Assembly (NCBI RefSeq): GCF_002305895.1
Contig: NZ_CP022203.1
Span: forward strand, 5,986,001 to 6,050,000
DNA: 64,000 nucleotides
Source: Corallococcus macrosporus DSM 14697
Lineage (GTDB): Bacteria; Myxococcota; Myxococcia; Myxococcales; Myxococcaceae
Direction of reading: 5' to 3'
Part shown: piece by piece, positions 1 through 64,000 of the stretch
Numbering within the stretch: position 1 is the stretch's first letter
How the letters are laid out: each line of letters opens with the position of its first letter
Translations under genes and position numbers: made by a program
The notes under the pieces: generated by a model
Databases searched by the model: none
Seen by the model: the letters and a program-made list of their open reading frames with translations, nothing else
What the model was told of the DNA's origin: nothing

Positions 1-244
1 AGTAGGCCCCTCGCGGCCCCGGTGCCCACGCCCGCCTCCCGCATCCGTGCTGGGAGTGCGGGCGTTCGTGTTTCTGCACTGGGGTCCTGCAAGCGAGACT
101 CCCGTCTCGACTGGTCCATGGTCGAGGCAGAGCGCTCCCTTGCCCTCATCTCGCAAGAAGAGGCAGAAGAGAAGCGGCCGCCTCACATCCCGGCCACCAT
201 TCCGAGCGCCCAAGCTCGGAACGGTTCTTGCGGTGAGCAACGGC

Positions 245-1600
245 ATGCACCATCGACGACGCCTTTTTCCCCTGTTGTTCGTCTTCTCCGCAGCAACGGC
301 ATGCATCAACGTTCCGGAGGTCGAGTCGCCCCCGAACAGGCCCGACGCGGATGCTGGCTCGACGTCCGATGCAGGCTCCGAGGAGGTTCAGCCACTCACC
401 TTGCTCGACACATTGCCCGCTGCTGGGTCGACGCAAGTCTCACTCGAAATGCTGCCCGTGCTTACGTTCTCAAGACCTATCGAAGCGGACTCATTGAGCT
501 TCGTCATCCAGCCCTCGGTGACACTGGCCCGAATCGAGTGGGCCAATCAGGGAGCAACGGCCATTTTGCATCCCTGGTCGCGGCTAAGTGAGAACACAAC
601 CTACACAGTCACCGTCGATGCCAAGGACCTTGATGGTCACCCCCTGACAGGAACACGCTCCTTTACGTTCACCACAACGGGCCCCGCCCCCGACACAACT
701 GCGCCCACCATCCTCAACACGACGCCCGGCCATGCTGCCATCGGCGTGCCCCGTGACGCGGTCATCGAAATTCTCTTCTCTGAGCCCATGGAAAGGACCT
801 CGGTCCAAACCGCCTTCGCCATCACATCGCCCGCTGGCCAAAATTCCGGAAACTTCTCCTGGAATGAAGCCGACACGGTGATGACCTACACGCTGCCTAT
901 CACCGCGGCGTATGGCACCACTCTGTCCTGGCAAATTTCCGCTCTTGCCAAGGACAAAGCAGGCAACTTTCTGACAGAGGCCAATCACCGAGAATTCAGG
1001 GTCGTTCGCCAAGGCTCAATGGTACTGCCCATTGTTTACGCGATGAGTGGCAGCATCACGACCTCTGACGTGCCAGACTCCCACTACCGGAATTACGCTA
1101 TCTACCAGATTGAGCGCATCGGAGATAACAGCGCCAATCAAAGCAGTCGGCTCTTCCTCGGGTTCAAGCTCGACGCATTGCCTTCGGTTCTCATCCGAAT
1201 CAACCAGTCGACAATCAGGTGGTGGGCCACCAATCAACTAGGCCAGCCATTCGAAAAGCTTGGGCCGCTCCTGATGGAGCCTGTAGACGTGGGCGAGTAC
1301 CTACCCCAGACGTCCGTCGAAGAGCCTGATAGCCCAGTACTCACTGCAGCTTACAACGCGCAACCACGAGCCACCGGTCTCACCATTACTGCGGCAGAGA
1401 CTGGCTTGCCGGGACAGTTCGACGTCACGCCATACGTGGCACAAGACTGGGCAGACCGGGTGGAACGAAACCATAACTCCCAGTTCCGTCTCCGTTTCGC
1501 CCGAGAAACCGATAACAACGACGATACAGACGAACTACGTTCAAGCTCAGGCACGTATCCCACTCTGGCTGAGCTAGAGGTCGTCTACGAATATCCGTGA
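245..1600 (+). CDS. Ig-like (Big_5) domain lipoprotein
   Basis: Predicted surface or periplasmic lipoprotein of 451 residues with no recognised enzymatic motif. The N-terminus is a short basic stretch (MHHRRR), a hydrophobic core and a lipobox-like ATAC with Cys20. A Pro/Asp-rich linker follows, then two SbsA/Big_5-type Ig-like domains (about 55-150 and 155-260), each with the pattern P-x-x-G-x-x-x-V followed by a beta-rich body ending in a TFTTT-like strand. The C-terminal 170 residues resemble DNRLRE/CBM96-like beta modules of myxobacterial surface proteins (family-level guess). A GTG at 233 in the same frame is an alternative start; the ATG at 245 gives the cleaner signal peptide. Codon third positions are noticeably more A/T-rich than in the genes after 4.5 kb. 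The 244 bases before it hold nothing I can identify. Confidence 0.72.
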   Translation: MHHRRRLFPLLFVFSAATACINVPEVESPPNRPDADAGSTSDAGSEEVQPLTLLDTLPAAGSTQVSLEMLPVLTFSRPIEADSLSFVIQPSVTLARIEWANQGATAILHPWSRLSENTTYTVTVDAKDLDGHPLTGTRSFTFTTTGPAPDTTAPTILNTTPGHAAIGVPRDAVIEILFSEPMERTSVQTAFAITSPAGQNSGNFSWNEADTVMTYTLPITAAYGTTLSWQISALAKDKAGNFLTEANHREFRVVRQGSMVLPIVYAMSGSITTSDVPDSHYRNYAIYQIERIGDNSANQSSRLFLGFKLDALPSVLIRINQSTIRWWATNQLGQPFEKLGPLLMEPVDVGEYLPQTSVEEPDSPVLTAAYNAQPRATGLTITAAETGLPGQFDVTPYVAQDWADRVERNHNSQFRLRFARETDNNDDTDELRSSSGTYPTLAELEVVYEYP

Positions 1601-1612
1601 CATAATGAATGG

Positions 1613-1638
1613 GGCGAGCCGTGAGTGGGCGGCTCGCC
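1613..1638. terminator. Bidirectional hairpin between convergent genes
   Basis: A perfect 9-bp inverted repeat (GGCGAGCCG / CGGCTCGCC) with an 8-base loop lies between the stop codons of the Ig-like lipoprotein gene and the converging TIGR04552-like gene. There is no T-run, so it may act as an mRNA 3' end stabiliser or a weak terminator for both strands. Confidence 0.55.
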
Positions 1639-1659
1639 TAACGGCGCCCACCGGAGTCA

Positions 1660-2760
1660 CTATTCCTGTCGTTTGGGAACCACGAGGCCCTGGCTCAGGC
1701 GCTTTAGCACTCGCTGTTTCTGGCGCCGCTTGTAGGCCTCGTGAGCATTGTCGCCGCGCTCGTTGAGCCGCGCGGTCTCCTCGTCGACAATCTGAAACTC
1801 GACCAGCGAGATGATGATACGCCCCTTGCGCTGCCGGGTGTCTTCTTCTGGCAAGGGAAGGTAGGCATCCATTCGCATGGGTAGGTCCACCACGAAGTTG
1901 AGCGCGCGGTAGGTATTGCCCGAAAAGGCGTTCCCCCCAGCGATCTCTCGGTCCTCGTAATCACGGTCCAAATGGAGTCGCGGGATGTACTGCTCGAAGT
2001 GAGGGTTCTCAGCGAGCACAGACTTGAACGGCATCAGCGTGTTTTCAGTCTGCCCCGGGACAACCAGGTGAAAGGGAAACAGGCGTTGGGCGAGATAGTA
2101 GAGAACAGGCAGCAAGTCCTCCCGCCTCCGGGTCACCACTCGAAACCGGGTCCTATCGTAGACTTGCGCGGCAACGGTCTCCTTTTTCGCCAGCAACTTG
2201 GTAACGAGCGAGTCCTGGGTCTTGATGGAGTGCGCGAACTCCACAATAGGCAGCCCCTTCGACTGCATCTCGGCGGCGACACCCATCACCCGTTCCATGA
2301 TGAGTTCTGCCAACTCCGCCTCTGACACAGGTAGCCGGAAGAGCAGGTCTCGACCTTCAATGTGCTGGATGACGTGCATGACCTTCAGCACGACACACGC
2401 AATCCTGCGATGACGAGGCACCCCCTTCACGCCGGCCGCATAGAGAAACAGGTCGTGAATCTCCGCAGGCCGTGCGACCGCATCCGCCACACGGTAGTTG
2501 AACGTCTTACGCAAGTATTCGACAGCTTCGGACAATACGCCCCGAGCCCACTCCTCATCGTACGGGCGTGATAGGTCCAGTTGAAGCAGACGAAGGAAGT
2601 TGTCGACCTCGTCTCGCGTCTGGAAGTGCATCCTCCGCCAGTCGATGACCGACCCACCGCGGAGTATGAGCCGGATGCGCTCGAGCTCGCGGAGTCCCAT
2701 TTGCGCCACCGTGCGAATGGGGATATCCGGCAAAACAGGTGTGAGAGAGGGGGCCTTCAC
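1660..2760 (-). CDS. TIGR04552-like family protein
   Basis: Soluble protein of 366 residues without signal peptide or membrane segment. It resembles the uncharacterised TIGR04552/TIGR04562 family of deltaproteobacteria (recognised from memory). The central part, about residues 180-250, has spaced Lys residues (SIKTQDSLVTKLLAKKET) followed by VYDRTRFRVVT and FPFHLVVPGQTEN. This order is reminiscent of RelA/SpoT-type nucleotidyltransferase folds (Lys-rich strand, then a D-x-x-x-x-R strand), but this is inference only. The start is GTG with AGGA about 10 bases upstream; an internal ATG at residue 21 is an alternative. It is monocistronic, between a hairpin upstream and the convergent hairpin downstream. 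Confidence 0.65.
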   Translation of the reverse strand: MKAPSLTPVLPDIPIRTVAQMGLRELERIRLILRGGSVIDWRRMHFQTRDEVDNFLRLLQLDLSRPYDEEWARGVLSEAVEYLRKTFNYRVADAVARPAEIHDLFLYAAGVKGVPRHRRIACVVLKVMHVIQHIEGRDLLFRLPVSEAELAELIMERVMGVAAEMQSKGLPIVEFAHSIKTQDSLVTKLLAKKETVAAQVYDRTRFRVVTRRREDLLPVLYYLAQRLFPFHLVVPGQTENTLMPFKSVLAENPHFEQYIPRLHLDRDYEDREIAGGNAFSGNTYRALNFVVDLPMRMDAYLPLPEEDTRQRKGRIIISLVEFQIVDEETARLNERGDNAHEAYKRRQKQRVLKRLSQGLVVPKRQE

Positions 2761-2810
2761 ACCTGAGCTTCCTAGCCGAGCCGACTCCGATGGGGAAGCG
2801 CTCTCAAACG

Positions 2811-2847
2811 AATGAGGGCCCTCACCAGGTGGGAGAGGGCCCTCGTT
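2811..2847 (-). terminator. Rho-independent-type terminator of the MORN-repeat gene
   Basis: A 13-bp stem (AATGAGGGCCCTC paired with GAGGGCCCTCGTT, one G-T pair) with an 11-base loop lies 21 bases past the stop of the minus-strand gene at 2868-3350. On the minus strand it is followed by ATTCGTTT, a short T-rich tail. Confidence 0.65.
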
Positions 2848-2867
2848 CTTACTGCAGGGTCCGCCAG

Positions 2868-3350
2868 CTACTGAGCGGAGACAACGCGGTTGTTCTCGTA
2901 TTGGACCTGGCTGAGCACGCGGCCGTCCTGAGCAAACTCCTTGACCAGCCCGTTTTTGCGGCCCTCTCTGTACTCCTCGATGCGCTGGGGCTTCCCGTTC
3001 GGGAAATACCGGACGCGCTGGCCATGCCAGCCACCATCCTTGAACTCGGAGGTGCTTTCAAGCACGCCCGCTTCATCAAAGAACGTCCAAGTTCCCACCT
3101 TGAGGCCGTTCTCAAACTGGCCTCGGACGGCCAACTTGCCATTGGGGTGGTACGCGACGTAGGGCCCCTGAGCGGATGACCGACCGTGCTTGGAATCGAC
3201 CCTAGAGCACATCAGGCCTTCCGTCTTCGTCCCCGTCTGAACGGTCCCAGCCGGACAGGATACCCTCCCGACAGGGCCCTCCGCCAAAGCAGCCGGAGCC
3301 ATCAGCGCCAGCGAGAGGGGCAGCGCTCGCATCAGATTGCCAACCAACAT
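2868..3350 (-). CDS. Secreted MORN-repeat variant (YwqK-like) protein
   Basis: Exported protein of 160 residues. The signal peptide runs to about residue 23 (hydrophobic LMRALPLSLALMAPAALA). The C-terminal half has three to four MORN_2/YwqK-type repeats, each with a G-x-Y-x-x-Y/F-x-x-x-G-x pattern (YHPNGKLAVRGQFENGLKVG, FFDEAGVLESTSEF, YFPNGKPQRIEEY). Such repeats are called 'toxin-antitoxin system YwqK family antitoxin' in databases, but no partner toxin is visible here, so that label should not be taken literally. The ATG at 3350 is chosen because AAAGGAG lies 5 bases upstream; an upstream TTG would start inside that ribosome-binding site. Confidence 0.75.
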   Translation of the reverse strand: MLVGNLMRALPLSLALMAPAALAEGPVGRVSCPAGTVQTGTKTEGLMCSRVDSKHGRSSAQGPYVAYHPNGKLAVRGQFENGLKVGTWTFFDEAGVLESTSEFKDGGWHGQRVRYFPNGKPQRIEEYREGRKNGLVKEFAQDGRVLSQVQYENNRVVSAQ

Positions 3351-3487
3351 AGACGCTCCTTTCAAGACGCCGGGATGCCGGCGCGCTCAGGCTCATGACG
3401 ATTGAAGCGTGGCGTAATTCAACGCGTCCCAATTGCCACGATGAACGCGCTCGCCGACCAAGCGTCGAGTTGACGTTCACGATGAAA

Positions 3488-3515
3488 AAGCCCCGCCCTT
3501 GGAAAGGCGGGGCTT
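3488..3515 (-). terminator. Rho-independent terminator of the Cys-rich lipoprotein gene
   Basis: Perfect 10-bp stem (AAGCCCCGCC / GGCGGGGCTT), 8-base loop, followed on the minus strand by TTTTCATC. It lies 25 bases downstream of the stop of the gene at 3541-4452. This is the clearest terminator in the window. Confidence 0.85.
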
Positions 3516-3540
3516 CGAGATCAACTACCAGCTCGCCTGC

Positions 3541-4452
3541 TCACTGGTAGTTGGACTGGTGACAAACGAAGTTGCCGTCCTTGAAATAGAAGCCGGCGGA
3601 GTTCGTCGTGCTGCTCGCACCGACGCACAGGCTCACGATGATCTGAGCCTGGTCGTTGTTGGCCCCCGACACGGTGTAGTTACCCGAGGAGCTGCTAACC
3701 ACCGCGTTGTCCCGGCCACCATCCGTGACCACGTAGAAGAAGTCACTCAGATCCTGCGAGCGCGCAGGGAACGAGGTGCTGGAGTAAGCCGAGACCCGGA
3801 TGCGCAGGCGCTTGGGCGCGTCTGAACCGCAGAAGCTATCCGTCGCCGCGCTAACGGTCTCCACCTTGTAGATGATGGGGCCCGTGTTGCCGAGATCCGC
3901 CTTGTTGGGGAAGTTCGTGTAGTTCTGGCACGTCGGCGCGGGCGGCTCGGAGCAGGTGCCGCTGGAGCAGATGAGGCCGTAGTCACAGGTGGACAGGCCC
4001 TCGCCAGAGCAGCTCTCGCCGGGCTCGGGCTCGGTGTCACCCTCTTCGCACTGGCCGGTGGTCGTATCGCAGGTCCGGCCGCTCGTGCAGTCCGCGTCCG
4101 ACGAACAAGCCGTCACGCAGACGTTGTCCAGGTTGGAGCAGACCAGGTCCGTGGACTCGGAGTCCGTGCCACCGTTGCAGAGCACGTCCGTGGAGCACTG
4201 GCAGATGCTCGTGGTGGCGTCGGGGCCCGTGCCGCCCAGGGGGGCGCAGGTCTTCGCCGTGGAGGGGCAGTCCGAACCAGAGTTACAGGTCTGCACGCAG
4301 ATCTCGGCGGTCGGATGACAGATTTCCGACTCGCCACACTCGTCATTGCTGGAGCACGCGCCCGGGGACGTCGAGTCGTCACCGCAACCAGCCATGAGAC
4401 CGCTCATCGCGCCCAGCGCCGTGAGCATCAACATCATCTTGCGAAGCTGCAT
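3541..4452 (-). CDS. Cysteine-rich outer-surface lipoprotein
   Basis: Predicted lipoprotein of 303 residues (signal MQLRKMMLMLTALGAMSGL, lipobox MAGC with Cys23). Residues 30-170 are a run of Cys-containing motifs of the type C-x-x-D/N-x-E/D-C-x-x-x-x-x-C (CSSNDECGESEIC, CNSGSDCPSTAKTC, CSSDADCTSGRTC). They resemble the Cys-rich EGF-like or Dickkopf-like repeats common in myxobacterial secreted proteins. The C-terminal about 130 residues form a separate globular region starting at CQNYTNFPNKAD. AGAGGAAA lies a few bases before the ATG. The gene is followed by a strong terminator and is probably monocistronic. Function unknown. Confidence 0.75.
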   Translation of the reverse strand: MQLRKMMLMLTALGAMSGLMAGCGDDSTSPGACSSNDECGESEICHPTAEICVQTCNSGSDCPSTAKTCAPLGGTGPDATTSICQCSTDVLCNGGTDSESTDLVCSNLDNVCVTACSSDADCTSGRTCDTTTGQCEEGDTEPEPGESCSGEGLSTCDYGLICSSGTCSEPPAPTCQNYTNFPNKADLGNTGPIIYKVETVSAATDSFCGSDAPKRLRIRVSAYSSTSFPARSQDLSDFFYVVTDGGRDNAVVSSSSGNYTVSGANNDQAQIIVSLCVGASSTTNSAGFYFKDGNFVCHQSNYQ

Positions 4453-4688
4453 GTTGAGATTTCCTCTTGTTTGGAACGCCGCCCGGGGGGCCTCCGGCCA
4501 CTGCTACCAAGCCCCAACAACCCTGCGAGCGAGTCAGGCTTAGCCCCGCCCATCCGGACGTGTCAACGAGTGTCGACGCCCTCCGGACGGCGGCCGGGCC
4601 CGAAAATTCACCCGATGCACAAGCAGACAGCAGGAGCGGAGGCCACCGCGACGCCCATGTCGCGATGGCCTCGATGACGCTCCAACTT

Positions 4689-6722
4689 TCAGAAGGTGAA
4701 CGGAAAGTCGATGGGCTCGCCCTGCCGCTTGTGACGCGGGAAGGACCAGCTCTTGATGAGCCCGGAGATGCAGCTCGCCATGTAGGTAGAGCGGAACTCA
4801 TTCGTGCGGCACGACACCGAGGACGTCTTGCCGCTCGTCTGGATGGTCCAGCGCATCACCAGCTTGCCGCTCAACGAGGGGTCCTTCTTCTTCTGCTCGT
4901 TGACGCACTTCACGATGGCCGGCTTGTTGGCCAGCACCACCGCCATGATGTCCGACTGCTGCAGCCGGTCCGGCACCCCGCCCCCCGGCTCGGGCGGGAC
5001 GTATGCCGTCGGACGCGCAGAGGACGGCTTCGACGACGCCGGGCTCGACTTCTTCGTCCCGAACAGCTCGTCGAAGTCATCGTCCGAATCGCTCGACGAC
5101 GGCCGCTCGTTGCGCGCGGGCGCCGAGGCGCGCGGCTCCGGCTCCTGCCGACGCGACGAGTACGAGCTGCGGCGGCTGCTGGGACGCTCGACCTTCGCCA
5201 CCACCGTCTCCGCGGGCTTCGGCGTCTCCGCCGGAGGAGCCGTCGCGACAGTCGTGGGCGGCGTGTTCGCCGGAGGCGTCGGCGTGGCCGGGGGCGTGCT
5301 CCCCGGCGCCGCGGCCACTTCCGTGGGCGGCGTGTTCGCCGGAGGCGTCGCCGGATTCGCGGGCGCCTGGGCCACCACGGGCGCCGTGTTCGCGGGAGGC
5401 TGCGCGGGCGCGGCGGGAGGCGGCGTGGCCACGGGCGGCGCCGCTGCGACCGGAGGATTCGCCGGCGCCGTCTCCGCGCTCGCCCCACCCTTCATGAAGA
5501 ACGCCGCGGCGCCACCACCCACCAGGAGCAGCCCGGCGGCGATGCCCACGAAGAGCCCCGTCTTCCCCCTGCCCCCACCCTGCCCCGCTCCCGGCGGCGG
5601 ATAGGAGGCCGGATAGTTCGGCTGCGGCGGGTACGGCGCGGGCATGGGCTGCGCGTACTGAGGCACCGGCTGCTGCCCATATGGCATGGGCGCGGGCTGG
5701 GCGTACTGCTGCGGCACCGGCTGCTGCCCATACGGCATGGGCGCGGCCATGGGAGGCGCCATGGCCACGTCCGCGCCCCGAAGGGACGGCGAGGACACCG
5801 GCTCCGGCGGCGGCATGGGCACATCCAACAGCCGCGACTGCGACACCGGCTCCCGGCCCAGGGCGGGCGCGGGCGTCGGAGGCGGCTTGGACAGCGCGTC
5901 GTTCTCTTCCTTCACCAGCGAGGCCAGCACGCTGGCCGCGGACGGCTTCCAGCCCACGGGCTCCTCGGAGGCGCTCGCGGGCCCGGAATCACCGCGCGCC
6001 CCCTTGCCCGCGCTGAACGCGGACTGCACGGGGCCCGAGGACACCGTGGGCGTCGAGCCCGACACGGGCTCGGGCGCGACGATGACGGGCTTGGAAGGCC
6101 GCGGCGCCAGCACCGACGCAAGCTCCGCCGTCTCCGACAACGGAATCCAGTCACTGAAGCCCGAGCGCCAGCAAAGGCTGTCCGGGCCCACTTCGCCGCG
6201 GTCCCACAGGTCCTTGACCTTGTCGACGTTGAAGGGACCGACCTGCTTCTCGTCGATGGCCACGTACCACTCGTGCGCCGCCGCGTTGGCCTTGGCCTCT
6301 TCCTTGTCCGGCTCGGCCTCCGCTTCCGCCAGCTTGCGCACGTTCTCCGCGGACGCCTCGCGGGCGGCGGCCTCATTCTCCGCGTCGGTGGAGATCTTCT
6401 GCGTGCCGGAGCTCAGCACCTGGTCGAAGACGGCGCCAATCTCGTCCTCTTCCACGTCCGTGAAGAGCCCCCCCTCGGGTGGGGTGCCCAGCGTCGCCGG
6501 CATCGCCGCGGCGGTCGTGTCACCGCCCTTGCCTGGGTCAGCCGACGCGGCAGCCTCGGAGGTCGAGGACTCCGTCGCGGAGTCCTTTGCGGCCGTCGCG
6601 CCAGCGGGACGCACGGTGATGGTGTGGCCGCACTTCTTGCAACGAACCTTGACCCCCTTGGGGCCAATCTTGTCGTCGCTGATCATGTACTGCGCGCGGC
6701 AACTGTCGCAGACGAAACGCAT
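4689..6722 (-). CDS. gltJ: Gliding-motility protein GltJ (AgmX)
   Basis: Inner-membrane component of the Glt gliding machinery, 677 residues. Order: an N-terminal zinc ribbon with two C-x-x-C pairs (Cys5/8 and Cys28/31, MJ0042 type); an acidic/Ala-rich linker; a GYF_2 domain at about 150-205 (EWYVAIDEKQVGPF, W-RSGFSDWIPL); a Pro/Tyr/Gln-rich stretch with duplicated MPYGQQPVPQ units; one transmembrane helix at about 388-409; a long Pro/Ala-rich periplasmic spacer; and a C-terminal AgmX/PglI domain from about 579. In M. xanthus the zinc ribbon is reported to contact MglA and the GYF domain MglB (established knowledge). The ATG at 6722 is chosen because the zinc ribbon starts there; upstream in-frame codons lack homology-like sequence. 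It lies 134 bases downstream of gltI and is last in the cluster. The 236 bases after its stop, up to the next gene, hold no gene I can see. Confidence 0.92.
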   Translation of the reverse strand: MRFVCDSCRAQYMISDDKIGPKGVKVRCKKCGHTITVRPAGATAAKDSATESSTSEAAASADPGKGGDTTAAAMPATLGTPPEGGLFTDVEEDEIGAVFDQVLSSGTQKISTDAENEAAAREASAENVRKLAEAEAEPDKEEAKANAAAHEWYVAIDEKQVGPFNVDKVKDLWDRGEVGPDSLCWRSGFSDWIPLSETAELASVLAPRPSKPVIVAPEPVSGSTPTVSSGPVQSAFSAGKGARGDSGPASASEEPVGWKPSAASVLASLVKEENDALSKPPPTPAPALGREPVSQSRLLDVPMPPPEPVSSPSLRGADVAMAPPMAAPMPYGQQPVPQQYAQPAPMPYGQQPVPQYAQPMPAPYPPQPNYPASYPPPGAGQGGGRGKTGLFVGIAAGLLLVGGGAAAFFMKGGASAETAPANPPVAAAPPVATPPPAAPAQPPANTAPVVAQAPANPATPPANTPPTEVAAAPGSTPPATPTPPANTPPTTVATAPPAETPKPAETVVAKVERPSSRRSSYSSRRQEPEPRASAPARNERPSSSDSDDDFDELFGTKKSSPASSKPSSARPTAYVPPEPGGGVPDRLQQSDIMAVVLANKPAIVKCVNEQKKKDPSLSGKLVMRWTIQTSGKTSSVSCRTNEFRSTYMASCISGLIKSWSFPRHKRQGEPIDFPFTF
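5254..5350. repeat. 28-bp direct repeats inside gltJ
   Basis: Two identical 28-bp copies at 5254-5281 and 5323-5350 encode the repeated TPPANTPPT segment of the periplasmic Pro-rich spacer of GltJ. Such repeats can change spacer length by slippage or recombination. Confidence 0.8.
5653..5746. repeat. Imperfect tandem repeat encoding MPYGQQPVPQ units
   Basis: Two near-identical copies of about 45 bp (5653-5695 and 5701-5746) encode the duplicated cytoplasmic Pro/Tyr/Gln motif of GltJ just before its membrane helix. Confidence 0.75.
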
Positions 6723-6856
6723 CGTTCCCGTAAGCCTCGGAAATGACGGGAGAAATCCCGCCTGAATCGTAGAAGTGGCAGCCGGAGGGGTCAAGGTTCG
6801 GAGCCAAGTCCGCCCGCCTGCCGTTTAACGCACGAACCCCACGTCGCGGTCTGTCC

Positions 6857-9800
6857 CTACCTGCGCACCTGTACCTCCACGTGCGTACCCAGGGCGACGC
6901 GCAGCGCGTGCAGGTCCTCGGAGGTGGCGAACACCAGCAGTTCCCGCAGCTTGTTGCGCACCGGGACGCGGAAGGCGGAGCCCGTCTCGCCCTGCACCAT
7001 GCGGCGCACCGGCTCCATCTCTCCGGCCGCGAGCAGGCCCGCGCGCGCCGCGGTGAGCTCCGCGCCCTCCAGGTACTGGCGCACGGCCTGCGGCGTGGCG
7101 GTGGGCAGCCAGGCGCGGGCCGCCTTCGCCAGCGCGGCGCGATCCGGCTCGTTGAGGCTCCGCTCCAGCAGCCGGCGCTCCGGCTCCACCAGGTGCTGTG
7201 CCTCCGCGATGCGCACGTTCCCCACGACGAGGCTCAGCGCCGCCTGGAGGATGGCCTCCAGCCGCTCGGGCGCCACACGCTGGCTGAAGGCCAGCTCGGA
7301 GCGCGCCAGGGCCAGGGTGCGGCCCAGGAGGTAATAGACCTCCTTCTGGCCCTGCTCCGCGAAGTACTTGCCGCCCACGCGCAGCGAGGCCGGGTGCGTC
7401 TGGAGCAGCTCCACGTGGATGAGCGGCTCGGGCGCGGGTTCATTGGAGCGCTTCGCCATCCGCTCACGCGTGGCCACCAAGAAGGGCGAGTACAGCTCCA
7501 CCGCCTCCATGCCCAGCACGCGCGCCACGTACCGGTAGTGGTGGACGTGGTACTCGGGCGCGCTGGCCACGTCGATGCGGTGGCGCTTGGGCACGAGCTG
7601 GTACTGCTGGAACGGCACCGCGTACAGGTGCCCCACCTTCGCGAAGAGCAAGCCCAGCAGCTCCGCCAGCGGGCCGCGCGCCTTCGGGTGGAACAGGTGG
7701 TTGTGCCAGAGCTGGTCGTTCAGCGACCGAGGCTCCACCTTCTCCTTGTTCTTCGCGTAGGGCCCCAGCTTGGTGAGGATCTCCTGCTCGTCCTCCCCTG
7801 CCTCGCCCAGCAGGCCGGACACCGCCTGCGCCGCGAGCCAGGCGCCGTCATAGTCCTTGCGCAGCGCGGACAGCCGCACCAGCGCGCCCACCACCTTGCG
7901 CGGGTCCGCCGTGTTGGGCAGCGCGCGGCGCAGCGCGGCGATGGCCTCGTCCTCGCGGCCCGGCATCTGGCCCGCGAGGTCCGCGAAGGCCTCCTGCACC
8001 GCCGCGTCGTCGGGCAGGCCCTTGGCGGCCACGCCGTACGCGGCCACCGCGCCCTCCGGGTGCTTGAGCACCTGGAGGTACAAGTCGCCGAGCGCGCGCC
8101 ACAGCGCCATGCGCGCCACGTGCGTCTCCGGCGTCTTGGGCAGCCGGCCCAGCATCTTCGTGTAGTTCTCCTCGAGCTGCTTCCACTGGCGCGCGGCGCC
8201 GAGCATCGCCTCCAGCGCGCTGAAGGCCTCCACGAAGCGCGGGTCCAGGTCCAGGGCGGCGTTGAAGGCCTCGGTGGCGCCTTCCACGTCCTTCAGGTCA
8301 TCGCGGCGCAGCTCGCCCAGCGCGAACCAGACGCGCTTGGCCTTGTGCGGCTCCAGGCCCAGCGCGGGCAGCGCGAGCATCCGCGCCAGCACGTCCGCGG
8401 CCTTCTGGCCCTGGCGCGTCTCACGCAGCAGCACATAGAGCTGGTCCATCACCTCCGGCGCGTCCGGCTGCGACTTGAGCGCGTTGGTGAAGGCGTCAAT
8501 GGCCATGTACGGGTCGTGCAGCTCGTCGCGCGCGATGCGGCCCAGCTCCAGGCACACCTTCGCGCGGGCCTCGCCCTCCAGCACGCCCACCAACTGCTGC
8601 CGCAGCTCGGCGGACTTCTCGTACTGGCCCTCCTTCTCCAGGAGCGCCACCAGCGCGCGCAGCGTCGGCTCGTGGCCCGGGTCGATGGCCAGCGCCTTCT
8701 CGAAGTGGTTCTGCGCGCGGTCCTTCTGGCTCAGCGCGGCGTGGATGTCACCGAGCTGCCAGTACACCTCCACCACCTCCAGGTCCGTCAGCTCCTCGCG
8801 GTGGTGGATGAGGATGGTCTGGAACACCTTGAGCGCGCCCTCGTAGCGGCGCGTCTGCACCAGCAGGTTGCCGTAGCCCTCCAGCGCGGGCAGGTACGTC
8901 GCGTCCAGCTCGTAGGCCTTCTCGTAGCAGCCCAGCGCCTTGTCGCGCTTGCCCAGCTTCTCCGCCACGTAGCCCAGGCGGTAGAGCTGGCGGCAGAGGT
9001 CCGCGGCGGAGACGGAGTCCTTGTCCGCCACCGCCATCTCCGCCATCTTCCGCGTGACGATGTCCAGCATCCGCTCGCCGGACGCCCAGTCCTCCTGCGC
9101 GATGTACACGTCCGACAGCGGGCGCGCGGCCTCCAGGCTGTCCGGGATGTGCTTCAGCGCTTCCTGCCAGTAGCCCGTCGCGGTGTCACGGTCCTCGCGC
9201 GTCTCCGCGTGGTAGCGCGCCACGTCCAGCAGCGCGCGGCCCTTGGCGACTGGGTCCTCGGTCTGCTCCGCCTCCTGGCGCAGCGTCTGCTCGTAGCCGC
9301 TCCAGTCCTGCTCCTGCTCCTGGATGCCCTTGAGGGCGCGGATGCTGGGCAGGTGGCCCGGGTCCACCGCGAGGGCCTGCTGATAGGCGCCGCGGGCGCT
9401 GCCCGTGTCCATCAGCATGTCCTCGTTGATCTTCCCCAAGCGGTAGTACAGCTCCACCGCGTCCTTCGACTGCCCGGCGAGCTCCGCCTCCTTCGACAGC
9501 ATCTCCAGCGCGAAGGGCCAGTTGCCGCTGCGCTCGTACATCGTGCCCAGCGCGTGCAGCGCCGGGCGGCACTCGGGGTCCACGGAGAGCGCCGCGTGGT
9601 AGTTGTTCACCGCGCGGTCCAGCGCCTTGAGCTGCTGGTACTGGACGTTGCCGATGTCCACGTAGAGCTCGGCCTGCTCCTGCGGGCTGACGGCCAGCGC
9701 GAGCTGCCGCTCGTACGCCGCGATGAGGTCCTCCCACCGCGCCTGCGCCCGGCGCAGCCGGATGAGCGTCTTGATGGCCTGGACGTTCTGCGGGTCGATG

Positions 9801-12800
9801 GCGAGCACGCTCTCCACGCACACGTCCGCGTTCGCCGGGTTCTGGTACTTGTCCTCCCAGAGGGTCGCGCTGCGGAAGAGGACGCGAATCTTCTCGCGCC
9901 AGTCGTCGCTCAGCTCCAGCATCCGCTCGTAGATGGCGAGCAGGTCCGCCGGGTGGTCCAGGCGCGTGTGGAGCCGCTCCAGCGACTCCAGCGCCTCGCG
10001 GTTGACGGGGTCGAACTCCAGCGCCTGCCGGTACGCGGCCACCGCGGACTCGTCGTCGCCGAGGTCGCGCTCGTAGACGCCCGCCACCTCCACCTGGATG
10101 CGCGCGCGCTCCTCGATGCTGTCCGCCAGGTCCCGCGCCCGCAGCAGCGTGGACGCCACGTCCGGCCATGAACGCTGCCGGCGGTACAGCGCGGTGAGCA
10201 CGCCGAGCGTCTCCGCGTCGGGCTCGAGCTCCAGCGCCCGCAGCAGCGCGCTGGCCGACTCGACGGGGTCCTCCAACTGCTCGTCCCAGACGCGGGCAAT
10301 CTCGCGGAGGATGCCCTTGCGCTGCTCGATGGAGCCGGCGGCCTCCAGCTTCTGCTCCAGCGCCACCACGTACTCGCGCTGACGTCCGCGCCGCTGGAAC
10401 ACCGCGGCGAGCCCGTCCAGCGCGGTGGCGTTGGTCGGGTCGAACTCCAGAATCTTCCGGAACGCCGCTTCCGCCGCCTGCGGGTCGTCCAGGTGCGTGT
10501 CGTGGACGCGCGCCAGCGTCGCGTAGAGGCGCTCGGCCAGGGCGCCACGGGGCAGCTCGTCGGCGACCTCTTCGTAGACGGCGGCCAGCTCCTCGTGGCT
10601 GCCCGTCTCGTCGGCCAGGCGCTCCACTTCCTCGCGCAGCGTGTCGTCCGACGCGTCCAGTTGGAGCGCGCGGCACAGCGCCAGGAAGGCCACGTCCTTC
10701 TGCCCCAGCCGCGCCTCCTGCACCCGGGCCAGCTCGCGCAGCGCGGCCAGCTTCTCCTCGTCGGTGACGAGGTGGGGCAGGTAGCGGTCCGTCACCTGGG
10801 CGTACGCGCGCCAGTCATTGTGCGTGCGGTACAGCTCACACGCGCGCTCGTAGGCCGTGCGGTTGGCCGGGTCCAGCTCCAGCACCTTCTCCAGCGCGCC
10901 CGAGGACAGCTCGGGCTTGCCGCCCTGCCCCACCCACAGGTCCGCCACGGCGAAGTACGTGGCCACGGCCTGCTCGCGCTCCTCCGTCAGCAGGTGCACC
11001 TGCACCTTCAACTCCAGCGCGCGCACCGCGTCGTTCCACGCACGCAGCGAGACGAAGAGGTCGTGCACGCGCTCCAGCTCGGGCACCTGGTGCGGCTCCA
11101 CCTCCAGCGCGCGGCGGGCGGCGTCCAGCGACTCCTCGCGGCGGCCCATGCCGGCCAGGACTTCCGCCAGGCGCAGGCGCAGCGCCTTCACGCCGTCGCT
11201 GCTCTCCTGGAGCGGAATCAGCCGGCGCAGCACGCCCACCAGCTCTTCGCGCTGGCCCGTCTCGTCGTACAGCTCGCGCAGCGTGTCGAGCACGCCCCGG
11301 TGACGCGCGTCCCGGTCCAGCGCGGCCTTGAAGTACGGCACCGCCTGCTCCGGCTGCTTCAACAGGCGGTACACGACGCGGCCCACGCGCTCGTTGAGGC
11401 GCACGACCTCGCGGGGGTCCAGCGTCACCGCCAGCCGGCCCTCCAGCAGCTCGCGCAGGTCCTGTGCGCGGTCGGCGCGCTCGTACAGCGACTCCAGCGC
11501 GGTGAAGGCCTGCTCGTTGCGCGCGTTCTTCGCCAGCAGCTCGCGGTACAGCTCGATGGAGCGGTCCAGGTCCGCCAGGCCTTCGGCGGACACCTGCGCC
11601 ATCTTCGCCAGCACGCGGTCGCGCTCGGCGCCCGACACCTTCTCCGCCTGGAGCTTCAGGATGCCGTAGAGCTTCTCCGACGCGCCGGCCCCCTCGTAGA
11701 TGCCCTCCAGCAGCCGCGCCGACGCGAGGTGCTCCGGGTCCAACGCCAGGATGCCTTCGTAGGCCCCCGCCGCGCGGTCCGGGCTGTCCAGCCGCTCCTG
11801 GTAGAGCTGGCCCAGGCGGAACAGGTAGCCCACCCGGTCCGCGGGCGCCTTCTCGCCAGCGACCAGCGCCTCCAGGATGCCCGCCAGCTCCGGCCAGGCC
11901 TCCAGTTGGAGGTACAGCCGGTCCAACGCCACCAGCGACGGCTCCTGCACCGTGGGGTGCAGCGTGCGCGCGCGCTCGTAGTAGGAGACCGCGCGGTCCG
12001 GGTCGCGCAGCTTCGTCTCCAGCATCTGCCCCAGCCGCAGGCAGACCTGCGCGGCGTCCGCGGCCTCCGCGATGCGCGGCAGGGCCTCTTCGTACGCGGC
12101 CAGCAGCTCGTCATAGCTGGCGGACGCATCCGCCGCGTTCTCCAGCCGCGCGCGAATCGGGGCGTCGTTCGGGTCTTCCTTGAAGGCGCGGAAGAGCGCC
12201 AGGAAGGCCAGCTCCGCCTCCTCCTGGGACTCGCGCAGCGTGGCCAGCTCGCCCAGGAGCGCCTTGCGCTCGAACGCGTCGCCGGACACGCCGACGCGCA
12301 TCTCGATGACCTGCGCCAGGCGCGAGATGTCGCCGCTGGCACGCAGGGCGCGCAGCAACGTCTCCACCGCGAGCAGGTTCTGCGGCTCGCGGGACACCAG
12401 CGCCTCCATGCGGCCCACCGCGCCCGCGTGGTTGGGCTGCACCGACAGCACCTCGCCGTACAGCGCCAGCGCGCCGGTCCGGTCCAACAGCCGCGACTCG
12501 CGCACGGTGGCCAGGCGGAACTTCAGCTCCAGGCCCTCCTCCGCGGGAATCAGCGCGATGCGGCGGGCCAGCGCGTCCGCCAGCTCCGGCCAGCGCTCCT
12601 GCTTCTGGCAGAGCGCCTCCATGCGCTCCAGCGTGGGCAGGTCATCCGGCTTGAGCTCCAGCAGGCGCCGGAAGGTGGCGAGCGCGCCCAGCGCGTCCTG
12701 GAGCTGCTCCTCCTGGAGCGTGCCCATCTGGAAGAGCACCGTGGCGCGCCGCGCCGGCTCCTCCTCCACCGCGAGCTGCCGGCGCAGCACCTCCAGCAGC

Positions 12801-15800
12801 TCCGAGGGCTTGCCCTGCGACGCCACCAGCCGCACCGTGCCGTCCAGCGCCTCGGTGTCCGTGGGCCGCAGCTCCAAAACGCGCTTCCACGAGGCCAGCG
12901 CCTCGGTGGGCTCGCCCAGGTCCGTCTGGATGCGGGCCAGCGCGCGGTACAGCTCGGCGCGGGAGGCATCCCCCGCCTTGCCCACCACCTCCGTCAGGAC
13001 GGCGGCCAGCTCCTCGGGCGCCTCGGCCTGGTCCACCAGCGAGACGCACAGCTCCAGCGAACGCAGGTCGTCCGGCAGCTCGCGCAGCGCGCGCGTGGCG
13101 GCCAGGAAGCCCATCTCCGCGTTCTCCAGCGAGTTGGCGTAGATCTCCGCGATGCGGCGCAGCAGCGCGGCGCGCTCCTGCGGCACGGCCTCCGCCGAGG
13201 CGCGGGACTCCAGCATCTCCACCTGCTTCAGGTGGTTGCCCACCGAGGCGAAGATGGGCTCCAGCGCGCTGGCCGCGGCGCCACGCAGCGGGCTCTCCGA
13301 GCGCGCCATCTCCTCCAGCGCGCCCACCGCGCCAGCGTGGCCCGCCCGGCGCGTCAGCACCGACTGGTACAGCTCCAGCGCGCCGCGCGGGTCATCCAGG
13401 CGGGACACCTTCAGCCGCCCCAGGCGCACGCGCAGCTCGGACGCCTCTTCCTGGGCGCCGCGCTCGTCCGCGAGCTGAACCTCCCGCTCGATGTGCTGCG
13501 CCAGCTCCGGCCAGCGCTCCATCTCCGCCAGCACGCGGCCCAGCAGCTTCAGCGCGTTGGCGTTCTCCGGCCGCAGGCCGAGGATTTCCCGGTACGACTG
13601 CGCCGCCAGCGCCTTGTCCGCCAGCGTCTCCTCCGCCAGGTGCGCCAGCTCGAAGAGCAGGTTCACCTGCGAGGAGGCGTTGGGCTCGGCCGCCACCTGC
13701 CGGCGCATGACGAGCGCCAGCTCCCGGTGCGCGCCGGTGCGGCGGTGCACGCGGGCGAGGGCGTCCAGCACCGCCTTGTTCTGCGGGTCGCGGCGCGACA
13801 CCTCCTCCAGCGCGCGGACCGCCAGGTCGTAGCGCTTGAGGCGGTTGTCGTAGATGCCGGCCAGCCGCCGCCACAAGTCACCCGCGAGCGGCTCCTGCGC
13901 GCCGCGCTCCAACTGGTCCTCGTAGGCGGCCGCGACCTCCTCGAAGGCGCCGGAGTCGGCGGCGAGCCGCTCCAGCTCATCGCGCACCGGCGCCTCCTGG
14001 GGCGCCTCGTTGAAGGCGCGCAGCCGCGCGACGAAGGCGAGCGACGTCTGCCCGAGCGCCTCGCGCAGGGTGGCGATCTCCTGGATGTGCTCCAGCCGCC
14101 GCTCGGGCGCCACGCCCGGCAGCAGGACCTCGAGCACGTCCACCAGCTTCCGGGTGTCGTTGACGCCGCGGTAGACGGGCTCCAGCAGACGCGCCGCCTC
14201 GGCCCGTGGCGCCTCGTGCGCCATCAGTCGCTCCAGGCCCGCGACCACCTGTCCATCCCCGGGCGCCAGCTCCAGCAGGCGCCGGTACACCGGCAGCGAC
14301 TCCGCCGGCCCCACTTCCTTCTCCAGGAGCTGCGCGCGCTTCAGCAGCCAGTTTCGCCGCGCGCCCTCATCCGCCGCGCTGTCCGCGAGCTGGTCCAGCA
14401 CGTCCGCCTGCTCCACGAAGCGCCGCGCCTTCGCGTAGAGCTTCTCCAGCGCGAGCAGGCCGTCGGGCACCTTCCGGAGCGCCAGCGCGGAGCGGTACGT
14501 CTCGATGGCCTTCGCGTCCTCACCCGCGTTCGCGTAGGCCTCACCCGCCTTGAGGAGCAGCCCCACGCGCTCGTCCGGGTCGGTGGAGAGCTGCGCCTGA
14601 CGCGTGTAGACCTCGGACAGGCTCTTGGCGTTCTGCCCCTTCTCGTACAGGCGGGAGAGGGCCTCCAACGCCTGCCGGTCCTGCGGCGCGTCCGCCAGCA
14701 GGCTCTTCCACAGCCGCGCGGCCTCCTCGGGCTGGTCCAGCGACTCACGCAGCTCCGCCGCGCGCCGCAGCAGATTCAGCGCGGAGGGGTCCCCCGCGTT
14801 CAGCTCGGTCGCCGCCGTCTCGTAGATTTCGGCCAGGACCTCGTGCGAGCCCGTCTCGCGCGCCAGCCGCTCCAGGTCGGGCTGCACGCCCTCCCGGTCC
14901 AGCCCCTGCGCGAAGGACTTCACCGCGGACATGAACGCCAGCGAGGGCTGGAGCATGTCGCGCTCGTAGATGCGGCGAACCTCCCCCGCGAGGAGGATCT
15001 TCTCCACGGTGAGCGCGGAGGCCATGCGCGCCTCGCGCAGCGCCACGCGGCGGGCGTGGTCGCCCACCTGCACCAGCACCGGGTCCAGCACCTCCAGCGC
15101 CGCGCCGCTCGCGGGCACCGCCGCCTTCACCCAGGCCTCAAGCGCCGCGCGCGCGCCGGGGTGGCCCGGGTCCTCGGCGAGGATCCTCCGGTAGAGGCCC
15201 AGTGCCGCGTTCGGGTCGTCCAGCACGGTGCGCTGGAGCTCCGCCAGGCGGAAGGAGACCTCACGCCCCTGCGGGCTCTGCCCCTCCTGGTTGCGGCGCA
15301 GCGCCAGCGCCCAGGCCAGGTCGGAGTGACGGGCGCTCTCGGTGTAGAGCCGGTCCAGCGTCGCCGCGGCCTCGCGGCTCGCCGGGTCGCGCTCCGCGAT
15401 GATGCGCCACGCGTCGGCCGCGCTCTCCTTGTCCATCAACTTCGTCTCGTGCAGCAGCGCCGCCTCGCGCAGGAAGGCGAGCTGCTCGGCGGGCTCCGGC
15501 GACGCCGCGGCCAGCTTCTCCAGCACCTCGGCGAGCGCGGCCCACTCCTCGCCCGCGCGGTGCAGCCGCTGCAGGGCGCGCAGGCAGTCCAGGCTGCCCG
15601 GCTCGATGGCCAGCAGCGCGCGCAACGCCTGCACCGCGCCAGCCTTGTCGTCCAGCTTCTTCTCCTGCACCTCGGCCAGCTCGCGCAGCAGCGCCAGGCG
15701 CGCCGAACCGACGTCCCCCTCCTCGGCCAGCTCCGCGAGAATCTCCGCGTAGCTGTCCAGCGAGTCCGCGTCCTCCGCCGCCTGCCGCGCCGACGAGCGC

Positions 15801-18800
15801 AGCCCCGCGTCACCCGGCGCCAGGCGCAGGGCGCGCGCCAGCGCCGCGAAGGCCAGCTCCGGCTGGCGCAGGTGCGTCAGGTGGACCTGGGCCGCCTGCC
15901 GCAGGGCCTGCACGCGCGCGCCGTCGTCCTTCGCCACCTCCGCCAGCACGTCCAGCGTGGCCACCAGCTTGCGGTGGTCCTTGGTGCGCTCGAAGGCGGG
16001 CACCAGGACGCGCGCGGCCGCCTCGCGCGCGGGGCCCGAGGCGAGCATCGCCTCCAACGCCGCCAGCGCGTCCGGGTCCGTGGGACGCTGCAGCAGGATG
16101 TCCGCGTAGCTCTGCACCGCCTCCGCGCTGCCGTCCTGCGACTCCTGGAGCAGGTGCGCGCGACGCAGCTTCAGCCGCGCCACCTTGTCGGCGTCTCCCG
16201 CCGACTCGGCCAGGGCGATCATCCGCGCCAGCGTGTCCCCCAGCTCCCGCGTGCGGCCGGCCTTCTCGTACAGCTCCGCCAGGCGCGGCAGGTGCCGGCC
16301 TTCCTCGGCGCCGTGGGAGAGCGCGGACTGCAGCGCCTCGGCCGCCTGGGCGGCACGGCCCAGCTCCGTGTTGAGGTCCACCAACTGGAGCAGCAGCTCC
16401 AGCCGCTCCGGGCCACGCGCGCCCTGGATGCGCTTGCGCAAGAGCCCCTCCGCGTCCGCGGACCGGCCCGCGCGCCCGTACAGGCGAACCAGCCGCTGCA
16501 GCACCGCGTTCGACTCGGGCGCGCGGCCCACCGCCGCCTCCAGGGCCGTGATGGCCTCCGCCGCGAGCGCGCCCTCCTCCGCCAGGCTCGCCGCCTCCAG
16601 CAGCAGCGGCACGGCCACCGCGGGGTCCTCGGACTCGGAGGCCAACGTGCGCAGCGCGCGCCCCAGCTCCGCGTGCGCGGACAAATCCCTGGCCAGGCGC
16701 AGCGCCTCCGCGCGGGCCCCTTCGTCCTTCGCGTCCTCGCGCAGCGCGCGCACCCGCACGTCGAAGGCCGCGCGGCTGTCCGCGAGCTGCTTCTCGTGGA
16801 TGCTGGCCAGCAGCGCGAAGAGGCGCTTGCGGGCCGAGGACTCCGTCGTCACCTCCAGTTGCTGCTGGAGCGCCGCCACCTGCCGCTGGTGGTCACCGCT
16901 GCGGCCGTAGTGCGAAGCCAGCGCCTCCGTCACCTCCGCCGTGCGGATGCCCGCCGCCGCCAGCCGCTCCAGCCCGCCCACCACCACGCCGGTGGAGACG
17001 TTCTCGGAGAGCAACCCGAGGAACAGGTCCGTCGCGTCCTCCTGACGGCCCAGCCGCTCGGCGTACAGCTTCGCCTGGCGCGCCGTCCATTCGTTGCGCT
17101 CGAGCTGCGTCTCCGCCAGCCCCGCGAGCCGCCCCGCCAGCGCCGCCGCCTCGTCGAACTTCGACAGCGCCACGCACAGCGCCTGCAGCCGCTGCACGCC
17201 CGCCGCGTCCTCCGGCGCCATCTGCACCCACTGGCGCGCCAGCGGCTCCAGCTCCTCGGGCCCCGCGCCCGCCGCCTCGCGCCGGGACAGGTCCGCTTCC
17301 AGCCGCGCCTTCGGGTCGTCCGCGAGCGCCGCGGCCGCCTGGAGCGACTTCACCGCCTCCGCCGCGGCCGCGTCCCCCGGGACGCGCGCCAGCACCTCCC
17401 GCCACGCGGCCTCCGCGCGCACCGGGTCCGCCAGGGAGCCCTGCAGCAACTGCGCGAGCTGCCGCCAGAGCGTGGCCGCCACCTCCGCACCCGGCGCCGC
17501 GTGCGCCGCGCGCTGCAGCGCCAGCGCCAGCGCGGGCTGCGCCTGGGCCTTCTCCGCGTGCTCCACCACCGTGCCCAGCAGCAACGGCCGGCCCGGCTCC
17601 AGCTCCAGCGCGCGTGACAGCACCTCGAAGGCCCCGCGCGCGTCGTCCTTCTCCTCGAACATCAGCGCGAGCGCCTCGCAGAAGGCCACCCGCTCCGGGC
17701 GAGGACGCGGCGCCAGCAGCGCCAGGTCCAGCAGCGGCACCACCGCGTCCAGCGCCTCGTCCTCGGCCAGCAGGCGTGCCAGGTGGAAGGCCGCCAGCGC
17801 CTGCGTGGGGTCCAGCTTCAGCGCCGCTTCCAGGTGCTCGCGCGCGGCGTCCGCGTCCCTGAGCTGCGTCAGGAACAGGTCCGCCAGCCGCAGCCGCATG
17901 CTCGCCTGGATGGAGCGGTCCTTCACCGTGCCCAGGTAGCGCTCCAACACCGCGACGGCTTCCGGAGCCCGGCCCTTCTCCAGCAACTGCTCGGCCGTCA
18001 GGCTGGCCGCGTCCGCGCGGGACGGGTCCGCCGCCACCGCCTTCTCGAAGGCGGCCAGCGCGCCGTCCGCGTCGTTCATCCGGCCCAGCCGCAGCGTGCC
18101 CACGCGCAGCCACAGGTCCACCTGCGCGGTGCGGTCCTTCACCTCACCCGCCATGGCTTCGATCTGCGCGACGGCCGGAGCGAAGTCACCGCCCGAACGC
18201 AGCGTCAGCTTCTCGATGAGCGACAGCCCCTCGGGCATGCCCGGCCACAGCAGGAAGCAGCGGTCCAGCGCCTCCTTCACCTTCGCCGCCGCGCCCGGGT
18301 CGTACCAGGCGAAGAGCTTCGCCACGAGCAGCGACAGGCGCGCCGCGCTCTTCCGGTCACGCTCCTCCAGCGACATGCTGCGCAGCATCCGCACCCGGTC
18401 ACGCCAGGTCTGCTCGAAGCGCTGCAGCGCCCGCGCGGCCTTCTCCAGGCGCGCGTTCCGCGGCTCCAGCGCGCGGGCCACGTCCACCACCCGCTGCGCC
18501 AGCTCGTGCTCGGTGGGGTCGTCCACCAGGCGCTCGGCGAACGCGGCGTACTCCTCCGCCATGCCCTCGTCGCCCAGCGCCGCGCGCTCCCGCTCCAGCG
18601 CCTCGAAGGCCGGCTGGAAGCGCTCCTCCGACAACAGCAACTGACGCACGCGGCGGAAGACGGCGCGGTCCGGCTTCGCGCGCGCCGCCCGCTGCAGGCA
18701 CAGCACCGCCCTGTCCCGGCGGAACAGCTTCTGCTCGTAGACGTCCGCCGCCTTCAGGTAGTGGCCCGCGCTCTCCTCGCCCTGCGTGACGCCGCCCAGG

Positions 18801-19138
18801 CGCTCCAGCACTTCCGCCAGCGCGGCGCCGTCCTGTCGCGACTCGTGCAGCCGCTTGAGGCCGCGCAGCGCGGGGAGCGGATCCTTCGCCACCAGCAGCG
18901 CGCGCTTGAGCAGCTCCTCCGCGCGCTGCGTGTTGCGCTGGCGATCATGCGCGAGCTCCGCGGCGCGGCACAGCAGGCGCACCGCTTCGTCGGAGACGAC
19001 ATCGCGCGAGCGCCCCTCATAGAGGCGAATCAGGTCCTCGACCCGGCCGGCCTTTTCGAGTGCCGCTTCGGTTTCAACGAAGGTGCGGTCATCGGACACG
19101 CGCAGCGTGGGACGCGACGAGGGCGTGGGCTGTTGCAT
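6857..19138 (-). CDS. gltI: Giant TPR gliding protein GltI (AgmK)
   Basis: Tetratricopeptide-repeat protein of 4093 residues, the largest gene here. There is no signal peptide or membrane segment, so cytoplasmic location is inferred. Almost the whole length is helical repeats of 34 to about 40 residues with TPR signatures (A-x-x-x-Y/L-R-x-I/L-L-x-x-x-P at repeat ends, for example [22 protein letters not shown]). Only the last about 300 residues depart from it ([19 protein letters not shown], then a helical domain with [13 protein letters not shown]). By position between gltH and gltJ and by size it matches AgmK/GltI of M. xanthus, which I recall as about 3800 residues, so this copy appears longer. 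The ATG at 19138 ([10 protein letters not shown]) is chosen because upstream in-frame sequence runs through a hairpin; no strong Shine-Dalgarno is visible. Confidence 0.9.
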
Positions 19139-19176
19139 GGAGGGGCGGGCCTTGGAATGGAAAGAAAAAGCAGCGA

Positions 19177-19215
19177 GGGCGCCAGTGACCGGAACTCTAC
19201 CGGTCGCCAGCGCCC
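19177..19215 (-). terminator. Long hairpin in the gltI leader (attenuator or terminator)
   Basis: An outer 6-bp stem (GGGCGC/GCGCCC), a 2x2 internal loop and an inner 8-bp stem (GTGACCGG/CCGGTCGC) close a 7-base loop. On the minus strand it is followed within 7 bases by CTTTTTCTTTCC and ends 39 bases before the gltI ATG. It could terminate read-through from the upstream gene or act in the gltI leader. Confidence 0.55.
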
Positions 19216-19230
19216 CCGAGCAATCGTGCA

Positions 19231-19249
19231 AAACCCGCCAAACGGCGGG
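19231..19249 (-). terminator. Terminator after the Gly/Arg-rich TPR gene
   Basis: On the minus strand CCCGCC, loop GTTT, GGCGGG is followed directly by TTTTGC, 17 bases past the stop codon at 19267. It has the form of an intrinsic terminator and suggests that gltI-gltJ are at least partly transcribed separately. Confidence 0.65.
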
Positions 19250-19266
19250 AATCATTGGCCTTCTTG

Positions 19267-21186
19267 CTACCCGGCCGAGGGAGCGTCAGGCGGCGTCTCG
19301 CCACCCTCGCCCTCGCTTCCGTCCGCCGCATCCGCCGCGGGGGCCTGGGCAGGTGCGGTCGTCTCCGGAAGCGCCTTCGCACGCTCCACGCCCGCGCTGT
19401 CGTTCAGCTCGGTGTAGAGGGCAACGGCCTTGTCACGCTGCTGCAGCTCCTCGGCGAGCTGGGCGGCGCGAGGCAGGTTGCCCAGCTTCTCGTGCAGCGG
19501 GAGCGCCTTGTCCTTGCGGCCAGCGCCCTCCCACGCCTCGGCGGCGGCGGCGACGTCACCCAGCAGCTCCAGCCACCGCGCGCGGCCAGCGGGCTTCTGC
19601 TCCTGCTCCGCCCGGGCCAGCTCCTTCTGCGCCAGCTCCTTCGCCTCGTCGTCCAGCTTCAGACGCTGCATGAAGTGGAAGGCCTTGGGCGGAGGCAGCG
19701 GGCTGAGGACCTCCACCGCCTCGCGGCGCTGGCCCACGGCCGCCAACAGGGTCGCCGCGCCGAGCCGGTCTCCCCGCTCCACCAGGCTCTTCACCTCGAG
19801 CCCCCGGATGCGGTTGGCGCTGGCGACGTCCCGCGCGCGCTCGTACGACTTGCGCGCCAGGGTGAGCTTGCCGGCGCGCTCGTACGCGAGCGCCGCCTGG
19901 TCGAACTGGCGGGCACGCTCGTAGAGGCGGGCCACGTTCTCGAAGTCCGCCTTGCCGATGTAGTGCTCCATGAGGAGCTCGTAGGCACCGGCCTTCTCCA
20001 GCGTGGGCGCGAGCTGGTCCGGCGGCAACGTGCTCACCAGCCGGCGGGCCATGTCGTTGTCGTTGCCCGCCAGGGCGTTGCGCAGGGCGCTCTTGAGGTC
20101 GCCACCCGTCTCGAACAGGCGGGCCGCGTCGGCGAAGGAGTTGTTGCGCTCGTGCAGGCGGCCCGCGTCACGGGTGCGGCCCATGGCCTCGAGCTGCTTC
20201 GCCTGCTCGTCCCACGTGCCCGTCAGCTCGGGCTGCGGACGCTCGCCACGCTCCGGACGCTCGCCCCGGGCGGGACGCTCGCGGCGCTCCGGACGCTCCC
20301 GGCGCTCACCGGAGGCAGCGCGCTCACCCCGCTCGGGACGGGGACCGCGCTCGCGGCGCTCGCCACGCTCGGGGCGGTCGCCGCGCTCACGGCGCTCCTC
20401 GGAGCGAGGCGCCGCCACGGGCTCCTCGACCTCGGGACCGGGCTGACGGCCGCTGGCGGCGAAGGCGGCCTCGGCACGCTCAGCGTCACCCGCGGCGCGC
20501 CAGGCCTGGCCCACCAGGAAGATGACGTCCGTCCAGGCGTCGAACTTCTCGCGCGCCGGGTCCACCGCGGGAGCCGCGGGCTCGGCGGGAGCCGCGGCGG
20601 CCCCACCCTCGGCGGCGGGAGCCTCGGCGGCGGCTTCACCCTCGGCGGGCGCGGCGGCCTCCGTGGGCGCCGGGGCCTCGGCGGCCTCCGTGGACGCCGG
20701 AGCCTCGGCGGCCTCCGTGGACGCCGGAGCCTCGGCGGGCGCGGCGGCCTCCGTGGGCGCAGGAGCCTCGGCGGGCGCCTCCGGCGCGGGCGGCTTGGGC
20801 TGACGCTGCACGCGCAGCAGCGTGGTGATGAGGCGGCCCCGGGTGTTCAGGTCCAGGTCCTCCAGCGACTTCAGCCGCATGGGCCGCAGCGAGCGGACAA
20901 TGGCCTGCAGCGGCCCCTTCTCCGCCCCGAAATCCGTCTTGGAGAGCGCCTTTTCCAGGATGCTCAGCTCGGCGATGACGCGCTGACCGGGCCCCACCGG
21001 GCCCTCTTCGCGATCGCGCCCGCGGCCACGGCCGTCTCCACGCCCACGGCCGCCGCCACCACCGGGACCGCCACGGCCGCCAAAACCACCACCCGGCCCG
21101 TCACGGCGCGGACCCTGGCCCGGTGCACCCCCGTCACGACCGCGCCCGCCCGGGCGAGGCCCACCGCTTCCATTCTCCTGAGGCAC
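19267..21186 (-). CDS. Gly/Arg-rich TPR protein of the glt cluster
   Basis: Cytoplasm-type protein of 639 residues between gltH and gltI, not one of the lettered Glt proteins as I know them. Residues 1-60 are an RGG-like basic tail ([17 protein letters not shown]). Then come a short helical domain ([15 protein letters not shown]), an Ala/Pro/Glu low-complexity segment with EAPASTEAA repeats, a charged RGERPERGE segment, and a C-terminal half of TPR-like helices ([20 protein letters not shown]). The GTG start has GGGAG about 7 bases upstream, and only 12 bases separate it from the gltH stop, so it is in the gltH transcript. Both low-complexity segments are encoded by repeated DNA. Function unknown; scaffold or regulator of GltI is a guess. 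Confidence 0.8.
20675..20728. repeat. Two exact 27-bp tandem repeats
   Basis: Copies at 20675-20701 and 20702-20728 each encode nine residues (EAPASTEAA type) in the Gly/Arg-rich TPR protein. Degenerate copies flank them on both sides. Confidence 0.8.
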
Positions 21187-21198
21187 GTCTTTCTCCCG

Positions 21199-21828
21199 CT
21201 AGAACGCGTAGCGAATGTTCGGCGCCACCGCGAACCCGAATGAGCCTCCAGAGACGAGGTACTGCCCCGTCACCTCGAGCCCCACGGAAAAGTGGCGCAG
21301 CCGTGTGTAGTACTCCACTCCGGGCCCGGCAAACACAAGAATGTCGGAGTCGGGGAGCAGTCGCTGCGGCGAGAACATCGCATAGCCAGCACCCGCGCGG
21401 ACGTAGAACCAGGTGCGCTTCACTTCCTGACTGTCGGCGAAGCCCACCAGGCGGGCCCGCAGGACGGCGCCGGGGATCAAGGTGGAGAAGTCACCGGACA
21501 CCGCGCCGCCGGAGTTGCCCACGTACTCTGCGCCCGTGCGGACGCTCGAGCCCATGATGAACAGGCCGACGGACACCCGCTCGCCCAGGTCCACGCCCAC
21601 TTCCACCTGCGCCATGGGCCCGGAGGAGAACGGACGGGGGGTGCCTTCCGCCGCCGGAGGGTTGGTGATGAACAACGGCCCACCCAGCACCGCGAAGTAG
21701 AGGCCCCGCTCGATTTCATCGAACGTGACAGCGGGGCGATCCCCCTGGGCAGTGGTGGGCGTCTGGGCGCTCGCGACCGTGGGGAGGAGGAACGAGGCGC
21801 ACAGGGCAAGTGAGGCGAGGGCTTTCAT
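21199..21828 (-). CDS. gltH: Gliding protein GltH, outer-membrane beta-barrel
   Basis: Predicted outer-membrane protein of 209 residues. The signal peptide MKALASLALCASFLLPTVASA has a clear A-x-A cleavage site before Gln22. The rest alternates hydrophobic and polar residues in amphipathic strands (VEVGVDLGERVSVGLFIMG, TWFYVRAGAGYAMF, HFSVGLEVTGQYLV) and ends in an aromatic (RYAF), as expected of a barrel substrate of BAM. In M. xanthus GltH is one of the outer-membrane Glt proteins exposed at focal adhesions. The ATG at 21828 has AGGA 5 bases upstream. The gene lies 105 bases after gltG and 12 before the Gly/Arg-rich TPR gene. Confidence 0.85.
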   Translation of the reverse strand: MKALASLALCASFLLPTVASAQTPTTAQGDRPAVTFDEIERGLYFAVLGGPLFITNPPAAEGTPRPFSSGPMAQVEVGVDLGERVSVGLFIMGSSVRTGAEYVGNSGGAVSGDFSTLIPGAVLRARLVGFADSQEVKRTWFYVRAGAGYAMFSPQRLLPDSDILVFAGPGVEYYTRLRHFSVGLEVTGQYLVSGGSFGFAVAPNIRYAF

Positions 21829-21933
21829 GCGGTCCTGACGTTGGCCCGGCCCTCTGGGGGATGAGCGCCGGGGAAAAGACGCGGTGGGCAGACCCGCTTC
21901 AGGCCTGCCCACCCGGAGAAAGGCCACCCGGCG

Positions 21934-23859
21934 CTAGCCGCCGGACTGCTTGAAGATGAACGGATACGTGACGACCACCACGCCGCCGCCCTTCGGCTCG
22001 GGGAACTTCCAGGTGCGCACGCGGCCGGCCACGCACGTCTCCAGCGCCGCGTTGGACGCCGTGGACTGCGCCACAGACGAGGTGGCCACCGAGCCCGTCG
22101 CGGTGATGACGAACTTCACCGCCACCTTGCCGCCCAGCTTCGGGAAGCGGTTGAGCAGGCTCTCGAAGCAGTAGCGGATCTGCCCGCGGTTGCGGTGGAT
22201 GACCTGACGGATGAGCTCCTTGTCCAGCGAGCCCATGACCTCCGGCTCCGACGAGGTGATGCCCACGTCCACGCTCTGCTTGCCACCCAGCACGCCCACG
22301 CCGCTGCCGTAGGAGCCGGTGCCACCGCCACGGCCCTTGGTGCCGATGCCACCGATGCCAATGGTCTCACCCGTGCCGCCACCGCCCCCGCCGGAGCCGC
22401 GCAGGCCCAGGCCGCCGAAGCCGCCCGAGTTGCCCGCCTTGGCGCCGAACATGTTGCCCATGGCGCTCTTCAGGTCACCGCCCAGGCCGCTCTTTCCGAA
22501 GACGGTGGAGATGCCGCCCTTGCCGCCGCCGAAGATCTTCGCCGTCAGGGCGCGCGCCTCGTCCTTCTTGCTCGGGTCGCCCTTGGGCGCGGTGCGGTTG
22601 TTGGTCTTGGGCGCGTCCTTCTTGCCCATCTGACCTTCGTCGCCCTTGCTCTTGGCCGCCATCTCGCCGCTCTTCTTCTTCTCCTTCTGCTGGTTGAGGC
22701 GCTCGAGGAACTTGTTCTTCTGCGTCTCCGGCGGCTTGATGATGAGCTTGGCGATGCGGGCGTTGTCCGACGACAGCTCGTCCGCGTACTCGTCTCCCGC
22801 GCCGGTGCGGTTCATCGCGGTGATGACGAACGCCGTCGCGATGAAGAACAGCACCAGGAAGATGTTGAGCGCGGTGTAGTCCACGGACTCGCCCAGCGGC
22901 ACCACGACGCGCTTGGGCACCGCCTGGAAGGCCACCTCGAGCGTCACGCCGCCCAGGTCCACCCAGATGAAGTCATCCGTATCCAGCGTGAGCGAGTACG
23001 CGTCGCCCTCATGAGAGGCCTTGCCGGACTCGATGACGGCCTTCAGGTCCATCGTCTCGCCCTTGCGGGTGAGCTCGCCCTTCATCTTCGCGGTGAAGCG
23101 AACGGTGAAGGACTGGCCGTCCGAGCGGACCGCGTCGAACCGGGGGGTCCCCAGCCGGGAATCTCCCATGACGAAGTTCACGCCCGCGGCGCTGCCCACG
23201 ACGAAGGCCCGCTTCACGCCCGGGGCCATGAAGAACTCGCCCACGCGCTGATCGCCCCAGGCGAAGCGCAGGCCCACGCCCAGCGGACCGCTGGACCGGG
23301 TGCGGCGCACCGTCCGCACGCGCGGCGTGGTGTCCACCGGCGCGGCCTCGACGGGCGCCGGAGCGGGCGCGGCGGGAGCCACCACCGCGTTCTCCTGCGT
23401 GGCGGCGAAGGACGGGTCGATGGCGCCCGTGGCCGGAGGCGTGGCCACCGCGGCCTGCGCCAGGCCCTCGGCCGGCGCCGGCGCGGCGATGACCGGGTTC
23501 TTCTCCGTCACGACCTCGGTGCTGGCCGCCGCGGCCGCCAGGTTCACCGCGGCCACCGCGGCCGGGTTCTCCAGGCGGATGGTGGTGCCGCCCACGCGGA
23601 TCTCATCCCCGAAGGACAGCAGCCCCTTGGTGACGCGCTTGCCGTTGACGTACGTGCCCTCGACGCTGCCCATGTCGATGATGGACATGGCGCCGTCGCT
23701 GGCGACCTCGATGACGGAGTGGATGCGGCTGACCTTCTCGTCCTCCAGGCACAGGTGCGCCGAGGAGAGACGGCCAATCTTGATGATGTCGCGCTCGTAG
23801 TCCTTGGAGGCGACCAGCGAGTCGCCCTTGAAGACCTTGAGTGTCAGAGGAACGGCCAT
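21934..23859 (-). CDS. gltG: Gliding protein GltG, FHA and AgmX/PglI domains
   Basis: Inner-membrane protein of 641 residues. Residues 1-100 are an FHA phosphothreonine-binding domain (IGRLSSAHLCLEDEKVSRIHS, then GSVEGTYVNGK). An Ala/Pro linker, a beta-rich cytoplasmic region and a single membrane helix at about 326-349 (YTALNIFLVLFFIATAFVI) follow. The periplasmic part has a Lys-rich coil, a Gly-rich segment (about 440-540) and a C-terminal TonB-C-like AgmX/PglI domain from about 545 with two Cys and a TWKFPEP motif. The topology parallels GltJ: cytoplasmic recognition domain, one helix, periplasmic arm. In M. xanthus GltG and GltJ connect the motor to outer-membrane Glt proteins. The ATG at 23859 has AGGAG close upstream; the gene starts 76 bases after gltF. 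Confidence 0.92.
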   Translation of the reverse strand: MAVPLTLKVFKGDSLVASKDYERDIIKIGRLSSAHLCLEDEKVSRIHSVIEVASDGAMSIIDMGSVEGTYVNGKRVTKGLLSFGDEIRVGGTTIRLENPAAVAAVNLAAAAASTEVVTEKNPVIAAPAPAEGLAQAAVATPPATGAIDPSFAATQENAVVAPAAPAPAPVEAAPVDTTPRVRTVRRTRSSGPLGVGLRFAWGDQRVGEFFMAPGVKRAFVVGSAAGVNFVMGDSRLGTPRFDAVRSDGQSFTVRFTAKMKGELTRKGETMDLKAVIESGKASHEGDAYSLTLDTDDFIWVDLGGVTLEVAFQAVPKRVVVPLGESVDYTALNIFLVLFFIATAFVITAMNRTGAGDEYADELSSDNARIAKLIIKPPETQKNKFLERLNQQKEKKKSGEMAAKSKGDEGQMGKKDAPKTNNRTAPKGDPSKKDEARALTAKIFGGGKGGISTVFGKSGLGGDLKSAMGNMFGAKAGNSGGFGGLGLRGSGGGGGGTGETIGIGGIGTKGRGGGTGSYGSGVGVLGGKQSVDVGITSSEPEVMGSLDKELIRQVIHRNRGQIRYCFESLLNRFPKLGGKVAVKFVITATGSVATSSVAQSTASNAALETCVAGRVRTWKFPEPKGGGVVVVTYPFIFKQSGG

Positions 23860-23935
23860 GGGGGCTCCTACGAAAGGTGGGTACGGCGTCAGACAACGCG
23901 CGCGGCGGCGGGTTCCCGCCGTTTCGCCACGCTGG

Positions 23936-24205
23936 CTACAGCTCGCCCACGGACTGCATCACCTTGTCCTCGAAGTCCTCGCGGATGCGGATGAGGTTCG
24001 AGTGCTTCACCTTGTCACGCGCTTCGATGTACTCGCCATCCGGCTTCGTGAGGTCGCCCTCGATGGTGTCGTCCTCGAAGTCGATGGTGGTCGTCTTGGA
24101 GTAGCGCACATTGCCCTCCCCGGGCCCACCCGGGTTGGTGGCCTCGTCCTGGCCGAGGGCCGGCGTCACCGCGAGCGCCGCAAACAGCATCAACGCCTTC
24201 CGCAT
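23936..24205 (-). CDS. gltF: Small exported gliding protein GltF
   Basis: Protein of 89 residues with signal peptide MRKALMLFAALAVTPALG and a charged remainder of about 70 residues (TIDFEDDTIEGDLTKPDGEY, then a basic-acidic helix IRIREDFEDKV). Small size and position between gltE and gltG match GltF, a required but poorly understood member of the Glt complex. The ATG at 24205 has GGGAGG 5 bases upstream and gives the signal peptide directly; longer in-frame extensions are discarded. Confidence 0.85.
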   Translation of the reverse strand: MRKALMLFAALAVTPALGQDEATNPGGPGEGNVRYSKTTTIDFEDDTIEGDLTKPDGEYIEARDKVKHSNLIRIREDFEDKVMQSVGEL

Positions 24206-24220
24206 CACTGCCTCCCGGAC

Positions 24221-24236
24221 GGGCCCCGAAGGGCCC
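24221..24236 (-). other. Small palindromic hairpin before gltF
   Basis: GGGCCC, loop CGAA, GGGCCC lies 15 bases upstream of the gltF ATG, just before its Shine-Dalgarno. It may modulate translation or mark an mRNA processing site. Confidence 0.4.
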
Positions 24237-24292
24237 ATCACACACCGAATCCCCGGATGAGGGGGGAAACACAAGGTTCGCATCATCCCCCG

Positions 24293-24324
24293 CGCCCCCG
24301 CCACAGCGAAGGCACGCGGGGGCG
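24293..24324 (-). terminator. Intercistronic hairpin after gltE
   Basis: A perfect 9-bp stem (CGCCCCCGC / GCGGGGGCG) with a 14-base loop lies 10 bases after the gltE stop. There is no T-run on the minus strand, so partial termination or 3' end protection is more likely than full termination. Confidence 0.45.
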
Positions 24325-24333
24325 TCCCATCTT

Positions 24334-25764
24334 TCACAGCAGGTCGTCTTCCGGCTCGCCGGGTTCCGCCGAGCCTGCATTCTTCTGGTCGGAGCTACCC
24401 GCCGCGGGCGGCGGCGCGTTGCCGCTGGCGGGGGTGACCTGGGGCGCGGCGTCCGTGCCGGTGGCCGGCGTCGCGGCGTTGGCGGGCGCGTTCGTCCCCG
24501 CGGCGGCCTTCTCCGCGGCCTGCATCTGGGCCTGCTGCTGCTTCTGCAGCTCCTCCATCTGCTTCGCCTGCTCCTCGGCGAACCTGGCCTCGCGCTTGGC
24601 GTTGACGATGACCTCCACCTCGCGCAGCAGGGCGAACACGGGCGCCTCCGCGGGCAGGGCCACCTCGCCGCCGGCCATGGCGATGTACTTGCGGTACAGC
24701 TCCTCGGCGCGCTCGGGCGCGTCCTTCACCCGGTGCAGGATGATGGCGCGGTTGAGGTTCACCGCCGCCAGCTCCGGGTCGAGCTTCTCCGCCTCGTCGT
24801 ACTCCTGCATGGCCTTGTCGTACTGGCCCATGCCCTTGTAGGCGACGCCCAGGCCCAGGTGCGCGGCGGCGTTCTTCCCGTCCGCCTGGAGGATGCGGCG
24901 CAGGTGCTGCTCGGCGGCGGGGAAGTTCTCCGCGTTCAGGGCGAGCTGCGCCAGCTCCACGTGGGACGGCACGTAGTCCTCGCGGACCTCCAGCGCCTTC
25001 TTGAAGGACAGGCGCGCCTCGTCCACGTCCCCTTCCTTCAGGAGGATGAGGCCCACGGCGTGGTGGAGCTCGGGGTCGGTCGCGTCCAGCTTCACGCCGC
25101 GCAGGGCCACCAGCTTCGCCATGGCGAGCTGCTTGCGGTCCAGGTAGCTGCGGATCATCACCTTCAGCGCGGTGGTGGACTGCGGATCGCGCATCAGCGC
25201 GGCGCGCGACAGGTCCATGGCCTTGGTGTGGTCCCCCTGCTGCCGGTAGATCTCCGCCAGCCGCGCGCGCGACTGCGCGTCATCCGGGTAGCGCTGGAGC
25301 ACCTCCTGGTACAGCGCCACCGCGCCAGCGACGTTGCCCGCGTTCTGCTCCATCACCGCCAGGTTCTCCGAGGCCTGCCGCAGCGAGGGCTTCTTCGCGA
25401 GCGCCGTCTTGTAGTGGGCGCGCGCCTCGGTCAGCTTGCCCTGACGCTCGGCGAGCACGCCCAGGTTGTAGTCGGCCTCGGCGAGGTTCCCGTCCGCCTC
25501 CAGCGCGGCCTGGAACTTCCGCTCCAGCGACGGATAGTCGATGGCCCTGGCCTTCTTCTGCGTGTCGAACGCCTTCAGGGCGTCCTCGAAGCGGGCCTTG
25601 GCCGTGTTGGAGATGGGCTGCGCGGCCTCCGTCTTCCCGGCGTTCGGGCCCGCCGTCTTGCCCGCGGCGGGGCCTGTGGCCTTGGAGGACGTACAGCCGG
25701 CGGCGGCGAGCGAGACAGCCGCCAACAAGGGGAACAGGCGCATGGTGCGAGGGGTCCGGTTCAT
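24334..25764 (-). CDS. gltE: Gliding lipoprotein GltE (AglT), TPR
   Basis: TPR lipoprotein of 476 residues, predicted on the periplasmic face of the outer membrane. The signal peptide ends at lipobox AAGC (Cys24, or Cys17 if the internal ATG at 25743 is used). About eight TPR-type helical pairs follow (NLGVLAERQGKLTEARAHYK, HLGLGVAYKGMGQYDKAMQEY), then a Gln/Ala-rich coil and a low-complexity C-terminus. In M. xanthus AglT/GltE works with GltD in the periplasm. The start overlaps the gltD stop as TAATG, which indicates translational coupling with gltD. Confidence 0.88.
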   Translation of the reverse strand: MNRTPRTMRLFPLLAAVSLAAAGCTSSKATGPAAGKTAGPNAGKTEAAQPISNTAKARFEDALKAFDTQKKARAIDYPSLERKFQAALEADGNLAEADYNLGVLAERQGKLTEARAHYKTALAKKPSLRQASENLAVMEQNAGNVAGAVALYQEVLQRYPDDAQSRARLAEIYRQQGDHTKAMDLSRAALMRDPQSTTALKVMIRSYLDRKQLAMAKLVALRGVKLDATDPELHHAVGLILLKEGDVDEARLSFKKALEVREDYVPSHVELAQLALNAENFPAAEQHLRRILQADGKNAAAHLGLGVAYKGMGQYDKAMQEYDEAEKLDPELAAVNLNRAIILHRVKDAPERAEELYRKYIAMAGGEVALPAEAPVFALLREVEVIVNAKREARFAEEQAKQMEELQKQQQAQMQAAEKAAAGTNAPANAATPATGTDAAPQVTPASGNAPPPAAGSSDQKNAGSAEPGEPEDDLL

Positions 25765-28700
25765 TAGAGGAAGTCCTCCGGCTCCTCTTCATCCCCGCCC
25801 TGCTTCGCGGGAGTGGCGCCGTTGGGGGTGGCCGCCGGGCGGGCGTCCACCTGGGTCTCGGTCTGCGAGCGGAGCTGCGCGGTGAGGTCCGTCAGGTCCT
25901 CCTGCAGCGTCTCCGCGCGGGCCTGCTGCGCCTCCGACGCCGCCTTGGGCGCCGGCGGGGGCACGTCCTGGATGGTGGCCAGCAGGTCGCCGCCAATGAG
26001 CTGCACGTGGCTCTTCAGCGCCACCTTCGCCTCGGGCATCTCCGGGTAGCGGTCCGGCTGGTACGTGGTGCGCAGCAGCTTCAGGCTCTCCGCGGCGCAG
26101 TCGTTGTACACGTCCAGCTCGCGGCTCTTGGCCACCGTGGCGGCGAACGCCTCGGTCGCCTTGTCCTTGAGCGGCTGCGCCTGGTTGGCGAACTCGTCGC
26201 GCAGCGCCTGCTGGGACTCCTCGTCCAGGCCGCGCGGCATGGGCGCGTTGGTGAGGCGCTCGGCGAAGTGGTCATACGCCAGGCCAATGCGGTGCAGCGC
26301 GCAGATGGCGGGCTCGGGCGCGCCCAGCGTCACCGTCTGCACGTACTTCTTCTCCACCACCTGGAGCGCGCGGCTCTTGTCCTGGATGCTCGCCTTGAAG
26401 CGGTTCGGCGACGGGGGGACGCCCCAGTACAGGTTCAGGCGCCGGTACTGGTTCCAGTCCAGCTCCACCGACAGGAACTGCGCCTGCGCGGCCGTGGCGA
26501 GCGCCGGCTTCTCCAGCGCGCCCTGCACGCGGCGGGGGAGCTGGTCGAAGTGCTCGTAGATGCGCTTGTACATGCGGGCCACGTCGCGCGAGCGGCCCAT
26601 CTTCTTGTACAGGTCGACGATGCGGCCCTCGGCGGCCAGGTAACGGCTGGGGGAGCGCATGTTGTCGCGCTCGTACTGCTCCAGCATCTTGATGGCCTTG
26701 AAGGCCGCGCCGCTCCTGCCCGTCAGGTCGATGATGGACAGGCGGATCTCATCCGCGTCCTTCGCGCGAGGCCACAGCGCCAGGTAGTGCTCGCGGTTGC
26801 GCAGCGCCGCCTTCGTCTGGCCCAGTCCCTCGCGGTAGGTGGCCGCGTTGAAGAGCGCCACCTGCGCCTTGGACTCGTCCCACTTCTGCACCACCGCGGG
26901 CTTGTCGCTCGCGGCGCCCCGCCGCTTCCCACGGCGCGCCCTGGCATTCCCCTTCTCGCCCAGGCTGCGCTCGTAGCCGCGCACGTAGGCCTCGTAGGTG
27001 GACGCCGCGTCCTCGAAGTCACCGATGGCCTCCAGCGCCTCCGCGTTCGCGTAGATGGAGTCCGGCACGTGCTTGGAGCGCGGGTACTCGGCGAACAGGC
27101 GCTTGCGCACCTCGATGGCCTTGTCCAGGCGCTTCGCCTTGTAGTAGTCGACGGACGCGTTGTAGAGCGCCAGGTCGGCGATCTCCGTCTGCGGGAAGTC
27201 CTTCACGAAGGCGAGGTACGCCTCGGCGGCCTTCTCGAACTCCTTCTTCTCCTCCAACTGGCTGACGAGCTTGAAGGAGGACTGCTCGATGAGCTTCGCC
27301 AGGTCGTCGCGGAACTTGCCCACCGCCAGCTTGTCGTTGGCGTAGAAGCGCCGCGCCCACTCGTTCACCTTCGCGTAGTCCTGGAGCAGGTGGTACGAGT
27401 CCAGGATGAGGTTGGCGGAGATCTCCGCCGCGCGCTCGCCGTTCTCGAACTTGTACTCCGGGTAGCCCAGCGCGATCTCGCTGAAGCGCAGCACCGCCTC
27501 GTCGAAGTGGTTGTGGCGGTAGTAGATGTTGGCCGCCTTGAAGGCGATCTCCACCCGCTTCTCACCCTTGGGCACGTACTTGAGGTAGCGCTCGCACGCG
27601 TCGAGCAGCGCCTTCTTCAGCGTGGGGATGGCGGCCTTCTTGGTGATGTCCGAGCCCACCGCCTCGCTCTTGGCCTCGCCGCGCGCCTCGGCGGCCTTGA
27701 CGACCTCGTCGTAGGCCAGCACCGCGTTGTAGGCGGCGTTCTGCAGCCACTTGCCCGGCTTGCCCGGCTTCGGCTTGCCCTTGTCATCCTTGGCCTCCAG
27801 CACCTTCGCGTCCTGGAGCACCACCAGCGTGTAGTTGGCGGCGGCCTTGTCGAAGTTCTGCAGGTTGTCGTTGAGCAGCTCGGCCCAGAAGAAGCGCAGG
27901 TCGTACGCCTTGGGGTTCTCCGGGAAGAGCGTGAGGTAGTCGCTGTACACCGCGTCCGCGTAGCGGAAGGTCTCCTCGTTGCGCGTCTTCTTGCCCTCGT
28001 TGTGCCAGGTGACGGCCAGGTTGGACAGCGTGCGCTCGGACAGCTCCTTCGCCTCCGCCAGCAGCTTCTTGTCCTTGTCCTCCTTGATGACGCCGGAGCT
28101 CTCCACCTCCTTCATGATCTTCACGAGCCGGCGCACCTGGACCACGGTGCGCTCCTTGTTGCCCATGCGGAGGATGCAGTCGACGATGCGGCCCTGGAAG
28201 CCGGGCGCCTCGGGCGACAGGGGCTTCTCCTTGATGAGGCGGTTGTAGGTGATGGCCGCCTCGCGGTCCTTGCCATCGCCGTAGTACAGGTTGGCGAGCT
28301 GCTTCAGCATCGTGAAGCGGTCTTCCGGGTTGGTGGCCACCTTGCCGAACTCCGCCCGGGCCTGCGACACGTCACCCTCGTGCGCGTACGCGCGCACGTA
28401 GTCCGTGCGTGCCTCGCGGACCAGCGAGCTGCGGCCGCTCTTGCCGCCGTCCTTCTCCACGGCGCTGGCCCCGGCCAGCTCGCCGTAGAGCACCACCGTC
28501 TTGAACTTGTCCTTGGCCGCCTCGTAGTCGCCCATGTTGTAGTGGCACCAGCCCTGCTTGTAGAGGGCGAAGGCGTACACCTGACTCTCGGGGAACTCGG
28601 CGGCCTTCTTGTACGCCACCAGCGCCTTCTCCAACTCCTGGCGCTTCCCCTTGGAGTTGTTGAAGTAGTACTCGCCGAAGGCCAGGTAGGCGTCCGGGAT

Positions 28701-29333
28701 GAACTTGGACGTCGGGTGCTTCTCCACCAGGCGCTTGAAGGCCACCAGCGCCTTGCGGTCCTGGCCGTCCTCCATGAGGTACTGGCCGAGGAAGAAGAGC
28801 ACCTCGTCGGTGCGCTCGAAGTTCGGGTACTCCTGGACGATCTTCGTGTACTGCTCCACCGCGAGCTTGCCGTACTCCTTCTGCTTCGCGACGAGCTCCA
28901 CCTTCTCCGCCTTGGCGCGCTTCTGGCCCGCGGCGTCGTTGCGGTTCATGGCCTGGATGAGGTCGTCATCCTTCCGGTTGGCCTCGAAGAAGTAGAACTT
29001 GGACTCCTCCCAGTAGAACTCGCCCAGGCGGAACAGGAGGCTGGGGGCCTCCTTCGGATCAGGCGACAGGGAGATGATCTTCTTCAGCGACTGGATCTGC
29101 TCGCGCCGCTTGGAGGCCACCTGCAGCTCCACGCCCAGCCGGAACTGGTCGTATTGGAGCGCGGGCGCGACCTCCTCCTTCTTCTTCTTTTCGCGGGTGA
29201 TGTCGCCAGCCAGGGACTTGTCCACCGAGGTGGCGGACTTCCGGCCGAGATCGGCATCGCGCGGGGCTTTCTTCTCCTGGGCGGCGGAGGCCGTGGCCAG
29301 GAGGACGAGGCAGACGAGAAGCGAACGGCGCAT
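25764..29333 (-). CDS. gltD: Periplasmic TPR gliding protein GltD (AgmU)
   Basis: Exported TPR protein of 1189 residues. The signal peptide MRRSLLVCLVLLATASA is followed by a highly charged region (REKKKKEE) and then repeated tetratricopeptide/Sel1-like helical pairs through most of the length (for example EQYTKIVQEYPNFERTDEVL, AYLAFGEYYFNNSKGKRQEL). A basic patch (RARRGKRRG) lies near residue 800. In M. xanthus AgmU/GltD is periplasmic, forms moving foci and associates with GltE. The ATG at 29333 is chosen because it opens the signal peptide and has AGGAAG close upstream; about 95 in-frame codons upstream lie in leader DNA. It is first in the gltD-E-F-G-H run. Confidence 0.9.
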   Translation of the reverse strand: MRRSLLVCLVLLATASAAQEKKAPRDADLGRKSATSVDKSLAGDITREKKKKEEVAPALQYDQFRLGVELQVASKRREQIQSLKKIISLSPDPKEAPSLLFRLGEFYWEESKFYFFEANRKDDDLIQAMNRNDAAGQKRAKAEKVELVAKQKEYGKLAVEQYTKIVQEYPNFERTDEVLFFLGQYLMEDGQDRKALVAFKRLVEKHPTSKFIPDAYLAFGEYYFNNSKGKRQELEKALVAYKKAAEFPESQVYAFALYKQGWCHYNMGDYEAAKDKFKTVVLYGELAGASAVEKDGGKSGRSSLVREARTDYVRAYAHEGDVSQARAEFGKVATNPEDRFTMLKQLANLYYGDGKDREAAITYNRLIKEKPLSPEAPGFQGRIVDCILRMGNKERTVVQVRRLVKIMKEVESSGVIKEDKDKKLLAEAKELSERTLSNLAVTWHNEGKKTRNEETFRYADAVYSDYLTLFPENPKAYDLRFFWAELLNDNLQNFDKAAANYTLVVLQDAKVLEAKDDKGKPKPGKPGKWLQNAAYNAVLAYDEVVKAAEARGEAKSEAVGSDITKKAAIPTLKKALLDACERYLKYVPKGEKRVEIAFKAANIYYRHNHFDEAVLRFSEIALGYPEYKFENGERAAEISANLILDSYHLLQDYAKVNEWARRFYANDKLAVGKFRDDLAKLIEQSSFKLVSQLEEKKEFEKAAEAYLAFVKDFPQTEIADLALYNASVDYYKAKRLDKAIEVRKRLFAEYPRSKHVPDSIYANAEALEAIGDFEDAASTYEAYVRGYERSLGEKGNARARRGKRRGAASDKPAVVQKWDESKAQVALFNAATYREGLGQTKAALRNREHYLALWPRAKDADEIRLSIIDLTGRSGAAFKAIKMLEQYERDNMRSPSRYLAAEGRIVDLYKKMGRSRDVARMYKRIYEHFDQLPRRVQGALEKPALATAAQAQFLSVELDWNQYRRLNLYWGVPPSPNRFKASIQDKSRALQVVEKKYVQTVTLGAPEPAICALHRIGLAYDHFAERLTNAPMPRGLDEESQQALRDEFANQAQPLKDKATEAFAATVAKSRELDVYNDCAAESLKLLRTTYQPDRYPEMPEAKVALKSHVQLIGGDLLATIQDVPPPAPKAASEAQQARAETLQEDLTDLTAQLRSQTETQVDARPAATPNGATPAKQGGDEEEPEDFL

Positions 29334-29370
29334 GGTCTTCCTAGGAGAGGGGCACCGGCGTCCCCGGTTG

Positions 29371-29387
29371 CTTGCCTGGTAGGCAAG
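29371..29387. other. Leader hairpin upstream of gltD
   Basis: CTTGCCT, loop GGT, AGGCAAG is a perfect 7-bp stem lying 38 bases before the gltD ATG, inside the predicted 5' leader. It could be an operator palindrome or an RNA structure. Confidence 0.4.
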
Positions 29388-29426
29388 TGTCCGGGAATCT
29401 TCGGGAATTTCCATTCGGGGACCCTC

Positions 29427-29456
29427 ACTATGCGCGGTTTTCGCGCGGCGGGTCAA
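29427..29456 (-). promoter_or_regulatory. Candidate sigmaA promoter of the glt operon
   Basis: On the minus strand TTGACC (29456-29451), an 18-base spacer and CATAGT (29432-29427) lie about 95 bases before the gltD ATG, in the 283-base divergent gap 29334-29616. Match to consensus is 5/6 and 4/6. The rest of this gap holds the 7-bp leader hairpin and no gene. Confidence 0.5.
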
Positions 29457-29616
29457 CACTGACTGGCCGCCTGCTTTCCAGGGGAAGCGCCGGTTCAAAA
29501 TCTTCCAGATCCGCTGTGAAAAAGGGCGCGCTGGAGTTGCCATGTCGGACCTGCCAGGTATGGGGGAGCGGACGGTCGGTTGCCCGGCTTCCCTGCACTG
29601 GAGTACGCGTCGGATC

Positions 29617-30273
29617 ATGAGTCTCCTCCCCGAAAGCGCCAGCTTCGAAGAGCTGGTCCAGGACTACTTCCTCGCCGTGCGTGGCGCGGGGCTGATGCTC
29701 TCCGCGCTGGACACCGAGCTTTTGACGACCTGGGCCCGGGAAGGCGTTCCCTTCGAGGTGGTGGCCCGGGGCATCTCCCGCTCCGCGGAGAAGGCGCTGT
29801 GGGACACGCGCCCCGGAGAGCCGGTGCTGCGCTCGCTGCGCGCGTGCCGGCGGCAGGTGGAGTCGGAGATCAAGAAGTACCGCGAGCTGGCGGCGGGCGC
29901 GGGCGTGGAGGCGGACACCGCGCCCAGACGCAAGCGCGCGCGCTCCTGGGAGGAGACGCGGCACGCGCGCCTCTGCGCGGCGCTGGAGGACCTGGCGGGG
30001 CGGGACGAGGCGCTGGCCCACCGTGTGCGCAGCCTGCGCATCTCCGTCCTGGCGCACGTCCCGGAGGAGCCGGCGGCCATGGACGCCCAGGAGGCGTTGG
30101 CCTTCCTGCTGCTCCTGCGCGCCCTCCCCTTCCCGGACCGCCGCGGGCTGTGGCGCGAGGCCGTGGCCGCGGCTTCGGAACAGCAGGTGATGTCGCCGCG
30201 CGCCCGCAAGGTCTCCCGGCGATTCCGCGTCCTGGCGACGGTGCGACGACGTCTGGGGATGAAGGAGATGTAG
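29617..30273 (+). CDS. Conserved protein upstream of DnaC-like ATPase
   Basis: Soluble, helix-rich protein of 218 residues without signal peptide. The N-terminal about 80 residues (DYFLAVRGAGLMLSALDTEL, then W-x-x-x-G-V-P-x-x-V-V-A-R-G-I) have the pattern of a small helical DNA-replication or recruitment domain, somewhat like DnaD-type proteins; this is inference, not a domain hit. The middle is very basic (PRRKRARSW) and the end is an Arg-rich helix (RRFRVLATVRRRLG). The gene lies 58 bases before a DnaC-like ATPase gene and points the same way, so the two may work together. An in-frame ATG at 29542 with GGAG 5 bases upstream is an equally possible start. Confidence 0.65.
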   Translation: MSLLPESASFEELVQDYFLAVRGAGLMLSALDTELLTTWAREGVPFEVVARGISRSAEKALWDTRPGEPVLRSLRACRRQVESEIKKYRELAAGAGVEADTAPRRKRARSWEETRHARLCAALEDLAGRDEALAHRVRSLRISVLAHVPEEPAAMDAQEALAFLLLLRALPFPDRRGLWREAVAAASEQQVMSPRARKVSRRFRVLATVRRRLGMKEM

Positions 30274-30331
30274 GCGGGCGGGACGCCTGACCGCCCGTTC
30301 AGTGGACTGACGGCCGAGGGGAGGCTTTGGT

Positions 30332-31294
30332 ATGGCGGTGCGTGAGATGGCTCCAAAGGCGAATGGCGAGGCGTGTGGTGTGTGCGGTGGGCGGACCTAT
30401 GTCATCGAGCGCCGGGGGGACCAGGCCCTGGCGCGCACCTGCGAGTGCTCCGGGAACTGCTCGGTGTGTGGCGGACGGGGCCACGTGCTCGTCGAGCGCG
30501 AGGCGGAGTTCAGCCAGAAGGTCGGTCCGCGGCGCTACGAGGTGATGGAGCAGTGCGTGTGCACGCAGCGGCGCACGCGGATCTCCCGCTTCAACGAGGT
30601 GGGCCTGCCCGCCGTGGTGTCCCACGCGAGCTTCGACAACTACCGGGCCTTCAACGAAGCGCAGGACCGGGGCCGGGGCGTGGCGCTGCACTTCGCCCAC
30701 CAGTACGTGAAGGGCGGCCCGTCCAAGGGCTTCATCCTCAGCGGGCCGGTGGGCACCGGCAAGACGCACCTGCTGGCGGCCACCCTGGGGCACCTGGTGC
30801 TGGAGCTGGGGGTGCGCGGGCGCTACGTCGAAATCTCGCTCCTCTACGCCACCATCCGGCGCGGCTTCCAGGAGGGCAAGAGCGGCGGCGAAATCATCGG
30901 GCCCCTGTCGGAGGTGGAGGTGCTGGCCATCGACGAGCTGGGCAAGGGCCGCGGCAGTCCCTTCGAGATGGAGACGCTCGATGAGCTGATCGCCCGCCGC
31001 TACAACGCGGGCCGTACCACGCTCTTCGCGACGAACTACTCCCTGGAGCCGGAGAAGCGCGCTGTCCGCAGCGCGGCGCCGACGGGCTACCGGACCACCG
31101 AGGACGCCCGCAGCGCCGCCCGCGACGCGGACCTGCTGCGTGAGCGCGTGGGTGAGCGCATCTACAGCCGGCTGTGTGAGCTGTGCACCTTCGTGGAGCT
31201 GCCGAAGGACACGCCGGACCGGCGCCGCACCCGGCAGGAGATGGACGCGCCCATGCACCATGCCGCGGGCGGCTCGCGCACGCTGGGCCGGTAG
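30332..31294 (+). CDS. DnaC/IstB-like AAA+ ATPase with Cys clusters
   Basis: ATPase of 320 residues of the DnaC/DnaI/IstB class. The N-terminus has a Cys cluster resembling DnaJ-type zinc fingers (Cys15/18, Cys37/39, Cys43/46, then a C-V-C near residue 75). The AAA+ core has Walker A GPVGTGKTH (about 138-146), Walker B VLAIDELG (about 196-203) and a sensor-1 Asn in LFATNYSLE, followed by R-I-Y-S-R-L-C near the C-terminus, the arginine-finger region of DnaC-type loaders. It is therefore a candidate DnaB helicase loader; an IS21 IstB role is unlikely because no transposase is adjacent. GGGAGG precedes the ATG by 7 bases. The protein is cytosolic. Confidence 0.85.
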   Translation: MAVREMAPKANGEACGVCGGRTYVIERRGDQALARTCECSGNCSVCGGRGHVLVEREAEFSQKVGPRRYEVMEQCVCTQRRTRISRFNEVGLPAVVSHASFDNYRAFNEAQDRGRGVALHFAHQYVKGGPSKGFILSGPVGTGKTHLLAATLGHLVLELGVRGRYVEISLLYATIRRGFQEGKSGGEIIGPLSEVEVLAIDELGKGRGSPFEMETLDELIARRYNAGRTTLFATNYSLEPEKRAVRSAAPTGYRTTEDARSAARDADLLRERVGERIYSRLCELCTFVELPKDTPDRRRTRQEMDAPMHHAAGGSRTLGR

Positions 31295-31363
31295 TCCCAC
31301 CGTGCCCGGCGCCCGCCCCTGTTCCGCTCGACGGGCGGCGGGGGCATCGCGCATCCTGCGCCC

Positions 31364-31690
31364 ATGACAGACGCCATCATCGTCCTCGTCACCGCCCCCA
31401 CGGCCGACAAGGCCGCGGAGCTGGCTCGCGCGCTGGTGGAGGCGCAGCTCGCCGCCTGCGGCAACATCGTTCCCGGCCTGCGCTCCATCTACCGGTGGGA
31501 GGGCCAGGTCCAGGACGAGCCCGAGGTGCTGCTCATCCTCAAGACGCGCGCGGCCCTCTTCGAGCCGCTGCGCGCGCGCATCGTCGAGCTGCACCCCTAC
31601 GACGTCCCGGAGGTGCTGCGCGTGGACATCGCGGACGGGCACGCGGCGTACCTTGCCTGGATTCTGGGCAGCACCCGCGCGCCGGGCTGA
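31364..31690 (+). CDS. cutA: Divalent-cation tolerance protein CutA
   Basis: CutA1 family protein of 108 residues, the normal full length. Characteristic sequence is present throughout: VTAPTADKAAELARALVEAQ, then LAACGNIVPGLRSIYRWEG, E-V-L-L-I-L-K-T and HPYDVPEVLRVDI, ending with YLAWI. CutA proteins are trimeric, PII-like cytosolic proteins linked to copper and other divalent ion tolerance; the biochemical role is unsettled. The gene is 69 bases downstream of the ATPase gene and may be read with it. Confidence 0.95.
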   Translation: MTDAIIVLVTAPTADKAAELARALVEAQLAACGNIVPGLRSIYRWEGQVQDEPEVLLILKTRAALFEPLRARIVELHPYDVPEVLRVDIADGHAAYLAWILGSTRAPG

Positions 31691-31806
31691 GCCCACGCTC
31701 GCCTGCCCTACTGACGGACACAGAGAGCGCCGCGCCCCCGGCAGAATACGGCGCGGCGAAAGGGACGTTGTCGGCTCGCCCCCTTCCCCCCCAGGAGCCG
31801 ACCCCT

Positions 31807-33450
31807 ATGTCCCGACTGCGCAGCTTGTGCCTCCTCGGACTCGTGTCCGTGGGCGGCGTCGCCTGCTCCAACGGCGCGCAGGCGCCAGCGCCGGCGTCCG
31901 ATTCGAGCCCCCGTCCCAGCTACCCGGGCTCGCGGCAGCCCTCGGCCCCCAACGTGCCCGCGCCGCAGAACGACGATGACGGCGTCTCCAGCCACGACGA
32001 CGACGACGACGCGCCCGTTGCGGAGCAGCCACCGCCAGCGCCCGTGCCCGAGCCGCCTCCGGAGGAGCCGCCCACCTACACCCGGGAGTGGCACGTCAGC
32101 CCCTCCGGCGATGACTCTGCGAATGGCTCGCGCGCGCAGCCGCTGCGCTCCATCTCCAAGGCCCTGACGCTGGTGGGCCCGGGAGAAATCATCCGCGTCC
32201 AGAAGGGCACCTACCCGGAGAAGCTCGTCATCGGCGCCAGCGCCAAGGCTGGCACCGCGGAGGCCCCCATCACCCTGCGCGGCGAGGACCTGCCGAAAAT
32301 CGTCCCCACGGGCAGCGGCTGGTTCATGGCCCATGTCCAGCGGCCCCACTGGCGCATCGAGGGCTTCGAGTTCGACGTCCGGGGCCAGCGCCAGGTCGCC
32401 GTGACGTTCTCCGGCAACACCACGGGCACGGTGCTCGCGGGCAACGAGCTGCACCACGGCGCGTTCGGCAGCGGCATCAGCACCGACAACGGCGCCAACG
32501 GCATCACCATCGAAGACAACCACATCCACCACTTCGCGCGCGGCGACGACGACTCGCACGGCGTCGTCATCGCGCCCACGTCGGCGGACATCACCGTGCG
32601 CGGCAACGACATCCACGACAACTCGGGTGACTCGGTGCAGTGCCTGGGGCCCGAGGGCTTCAGCGACAACGCCCCGGCGCGCGGCGTCCTCATCGAGGAC
32701 AACGACATGTACGACAACCGGGAGAACGCGGTGGACATCAAGACGTGCCACGACGTCGTGGTGCGCGGCAACCGCATGTACGGCTTCGAGAAGTCCACGT
32801 CGTCCCGCGGCGAGGCCCTGGTGGTGCACTACTCCGCGCGCGACGTCGTCATCGAGGACAACGACATCTCCGACGCGTCGCTGGGCATCGCCGTGGGCGG
32901 CAACCGCGTGGGCGCGCCGCCCACCAACGTCTCCATCCGCCGCAACCGCATCCACGACTTGAAGACGCCCGAGGGCTCCGGCATCCGCATCGAGAATGGC
33001 AGCGACGTGCGCGTGCTGCACAACACGGTGGTGGGCACGGACGGCTTCGCCTTCGTGGTGGGCCACGGCACCGGCGGGCCGTCCACCAGCGTGGCGGTGC
33101 GCAACAACGTGTTCGCCACGCGCAACGCCGTCAGCATGGGCCTGTCCGCGCCCGGCCTCAGCATGGCGTCCAACCTCTACCTGGCCGGCGCCGCCTTCAA
33201 CACGGGCATCTTCGTCGCCCCGCAGAGCGACTGGCTGGGCGGCACGCTCGCCACCTGGCTGTCGTCCGGCGTGGAGCTGGACTCGGACGAGAGCGGCGAG
33301 CCGCTGGTGGACCTGGACCTGCTGATGCCCGGCGAGCGCGCGGTGGACCGGGGCATGGACCTGGGGCTGCCCTTCTGCGGCGCCGCGCCGGACATTGGCG
33401 CGGTAGAGTCGGACTGCCCCGAGGCCACCACCGCGGCGCTCACGGAGTGA
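31807..33450 (+). CDS. Right-handed beta-helix lipoprotein
   Basis: Exported protein of 547 residues with a probable lipoprotein signal (GVAC, Cys20; Gly at -3 is unusual). An Asp/Pro-rich low-complexity linker (DDDDDAPVAEQPPPAPVPEP) follows, then from about residue 95 a DUF1565/NosD-like parallel beta-helix. The opening motif is WHVSPSGDDSANGSRAQPLRSI, and many N-x-I/V-x-x-N-x-I/M turns follow (IEDNHIHHFARGDDDSHG, VRGNDIHDNSGDSVQ). Such folds are typical of polysaccharide lyases and surface adhesins; no catalytic set is recognisable. The ATG at 31807 is chosen for the signal peptide, with AGGAG upstream. Its last 11 bases overlap the 3' end of the convergent gene. Confidence 0.82.
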   Translation: MSRLRSLCLLGLVSVGGVACSNGAQAPAPASDSSPRPSYPGSRQPSAPNVPAPQNDDDGVSSHDDDDDAPVAEQPPPAPVPEPPPEEPPTYTREWHVSPSGDDSANGSRAQPLRSISKALTLVGPGEIIRVQKGTYPEKLVIGASAKAGTAEAPITLRGEDLPKIVPTGSGWFMAHVQRPHWRIEGFEFDVRGQRQVAVTFSGNTTGTVLAGNELHHGAFGSGISTDNGANGITIEDNHIHHFARGDDDSHGVVIAPTSADITVRGNDIHDNSGDSVQCLGPEGFSDNAPARGVLIEDNDMYDNRENAVDIKTCHDVVVRGNRMYGFEKSTSSRGEALVVHYSARDVVIEDNDISDASLGIAVGGNRVGAPPTNVSIRRNRIHDLKTPEGSGIRIENGSDVRVLHNTVVGTDGFAFVVGHGTGGPSTSVAVRNNVFATRNAVSMGLSAPGLSMASNLYLAGAAFNTGIFVAPQSDWLGGTLATWLSSGVELDSDESGEPLVDLDLLMPGERAVDRGMDLGLPFCGAAPDIGAVESDCPEATTAALTE

Positions 33451-36007
33451 TTGCGCGCACCAGGCCGTTGCCGGCGTCCGCCACGTAGAGGCGGCCGTCC
33501 GGCCCCACCGTCAGGCCGGCCGGGAGCACGAGCTCCGCCTTGTCTCCCGGCCCGTCCGCGTGGCCGTAGCGCCCGTTGCCGGCCAGCGTCGTCACCTTGC
33601 GCGCGGTGCCGTCCGCCTCCAGCACGACGCGGCGCACGCGGTAGTTGCCGGGGTCCGCCACCGCGAGCGAGCCATCCTTCAGCACCGCGATGCCCAGGTA
33701 CGGCAGGAACTGGGCGGACGTCGGCGCGCCGTCGCGGTAGCCGGGCGTGGAGCCCGCCACCACCGACGTGAGGCCGTCCCGGATGCGCACCACGCGGGAC
33801 ATGCCGGACTCGACGACGTAAAGCGTGCGCCCGTCCGCGCTCACCGCCACGCCCGAGGGCCGGTAGAGCCAGTCGCCCTGCAGCGTCGTCACCGGGTGGC
33901 CCTCCGCCACCAGGTCGATGCGGCGAATCACGCCGTTGTTCATGTCCGCCACCAGCAGCGCGGTGCCGTCCGGCGTCACCGTCATTCCCGTGGGCTGGTT
34001 GAAGGCCGCCTGCTTCGCGGGGCCGTCCTGGAGGCCCGGCGTGCCTCCCGCGAACACCTCCACCTTCCCTTCCACGTCGATGCGGCGGATGACGTAGTGG
34101 TCGGTGTCGGCCACGTACACGTTGCCCGCGGCGTCCACGGCGATGCCCATGGGCCCGTTGAGCCCCGTGGCCACCGTCTCCACCTCGCCCTCCCGTGTCA
34201 CGCGCTTCACCGCGTTGCCCAGGCCGTCCGCCACGACGTACCCCCCACCCGGCAGCAGGGCCACCGCAGTGGGCGCGCCCAGCGCGTTCGCCGCCACGGG
34301 GACACCCGCGCGGCCGCGCCGTCCGGGCACGCCCGCCACCGTCTTGACCTCGGAGGCGAAGGGCCCCTGGGCGCTCGCCACGTTCTGCCGCTCGAAGCGC
34401 ACCAGCGTGTCGGGCACCGGGCGGCCCAGCGCCTTGTAGAGCACGTTCGCCACGATGCGGGCCGCGCGCGGGTCCGCCATGTCCTCGGAGGCCAGGGTGC
34501 GCACGAAGTCGATGCCGCCCGAGGAGAACACGTAGGCCCTGCCCTGCTTGCGCAGCACCATGTGGCCGAAGCCGAAGGCGCCCTGGAGCGACAGCAGCGG
34601 GGACTCGGCCAGCACCTCCAGGCCCTCCGGCGCGCGGCCGTTGCTCACGAGCTGATCCACCTCATAGCCATTGGCCATCCACAGCGTGTCCCCGGCCTTC
34701 AGGCCCGAGCCCGCCAGCGCCCAGTGGTTCGGGTGGGTGATGACCGTCGGGAAGCCGAACTGGTGCCAGCGCGCGGAGAACTGCACGCCGAGCAGCGCGT
34801 TCTCCGGGCGGCCCACGACGCGCTCGCGGAACTTCACCGTGCGCTGGGCGCCGGTGAACGGGTCGTTCGCGTGGCCCTTGTAGCAGGTGATGACGCGGCG
34901 AGGCCGACCGTCCTTCGACGGCGCCATCTGCACCTGCCAGTACGCGTTGTTCGCGCCCAGGTTGAGGAGGGAACGGCCCTCCGCCACCGCCCGGTCCGCG
35001 TGGTCCCGGATGCGCGGGGTCCAGTACTCGTCGTGGCCCGACATGAAGAAGACCTTCGCGCCGGCCAGGAAGTCGTAGCTGGCGTCCAGGTCCTCGTCGG
35101 TGAAGTAGCCCACGTCCAGGTCCTGCGACTCCAGCCACTGAACCAGGCTCAGGTCATCCGTCAGCAGGTGGCCGCTGCCATGCCCGCGGTAGTTGGGCCG
35201 GTCATAGGACACCTGGAAGCCGCGGCTGACGCCATGCTCGCGCATCACCCGCTCCCGGTCGTCATAGAGGCTGGTGCCCCCCCATGTGTTGTAGGCGGCC
35301 CAGGTGGCGGTGGGGATGAGGACGGCCACCTCCGCGCGCGGGTTCTCATCCCGCACGAAGAAGGGCACGTAGCGCTGGTGGTTGTCCTCGCGCACCAGCT
35401 TCACCAGGTACACGCCGCGCACCCAGTCCTCGCCGACGGGAAGCTCCAGCGAGGGCGCCCAGGTGCAGGCGACGACGCCCGTGGCCCGGTCCGCGGGGCA
35501 GTCCCCCTGACGCACGCCCTGCACCGGGCCACCGCGCGCCACCTCGCGGGCGCCCGTGCCGCCGTAGTGCCCCATCCGGTACACGTACCAGCGGAAGGCA
35601 CGGGCCTCGGACACCGACACCGCGACGCGCAGCGTCTCGCCCTGCGTCAGCGTGGCCTTCAGCGCGTAGCCTTCGATTTCGCGGCTGTGGGCGTTGCGGG
35701 TGATGCGCCACGCCGTGGTCCCCGGCTTGCGGTTCTCCTCGCGGACGGCGTCCGCGTCCCGGGGCGGCGGCTCCACGGGGCCCGCGTCGGGAGGCTCGGG
35801 CTGCACGCCACCGGCGTCCGGCGTGCCCGCGTCGACGAGGCCCGGGTGCGGCTCGCCGTCCCCGCCGTCGTAGCCATCGTTCAGGGGAGGCGTGTCGTGT
35901 TTGTCACCCGGAATCACCGGGCGCACGGCTGCTTCGTCACAGCCCATCCCCACGAACACGAGCGCGAGCCCGCACACCCAGCCCGCCCAACGGCCTGCCT
36001 GAGCCAT
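33440..36007 (-). CDS. Dimethylformamidase-like/NHL-repeat lipoprotein
   Basis: Exported fusion protein of 855 residues. A lipoprotein-type signal (hydrophobic core, GMGC with Cys23) and an Asp/Pro-rich linker precede a domain at about 100-560 that resembles the large-subunit domain of N,N-dimethylformamidase (WYVYRMGHYGGTGAREV, then YNTWGGTSLY, FMSGHDEYWT, NLGANNAYW). The C-terminal about 290 residues are five or six NHL beta-propeller repeats (GIAVDAAGNVYVADTDHYVI, GMTVTPDGTALLVAD, GLTVGPDGRLYVADAGNGL). DMFase-like domains occur in many secreted proteins of unknown activity, so amidase activity is not implied. GGAGGA lies 6 bases before the ATG at 36007. Confidence 0.85.
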   Translation of the reverse strand: MAQAGRWAGWVCGLALVFVGMGCDEAAVRPVIPGDKHDTPPLNDGYDGGDGEPHPGLVDAGTPDAGGVQPEPPDAGPVEPPPRDADAVREENRKPGTTAWRITRNAHSREIEGYALKATLTQGETLRVAVSVSEARAFRWYVYRMGHYGGTGAREVARGGPVQGVRQGDCPADRATGVVACTWAPSLELPVGEDWVRGVYLVKLVREDNHQRYVPFFVRDENPRAEVAVLIPTATWAAYNTWGGTSLYDDRERVMREHGVSRGFQVSYDRPNYRGHGSGHLLTDDLSLVQWLESQDLDVGYFTDEDLDASYDFLAGAKVFFMSGHDEYWTPRIRDHADRAVAEGRSLLNLGANNAYWQVQMAPSKDGRPRRVITCYKGHANDPFTGAQRTVKFRERVVGRPENALLGVQFSARWHQFGFPTVITHPNHWALAGSGLKAGDTLWMANGYEVDQLVSNGRAPEGLEVLAESPLLSLQGAFGFGHMVLRKQGRAYVFSSGGIDFVRTLASEDMADPRAARIVANVLYKALGRPVPDTLVRFERQNVASAQGPFASEVKTVAGVPGRRGRAGVPVAANALGAPTAVALLPGGGYVVADGLGNAVKRVTREGEVETVATGLNGPMGIAVDAAGNVYVADTDHYVIRRIDVEGKVEVFAGGTPGLQDGPAKQAAFNQPTGMTVTPDGTALLVADMNNGVIRRIDLVAEGHPVTTLQGDWLYRPSGVAVSADGRTLYVVESGMSRVVRIRDGLTSVVAGSTPGYRDGAPTSAQFLPYLGIAVLKDGSLAVADPGNYRVRRVVLEADGTARKVTTLAGNGRYGHADGPGDKAELVLPAGLTVGPDGRLYVADAGNGLVRAITP

Positions 36008-36114
36008 CCCGTTCCTCCAAGACTCGCCTATTGGACCGGAGGGTAGGCACGAACCCTCAGGAGGGAAGCGGGGTGCCCTCCCTGGAGAACGAACGGGATG
36101 GAGCTGGAACGGGC

Positions 36115-37308
36115 CTACCCTCCGAGGAGCTCCCGGTGCAGCCGGGCCGTCAGCGCCTTCAGGTGCGCCTTGTCCACCAGCAGCGTCAGTTGCAAAGGCG
36201 ACGTATGGGCCGCGTGGACGCGCGCGCCCAGCTCCTCGGCGGCGACCAGCGCCCGGCGCAGCGGCGCCCAGTCCGCGTTCAACCCCACGCCCACGCAGGT
36301 GACGGTGCCCAGGTCCTCGCGCCACGACACCGCGTCCCCGAAGCGCGTGGCCAGCTCACGGCGCAGCGCGTCCGCGCCATGGATGTCCGCCAGCGGCACG
36401 GCGATGGCCGTCCGGCGCGGGCCTCCCTCTCCGCCCTCGAAGTCCAGCGTCCGGCCCCGGACGGCGCGCGCGTCCAGGAACTCCAGCAGCTCGGGCAGGC
36501 GGACCGGCTCGGCGGCGGACAGCACGGCCATCTCCGCGTCGGCGGTGACGCCCTTGAGCCGGCTGTCCGTGGGGACGGCCAGCTCCTGCACCGCCGTGCC
36601 CGTCCCCTGCCCGTGCGCCGTGCGCGCGAGGATGGTGATGCCCCGGGCCTTGGCCCACTCCACCGCCTGCGCGTTGAGCACCTTGGCGCCCGCGCTGGCC
36701 AGCTCCTGCATCTCGTCGTAGCTCAAGGACTCCAGCTTGCGCGCGTCCGGCACCACCCGCGGGTCCGCGCTGAACACGCCGTCCACGTCCGAGTAGATTT
36801 CACAGGCCTCCGCGTCCAGCGCCGCCGCCAGCGCCACCGCCGTGGTGTCCGAGCCGCCGCGCCCCAGCGTCGTCACCTCCTTCTTGAAGGAGACGCCCTG
36901 GTAGCCCGCCACGATGACGACCTTGCCTCGCGCCAGCTCGTCGTGGATGCGGTACGGCCGCACCTCCACGATGCGGGCCTGGGCGTGCGCGTCCGTGGTG
37001 ATGATGCCGCTCTGGCTGCCGGTGAAGCTGATGGCCGGCACGCCCAGCTCCTGGAGCGCCATGGAGAGCAGCGCCATGGAGATGCGCTCGCCGCACGTGA
37101 GCAGCATGTCCAGCTCGCGGCGCGGAGGGTCCGCCGACACGCCCTTGGCCAGCGCCAGCAGCTCGTCGGTGGTGTCGCCCATGGCGCTCACCACCACCAC
37201 CACCTGATAGCCCGCGTCTCGCCTGGCCTTCACCCGTTGGGCGACCTTGCGGAGCTTCTCCACGCCGGCGACCGACGAGCCGCCGTACTTCTGGACCACG
37301 ATTGGCAT
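36115..37308 (-). CDS. lysC: Aspartate kinase
   Basis: Catalyses ATP-dependent phosphorylation of aspartate, the first step of the Lys/Met/Thr and diaminopimelate pathway. Length is 397 residues, normal for a monofunctional aspartokinase. Signature [10 protein letters not shown] at the N-terminus, [19 protein letters not shown] and [20 protein letters not shown] in the kinase domain, [13 protein letters not shown], then two C-terminal ACT domains from about residue 265 for feedback control by lysine or threonine. The ATG at 37308 starts directly at the kinase signature. The gene stands alone on the minus strand, divergent from the ABC transporter operon. Confidence 0.95.
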
Positions 37309-37418
37309 AATCGACTCACTACCCCTGTTCGGCGTGTCCGGAAAACCACACTGGAGCGCCTCCCTGCAGAACGCCGGCCAACCACCGGACGGCGCCCACA
37401 CCTGGAGTCAGTGTCGCC

Positions 37419-37445
37419 TTGACACGTCAATGTCGGGTTTAATAC
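37419..37445 (+). promoter_or_regulatory. sigmaA-type promoter of the Gld-like ABC operon
   Basis: TTGACA (37419-37424) and TAATAC (37440-37445) with a 15-base spacer lie 75 bases before the ATPase ATG, between divergent lysC and the ABC operon. The -35 box forms part of a palindrome, TTGAC-AC-GTCAA. The spacer is 1-2 bases shorter than ideal. Confidence 0.55.
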
Positions 37446-37520
37446 CGCGCCCCGCTCCGAGGCCGTCAGCGGATGCTGCGCCGTGGTCCGGGGATGGCTG
37501 CATCCGCACCGGAGCCCCCA

Positions 37521-38249
37521 ATGCCGATGATCGAGGTCCAGCACCTCACCAAGCGATACCGAGACCGGGTGGCCGTGGACGACCTCAGCTTCCAGGTCGA
37601 GGCGGGCGAAATCCTGGGCTTTTTGGGCCCCAACGGCGCGGGCAAGTCCACCACCATGAAGATCCTCACCGGCTTCCTGCCGCCGTCGGAGGGGGTGGTC
37701 CGCGTGGACGGCCATGACGTGGAGGCGCAGCCGTTGGAGGTGAAGCGCCGCATCGGCTACCTGCCGGAGCTGCCGCCGCTCTACGTGGAGATGACGGTGC
37801 GCGGCTACCTGCGCTTCGTGGCGTCCTTGAAGGGGCTGTCGGGCGGCGCCCTCAAGGCCGAGCTGGAGCGGGTGGCCACCCTCATGGGGGTGACGCACGT
37901 CATGGACCGCGTCATCCAGAACCTGTCCAAGGGCTACAAGCAGCGCGTGGGAATCGCCCAGGCGCTGCTCGGCTCACCGCCGGTGCTCATCCTGGATGAG
38001 CCCACCGAGGGCCTGGACCCCGCGCAGCGCGCCGAGCTGCGCGCGCTCATCAAGGGCCTGGCCGGCAAGCACACGGTCATCCTCTCCACGCACATCCTCC
38101 CGGAGGTCACGATGACGTGCCAGAAGGTGCTCATCCTCCACCAGGGCCGGATGGCGGCGTATGACGACCTCTCCCAGCTTGCCCGCGTCCACGGCCAGGC
38201 GGAGAGCGCGTCGCTGGAAGAAGTCTTCATCAAGCTGACCGCCGCCTGA
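37521..38249 (+). CDS. ABC transporter ATPase, GldA-like
   Basis: ATP-binding subunit of an ABC-2-type exporter, 242 residues. Walker A GPNGAGKSTT at about residue 40, Q-loop region GYLPELPPLY, signature LSKGYKQRVGIAQALLGSP and Walker B LILDEPTEGLDP, followed by the H-loop STHILPE. It heads a four-gene operon with a permease, a GldG-like protein and a DUF4340 protein, the arrangement of GldA-GldF-GldG in gliding Bacteroidetes. GGAG precedes the ATG at 37521; a second ATG two codons on is possible. Confidence 0.93.
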   Translation: MPMIEVQHLTKRYRDRVAVDDLSFQVEAGEILGFLGPNGAGKSTTMKILTGFLPPSEGVVRVDGHDVEAQPLEVKRRIGYLPELPPLYVEMTVRGYLRFVASLKGLSGGALKAELERVATLMGVTHVMDRVIQNLSKGYKQRVGIAQALLGSPPVLILDEPTEGLDPAQRAELRALIKGLAGKHTVILSTHILPEVTMTCQKVLILHQGRMAAYDDLSQLARVHGQAESASLEEVFIKLTAA

Positions 38250-38281
38250 GCGCGGCCCCCTTCCCCGAGGACCCTGCCTCC

Positions 38282-39085
38282 ATGCGCACCGCCCTGGCGA
38301 TTGCCCGCAAGGAACTGTCCATCTACTTCACCACGCCGTGGGCCTACGCCGTCTTCACCGCGATGGTGGCGCTCACCGCCTTCTACTTCACCGACCTGCT
38401 CCAGGCGTTCAACGACGTCCAGGCCGTGGCGCGCCGCGTGGGCTGGTCGCAGATGTCGCCGGACTTCAACATGTACCGCAACCTCACCGACGGGGTGGTG
38501 GTGGAGCTGTGGGGCAGCGTGCTGGTCATCACCCTGGTCGTCACGCCCTTCCTGTCCATGCGGCTGTTCGCGGAGGAGAAGCGCAACCGCACCTTCGAGC
38601 TGCTGATGACGGCGCCGGTGCGGCCCATTGAAATCGTGCTGGGCAAGTACCTGGGCGGCCTGGGCGTCATCTCCGCCACGCTGGGGCTCACGCTCCTCTT
38701 CCCCCTGCTGCTGTCCGCCTTCGGCCGCAGCGAGTCCGGCCTGGCGCTGGAGTGGTCCACCGTCCTGCTGGGCTACGGCGCCCTGCTGCTCTGGGGCGCC
38801 ACCTGCATGGCCGTGGGCCTGTTCATCTCCGCGCTGACGGAGAGCCAGATGCTGGCGGCCTTCCTCACCTTCTGCGTCCTGCTGGCGTGGATGCTGCTGG
38901 GCCAGGTGGCCCGGCGCGCCGAGGAGCCGATGCGCTCCGCGCTGTCCTACGTCGCCTGTGACCTCCAGCTCCAGGGGATGCTCAAGGGCGTGCTGGACGC
39001 GCAGTCCCTGGTGTTCTTCGCCTCGGTCATCGGCTTCTCCCTGTTCCTCACCCACCGCACGGTGGAAGCGCAGCGGTGGGCCTGA
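38282..39085 (+). CDS. ABC-2 permease, GldF-like
   Basis: Membrane subunit of 267 residues with about six transmembrane segments (first at 20-40, WAYAVFTAMVALTAFYFTDL; later SVLVITLVVTPFLSMRLFAEE and MLAAFLTFCVLLAWMLLGQV). The motif after the third segment, MRLFAEEKRNRTFELLMTAP, is the usual ABC-2 cytoplasmic coupling element. It follows the ATPase gene by 32 bases and ends one base before the next start. Substrate unknown; similar systems are annotated as gliding-motility or Nos-type exporters. Confidence 0.92.
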   Translation: MRTALAIARKELSIYFTTPWAYAVFTAMVALTAFYFTDLLQAFNDVQAVARRVGWSQMSPDFNMYRNLTDGVVVELWGSVLVITLVVTPFLSMRLFAEEKRNRTFELLMTAPVRPIEIVLGKYLGGLGVISATLGLTLLFPLLLSAFGRSESGLALEWSTVLLGYGALLLWGATCMAVGLFISALTESQMLAAFLTFCVLLAWMLLGQVARRAEEPMRSALSYVACDLQLQGMLKGVLDAQSLVFFASVIGFSLFLTHRTVEAQRWA

Positions 39086-39086
39086 C

Positions 39087-40658
39087 ATGAAAAGCGCAAA
39101 CATCGGCAAGGTCCTGGGCGCGTTCGGACTGCTGCTGCTGCTGTCCAGCCCCTTCACCCTCTTCGTCACCCCGGACAGCGCCGTGGCCGCCGCCGTGAAG
39201 GCGGGCGCGGGGCTGGTGCTGCTGGGCGTCTACGGCGCGACGAACTTCCGGCGCTTCGGCCAGTTCGCCACCCGCCGCTCCAGCGCCTTCTTCGCCACCA
39301 CGGCGCTCACCACGCTGGGGGTGCTCGCGGCGCTGGTGGCGGTGAACTACCTGGCCTTCAAGCAGAACCGGCGCTGGGATTTGACGCGGGCGCGCATCCA
39401 CACGCTGGCGCCGCAGACAAAGGCCACGCTGGCCGCCATCGCCGACCCGGTGCGCGCCATCGCGTTCATCACCCCGGCGCATCCGCAGTACGGCCAGTTG
39501 GAGGCGCTCTTCACGCTCTACCACGCCGAGGCGCCAGGGAAGTTCGAGTACAGCTTCAAGGACGCGCGCCGCAGCCCGGACCTGGCCTCGAAGTACCAGG
39601 TGCGCGAGGGCCAGACGGCGGTGGTGCTGTCGCGCGGCGAAGGCGAGCGCGCCACGCACACCCTGCTCAGCACCGTGTCCGAGCAGGAGCTGACCCACGC
39701 GGTCCTCAAGCTGAACGCGGTGGGCACCCAGAAGGTCTACTTCGTCACCGGCCACGGCGAGTGGCCGCTGGACAAGGAGCAGGCGCCGCCCGATGACCCG
39801 GGCGCCAGCCTGTCCGAGCTGCGCCGCCAGTTGCTGCAGGAGGGCTACGCCGCGGAGCCGTTGAACCTCGCGGGCGTCGCGGACGTGCCCGGGGACGCCG
39901 CCCTGGTCGTCATCGCCGGAGCGCGGGTGCCCTTCGTCGCGCCGGAGAAGGCGGCGCTCCAGCGCTACCTCGCCGCCGGTGGGCGCCTGCTCTACTTCGC
40001 CGACGCGGGCCTCCGCGACGGGCTGGACGAGCTGCTGGCGGAGTACGGCGTGCTGGTGGACGAGGGCATCGTCGCGGACGCGCAGTACAACAGCGGCAAC
40101 CCCTTCGTCGTGCTGTCGCTCTTCTACAGCGACCACGTCATTGGCAAGCCGCTGGCCCAGCAGGGGCTCAACGTGGAGTTTCCCACCCCGCGCAGCCTGG
40201 CCCTGCTGCGCATGGGGATGGCGCCGGGCGTCCAGGCGCAGCCGGTGGTGCTCACCTCGCAGCATGCCTGGGTGGAGACCACGCCCCAGGAGAACGCGAT
40301 GCCGTCGGACGGCGAGAAGACGGGCCAGCTCGTGCTCGTGGCCGCCGTGACGCGCGACACGGCCTCCACGCCGGGCAGGCGCTTCGACGAGGCGCGCGTG
40401 GTCGTCATGGGTGATTCGGAGCTCCTCCTGGACCCGAACTGGGGGCACGAGCCCAACCGCAACCTGGTGATGAACGCGCTGGGCTGGGCCTCCAACCAGC
40501 TCACGAAGGTCACCATCCGGCCGCCAGACCGCGAGGTCTCCACCCTGGAGCTGGACGCGGCCACGATCAACGGCATCCGCTTCGTCTCCACGGACCTGCT
40601 GCCGCTGACCCTGCTGGGCGTGGGCCTGGCCATCTGGCTGTCCAGGCGGAACAAATGA
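39087..40658 (+). CDS. GldG-family ABC transporter auxiliary protein
   Basis: Protein of 523 residues with two N-terminal membrane helices (GAFGLLLLLSSPFTLFV and AALVAVNYLAF region), a large extracytoplasmic ABC_transp_aux/GldG domain (DLTRARIHTLAPQTKATLA, then FITPAHPQYGQLEALFTLY, KVYFVTGHGEWPL, VVMGDSELL) and a C-terminal helix (LLPLTLLGVGLAIWLS) followed by basic residues. The fold family is shared with Bacteroidetes GldG and IFT52-like domains. The ATG follows the permease stop by one base, and its own stop overlaps the next ATG, so the operon is translationally coupled. Confidence 0.9.
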   Translation: MKSANIGKVLGAFGLLLLLSSPFTLFVTPDSAVAAAVKAGAGLVLLGVYGATNFRRFGQFATRRSSAFFATTALTTLGVLAALVAVNYLAFKQNRRWDLTRARIHTLAPQTKATLAAIADPVRAIAFITPAHPQYGQLEALFTLYHAEAPGKFEYSFKDARRSPDLASKYQVREGQTAVVLSRGEGERATHTLLSTVSEQELTHAVLKLNAVGTQKVYFVTGHGEWPLDKEQAPPDDPGASLSELRRQLLQEGYAAEPLNLAGVADVPGDAALVVIAGARVPFVAPEKAALQRYLAAGGRLLYFADAGLRDGLDELLAEYGVLVDEGIVADAQYNSGNPFVVLSLFYSDHVIGKPLAQQGLNVEFPTPRSLALLRMGMAPGVQAQPVVLTSQHAWVETTPQENAMPSDGEKTGQLVLVAAVTRDTASTPGRRFDEARVVVMGDSELLLDPNWGHEPNRNLVMNALGWASNQLTKVTIRPPDREVSTLELDAATINGIRFVSTDLLPLTLLGVGLAIWLSRRNK

Positions 40659-42184
40659 CCCCTGTCCGCGCGAAGTGGCCGCGTGGCGCGCGCATCGCGG
40701 CCACGGCGTGGCTGGTCTTCTCCGCCTGCACCGGAGAGCAGGCATCCGATGCGCGCGAGGCCCGGCGGAAGGCGGACGCCCAGGAGCGACTCTTCGTCAC
40801 GGGTGAGGAGCCCGCGACCGGAGAGGACCCGGGCTCGCCCGCGAAGCCCGTGTTCACCCACCTGACGGTGCGGGCCCGCGGCCTCACCACGGAGCTCGCG
40901 CGCGAGCCGGACGGCACCTGGAAGGTGACGGCGCCGGTGTCCGCCCGCGCCGAGGCCGCCGTGGTGGAGTCCATCCTCGACACGCTGGCGTCTTCCCGCT
41001 TCAGCGCCACCGTGAAGGAGGCGCCCACGGACGCCGACCTGGACGGCTACGGGCTGAAGCCTCCCCGCTTCACCGTCACGGCCCGCGCGTACCTCCCCGA
41101 CGCGCGGGGGAAAGGCGCGGAGGACCCCGCCCGCCAGCGCACGGTGACGCTGCACGGGGGCCGGGAGAACACCTACGACGGCTCCGTCTACGTGCGCCGG
41201 GACGAGGCGCCGACGGTCCACGCCGCCGCCGGCACCGTCCGCTGGGCCCTGGACCGGGACACCTTCGCGCTGCGCGCCAAGGACCTCCTGGCGCCCCTGG
41301 ACGAACGCGCGCTGAAGGGAATCGACGTGAAGGCCGGGCAGCGCGCGTATCAGCTCGCGCGGGACGCGGATGGCAAGGGCTGGCGTCTGCAGTCACCGGT
41401 GGCCGCGCAGGCGGACGCGGCGCGCGTCGAGGCCCTGGTGAAGGCGCTGGTGGAGCAACGCGCCCTGTCCTTCCCGGAGGACTCGCCCGAGGCCCGGAAG
41501 CGGCTGGGCCTCGAAACGCCCTCGGTCGATGCCCGCTTCACCGGTGGCCCCGGCGGACCGGTGCGCATCCGGATGTCCCGCGTGACGGCGGACGGCGTGG
41601 CGCGCGCCTACGCCCTGCGGGAACAGGGCCCGCGGGCCGTGCTGGGCGAGGTCACCGAGGACGCCCTGGCCGTGCTCGACGTGGGCGTCCGGGAGCTGAA
41701 GGACCGGCGCGTGCTGGACTTCCGGCGCCAGGACGTGCGCCGCATCGTGTTCCATCCGGGCGGCGGCGCGCCGGCCATCACCGTGGTGAACACGTCGGAC
41801 GCGAAGGAAGGCGCGGGGAGCTGGGAGATGGAGTCCCCACGTCAGGGCAAGGCGCAGCACTTCAAGCTGGCCTCGCTGCTGCGCGCCTTGGACGGACTGA
41901 AGGCCACGGGCTTCGGCGAGGCGCGCCCCAGGAGCTGGGCCCGCTATGGCGTGACGGAGCAGTCCCGCGGCGCCGCGCTGCTGGGCGCGGACGGCAAGGA
42001 GCTGGCCCGGCTGTGGCTGGGCGACGAAGTCCCGGACGAACCCGGCACACGCTACGCGCGGGGCTCCGGGACGGACGTCGTCAAGGTGCCCGACTCACGG
42101 CTGACGCTGCCCACCCGGCCCGAGGACCTGCTGGAGGCGGCCCCCGCGCGGCCCACGCCCGACTCCACGTCCACGCGGCCATGA
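40655..42184 (+). CDS. DUF4340-domain lipoprotein
   Basis: Protein of 509 residues with an N-terminal lipoprotein-like signal (VFSAC, Cys25). The remainder consists of DUF4340-type beta-alpha modules, each with the patterns E-P-D-G-x-W-K-V-x-x-P-V-x-A-x-A and G-L-K-x-P-R-F-x-V-x-x. One module is at about 50-170, another at 220-330 (ADGKGWRLQSPVAAQADAAR, then RKRLGLETPSVDARF) and a third near 390-490. DUF4340 genes regularly follow GldG-like genes, so it is taken as the periplasmic partner of the exporter. The start overlaps the preceding stop by four bases (ATGA). Confidence 0.88.
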   Translation: MTPVRAKWPRGARIAATAWLVFSACTGEQASDAREARRKADAQERLFVTGEEPATGEDPGSPAKPVFTHLTVRARGLTTELAREPDGTWKVTAPVSARAEAAVVESILDTLASSRFSATVKEAPTDADLDGYGLKPPRFTVTARAYLPDARGKGAEDPARQRTVTLHGGRENTYDGSVYVRRDEAPTVHAAAGTVRWALDRDTFALRAKDLLAPLDERALKGIDVKAGQRAYQLARDADGKGWRLQSPVAAQADAARVEALVKALVEQRALSFPEDSPEARKRLGLETPSVDARFTGGPGGPVRIRMSRVTADGVARAYALREQGPRAVLGEVTEDALAVLDVGVRELKDRRVLDFRRQDVRRIVFHPGGGAPAITVVNTSDAKEGAGSWEMESPRQGKAQHFKLASLLRALDGLKATGFGEARPRSWARYGVTEQSRGAALLGADGKELARLWLGDEVPDEPGTRYARGSGTDVVKVPDSRLTLPTRPEDLLEAAPARPTPDSTSTRP

Positions 42185-42212
42185 TGCGCCTGGACAGCCC
42201 AGCCCCAGGCCT

Positions 42213-42355
42213 CCGGTGCGTCCACGCTGCTGACTTCCGCCCCGGAACGGGTCGAAGAGAGCGGGCCGCAGCTCGGGGGAAATCACGCCCACGTTGGACA
42301 CGCTGACGAAGATGGCGTCCGCCTGGGTGCCATCGAGCCGCACGTCGTTGGGGTG
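42213..42355 (-). pseudogene. Histidine kinase ATPase-domain relic
   Basis: Reading the minus strand from about 42355, one frame encodes NDVRLDGTQADAIFVSVSN, then VGVISPEL, LFDPFRGG and GLGLG. This is the end of a HATPase_c domain: the SN-x-G strand, F-box LFDPF and G2-box GLGLG are in the right order and spacing. The G1-box DxGxGI is degraded to SNVGVIS, an in-frame TAG lies four codons upstream, and sequence after GLGLG no longer looks like a kinase. No start or other kinase domain is present. It occupies most of the otherwise empty gap 42185-42474. Confidence 0.7.
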
Positions 42356-42474
42356 CTAGGGCACCGAGGAACACCTGGCATGGAGAGACGCGTCCGGTAG
42401 CGGGGGGGCGACGCAGCAGTCCCCGCCCGCCGGACCTGTCGCCCACGCGACACTGCGCGGCCGCACGGGGGGGA

Positions 42475-43209
42475 CTACACCTCCAGCAGGACGTACCGCT
42501 GTTCAGGGGTGTGCTTCGTCAGCAGCGGCATGGCCACGTTGTAGACGGGGATGCCGCTCTTCGTCTTCCCGTTGCGGGCGCCGTGGTGCGCGTGGCCGTG
42601 GAACACCGCCTCCGCGCCGTAGTGGTCAATGGGCATGCACAGGCGGCTGGTGCCCAGGAAGGGGCGAATCTCGATGTTCTCCCCCTCCAGCGTCTCCGGC
42701 ACGGGGGCGTAGTGCATGATGACGACCTTCTTCTCCACGTCCAGGTGGCTCAGCGCGGCCTCCAGCTTGAGGGACTCGGTGACGGCCTCCTGCACGAAGC
42801 CCTTCGTCTGGCCCTCGCCGAAGGCCTGGAGCGTCGCGTTGCCGAAGCCTCCGCCGAAGCCCTTCACGCCCGCCACGCCCAGCACCTTCTCGAAGATGAA
42901 GTGGTCGCCGTCCAGCACGTGGACGCCCACCTTGGCCAGCTCGCCGCAGATGTCCTTCACCTGGTTGTGCTCGTAGTCGTGGTTGCCCAGCACCGCCGCG
43001 CACGGCACGCGGAGGGCGGACAGCTCCTCCGCCAGCACCTTGCCCTCTTCAATCATGCCCCGGTCGGTGAGGTCGCCGCACAGCACGAGCAGGTCCGCCG
43101 TGGCGTTCACCTGCTTGACGAGCTGACGGAAGCGGCCGTGATGGTCCTCCCGGCAGTGCAGGTCACCGACCGCCGCCAACCGAATTTTCGAGCTCGGATC
43201 GCGCGCCAC
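42475..43209 (-). CDS. Calcineurin-like metallophosphoesterase
   Basis: Cytosolic phosphoesterase of 244 residues. All metal-binding motifs are present: GDLHCREDHHGRF near residue 15, CGDLTDRG near 45, GNHDYEHNQ near 80, and HYAPVPETL and HGHAHHGARNGK in the C-terminal half. Substrate unknown. The GTG at 43209 (followed by ARDPSSKIRL) is preferred because it lies just before the first beta-strand; an in-frame TTG at 43260 would lengthen it by 17 residues. With either start the 5' end overlaps the upstream gene by 47 bases or more in a different frame, suggesting coupled translation. Confidence 0.88.
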   Translation of the reverse strand: MARDPSSKIRLAAVGDLHCREDHHGRFRQLVKQVNATADLLVLCGDLTDRGMIEEGKVLAEELSALRVPCAAVLGNHDYEHNQVKDICGELAKVGVHVLDGDHFIFEKVLGVAGVKGFGGGFGNATLQAFGEGQTKGFVQEAVTESLKLEAALSHLDVEKKVVIMHYAPVPETLEGENIEIRPFLGTSRLCMPIDHYGAEAVFHGHAHHGARNGKTKSGIPVYNVAMPLLTKHTPEQRYVLLEV

Positions 43210-44020
43210 TCTCGTCCCCCCGCTGTCGTTCGTTCTCGTCCCAGGACCTTCCGTCGCCAAAGCCCCAGTGGTGGATGTCCACGTGATAGTTCACGCGGGA
43301 AATCAGGTTGCCGCGGCACAGCTTCTCTTCCCAGCCCCCCTCGCGCAGCGTGCTCAGCGTGCGGCTCATCAGCTCCGCCATCACCCACTCGGGGACGATG
43401 TCCCGTTCGGACGGGTAGGCGAAGCGGAACATCATGAGGTGGCTGAGCAGCACCTCCCAGTACCGGTCGAAGCGGCGCATCATCCGCTCCCAGTCCATGG
43501 CGTGGCCCGCCTTGAGCAGCAGGTGATTCACGTCCGCGCCATCATAGCGCTCGCGCTCGTTCACGAACGCCTTGGACCAGATCATCTCCTCGGCGGGGGC
43601 CACCAGACACTCGTGGCCGAAGATGGTGGCGCGCGGGGCGTGCTCGAACCACGCGTCGTCCACCACCGCCACGCCGTTGCCGGAGGAGAAGATGAAGTCG
43701 ACGAAGTAGTCGCCCTTGAAGGCCTTGTAGAGCCAGACCTCGTCCGCGCGTTCGGTGCGCCAGCCGTCCTTCTCCAGGATTTGCAACGCCCGGAGCGCGT
43801 CCGCCTTCCGGGGGAAGAGGTCCAGGTCCTTGGTGTCGCGGTAGATACCCGTGTACGTGGCGTACGCGTAGGCACCGCCCACGACGAAGGGCACCCCGGC
43901 GTCGAGCAGCAGTCCGACGGCCCTGGCCCGGGCGTTGATTTCGTCCGGGGCTCGCTCACGCTCCACCAACTGCGCGTCCGTACCCATCTCGCCGGGATGG
44001 TTGGGGTGTCTCTTTTCCAT
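43163..44020 (-). CDS. Nucleotidyltransferase-fold protein
   Basis: Protein of 285 residues with a pol-beta-type nucleotidyltransferase core at about 30-130: GVPFVVGGAYAYATYTG, then RDTKDLDLFPRK carrying the D-x-D metal pair, and YFVDFIFSSGNG with the third acidic position. This arrangement occurs in MNT/AbiEii-like and DUF6036 proteins. The rest is a helical domain (ADVNHLLLKAG, MMRRFDRYWEVLLSHLMMF). The last residues are charged and hydrophilic and overlap the metallophosphoesterase gene. No toxin or HEPN partner is recognisable next to it, so an antitoxin role is not supported. The start at 44020 or 43987 is uncertain. Confidence 0.78.
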   Translation of the reverse strand: MEKRHPNHPGEMGTDAQLVERERAPDEINARARAVGLLLDAGVPFVVGGAYAYATYTGIYRDTKDLDLFPRKADALRALQILEKDGWRTERADEVWLYKAFKGDYFVDFIFSSGNGVAVVDDAWFEHAPRATIFGHECLVAPAEEMIWSKAFVNERERYDGADVNHLLLKAGHAMDWERMMRRFDRYWEVLLSHLMMFRFAYPSERDIVPEWVMAELMSRTLSTLREGGWEEKLCRGNLISRVNYHVDIHHWGFGDGRSWDENERQRGDESGARSELENSVGGGR

Positions 44021-44227
44021 GGCCGAAAGGTAGGGACTGCGAATTTCGGCCGTCTGCCCGCGGGGAATAGATGCCTGGGGAGCGGGCAGCCAACCTACAA
44101 GCATCGGGATTCCGGACGTTTCGCGCACCCTCCGGGCGCCTTTTCCGTTTTCCGGCCGTGCCGTGTCCATGGAGGCAGACACGCTGCTGCACGGCCCGCC
44201 GGGGGCCGGTTGAAAGGAACATGGACC

Positions 44228-45211
44228 ATGCTGCGCAAGAGCCTGCTGTGTGCCGCCCTGCTGGTGACGGGCTGTGGTGACGACGCGACGAGCGACGAAG
44301 ACGCCTTCCGGGGCGGGCTGCCCTCCAGGGAGATGGTGGAGATGCGCTCGCCGTCCAGGAATGACGGGCAGGGGCTGACGGCCTTCTACGGTGAGGGTCA
44401 GCAGGCGGAGTACTACCGCGCGACGGTGGCGGCGGCGGCCACCGTCAACCTGGGCACTGCGGGCGTGCTCAACCTCATCGAGGAGATCGTCAAGCACGTC
44501 CCCACGTCCATCAACGGGGACGTGGCCGTCTGGGGGCCGCACACCGGCGCGCTGGACGCCGTGACGTGGAAGCTGACCGTCACCCGCACCGGCGAGCACA
44601 GCTACACCTGGGTCCTGGAGGGCAAGGGCAAGGATGAGCCGGACACCACCTTCGTGGCCTTCCTCTCCGGCGCGCACACCGCCTCCGTCAACGCGGACGG
44701 CGAGCGCGTCCGGGGCCATGGCTCGGGTGAGTTCCTCATCGACTGGGAGAAGGCGAACACGCTGCCCGGCGTCACCGGAGACGACGTGGGCACGGCGGAG
44801 ATTCGCTACGCGCGCGTCGCTGGCGCGGCGGAGGCGTCCGTGGAGGCGGACCTCCACCAGGTGCGCGACGAGGAGCGCCCGGACACCCGCGTGGACGCCG
44901 TCTACCGCTTCAGGCAGGCGGTGGGCGCGGGCGGCGAGTTGGACTTCGTCATCCGTAAGGACATCGACACGGACCCGCGCCGCGCGGCGCTGGAAAACCT
45001 GGCCATCAAGAGCCGCTGGGAGGCGACGGGCGCGGGCCGCGCGGACATCAAGCTGTCTGGCGGGGACCTGTTCGGTGAGGCCACGCTGAGTGAATGCTGG
45101 GGCAGCGACTTCCTGAGCGCCTACTTCATCCTCAGCGTCAATCCGGTCCTGGGTTACGGCGAGCTGAGCGCCTGCGGAAACTTCGACACCGCCGTCTACT
45201 CCACGCTGTGA
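44228..45211 (+). CDS. Lipoprotein, first gene of the caspase operon
   Basis: Lipoprotein of 327 residues (signal MLRKSLLCAALL, lipobox VTGC with Cys16). It shares a diffuse but clear pattern with the last gene of the operon (48162-49121): V-x-G-x-x-x-x-x-L-P-x-R-E near the start, A/R-V-W-G-P, W-V/A-F-L-S-G near the middle and a C-terminal E-C-W after a GD-strand. The two are paralogues. There is no enzyme motif; the body looks beta-rich and periplasmic or surface exposed. AAAGGAA lies 8 bases before the ATG at 44228. It precedes the sigma gene by 22 bases. Confidence 0.78.
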   Translation: MLRKSLLCAALLVTGCGDDATSDEDAFRGGLPSREMVEMRSPSRNDGQGLTAFYGEGQQAEYYRATVAAAATVNLGTAGVLNLIEEIVKHVPTSINGDVAVWGPHTGALDAVTWKLTVTRTGEHSYTWVLEGKGKDEPDTTFVAFLSGAHTASVNADGERVRGHGSGEFLIDWEKANTLPGVTGDDVGTAEIRYARVAGAAEASVEADLHQVRDEERPDTRVDAVYRFRQAVGAGGELDFVIRKDIDTDPRRAALENLAIKSRWEATGAGRADIKLSGGDLFGEATLSECWGSDFLSAYFILSVNPVLGYGELSACGNFDTAVYSTL

Positions 45212-45233
45212 CGCGCGCGGTAGTCTGCGCCGT

Positions 45234-45776
45234 GTGACGGGAACGAACCGGCCGCGCCTCCAGGTGGTTCCAGGTGGTCCACGACAGGACCGCCGGGCCT
45301 TCCTGCGGGAGTTGTATATGAAACATGGCGGCAGCGTGCTGGGGCGCTGCCGCTACCTGTTGAAGGACGCGACGAAGGCGGAGGATGCGATGCACGACGT
45401 GTTCGCCCGCGCCCTCACTCACGGCGAGGACTTCCGCGCGGAGGCCTCGCCGCTGACGTGGCTGATGAAGATTGCCACCCACCACTGCCTCAACCAGCTT
45501 CGCGGCGAGCGCGCCGGCTGGCGCCAGTGGTTCGAGCGGGACGCCGCCGCCCGCCCGGAAGGACACGGCGGCCAGGAGGCCATGGAGACGCGGGACCTGG
45601 TGCGCCGGCTGCTGGCGCGCGTGGACCTGGAGACACAAGCGGCCGCCGTCCACTACCACGTCGACGGCATGACACTGGAAGAGGTGGCCTCGCTGCTGGG
45701 GCGCTCCGTGCCCACCATCCGCAAGCGCCTGGAGCACTTCGCCGCGCTGGGCGGAGAGGAGCTGAACGTCCGATGA
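45234..45776 (+). CDS. ECF-type RNA polymerase sigma factor
   Basis: Sigma-70 family ECF sigma factor of 180 residues. Region 2 spans about 22-90 (LGRCRYLLKDATKAEDAMHD, then FARALTHGEDFRAEASPLTW), and region 4 is the C-terminal HTH (DGMTLEEVASLLGRSVPTIR). The start is GTG without a visible Shine-Dalgarno, read by coupling from the lipoprotein gene; the internal ATG at codon 29 would remove part of region 2. Its partner is the membrane protein encoded immediately downstream with a four-base overlap. It probably activates its own operon in response to an envelope signal (inference). Confidence 0.9.
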   Translation: MTGTNRPRLQVVPGGPRQDRRAFLRELYMKHGGSVLGRCRYLLKDATKAEDAMHDVFARALTHGEDFRAEASPLTWLMKIATHHCLNQLRGERAGWRQWFERDAAARPEGHGGQEAMETRDLVRRLLARVDLETQAAAVHYHVDGMTLEEVASLLGRSVPTIRKRLEHFAALGGEELNVR

Positions 45777-46558
45777 GCGCGCACGAATCGGAATGGAACC
45801 TGCGCCGGTTGAGCGCCGGGGACCTGGCCGCCGCCGAGGCCGCCCGGGTCCAGGCCCACGCCACCGCGTGTGAGGCCTGCGCCCGGACGCTCCGCGGCAT
45901 CGAGGCGGCCCAGTCGCGCTTCGAAGCGGAGGTGCCCTTCGAGCGCTTCGAGGCCGGGGTGGAGCAGGCCCTGCGGCGCCAGGAGCGTGAAGCGGCCTCC
46001 CGTCCGCCGCCGCGCCGCTGGGTGGCGACGACGGTGGCCATCGCCGCGTCGGTGCTGGTGGTGGTGCTGGTGCGACCGCTGATGAACACCGGGGCGGACC
46101 CGGGCGCCATCGTGAGCCTCAACCGCATCAAGGGCGGCGCGATGGCGGAGCTGCGCATTGGAGGAGGGCTGGGGCCGCAGCGGGAGGCCATTCCCGGCAG
46201 GCCCGAAGCGCTGGAATACGGAGAGCGGGTGATGCTGGGCTACAAGGCGGGGACGCTCCGCTACGTGGCCGCGCTGTCGGTGGACGGCATTGGCGAGGTG
46301 ACCCCGCTGTTCCCCGACGCGGGCTCCAGCGTGCCGGTGGCGCCAGGCAACGGACAGCACTGGCTGCCCGGGGGCTGGGAGTTCACCGGCTCCGGAGCGG
46401 AGCGCGTCATCATGGTGCTGAGCGACGAGCCCCTGCCCGTGGACACCCTGGTGGAGGCCACCCGGCGCGCCTTCGCCCGGGCGGATGGCGACGTCGAGCG
46501 GATGGCCGAGCTGGAAGTGCCCGGAGCGCAGACGCACTGGGTGCTCCAGAAGCCATGA
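45773..46558 (+). CDS. Zinc-finger transmembrane anti-sigma candidate
   Basis: Membrane protein of 261 residues. The N-terminal cytoplasmic part carries an H-x-x-x-C-x-x-C motif (HATACEAC, about 28-35), the zf-HC2 signature of ZAS-type anti-sigma factors. One transmembrane helix at about 84-103 (VATTVAIAASVLVVVLV) and a periplasmic domain of about 155 residues follow (GERVMLGYKAGTLRYVAALS, DGIGEVTPLFPD, DGWE-type strand). The periplasmic part resembles DUF4384-type sensor domains found beside caspase genes (inference). The gene overlaps the sigma gene by four bases and the caspase gene by four bases. Confidence 0.85.
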   Translation: MSAHESEWNLRRLSAGDLAAAEAARVQAHATACEACARTLRGIEAAQSRFEAEVPFERFEAGVEQALRRQEREAASRPPPRRWVATTVAIAASVLVVVLVRPLMNTGADPGAIVSLNRIKGGAMAELRIGGGLGPQREAIPGRPEALEYGERVMLGYKAGTLRYVAALSVDGIGEVTPLFPDAGSSVPVAPGNGQHWLPGGWEFTGSGAERVIMVLSDEPLPVDTLVEATRRAFARADGDVERMAELEVPGAQTHWVLQKP

Positions 46559-48150
46559 GCCACCCGCCCCGCCACCTGCGCGCCCTGGCCGTGGCGCTCG
46601 CCCTGGTGGCGGCCGCCGCGGACGCGGACCCGCTGCGCCGCTTCGCCCTGGTGGCCGGCAACGACCAGGGCGGCGCCGACACGCGCCCGCTGCGCTTCGC
46701 CCGGGACGACGCGCGGAAGATGCATGCGCTCCTGCTGCGGCTGGGCGGGGTGACTCCGGCGGACGCGAAGCTGCTGCTGAACGAGGACGCGCGGGACTTC
46801 CTGGCGGCGCTGGCGGAGCTGGAGCAGCGCGCCCGCGCGGCCCGGGCGCGGGGGGAGCGCACCGCGCTGTTCGTCTACTACTCCGGCCACGCGAAGGACG
46901 GCGCGCTGCGGCTGGGCGACACGCGGCTGGGCTTCGACGACCTCAAGCGCCGGCTCGCCGAGGCGCCCTCGGACATCCGCATCGCCATCCTGGACTCGTG
47001 CCGCTCCGGCGCGCTGACGCGCACCAAGGGCGCGCGGCGGGCCCCGGCGTTCGACATCGATTCGGGCGCGGGCCGCGACGCGCGCGGGCTGGTCATCCTC
47101 ACCTCCAGCGCGGCGGACGAGGACTCGCAGGAGTCGGACGCGCTGGCGGGCAGCTTCTTCTCACACCACCTGGCCAGCGGCCTGCTGGGCGACGCGGACC
47201 GCAGCGGCGACGGGCGCGTGACGCTGTTCGAGGCCTACTCCCACGCCTACGCCCGCACGGTGGCGGACACGGCGGCCAGCAGCGCGGGGCCCCAGCACCC
47301 GACGTTCAGTTACGATTTGGCGGGCAACGGCGACCTCGTCATGACGGACCTGCGCGCCAGCGGCGGAGGGCTCGTCGTCCCGGGCACGGCGCCGGTGGGC
47401 ACCTACTACTTCGTGGACCTGGGCGGCCTCGTCGTCGCGGAGCTGGTCAAGGCGGCGGACGTGGAGCGGCGGGTGGCGCTGGCGCCGGGCACCTACCGCG
47501 TGAAGCGCCGGCTGCCGGACCGGCTGCGCGTCGGCGAGGTGGAGGTGCGGCGGGGCCAGCAGGCGGTGCTGCACGAGGCGCGGCTCCAGGACGCCCCCTT
47601 CTCCGACGACCCGGTGAAGGGCGTCCCGCGCCGCGACGGCGCGTGGTGGACGCTGGGGCTGGCGGGTGGCGTGCAGTCCTACTTCGACGCGCCCACGCGC
47701 GACGCGCTGTTCCTGTCGGTGGGGATGGTGGGCGCGGAGGCCCAGCTCCACGACTACTTCCGCCGCGACTGGGTGTGGGGCCTGGACGTGGCCCTGGGCA
47801 GCCGGCGGGCGGTGCTGATGCTGCCGACGCTGACGGGGCCGGCGTACCGCTACGCGATGACGAGCGTGGGCACGTCGCTGACCTCCGAGTGGCCCCTGGG
47901 CCGCGTGGCGCCCTTCCTGGGCGCGCGGATGGCGTGGCTCCACATGCGCCGCGACTTCGAGGACGAAGCCCTGCCGGACCAGACCTTCGCCATGTTCTCC
48001 CCCGGCCTGGTGGCGGGCGTACGTTGGAATCCCCTGTCCCGGCTGCACCTCACGGCGAGGGCCCGGACCCACTACCTGCTCTACAACGTCGATGCAGAGC
48101 GCTCGCTGGGCTTCTGGGAGCTGGGCGCGCTGGTGACGTACCAGCCATGA
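46555..48150 (+). CDS. Exported caspase-like protein with C-terminal barrel
   Basis: Protein of 531 residues with a signal peptide (ALAVALALVAAAADA) and then a caspase/metacaspase (peptidase C14) domain at about 27-250. The catalytic dyad is His112 in YYSGHAKDG and Cys149 in LDSCRSGAL. A PEGA-like beta domain (about 275-345) follows, and the last about 170 residues alternate in amphipathic strands (WWTLGLAGGVQSYFDAP, FLSVGMVGAEAQLHDYF, GRVAPFLGARMAWLHM) ending in an aromatic-rich LVTYQP, like an outer-membrane barrel. A protease that is secreted and possibly tethered to the outer membrane is unusual for caspases, which are mostly cytosolic. The start overlaps the anti-sigma gene by four bases. 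Confidence 0.85.
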   Translation: MSHPPRHLRALAVALALVAAAADADPLRRFALVAGNDQGGADTRPLRFARDDARKMHALLLRLGGVTPADAKLLLNEDARDFLAALAELEQRARAARARGERTALFVYYSGHAKDGALRLGDTRLGFDDLKRRLAEAPSDIRIAILDSCRSGALTRTKGARRAPAFDIDSGAGRDARGLVILTSSAADEDSQESDALAGSFFSHHLASGLLGDADRSGDGRVTLFEAYSHAYARTVADTAASSAGPQHPTFSYDLAGNGDLVMTDLRASGGGLVVPGTAPVGTYYFVDLGGLVVAELVKAADVERRVALAPGTYRVKRRLPDRLRVGEVEVRRGQQAVLHEARLQDAPFSDDPVKGVPRRDGAWWTLGLAGGVQSYFDAPTRDALFLSVGMVGAEAQLHDYFRRDWVWGLDVALGSRRAVLMLPTLTGPAYRYAMTSVGTSLTSEWPLGRVAPFLGARMAWLHMRRDFEDEALPDQTFAMFSPGLVAGVRWNPLSRLHLTARARTHYLLYNVDAERSLGFWELGALVTYQP

Positions 48151-48161
48151 AGGAGCACGCG

Positions 48162-49121
48162 ATGCGACACCTCCCGGTGGCCTGTCTGTGCCTGGCGCTG
48201 GCCGCGTGCGGCGGCGACTTCTCCAATGACGATTTGGAGTTCCTCAACGCGCTGCCCAGGCGCGAGGACCTGGCCGCGAAGCTGCCCGCGAAGGGCTCGG
48301 GCCGCGTGGGCGGCGGCTTGACGGCGCGCTCGGACGGGCTGGTGGTCCGCCTGGGCGAGACGTCCGAGCTGATGGGCGACACGGAGGAGACGGGGCGGGC
48401 CTTCAACACCAGCGTGGACGCCCTCCTCTCCCTGCTGGAGGACATCCGCGGCCTGCCCCCGACGACGCGCGAGCCGGACCGGCGGGTGTGGGGGCCCTTC
48501 CAGGACCGGGACCATGCGGGCCACGACGTCCGCTTCGTGATGACGCGCGAGGCGCCGAGCTTCGACTACCGGCTGGAGTACCGGAGGACGGGCGCCGGCG
48601 AGGCCGCGTGGTGGGCCTTCCTCAGCGGCACCTTCGCCGCGGACGCCGGCATCCGCAAGGGCGTGGGCAGCCTCCACCTGGACGTGGCGCGGGCTGAACA
48701 GGAGGGGCTGCCCGCCAGGGAGCTCGGGGCGCTGCGGCGGCTGGACATCCACTACCAGACGAAGGCGCTGCCCACCCAGGTGGAGCTGACCTTCACGCCC
48801 AGGGACGGCGCCTTCCCCGTGGCGCGCTACACCTACCGCGAGGCCCAGGGCGGCCTGGGGGAGATGCGCTTCCTCATGCCCGGGCGGGACCTGGTGCCGG
48901 GCGGGCTGCTGGAGGACCTGAGCCTGACGACGCGCTGGGCACCGGACGGCCGGGGGATGGCGGTGCTGGACGTGCTGAGCGGCGACATCCGGGGCGCGCA
49001 GTACACCGAGTGCTGGAACGCGCAGGGCCGCGTCAGCTTCACCGCGCGGAGCTGGGACTTCTTCAATCCCACCGAGGGCGAGCGCGCCACCTGCCCGGAC
49101 TTCTCCGCGCTGGACGGCTAG
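48162..49121 (+). CDS. Lipoprotein, last gene of the caspase operon
   Basis: Lipoprotein of 319 residues (signal MRHLPVACLCLA, ideal lipobox LAAC with Cys16), paralogous to the first lipoprotein of the operon. It shares R-x-W-G-P, W-W-A-F-L-S-G and the terminal YTECW pattern. An ATG at 48147 overlaps the caspase stop, but AAGGAG sits 6 bases before the ATG at 48162, so the latter is preferred. No function is assigned. Location on the outer membrane alongside the caspase-barrel protein is inferred from the signal and the operon. Confidence 0.78.
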   Translation: MRHLPVACLCLALAACGGDFSNDDLEFLNALPRREDLAAKLPAKGSGRVGGGLTARSDGLVVRLGETSELMGDTEETGRAFNTSVDALLSLLEDIRGLPPTTREPDRRVWGPFQDRDHAGHDVRFVMTREAPSFDYRLEYRRTGAGEAAWWAFLSGTFAADAGIRKGVGSLHLDVARAEQEGLPARELGALRRLDIHYQTKALPTQVELTFTPRDGAFPVARYTYREAQGGLGEMRFLMPGRDLVPGGLLEDLSLTTRWAPDGRGMAVLDVLSGDIRGAQYTECWNAQGRVSFTARSWDFFNPTEGERATCPDFSALDG

Positions 49122-49208
49122 GAAGGCGGCCAGGCAGACATTCCCGCGCATGAATGGTGACGCCCGGGATGGATTCTCTATGCTGGCCGCCGTTCTCCCG
49201 CGCCCTCC

Positions 49209-50504
49209 ATGTCCAAGCCCTCCATCCTGGAAGTCCTCAAGAGCCCGCGCATCTGGCTGCTCGTGGCCGTTGGTTTCGCGTCGGGCCTGCCCCTGTGGCT
49301 GACGGGCGTCACGCTGTCGGCGTGGATGAAGGACGAGGGCGTCAACCTGAAGACGATTGGCGTCTTCGCCCTGGTCAGCATGCCCTACACCTTCAAGGTG
49401 CTCTGGGCGCCGCTGATGGACCGCTACACCCTGCCCTTCCTGGGCCGGCGGCGCGGGTGGATGCTGGTGACGCAGGTGCTGCTCATGGGCGCCATCGCCG
49501 CCATGGGCCTGGTGAACCCCAAGGACTCGCCGGTGGCCATGGCCGCCCTGGCGGTGCTGGTGACGTTCCTGTCCGCCAGCCAGGACATCGTCGCGGACGC
49601 GTGGCGCACGGACATCCTCACCGTGGAGGAGCGCGGGCTCGGCAACTCCACGTACATCACCGGCTACCGCCTGGGCATGCTCACCGCGGGCGCCCTGGCC
49701 CTGACGCTGTCCGACGTGGTCGGCTGGTCCCAGACGTACTTCATCATGGGCACGCTGATGGCCGTGGGCGTGGTGGCCACGCTGCTGGCGCCGGAGCCGC
49801 GGGGCTCGAAGCCGCCGCGCAACCTGACGGACGCGGTGGTGAAGCCCTTCGTGGAGTACTTCACGCGCAAGGGCGCCATCCCCGTCATCCTGTTCCTGGT
49901 GCTCTACAAGCTGGGAGACGCCATCGCCGCCGGCATGGTGACGCCCTTCTACAAGGAGCTGGGCTTCTCCAACACGGAGATTGGCGCGCTCAGCAAGGGC
50001 CTGGGCATGGTGTCCACCATCGCGGGCGGCCTGCTCGCGGGCGTGGTGATGGTGAAGCTGGGCACGCGGCGCAGCCTCTTCATCTTCGGCGCGGCGCAGG
50101 CGCTCACCAACCTGATGTTCATGGCGCTGTCCCTGGTGGGGAAGAATGACCTGATGCTGGCGGCCACCATCACCGTGGACAACCTCTGCGGCGGGCTGGC
50201 GGTGACGGCGTTCGCGGCCTACCTGATGTCGCTGTGCCACAAGAGCTTCAGCGCCACGCAGTACGCGCTCCTGTCCGCGCTGGGCACGGTGGCCAACCGG
50301 CTCATCTCCGCCAGCTCCGGCTACCTGGCCGAGTGGCTGGGCTGGCCCACCTTCTTCGCCGGCACCGTGCTGCTCGCCGTCCCGGCGCTGGTGCTGCTCG
50401 CGTTCCTCCCGGCGAACGCCGCCGCCCCGGCCGAGGACACGCCGGAGCCCGCCCCCGCGCCCCAGGGCGAGTCCTCCTCCAGCGCGGTGGCCGTGGCGCG
50501 CTGA
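49209..50504 (+). CDS. ampG: AmpG-family MFS permease
   Basis: Inner-membrane major-facilitator transporter of 431 residues with about twelve hydrophobic segments. AmpG-like motifs are present in the first half ([45 protein letters not shown]) and the second half carries [17 protein letters not shown] and the conserved G-x-R-R loop. AmpG imports anhydromuropeptides for cell-wall recycling, which can also induce beta-lactamase in other bacteria; substrate here is inferred from the family. The C-terminal 35 residues are a Pro/Ala-rich cytosolic tail. It stands alone after an 87-base gap. Confidence 0.9.
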
Positions 50505-50601
50505 GCCTGCTGTCCGGGTGCGCCGCGCCGGGTGTAACCCGGTGCACGGTCGCCAGAATCGTCGCGCCTTCCGTCGTGGGGCATGGCTATGTTGCGCGGC
50601 C

Positions 50602-52235
<1,634 letters not shown>

Positions 52236-52239
<4 letters not shown>

Positions 52240-52595
52240 GCGGCGGGAAGCTGGTCCTCCAGTACGTGCTGGCCCTGCTGATGGTGGCGGCGGGGCTGAA
52301 CCACTTCCGGGCGCCGCGCATGTACGAGCGCATCATGCCGCCGTCCCTGCCATTCCGCGGGCCGCTGGTGTTCTGGAGCGGCGTGGCGGAGGTGCTGCTG
52401 GGCGTGGGCCTGGTCATCCCCCAGACGAGCCGGCTGGCCGCCTGGGGGCTGATCGCCCTGTTCATCGCCGTCTTCCCGGCCAACCTCTACATGGCGCGGC
52501 ACCCGGAGCGGTTCCGGAAGATTCCCCCCGCCCTCCTCTGGCTGCGGCTCCCCCTCCAGGGCGTCCTCATCCTCTGGGCCTGGTGGTACACCTGA
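52236..52595 (+). CDS. DoxX-like small membrane protein
   Basis: Integral membrane protein of 119 residues with four hydrophobic segments ([63 protein letters not shown]). The motif [14 protein letters not shown] and the Asn-Leu-Tyr-Met-Ala-x-x-H-P-E-R segment fit the DoxX/MauE-like superfamily. The GTG start overlaps the pgm stop (GTGA), so the two genes form one translation unit, although I know no functional link. Confidence 0.83.
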
Positions 52596-52635
52596 GCCGG
52601 GCCGCCTGGCTGGCTGCCCTCCGGTGCGTCCTTCC

Positions 52636-52664
52636 TTGACTCGCCGGGGGGTGCTCTTTAGGTT
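52636..52664 (+). promoter_or_regulatory. Candidate promoter of rpoZ
   Basis: TTGACT (52636-52641), a 17-base spacer and TAGGTT (52659-52664) precede the rpoZ ATG by 42 bases. Match to sigmaA consensus is 5/6 and 4/6. Confidence 0.5.
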
Positions 52665-52706
52665 CAGAGGCTTCCAGTAGCCCCACCGAAATCCGAAGGA
52701 CGTTCC

Positions 52707-52943
52707 ATGGCTCGCGTTACCGTCGAAGACTGCCTCCCCCTCGTCGACAACCGGTTCGCGCTGGTGCTGCTCGGCGCCAAGCGCGCGCGGCAGCTCATGG
52801 CCGGTGCCCGCCCCATCCTCGAGCAGTCCAAGAACAAGCCCCCCGTGCTGTCCCTGCGCGAGGTGGCCACCGGCCGCGTGAAGTTCGACCGTGACGTGCG
52901 CGAGGCGCTGTCCGGCAAGTACCAGGGCGAAGAGCCCAAGTAG
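52707..52943 (+). CDS. rpoZ: RNA polymerase omega subunit
   Basis: Omega subunit of 78 residues that assists beta' folding and assembly of RNA polymerase. Family features are the N-terminal [20 protein letters not shown] and the [13 protein letters not shown] helix, with the K-P-x-V-x-x-L-R-E-V-A-x-G-R-V strand-turn after it. The gene has its own promoter candidate and ends 17 bases before the stop of a converging NUDIX gene. It is not next to spoT or gmk as in enterobacteria. Confidence 0.96.
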
Positions 52944-52959
52944 TCACGCGCGGTTCCCT

Positions 52960-53439
52960 TCAGCCCCCTTCCTTCCCGGCAACGCTCGCCGGGGAGGGGG
53001 CTCCGGGGAGCAGGCCCTGGGAGCGCAACCAGCGCACCGCCCGTGAGGCGACGGCCTTCTCTCCCTTGTAGCCCAGCAGTGGCACCAACTGGACCACCGG
53101 CACCCAGCGCACCTCGTCCACCTCGACGCGCGGCCCCGGCAGCGGCCCCAGCTCTCCCTCCTGATAGCGGAACAGGAAGAAGTGGACGCGCTTGAAGATG
53201 CGCTGTCCGCGGAACTGGTACACGTAGCGAATCTCGCCCAGCGGGGCCATGAGCGACACGGACAGCCCCGTCTCCTCGCGCACCTCGCGGCTGGCCGTCT
53301 GCTCGGGCGTCTCGCCCGGGTCCACGTGCCCCTTGGGCAGCGCCCACAAGGTGCGGCCATGGGGACGGATGACGGCCACCTCCCAGTGGCCGGCGCTCTC
53401 CCGGATGACGACACCGCCTGCGGACGCCTCGCGTGGCAT
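52960..53439 (-). CDS. NUDIX hydrolase
   Basis: Protein of 159 residues with an intact Nudix box, G-x5-E-x7-R-E-x-x-E-E-x-G (GHVDPGETPEQTASREVREE, followed by TGL), and preceding WALPKGH. Such enzymes cleave nucleoside diphosphates linked to other groups; this subgroup resembles ApaH-type diadenosine polyphosphate or RppH-like hydrolases only in general. Cytosolic. The 3' end converges on rpoZ with 16 bases between stops. Start ATG 53439 gives an ordinary N-terminus (MPREASAGGVVIRE). Confidence 0.93.
   Translation of the reverse strand: MPREASAGGVVIRESAGHWEVAVIRPHGRTLWALPKGHVDPGETPEQTASREVREETGLSVSLMAPLGEIRYVYQFRGQRIFKRVHFFLFRYQEGELGPLPGPRVEVDEVRWVPVVQLVPLLGYKGEKAVASRAVRWLRSQGLLPGAPSPASVAGKEGG
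52963..53001. terminator. Hairpin at the rpoZ/NUDIX convergent junction
   Basis: CCCGGC / GCCGGG (52975-52980 and 52988-52993) with further C-rich/G-rich pairing outward forms a long stem just after the rpoZ stop. It overlaps the coding end of the NUDIX gene and lacks a T-run, so it could terminate rpoZ only. Confidence 0.4.
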
Positions 53440-53475
53440 ACCCGCCCACCCTACCCGATGCGGACGGAAAGGTGC

Positions 53476-54117
53476 TCAACCGCCGTGCGCGAAATGGCGA
53501 AGCTTGGCCTCCGCCCCCAGACGGTAGGCGTAGCGCAGGTCCCCCAACAGCCGGTCCAGGCGCCGGGCGCCGACGTGCCCCATGAGCCGCGCGCAGAAGC
53601 GCCGTGACAGCCGGTTGGCTTCCTCGTAGCGCCACCGCTCCTGGGCGGAGAGCTGCTTGCGGTACGAGACGCGGTCGAAGAGCCGCTGGAGCAGCTCCTG
53701 GGCCCAGGCGCCCACGCCCTCCCCCCACCGGTGCAGCAGGCACACCGCGAACTTGTCCACCTCCGCCTGCGCCTCCAGTTCCAGCAGCGACACCGTGCGG
53801 CCATGGGCCGCCGTGTGGGCCACGTAGAGGAAGTGGCTCACCCCTTCCGCCACCTGGCAGTACCCGGCCAGGTCGCTGTCCAGCACATGGCCCAGCGGCC
53901 CGGATTCGTAGGGCTTGAGCCTGTCGAGCAGCGCTGGAGAGAGGTACAGGGCCAGCTCCAGCGCGTCCCCGGCCTCGTGCACCAGCAGCTCCTCGTCGGA
54001 GCGGCCGGTGCCGCCCAGCCTCGCGGCGGCCTCCGTGTCCACCACGAAGCCCTCCGCCCTCGCCTCGCACGTGAAGCCGTAGATGGCCTCCAGGTGGTCC
54101 TGAACGCGGCCAATCAT
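53476..54117 (-). CDS. Conserved unknown protein, second of a pair
   Basis: Helix-rich soluble protein of 213 residues, no signal peptide or known domain. It contains YCQVAEGVSHFLYVAHTAA near residue 95 and a C-terminal helical region with several Tyr and Arg (RVSYRKQLSAQERWRYEEAN). ATG 54117 is chosen because GGAGG sits 5 bases upstream; a GTG two codons earlier overlaps that site. It follows the other unknown gene by 12 bases, so both form a bicistronic operon that points away from groES. Function unknown. Confidence 0.75.
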   Translation of the reverse strand: MIGRVQDHLEAIYGFTCEARAEGFVVDTEAAARLGGTGRSDEELLVHEAGDALELALYLSPALLDRLKPYESGPLGHVLDSDLAGYCQVAEGVSHFLYVAHTAAHGRTVSLLELEAQAEVDKFAVCLLHRWGEGVGAWAQELLQRLFDRVSYRKQLSAQERWRYEEANRLSRRFCARLMGHVGARRLDRLLGDLRYAYRLGAEAKLRHFAHGG

Positions 54118-54129
54118 CCGCACCTCCGG

Positions 54130-54729
54130 CTAGTTGGCGAGCTGCCCCTTGGGCCGCGGCATCATCCCCGCTTCGAGCAGCACGCGCTCCAGCCGGTCGC
54201 TCCCGGTGCGCACCCACGCCTCGTAGACCTTCAGCGCGCCGCTGGGGCCGGCCTGCACCATGCCCCGCGCGGAAATCTCCTCCAGGACCTCCACCACCTT
54301 GCGGAACTTCTCGCACAGCTCCCGGTACACCTGCGCGAAGCCCGCGGCCGGCGTCAGCTCCGCCACGTGGCCGTACGCGGTGCCGCCCATCTGGATGTAG
54401 TAGTCCGGCCCCACCACCCCGCCCTGCAGCGCGCCGGAGAAGAAGCCCGCCGTGTACAGGGACACGTCGCCCAGCCGGCGCAGGGTGCGGATGCGCTCGG
54501 CGCGCTCCTGCTGCAGGGCCTGATGGTAGAGGATGGCCAGGGGCTCGTGGTCCTTGCGCCCGTCCTCCTCGCGGGTGAACAGCTTGTCGGTGACGGCGAA
54601 CTCGGACAGCAGGTTCACCAGGTAGAACTCCGTCACCTCCGCCAGCTCCACCCGCTGCCGCCCCGTGATTTCGCCCAGAAGAGACTTGAAGAATTCCTTC
54701 AGCGACAGGGACGCCACCAGTCCACTCAT
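54130..54729 (-). CDS. Conserved unknown protein, divergent from groES
   Basis: Soluble protein of 199 residues of unknown family. Notable stretches are SLSLKEFFKSLLGEITGRQR at the start, EVTEFYLVNLLSEFAVTDKL, and GVVGPDYYIQMGGTAYGHVA in the middle. The ATG at 54729 has GGAGGT 5 bases upstream. Its start faces groES across a 412-base region that carries two CIRCE operators, one of them only 112 bases from this ATG, so heat-shock repression of this pair is possible. Confidence 0.75.
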   Translation of the reverse strand: MSGLVASLSLKEFFKSLLGEITGRQRVELAEVTEFYLVNLLSEFAVTDKLFTREEDGRKDHEPLAILYHQALQQERAERIRTLRRLGDVSLYTAGFFSGALQGGVVGPDYYIQMGGTAYGHVAELTPAAGFAQVYRELCEKFRKVVEVLEEISARGMVQAGPSGALKVYEAWVRTGSDRLERVLLEAGMMPRPKGQLAN

Positions 54730-54840
54730 TGACACCTCCCGTCATTCCCCGGGCGGACGTCGCCCGGAGGAGACCTGGGAAGGGTAGCAATCGGGCGGCG
54801 CCGCGGCAAAAACCACCCCCAGTGATTCCGGGCACTTGCG

Positions 54841-54867
54841 TTAGCACTCACGCGGCTTGAGTGCCAA
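54841..54867. promoter_or_regulatory. Imperfect CIRCE element (HrcA operator)
   Basis: TTAGCACTC-N9-GAGTGCCAA, one mismatch from the CIRCE consensus TTAGCACTC-N9-GAGTGCTAA. It lies 301 bases before the groES ATG and 112 bases before the start of the divergent unknown gene, so either operon could use it. The rest of the gap 54730-55141 holds the groES promoter and the perfect CIRCE; I see no gene there. Confidence 0.8.
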
Positions 54868-54979
54868 TCCGGGCCCCGGAGCGCGCGGCCGTGCGGGCCA
54901 GGCCCGGGGACCGGCGTCACTGGAAAACCCCAGCAATGCCGCGCAGTTGGCACACTCGAAAGCGCTCAGCCAGCGTCGC

Positions 54980-55007
54980 TTGACGGGTCAACTTCGCTGG
55001 TTATTAT
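54980..55007 (+). promoter_or_regulatory. sigmaA promoter of groESL
   Basis: TTGACG (54980-54985), a 16-base spacer and TATTAT (55002-55007) match the vegetative consensus 5/6 and 5/6. Expected start of transcription is near 55014, ten bases before the perfect CIRCE, which would therefore block initiation or early elongation. Confidence 0.75.
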
Positions 55008-55023
55008 CCGCCGCGCCTGGGCG

Positions 55024-55050
55024 TTAGCACTCATGAGGTGCGAGTGCTAA
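55024..55050. promoter_or_regulatory. Perfect CIRCE element (HrcA operator)
   Basis: TTAGCACTC, nine bases, GAGTGCTAA: an exact match to the CIRCE consensus, placed directly downstream of the groESL promoter and 91 bases before the groES ATG. Repressed by HrcA in the absence of heat stress (established for CIRCE); hrcA itself is not in this window. Confidence 0.93.
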
Positions 55051-55141
55051 CCCCACGGGCCACGAGGCCCTTTTTCAACCCCCAAGCAGCTTCCGGTCGC
55101 CCTTTGAAACGGCGCCGGAAGCGAAACGTAAGGAGCAGGCC

Positions 55142-55432
55142 ATGAAGATTCGTCCCCTGCAGGATCGGCTCATCGTCAAGCGCGTCGCCGAGGAGAACAA
55201 GACCAAGGGCGGCCTCTTCATCCCCGACACGGCGAAGGAGAAGCCCCTGGAGGGCAAGGTCGTCGCCGTGGGCAACGGCAAGGTGCAGGAGGATGGCAAG
55301 GTCCGTCCGCTGGACATCAAGGCCGGCGACACCATCCTGTTCAGCAAGTACGCGGGCACCGAGATCAAGCTCGACGGCGAGGAGCACCTCATCCTGCGTG
55401 AAGAGGATGTGCTCGGCGTCATCGAGAAGTAA
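55142..55432 (+). CDS. groES: Co-chaperonin GroES
   Basis: Heat-shock co-chaperonin of 96 residues that caps GroEL as a heptamer in the cytosol. Typical sequence: [14 protein letters not shown], the mobile loop [19 protein letters not shown], then [10 protein letters not shown] and the [13 protein letters not shown]-like strand, and D-V-L-G-V-I-E at the end. AAGGAG precedes the ATG. Translation and repression are shared with groEL, 37 bases downstream. Confidence 0.97.
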
Positions 55433-55457
55433 TCCGGTCTCCCCCACCCTTCCTTAA

Positions 55458-57119
<1,662 letters not shown>

Positions 57120-57163
57120 TCCGCCCCTCACCCCGGCACCTGCCCGGGGTGACGGCCTGAACG

Positions 57164-57206
57164 CGGCCTCCGGCTCCCTTCCTGGGAACCGGGGGCCGTC
57201 GTCTTT
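57164..57206 (+). terminator. Terminator-like hairpin after groEL
   Basis: A 15-bp stem (one mismatch, CGGCCTCCGG and CTCCC against GGGAACCGG and GGGCCG) with a 5-base loop is followed by TCGTCTTT. A second, T-less hairpin (TCACCCCGG/CCGGGGTGA, 57128-57152) lies between it and the groEL stop. Confidence 0.6.
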
Positions 57207-57270
57207 GCGGGCCGGGTGGCGGCACGCCTCCCTGGCCCTTAACTTGGTGGATACGAAGGAGGAGACACCC

Positions 57271-57528
57271 GTGAAGCCCGTGAAGATTTTTACGACCACC
57301 TACTGTGGCTACTGCGTCCGCGCCAAGGACCTGCTCAAGCGCAAGGGCGTGGATTACGAGGAGGTGGACGTCACCGGAGACGATGACCTGCGCGCCAGGC
57401 TCGTGGAGATGAGCGGCGGCCAGCGCACCGTGCCGCAAATCTTCATCGGCGACACGCACGTCGGCGGCTACTCGGACCTGTCCCGCCTGGACTCCGAGGG
57501 CCGCCTGGAGCCGATGCTCCAGGCCTGA
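57271..57528 (+). CDS. grxC: Glutaredoxin (Grx3-type)
   Basis: Dithiol glutaredoxin of 85 residues. Active site YCGYC at about residues 11-15 (C-G-Y-C in place of the usual C-P-Y-C), the TVPQIFIGDTHVGGYSDL block with cis-Pro and GG motif, and the expected length all fit a GrxC-class protein that reduces disulfides with glutathione. The GTG at 57271 is chosen because AAGGAGG lies 8 bases upstream. It is an independent unit after the groEL terminator. Confidence 0.94.
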   Translation: MKPVKIFTTTYCGYCVRAKDLLKRKGVDYEEVDVTGDDDLRARLVEMSGGQRTVPQIFIGDTHVGGYSDLSRLDSEGRLEPMLQA

Positions 57529-57625
57529 GCACCCCTGGCAGGCGGCCAGCCGCCCCCGCCGAGGCTCCCGGCCCACCGTGCATAGCTTCCTCCCAGTGGC
57601 ACTTCACTCATCCACGGGAGGCGGC

Positions 57626-58033
57626 ATGGCAGGCGAAGAGCGGCAGACGGGGACCCGGGACGAGCAGTACAACCTCATCAGCGTCCTGTATCACCTGCTC
57701 AAGGGTGCCTCGACCAGTGAGGCGTACATCCGGGATGCCGAGGAAAACGGCGACCCGGAGCTCGCCCAGTTCTTCCGCGACTGGCAGGAGGAGCAACGCA
57801 ACCTCGCCGAGCGGGCGAAGAATCTGCTCGGCGCTCGCATGGCGGGGGTGTCTCGCGCGGGCACCGGCCGCAAGCGCGCCGCCAACAGTGGTGGCAAGCG
57901 CGGCGCGGCCTCCGAGGAGAAGCAACCCACCAACGCGAGCATCGCCTCGGGTGGGAATGACACGGCACGTGACGCGGTGGAGGAGGAGCTGCTGGAGACC
58001 TTCCCCGCCAGCGACCCGCCGGCCCGCTACTGA
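57626..58033 (+). CDS. Small ferritin-like protein with LETFPASDPP tail
   Basis: Protein of 135 residues. Residues 10-70 form two helices like the rubrerythrin/DUF2383 fold (DEQYNLISVLYHLLKGASTS, E-Q-R-N-L-A-E-R-A), but without an obvious full set of metal ligands. A basic Ser/Gly linker follows, and the last 15 residues are EEELLETFPASDPPARY. The motif L-E-x-F-P-A-S-D-P-P is a known tail of small bacterial proteins of unclear role. GGGAGG precedes the ATG at 57626. Confidence 0.75.
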   Translation: MAGEERQTGTRDEQYNLISVLYHLLKGASTSEAYIRDAEENGDPELAQFFRDWQEEQRNLAERAKNLLGARMAGVSRAGTGRKRAANSGGKRGAASEEKQPTNASIASGGNDTARDAVEEELLETFPASDPPARY

Positions 58034-58122
58034 GGCGCGACCCGGCCTCCTGCGTCCTTCCGCCAGGGAGTGACGCAGGATTCTGGATTCTGGCCGAACG
58101 TTCGTCTTGTATGGGGGGTGTC

Positions 58123-59001
58123 GTGAAACACACCGCCCCTTTCCCCTGCCCGCGCCTGGCGCCGATGCCGCCGGTGGCCCTCCTGGCCGCCGCGTGCCGG
58201 AGCTGCTTCGGCCCCACCGAGCTGCGCGTGACGCGACCCGGCGAGGGCGGCGAGGGCGCGCTGCCGCGCGAGGTGGTGGCGACGCTGGCGTCCCACGGCG
58301 TCCAGCCCGATGCCCTGCTGGTGCTCCGCCCCTGGGCGGAGCACCGCGTCCCATCCGGCGAACGTGAACTGATTGACACCGAGGGATACACGGTGGGCCA
58401 GCGCGCCACCGAGGTGGTGAGGTACGTGGGCAGCGTGGAGGTCCTCCACCCCGCCACGCGCCAGGGGGTGCTGGAGGTCTTCGGGGAGGCCACCGTGAAT
58501 CCCTACACAGACACCCTTGAGGAAAGCGCGGACCCGGCGCCCGAGCTGACGCGCCTCATGGAAGCGCTCACGCGCGAAGCACTCCGCGGCCTGTCGAGCC
58601 GCCTGAAGCCTCCCCGCGCGCCATCCCCCGCCCTGGCGTGGGCGCCCTGGGACGTGCTCGACGCGGCGGCGTGGCTGTCCAAGGACTGGGCCCCGGAATC
58701 ACCGCCAGCCCTCCAAGAAGCGGGACAGGACCTGGTGCGCCTGCGCGTCCAACGCCTGCGCTCCGCCACCCCGGACGTGGACGCCGCGCTGCTGGAGACG
58801 CTGGCGCGGCCGCGGCCCGGTGGCCTCCATGGGCGCTTCGCGCCCGAGGGCGCGAAGCGCCCCGCGGAGGACCTGGTGCTCACGCTCGACGGCCGTCCCG
58901 CACTCCCGCAGTCACCTGCCCGCGCACGGATGGCGCTCGCGCCAGTCGAAGCGCGGGCTCAACAACCCTCCGGCAGGATTCTTCCGCTCGTACTGCCGTG
59001 A
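58123..59001 (+). CDS. Lipoprotein of unknown function
   Basis: Predicted lipoprotein of 292 residues: MKHTAPFPCPRLAPMPPVAL, then lipobox-like LAAAC. The mature part starts with a beta-rich region (LVLRPWAEHRVPSGERELID, then VRYVGSVEVLHPATRQGVLE, and F-G-E-A-T-V-N-P-Y) and ends in an Arg/Pro-rich helical tail. No family recognised. Start GTG 58123 is preferred over ATG 58111 because GGGGGG lies just before it and the basic signal begins there. It precedes the FHA activator gene by 71 bases. Confidence 0.65.
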   Translation: MKHTAPFPCPRLAPMPPVALLAAACRSCFGPTELRVTRPGEGGEGALPREVVATLASHGVQPDALLVLRPWAEHRVPSGERELIDTEGYTVGQRATEVVRYVGSVEVLHPATRQGVLEVFGEATVNPYTDTLEESADPAPELTRLMEALTREALRGLSSRLKPPRAPSPALAWAPWDVLDAAAWLSKDWAPESPPALQEAGQDLVRLRVQRLRSATPDVDAALLETLARPRPGGLHGRFAPEGAKRPAEDLVLTLDGRPALPQSPARARMALAPVEARAQQPSGRILPLVLP

Positions 59002-59072
59002 GTTTTTCCGATGTGAAGAGGCTCGCGTCGGGCTTGCCCGCCCATGCGACTCGCACCTAAAGAGGACCCGAT

Positions 59073-60452
<1,380 letters not shown>

Positions 60453-60493
60453 AGAAGTCCGCACGCAGGTCCACCCCTAGGGAGAACAACCGC

Positions 60494-61690
60494 ATGTTGC
60501 GTCGTGTTGCCGTAGCCTCCGTCTTCCTCACCGCCGCTTGTGCCGGCCAGCAGAAGCCCGCCGCGGCGCAGGCTGGCCAGCCCACGTCGACCGAGGAGCG
60601 TGTCCGCATCACCAATCAGCCCCCGTTCGACCTGGTGAACTGCTTCCCGCGCGAGCTCCAGCTCCCGGAGCAGGCGAGCCAGGGCGTCGTGCTGGGCGCG
60701 CTGCTGACCACCCGCCCTCAGGTGATGGAGTGCCTGGTGGACCCGAAGCACCGGGGCCCGGAGAAGAGCACCACGGTGGAGGTCAAGACGAGCGTCACGG
60801 AGCAGGGCGCGACGCACGCCGTCAGCGGCACCAACCTCACCCCCGAGGGCCAGGCCTGCATCCAGAAGGTGGTGGACACGCAGGTGAAGCTGGCCGCGCT
60901 GCCCAAGGGCGCGCAGCCGGTGGAGGCCGCCATCCCCTTCGAGCACACCACCAGCGGCCTGAACTCCGTCACCTTCGGCATCAACGAGGGCTCGGACTTC
61001 ACCGGCGCGGTGCGCCTGGCGCAGCAGGGCTGGTGTGAGTGCTACGCCAACTTCAAGGAGCAGGTCCCGCCGCCGCTGACGGCGAAGATCAAGCTGCTGA
61101 AGGCCAACCCCACCCCGGCCGAGGTGACCTTCGCGCCCTCCGGCAACACCGAGGCGGACCAGCTCGCCGCCTGCCTCCAGCCGAAGATCGCCGCGCTGCC
61201 GGCGAAGCTGAGCTCCGACGAGCTGGGCTTCTCCTACCGCTTCGTCCACTTCGACTCGGCCGCGCCGGAGGCCGCCTCGGCCAACCTGCCGCCCGAGCTG
61301 CGCTTCCTCCAGCTGGACCTCAACCGCACCCAGCGCGCGGCGGACTCGGCCATCGCCGACGGCGCCCGCACCCCGGCGGCCCTGGCCTACGCCGAGGTGG
61401 TGGACCGCTACCAGAAGACGAAGAACTGGCGCCTCTTCGATGAGATGTCCTCCAAGTGCGAGGCCCTGGTGAAGGCGGACACGCGCGTCCTTGAATCCAT
61501 CAAGGCCCGCCAGGCCACGGACCAGGCCGCGCTGGCGCTGGCCACGGAGATGGCGGCGAAGGACGCGGAGAACTGGGGTGACGTCGTCGCCGCCACCCAG
61601 AAGAACGTGGACGAGTCGGTGAAGGAGCTGGCGGACGCGGAGAAGATGGCCGCGCAGGACAAGGCCGCCTGCCCGAAGAAGAAGTTCTAG
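60494..61690 (+). CDS. Lipoprotein with two TonB-C-like modules
   Basis: Lipoprotein of 398 residues (signal MLRRVAVASVFL, lipobox TAAC, Cys16). Two regions, at about 65-158 and 170-262, each have the pattern of an AgmX/PglI or TonB-C domain: a C near the start (VMEC; CECYANF), a central basic strand pair (VEVKTSVTEQGATHAVSG; AKIKLLKANPTPAEVTFAPS), and a second Cys followed by a helix and strand ending in F (ACIQKVVDTQVKLAALP; AACLQPKIAALPAKLS). The last 120 residues are a long Ala/Glu/Lys coiled region (AALALATEMAAKDAENW). GGGAGAA precedes the ATG. The gene is read after the FHA activator with a 41-base gap. Function unknown. Confidence 0.72.
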   Translation: MLRRVAVASVFLTAACAGQQKPAAAQAGQPTSTEERVRITNQPPFDLVNCFPRELQLPEQASQGVVLGALLTTRPQVMECLVDPKHRGPEKSTTVEVKTSVTEQGATHAVSGTNLTPEGQACIQKVVDTQVKLAALPKGAQPVEAAIPFEHTTSGLNSVTFGINEGSDFTGAVRLAQQGWCECYANFKEQVPPPLTAKIKLLKANPTPAEVTFAPSGNTEADQLAACLQPKIAALPAKLSSDELGFSYRFVHFDSAAPEAASANLPPELRFLQLDLNRTQRAADSAIADGARTPAALAYAEVVDRYQKTKNWRLFDEMSSKCEALVKADTRVLESIKARQATDQAALALATEMAAKDAENWGDVVAATQKNVDESVKELADAEKMAAQDKAACPKKKF

Positions 61691-61721
61691 GCGTCCCCCG
61701 CCCCACCCGGGCGGAAAAACA

Positions 61722-61759
61722 GAAGGCGCGGGAGCCCGGAAGCCGGGGCCCGCGCCTTC
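61722..61759. terminator. Bidirectional terminator between lipoprotein gene and smc
   Basis: An 11-bp outer stem (GAAGGCGCGGG / CCCGCGCCTTC) and a 5-bp inner stem (CCCGG / CCGGG) separated by a small bulge close a 3-base loop. On the minus strand, that is downstream of smc, it is followed by TGTTTTTCC, giving an intrinsic terminator; on the plus strand the tail is weak (GGTGTTTCT). Confidence 0.75.
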
Positions 61760-61831
61760 GGTGTTTCTGGGGATTGCCGCCGCGGGGCGGACACCGGAGG
61801 CCCGGTGCCCCGCCCGTGAGGGACAGCGGGA

Positions 61832-64000
61832 CTACGCCGCCGTCACCTTGTCGTCGTTGGCCGCGCCCGCCTCGCGCATGCGCACGCTGACCAGCTTGGA
61901 GATGCCCGGCTCCTCCATGGTGACGCCGTAGAGGGTGTTGGAGACCTCCATGGTCCGCTTGTTGTGGGTGATGAGGATGAACTGCGACTGCTTGCTCATC
62001 TCCTTCACCATGTCGTTGTAGCGGCCCACGTTGCCCTCATCCAGCGGCGCGTCGACCTCGTCGAGGAGGCAGAAGGGCGTCGGCTTGATGAGGAAGATGC
62101 CGAAGATGAGGCCCACGGCGGTGAGGGCCTTCTCGCCACCGGACAGCAGGTTGACGCTCTGCAGCTTCTTGCCGGGCGGCTGCGCGACGATTTCCACGCC
62201 CGGCTCCTGGCCGGGGCCCTCGTTGGTGAGGATGAGGCTGGCCCGCCCGCCGCCGAACAGGCGCGGGAAGATGGCCTGGAACTTCTCGTTCACCACGTCG
62301 AAGGTCTGCTTGAAGCGCTCGCGGCTGGTGGCGTCGATGCGCTGGATGGCGTCCTTGAGCTGCTCGATGGAGGACTGCAGGTCCTTCTTCTGCGCCGTGA
62401 GGAAGTCGTAGCGCTTGGACAGCTCCGCGTGCTCGTCGATGGCGGTGAGGTTGATCTCCCCCATCTTCTCCACCTGCGCGCGCAAGTCCTTCAGCTCCGC
62501 CTCCGTCTCCGGGGCCAGCGCGGGCAGCAGGTGGTACTGGTGCAGCTCGTTCGCCAGCTCCACCTGGTGCCGCTCGCGGATGCCCGCCGCCAGGTGCTCC
62601 AGCTCCAGCGCGATTTCACGCTCGCGCAGCGAAATCTGCGACAGGCCCTGCATCAGCTCGTCCACGCGGCCGCGCAGCTCGCGGAACGTGGCGTCCTGCT
62701 CACGCACCTCCGCGGAGGCCGCGGTGTGCGCCGCGCGGCGCTTCTCCAGCCCCTCCGCGGCCAGCCGGTGCTCCTCGGCGCGCTGGGACAGGCCGCCCTC
62801 GGTGTCCGCCGTGCGCCGCTCCAGCTCCTCGGCGCGCGCCCCTCCCTCCACCACCGTGGCCTGGAGCCGGGCGATGCGCGTCTCCATGTCCTGGCGCTGG
62901 GTGACGAGGCTGTCCAGCTCCTTGCGGGCGGACTCGCCGCGCTCGCTGCCGGCGGCCACCTTGATGCGCAGGCCCGTCAGCTCGCCGTTGGCCGTCTCCG
63001 CGCGCTGGCGCAGCGTCTCCTGCTCGGCCACGAGCTGCTTCACCCGCTCCTCGCGGCCCTCGCGGTCCGCCTGGCCGTGCGCCACCTCGCCGCGGCTGGC
63101 CTCCTCCTCGTGCTCCAGCGCCTGGTGGCTCAGGGTGAGCTGCCCCTCCTCCACCTCCAGGGCCCGCACCCGCTCGCGCACGCGGGCCAGGTCCTCGCCC
63201 GCCTTGTGCAGGTCCTTCTCCTGGCTGGCGAGGTTCAGCTCCTCGGCGTGCTGATTCTTCGCCAGCCCCTTGAGGACGCCCTCCGCGTGCCCCATCTGCT
63301 TCTGGAGCGTGTAGTGCCGGGTGAGAATCTCGTTGTAGCGCTCCTCCACGCGGGCCACCTCGGTGGCCAGCTCGGCGATTTCGCGCTTCTTCTGCAGCGC
63401 GCCCACCGCCGCGCCCTCGCGCTCACCGCCGACGATGGTGCCGTCCGGGCGGAACACCTCGCCCTCCACCGTCACCAGCGTGCACATGGGGCCGCCGGAC
63501 TCGGACCAGGCGCGCGCCGCGGCCACGTCCTGGACCACGACGACGTCCCCCAGCAGGAGCTGCACCAGCGGCGTCAGCGCCTCCTCACAGGTGACTTCGC
63601 GCAGCGCGTGCGCCAACACGCCGGGCCGGCTGAAGTCCGGCTCCAGCGGGGCCGGCAGCGCGTCCAGCGCGGGCACCGGGAGGAAGCTGCCCCGGCCCTC
63701 GGCGTGGCCCTTGAGGTACTCCACCAGCTCCACGCCCTTGTCGCGGCTCTCCACGATGACGTGCTGGAGCCGCTCACCCAGGGCGGCCTCCACCGCGCGC
63801 TCGTAGCGCGGGGTGACGTTGATGACGTCCGCCACCAGGCCGAAGATGCCCTGCTCGCGGGCCTGCATGCCGGCGCGCGTCATCACGGCGCGCACGCCGC
63901 GGTCGAAGCCGTCGTAGTTCTTCTGGATGTCCTCCAGCGTGGAGAGGCGGCTGCGCTTGTCGCTCAGCTCCTCGCGCAGCGCGATGACCTCGATTTCGTT
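61832..64000 (-). CDS. smc: Chromosome segregation ATPase SMC (partial)
   Basis: C-terminal 722 residues of SMC; the frame stays open to the window edge at 64000, so the N-terminal head and first coil lie outside. What is seen: the end of the first coiled coil (EVIALREELSDKRSRLST), the hinge (GIFGLVADVINVTPRYERAV, then EAALGERLQHVIVES), the long second coil (about 250-560) and the C-terminal ABC head with signature LSGGEKALTAVGLIFGIFL, Walker B FCLLDEVDAPLD and H-loop ILITHNKRTMEV. SMC with ScpAB organises and segregates the chromosome. The gene ends before a strong terminator. Confidence 0.96.
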   Translation of the reverse strand, partial: NEIEVIALREELSDKRSRLSTLEDIQKNYDGFDRGVRAVMTRAGMQAREQGIFGLVADVINVTPRYERAVEAALGERLQHVIVESRDKGVELVEYLKGHAEGRGSFLPVPALDALPAPLEPDFSRPGVLAHALREVTCEEALTPLVQLLLGDVVVVQDVAAARAWSESGGPMCTLVTVEGEVFRPDGTIVGGEREGAAVGALQKKREIAELATEVARVEERYNEILTRHYTLQKQMGHAEGVLKGLAKNQHAEELNLASQEKDLHKAGEDLARVRERVRALEVEEGQLTLSHQALEHEEEASRGEVAHGQADREGREERVKQLVAEQETLRQRAETANGELTGLRIKVAAGSERGESARKELDSLVTQRQDMETRIARLQATVVEGGARAEELERRTADTEGGLSQRAEEHRLAAEGLEKRRAAHTAASAEVREQDATFRELRGRVDELMQGLSQISLREREIALELEHLAAGIRERHQVELANELHQYHLLPALAPETEAELKDLRAQVEKMGEINLTAIDEHAELSKRYDFLTAQKKDLQSSIEQLKDAIQRIDATSRERFKQTFDVVNEKFQAIFPRLFGGGRASLILTNEGPGQEPGVEIVAQPPGKKLQSVNLLSGGEKALTAVGLIFGIFLIKPTPFCLLDEVDAPLDEGNVGRYNDMVKEMSKQSQFILITHNKRTMEVSNTLYGVTMEEPGISKLVSVRMREAGAANDDKVTAA

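Follow-up and report, generated by a model that had tools for sequence, protein, structure and literature searches.

The five-gene operon and its conservation

The window, the whole stretch of 64,000 nucleotides of the Corallococcus macrosporus DSM 14697 genome that was analyzed here, carries five genes in the order lipoprotein A, ECF sigma factor, candidate anti-sigma factor, caspase and lipoprotein B, spaced by 22, -4, -4 and -4 bases. Their coordinates, and those of the features discussed below, are collected in Table 1. The original prediction, made from the sequence alone, had placed the same genes at these positions and spacings and had proposed that the caspase carries a His112/Cys149 dyad and that the two lipoproteins are related; all of this was borne out, the dyad being present in every orthologue aligned, and A and B being paralogues with 27% identity (E 1e-16).

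Table 1. Genes, domains and candidate sites of the operon (positions are those of the window)
Feature	Position	Strand	Description
Promoter-like element TTTTCYGTTTT-N11-GTGTCC	44141-44168	+	Putative; ~60 bases before gene A; block conserved in 26-species alignment
Gene A	44228-45211	+	Predicted outer-membrane lipoprotein; no known family; C290-C316 pair conserved
ECF sigma factor	45234-45776	+	GTG start; Sigma70_r2 and region 4
Anti-sigma	45773-46558	+	HX3CX2C zinc motif; single membrane helix; periplasmic domain resembling DUF4384
Predicted cleavage site K120/G121, anti-sigma	46130-46135	+	R-I-K-G, juxtamembrane, periplasmic; K in 68/68 and G in 67/68 orthologues
Caspase	46555-48150	+	Signal peptide, caspase domain 27-265, beta domain ~272-347, predicted eight-stranded barrel 364-529
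Catalytic His112	46888-46890	+	69/69 orthologues
Catalytic Cys149	46999-47001	+	69/69 orthologues
Predicted self-cleavage site 1, K158/G159, caspase	47026-47031	+	K and G in 64/64; starts disordered loop 158-173
Predicted self-cleavage site 2, K355/G356, caspase	47617-47622	+	KG in 63/64 orthologues (alignment column)
Predicted outer-membrane beta-barrel domain	47644-48141	+	AlphaFold2, Foldseek, Pfam matches in orthologues
Gene B	48147-49121	+	Predicted lipoprotein, paralogue of A

In one scan of public genomes, the order A–sigma–anti-sigma–caspase–B was complete in 55 of 77 independent loci, and the remainder consists mostly of loci cut by contig ends or in which one gene was not detected. 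The five-gene set is real and conserved, not a product of chance, and the linkage in related genomes that had been anticipated is confirmed. The 77 loci were Myxococcota-like throughout; their titles are myxobacterial or deltaproteobacterial, except three with broader labels (one Comamonas, two Proteobacteria MAGs). The operon and flanks of the locus titled Comamonas sp. KCTC 72670 (L018) are 75-94% identical to those of the window, and this entry looks like a mislabelled myxobacterium. Outside the Myxococcota, a plasmid collection yielded no useful relative.

The flanking genes (AmpG, pgm and a divergent nucleotidyltransferase-like gene) are kept only among close genera, and since the operon persists further, we consider the operon to be the conserved unit and exclude the flanks from it. 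A function deduced from these neighbors was rejected for the same reason, as they are not conserved with the operon. The AmpG-family muropeptide transporter gene lies 3' of gene B (49209-50504, + strand); in L020-L025 and L048, the gene found there is only ~35% identical. The operon itself also varies: some distant loci lack A upstream and have a second A/B-type gene on the downstream side. In L124 and L130, the sigma, anti-sigma, caspase and B genes are followed in tandem by an A-like gene, and none was found upstream. In Myxococcus sp. CA023 (L094:6821-8309) the operon looks eroded, with A and the caspase truncated, B not found and AmpG close behind. Elsewhere in the window, positions 6857-19255 of the minus strand encode a 4132-residue protein composed largely of TPR repeats.

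The sigma factor contains both regions 2 and 4, as is characteristic of the ECF class, and matches TIGR02937 with 63.1 bits (cut-off 42.9). Its neighbor can be placed among the zinc-binding (ZAS) membrane anti-sigmas by its HX3CX2C motif (H29, C33 and C36), its single membrane helix and its operon with a sigma gene, inhibition of the sigma factor being predicted. The zf-HC2 score of this protein was below the cut-off in one search and just above it in another (22.8 with neighbors), and its periplasmic domain bears a weak likeness to DUF4384, which matches 45 of the 68 orthologues at E <= 0.05. Only two columns of the anti-sigma alignment are invariant, namely A92 within the helix and K120 immediately outside it. 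M50 site-2 proteases, which regulated intramembrane proteolysis requires, are present in the genome.

The promoter-like motif occurs only once without mismatch in the genome (8.97 Mb), with 0.04 expected in the window. One further genome match carries 2 mismatches, and a reversed control pattern yields an equal number. A regulon search with this motif gave no convincing second site in the genome, although degenerate ECF sites could escape such a search. The conserved block, unique in the genome as a perfect match, suggests autoregulation from this putative promoter and a small regulon, and it supports the earlier proposal that the caspase is under the control of its own ECF sigma factor.

Lipoproteins A and B matched no family but each other in family searches, and Pfam searches of both families gave nothing consistent. 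The lipobox cysteine is conserved in the two families. The AlphaFold2 model of A has a mean pLDDT of 88; its assignment to a porin or OspA fold was rejected, since the matches had low probability or a large rmsd and none was confident. The two lipoproteins may sense or tune a signal at the outer membrane.

An exported caspase with a predicted outer-membrane barrel

The caspase scores 41.7 bits against Peptidase_C14 (cut-off 21.4) and, with its caspase fold and His-Cys dyad, belongs with the C14/metacaspase-like peptidases. It starts with what we judged by eye to be a Sec-type signal peptide. With 60.5 bits against a curated 140, it falls outside the EACC1-associated caspases (NF047832). The AlphaFold2 model, built from an alignment of 64 orthologues, comprises a caspase domain, followed by a small beta domain and then by eight long strands (residues 364-529), with a mean pLDDT of 86 and a pTM of 0.64, a value at which the relative placement of the domains is not fixed. 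Among solved structures, a plant metacaspase matched best (Z 21.8; 210 residues superposed at an rmsd of 2.8), but caspases and legumain scored within 1 Z unit of it. Foldseek groups the caspase part with plant metacaspase 4 as well as with caspases and legumain.

In TbMCA2, a Lys/Arg-specific metacaspase, the S1 residues are Cys92, Asp95, Ser156 and Asp211 (PMC4357240). Three of these four have invariant counterparts in our protein when matched by sequence position (D52, S110 and D147, for D95, S156 and D211, respectively), giving a putative acidic S1 pocket that predicts Lys or Arg at P1. Metacaspases mature through cuts after Lys/Arg, which favors the pathway proposed below; against it, basic residues at the cut sites of CgMCA-I were not strictly required in vitro (PMC9622860).

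The C-terminal strands had been expected to form a barrel, and this was supported by the eight strands of the model and by Foldseek, which matched residues 364-529 to OmpA/NspA (E ~3e-8); the Opacity and OMP_b-brl Pfam models also match some of the caspase orthologues. The domain therefore corresponds to an OmpA-type eight-stranded barrel, whose closure is deduced from the fold match. In agreement with what had been suggested, the exported caspase is predicted to be anchored in the outer membrane by this C-terminal barrel. An even number of strands, together with an N-terminal passenger, would place the caspase domain in the periplasm, facing the anti-sigma.

A lysine-glycine signature in the caspase and the anti-sigma

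Three K-G dipeptides, two in the caspase and one in the anti-sigma, are candidate cleavage sites (Table 1). K158-G159 lies nine residues past the catalytic Cys, in a region with pLDDT <50; the second caspase site lies between the caspase part and the barrel, with pLDDT <50 at 356-360. In the anti-sigma orthologues, the motif that follows the helix is R-x-K-G. The window caspase contains just eight lysines in 531 residues. No conserved K-G-like site was found in the A or B families.

The signature extends to divergent relatives. In cluster counts that are not fully independent, the clusters coming from related family members, the pre-barrel linker carries [KR]G in 28/28 caspase clusters (set at <60% identity), as KG in 25 of them versus 2.1 expected from shuffling, and the wider anti-sigma family carries KG within 36 residues after the helix in 58 of 61 clusters versus 6.5 expected from shuffling. 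The three anti-sigma exceptions are one K-S, one K-A and one false hit. All positions of the pre-barrel linker but [KR]G vary among these divergent relatives, and the conservation of a P1-P1' pair alone, in otherwise free linkers, has the look of a protease site. K-G could also be structural, as the point at which the DUF4384-like domain or the linkers begin.

The caspase and anti-sigma sites agree only at P1 and P1', so that the pairing of each caspase with its own anti-sigma is putative. Matching at P3 was rejected as evidence of pairing: R/R is found in the window type, and the other types do not have it.

Caspases with a lysine in the linker tend to lie beside sigma genes. In a sample of 63 caspases, hand-picked for diversity and with related members, which makes the Fisher value descriptive, an ECF sigma gene was near 26/30 of the K-linker caspases, a count that includes the L009-like type, in which the linker lysine lies further along (G-[IV]-K-[SG]) and the pre-barrel site is missing, and near 1/33 of the other caspases. 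The L009 caspase (L009:3984-8012) has a barrel and is predicted to be a lipoprotein in its own right; its linker reads G-I-K-S-G, and Ala replaces the Asp two residues before the catalytic Cys. The K-G caspases of L240, L246 and L248 have no sigma gene within 4.5 kb. Conversely, no adjoining caspase gene was detected for the K-G anti-sigmas of L013 and L156, for which cleavage would need a caspase from elsewhere. In L013, a further unit of the C. macrosporus genome (G000:C1:297589-298323 and flanks), the sigma and anti-sigma genes are followed by a lone exported barrel, with no caspase, and the anti-sigma keeps R-I-K-G; by eye, the barrel resembles the C-terminus of the L006 caspase. A caspase-barrel gene with a K-G loop in the same genome (L007:4907-7093) might serve L013 in trans.

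Relatives of the anti-sigma were found in 164 of 195 Myxococcota genomes, often several in each, and nearly all of 40 divergent relatives sampled have a sigma gene on one side and a caspase gene on the other. Sigma/anti-sigma/caspase is a multi-copy cassette in the Myxococcota. The C. macrosporus genome encodes five caspases, four of which adjoin a sigma and/or anti-sigma gene; for the other (L007) neither was detected. At L219, L226, L231 and L235, K-G caspases are accompanied by a sigma/anti-sigma pair on the opposite strand or downstream, and the cassette is thus rearranged.

A proposed proteolytic pathway and its relation to known systems

We propose, with somewhat more confidence than doubt, that the operon forms a self-contained ECF pathway gated by proteolysis, in which the caspase cuts itself and the anti-sigma at K-G, freeing the sigma factor. 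The caspase would be exported and its C-terminal barrel inserted in the outer membrane, leaving the protease part in the periplasm. An envelope signal would trigger its maturation by a self-cut after K158, in the loop beside the active site, and a self-cut after K355 would release it from the barrel. Acting as a site-1 protease, the caspase would then cut the anti-sigma after K120, in its periplasmic stalk, a housekeeping site-2 protease would complete the breakdown of the anti-sigma, and the released sigma factor would transcribe its own operon from the promoter before A, generating more protease, inhibitor and both lipoproteins. We infer all the cleavage events, the sigma release, the autoregulation and the lipoprotein roles from a computed basis that comprises the gene set, synteny, catalytic residues, predicted barrel, three K-G sites, promoter-like block and M50 proteases. 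An envelope-stress role, as originally suggested, is possible. The chances are about even that the pathway extends beyond this locus, the barrel-tethered caspases of the Myxococcota being dedicated site-1 proteases of an expanded ECF class, with several units per genome, that cut themselves and their anti-sigmas between K and G.

The caspase gene follows the sigma gene in an operon that has a single promoter-like block, and the caspase could be only an output of the sigma factor. Stress would then be sensed in some other way and the caspase would be an envelope protease for quality control or cell death, its own K-G sites serving self-processing or structure and that of the anti-sigma being structural; the retention of K-G in the L013 operon fits this idea. 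Against it, the three sites in the two proteins have this one dipeptide in common and hardly anything more is conserved around it, and the K-linker caspases are the sigma-linked ones; we consider the idea rather unlikely. Classical site-1 proteases are DegS-like, and other proteases are expected in such a large genome, one of which might cut the anti-sigma at K-G while the caspase cuts only itself and acts further downstream. This we regard as improbable, since the anti-sigma shares K-G with the caspase's own linkers and the other zf-HC2 matches of the genome have no literal K-G after the helix, though a helix is unclear in several of them. Finally, the contact-dependent proteolysis of neighbors or prey by a secreted or surface caspase, raised in the original prediction, would fit the signal peptide and the predicted outer-membrane anchor, but it is most improbable, since the eight-stranded barrel with an N-terminal passenger would keep the caspase periplasmic and no secretion or passenger-translocation feature was seen in it.

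The proposed caspase pathway has precedents in part. As in DegS/RseA/RpoE and other systems of regulated intramembrane proteolysis, an ECF sigma factor would be restrained by an anti-sigma that sits in the membrane and has a periplasmic domain; unlike DegS, a PDZ serine protease, the candidate site-1 protease here is a caspase of the same operon with a predicted tether to the outer membrane. In the Csx29/Csx30/CASP-sigma system of type III-E CRISPR, a caspase-like protease frees an ECF sigma factor by cutting its inhibitor (PMC10028731). Both systems set a caspase-like protease against the inhibitor of an ECF-like sigma, with cleavage predicted in ours; Csx29 is an RNA-activated TPR-CHAT protease on Cas7-11, whereas in the operon a barrel-bearing, exported C14 caspase is accompanied by a membrane zinc-motif anti-sigma. 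The window protein yields only Peptidase_C14 and is exported, and hence is not a Craspase.

The EACC2-caspase systems show the same coupling of a caspase with an ECF sigma factor, together with a constant EACC2 domain and a DUF1822 partner, and the available portion of their description contains no anti-sigma/barrel unit (Kaur et al. 2021, PMC8195603). DUF1822 had no match among the five genes, which places the operon outside the EACC2/DUF1822 caspase-ECF systems. In the ECF54 context, a caspase-fold (CHAT) protein is likewise found near an ECF sigma gene, but ECF54 is proposed to act without an anti-sigma (PMC8999054), which is present here.

According to the available portion of Asplund-Samuelsson et al. 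(2012, PMC3501461), four of the five metacaspases of M. xanthus are encoded in operons that include sigma-70 factors, an adjacency that C. macrosporus shares, likewise with four of five caspases linked to sigma/anti-sigma genes, and caspase–sigma association also occurs in Anaeromyxobacter, Haliangium, Sorangium, Ralstonia and Fibrobacter. The original prediction had held that no system of this composition was described. That is incorrect for the sigma–caspase operons, reported in 2012, but stands for the rest, since barrel anchoring, the lipoprotein pair, the anti-sigma, the K-G sites and a mechanism are not described in that portion of the paper. Our search of the open-access literature brought up no barrel-tethered caspase whose anti-sigma carries matching sites. 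The operon is a real conserved system, and what is new in it is the K-G signature common to caspase and anti-sigma, the caspase–sigma link having been known since 2012.

To our knowledge, the role of the bacterial caspase homologues is largely unknown, and they are usually discussed in terms of cell death or phage defence. The proposed pathway is a signalling hypothesis at the level of residues, since it names the exact candidate scissile bonds in two proteins. If it is true, the adjacency of caspase and sigma genes in myxobacteria, noted in 2012 without a mechanism, would be accounted for, a caspase would be added to the few site-1 proteases known from sigma pathways, and bacterial caspases would be envelope signalling switches and not death enzymes alone.
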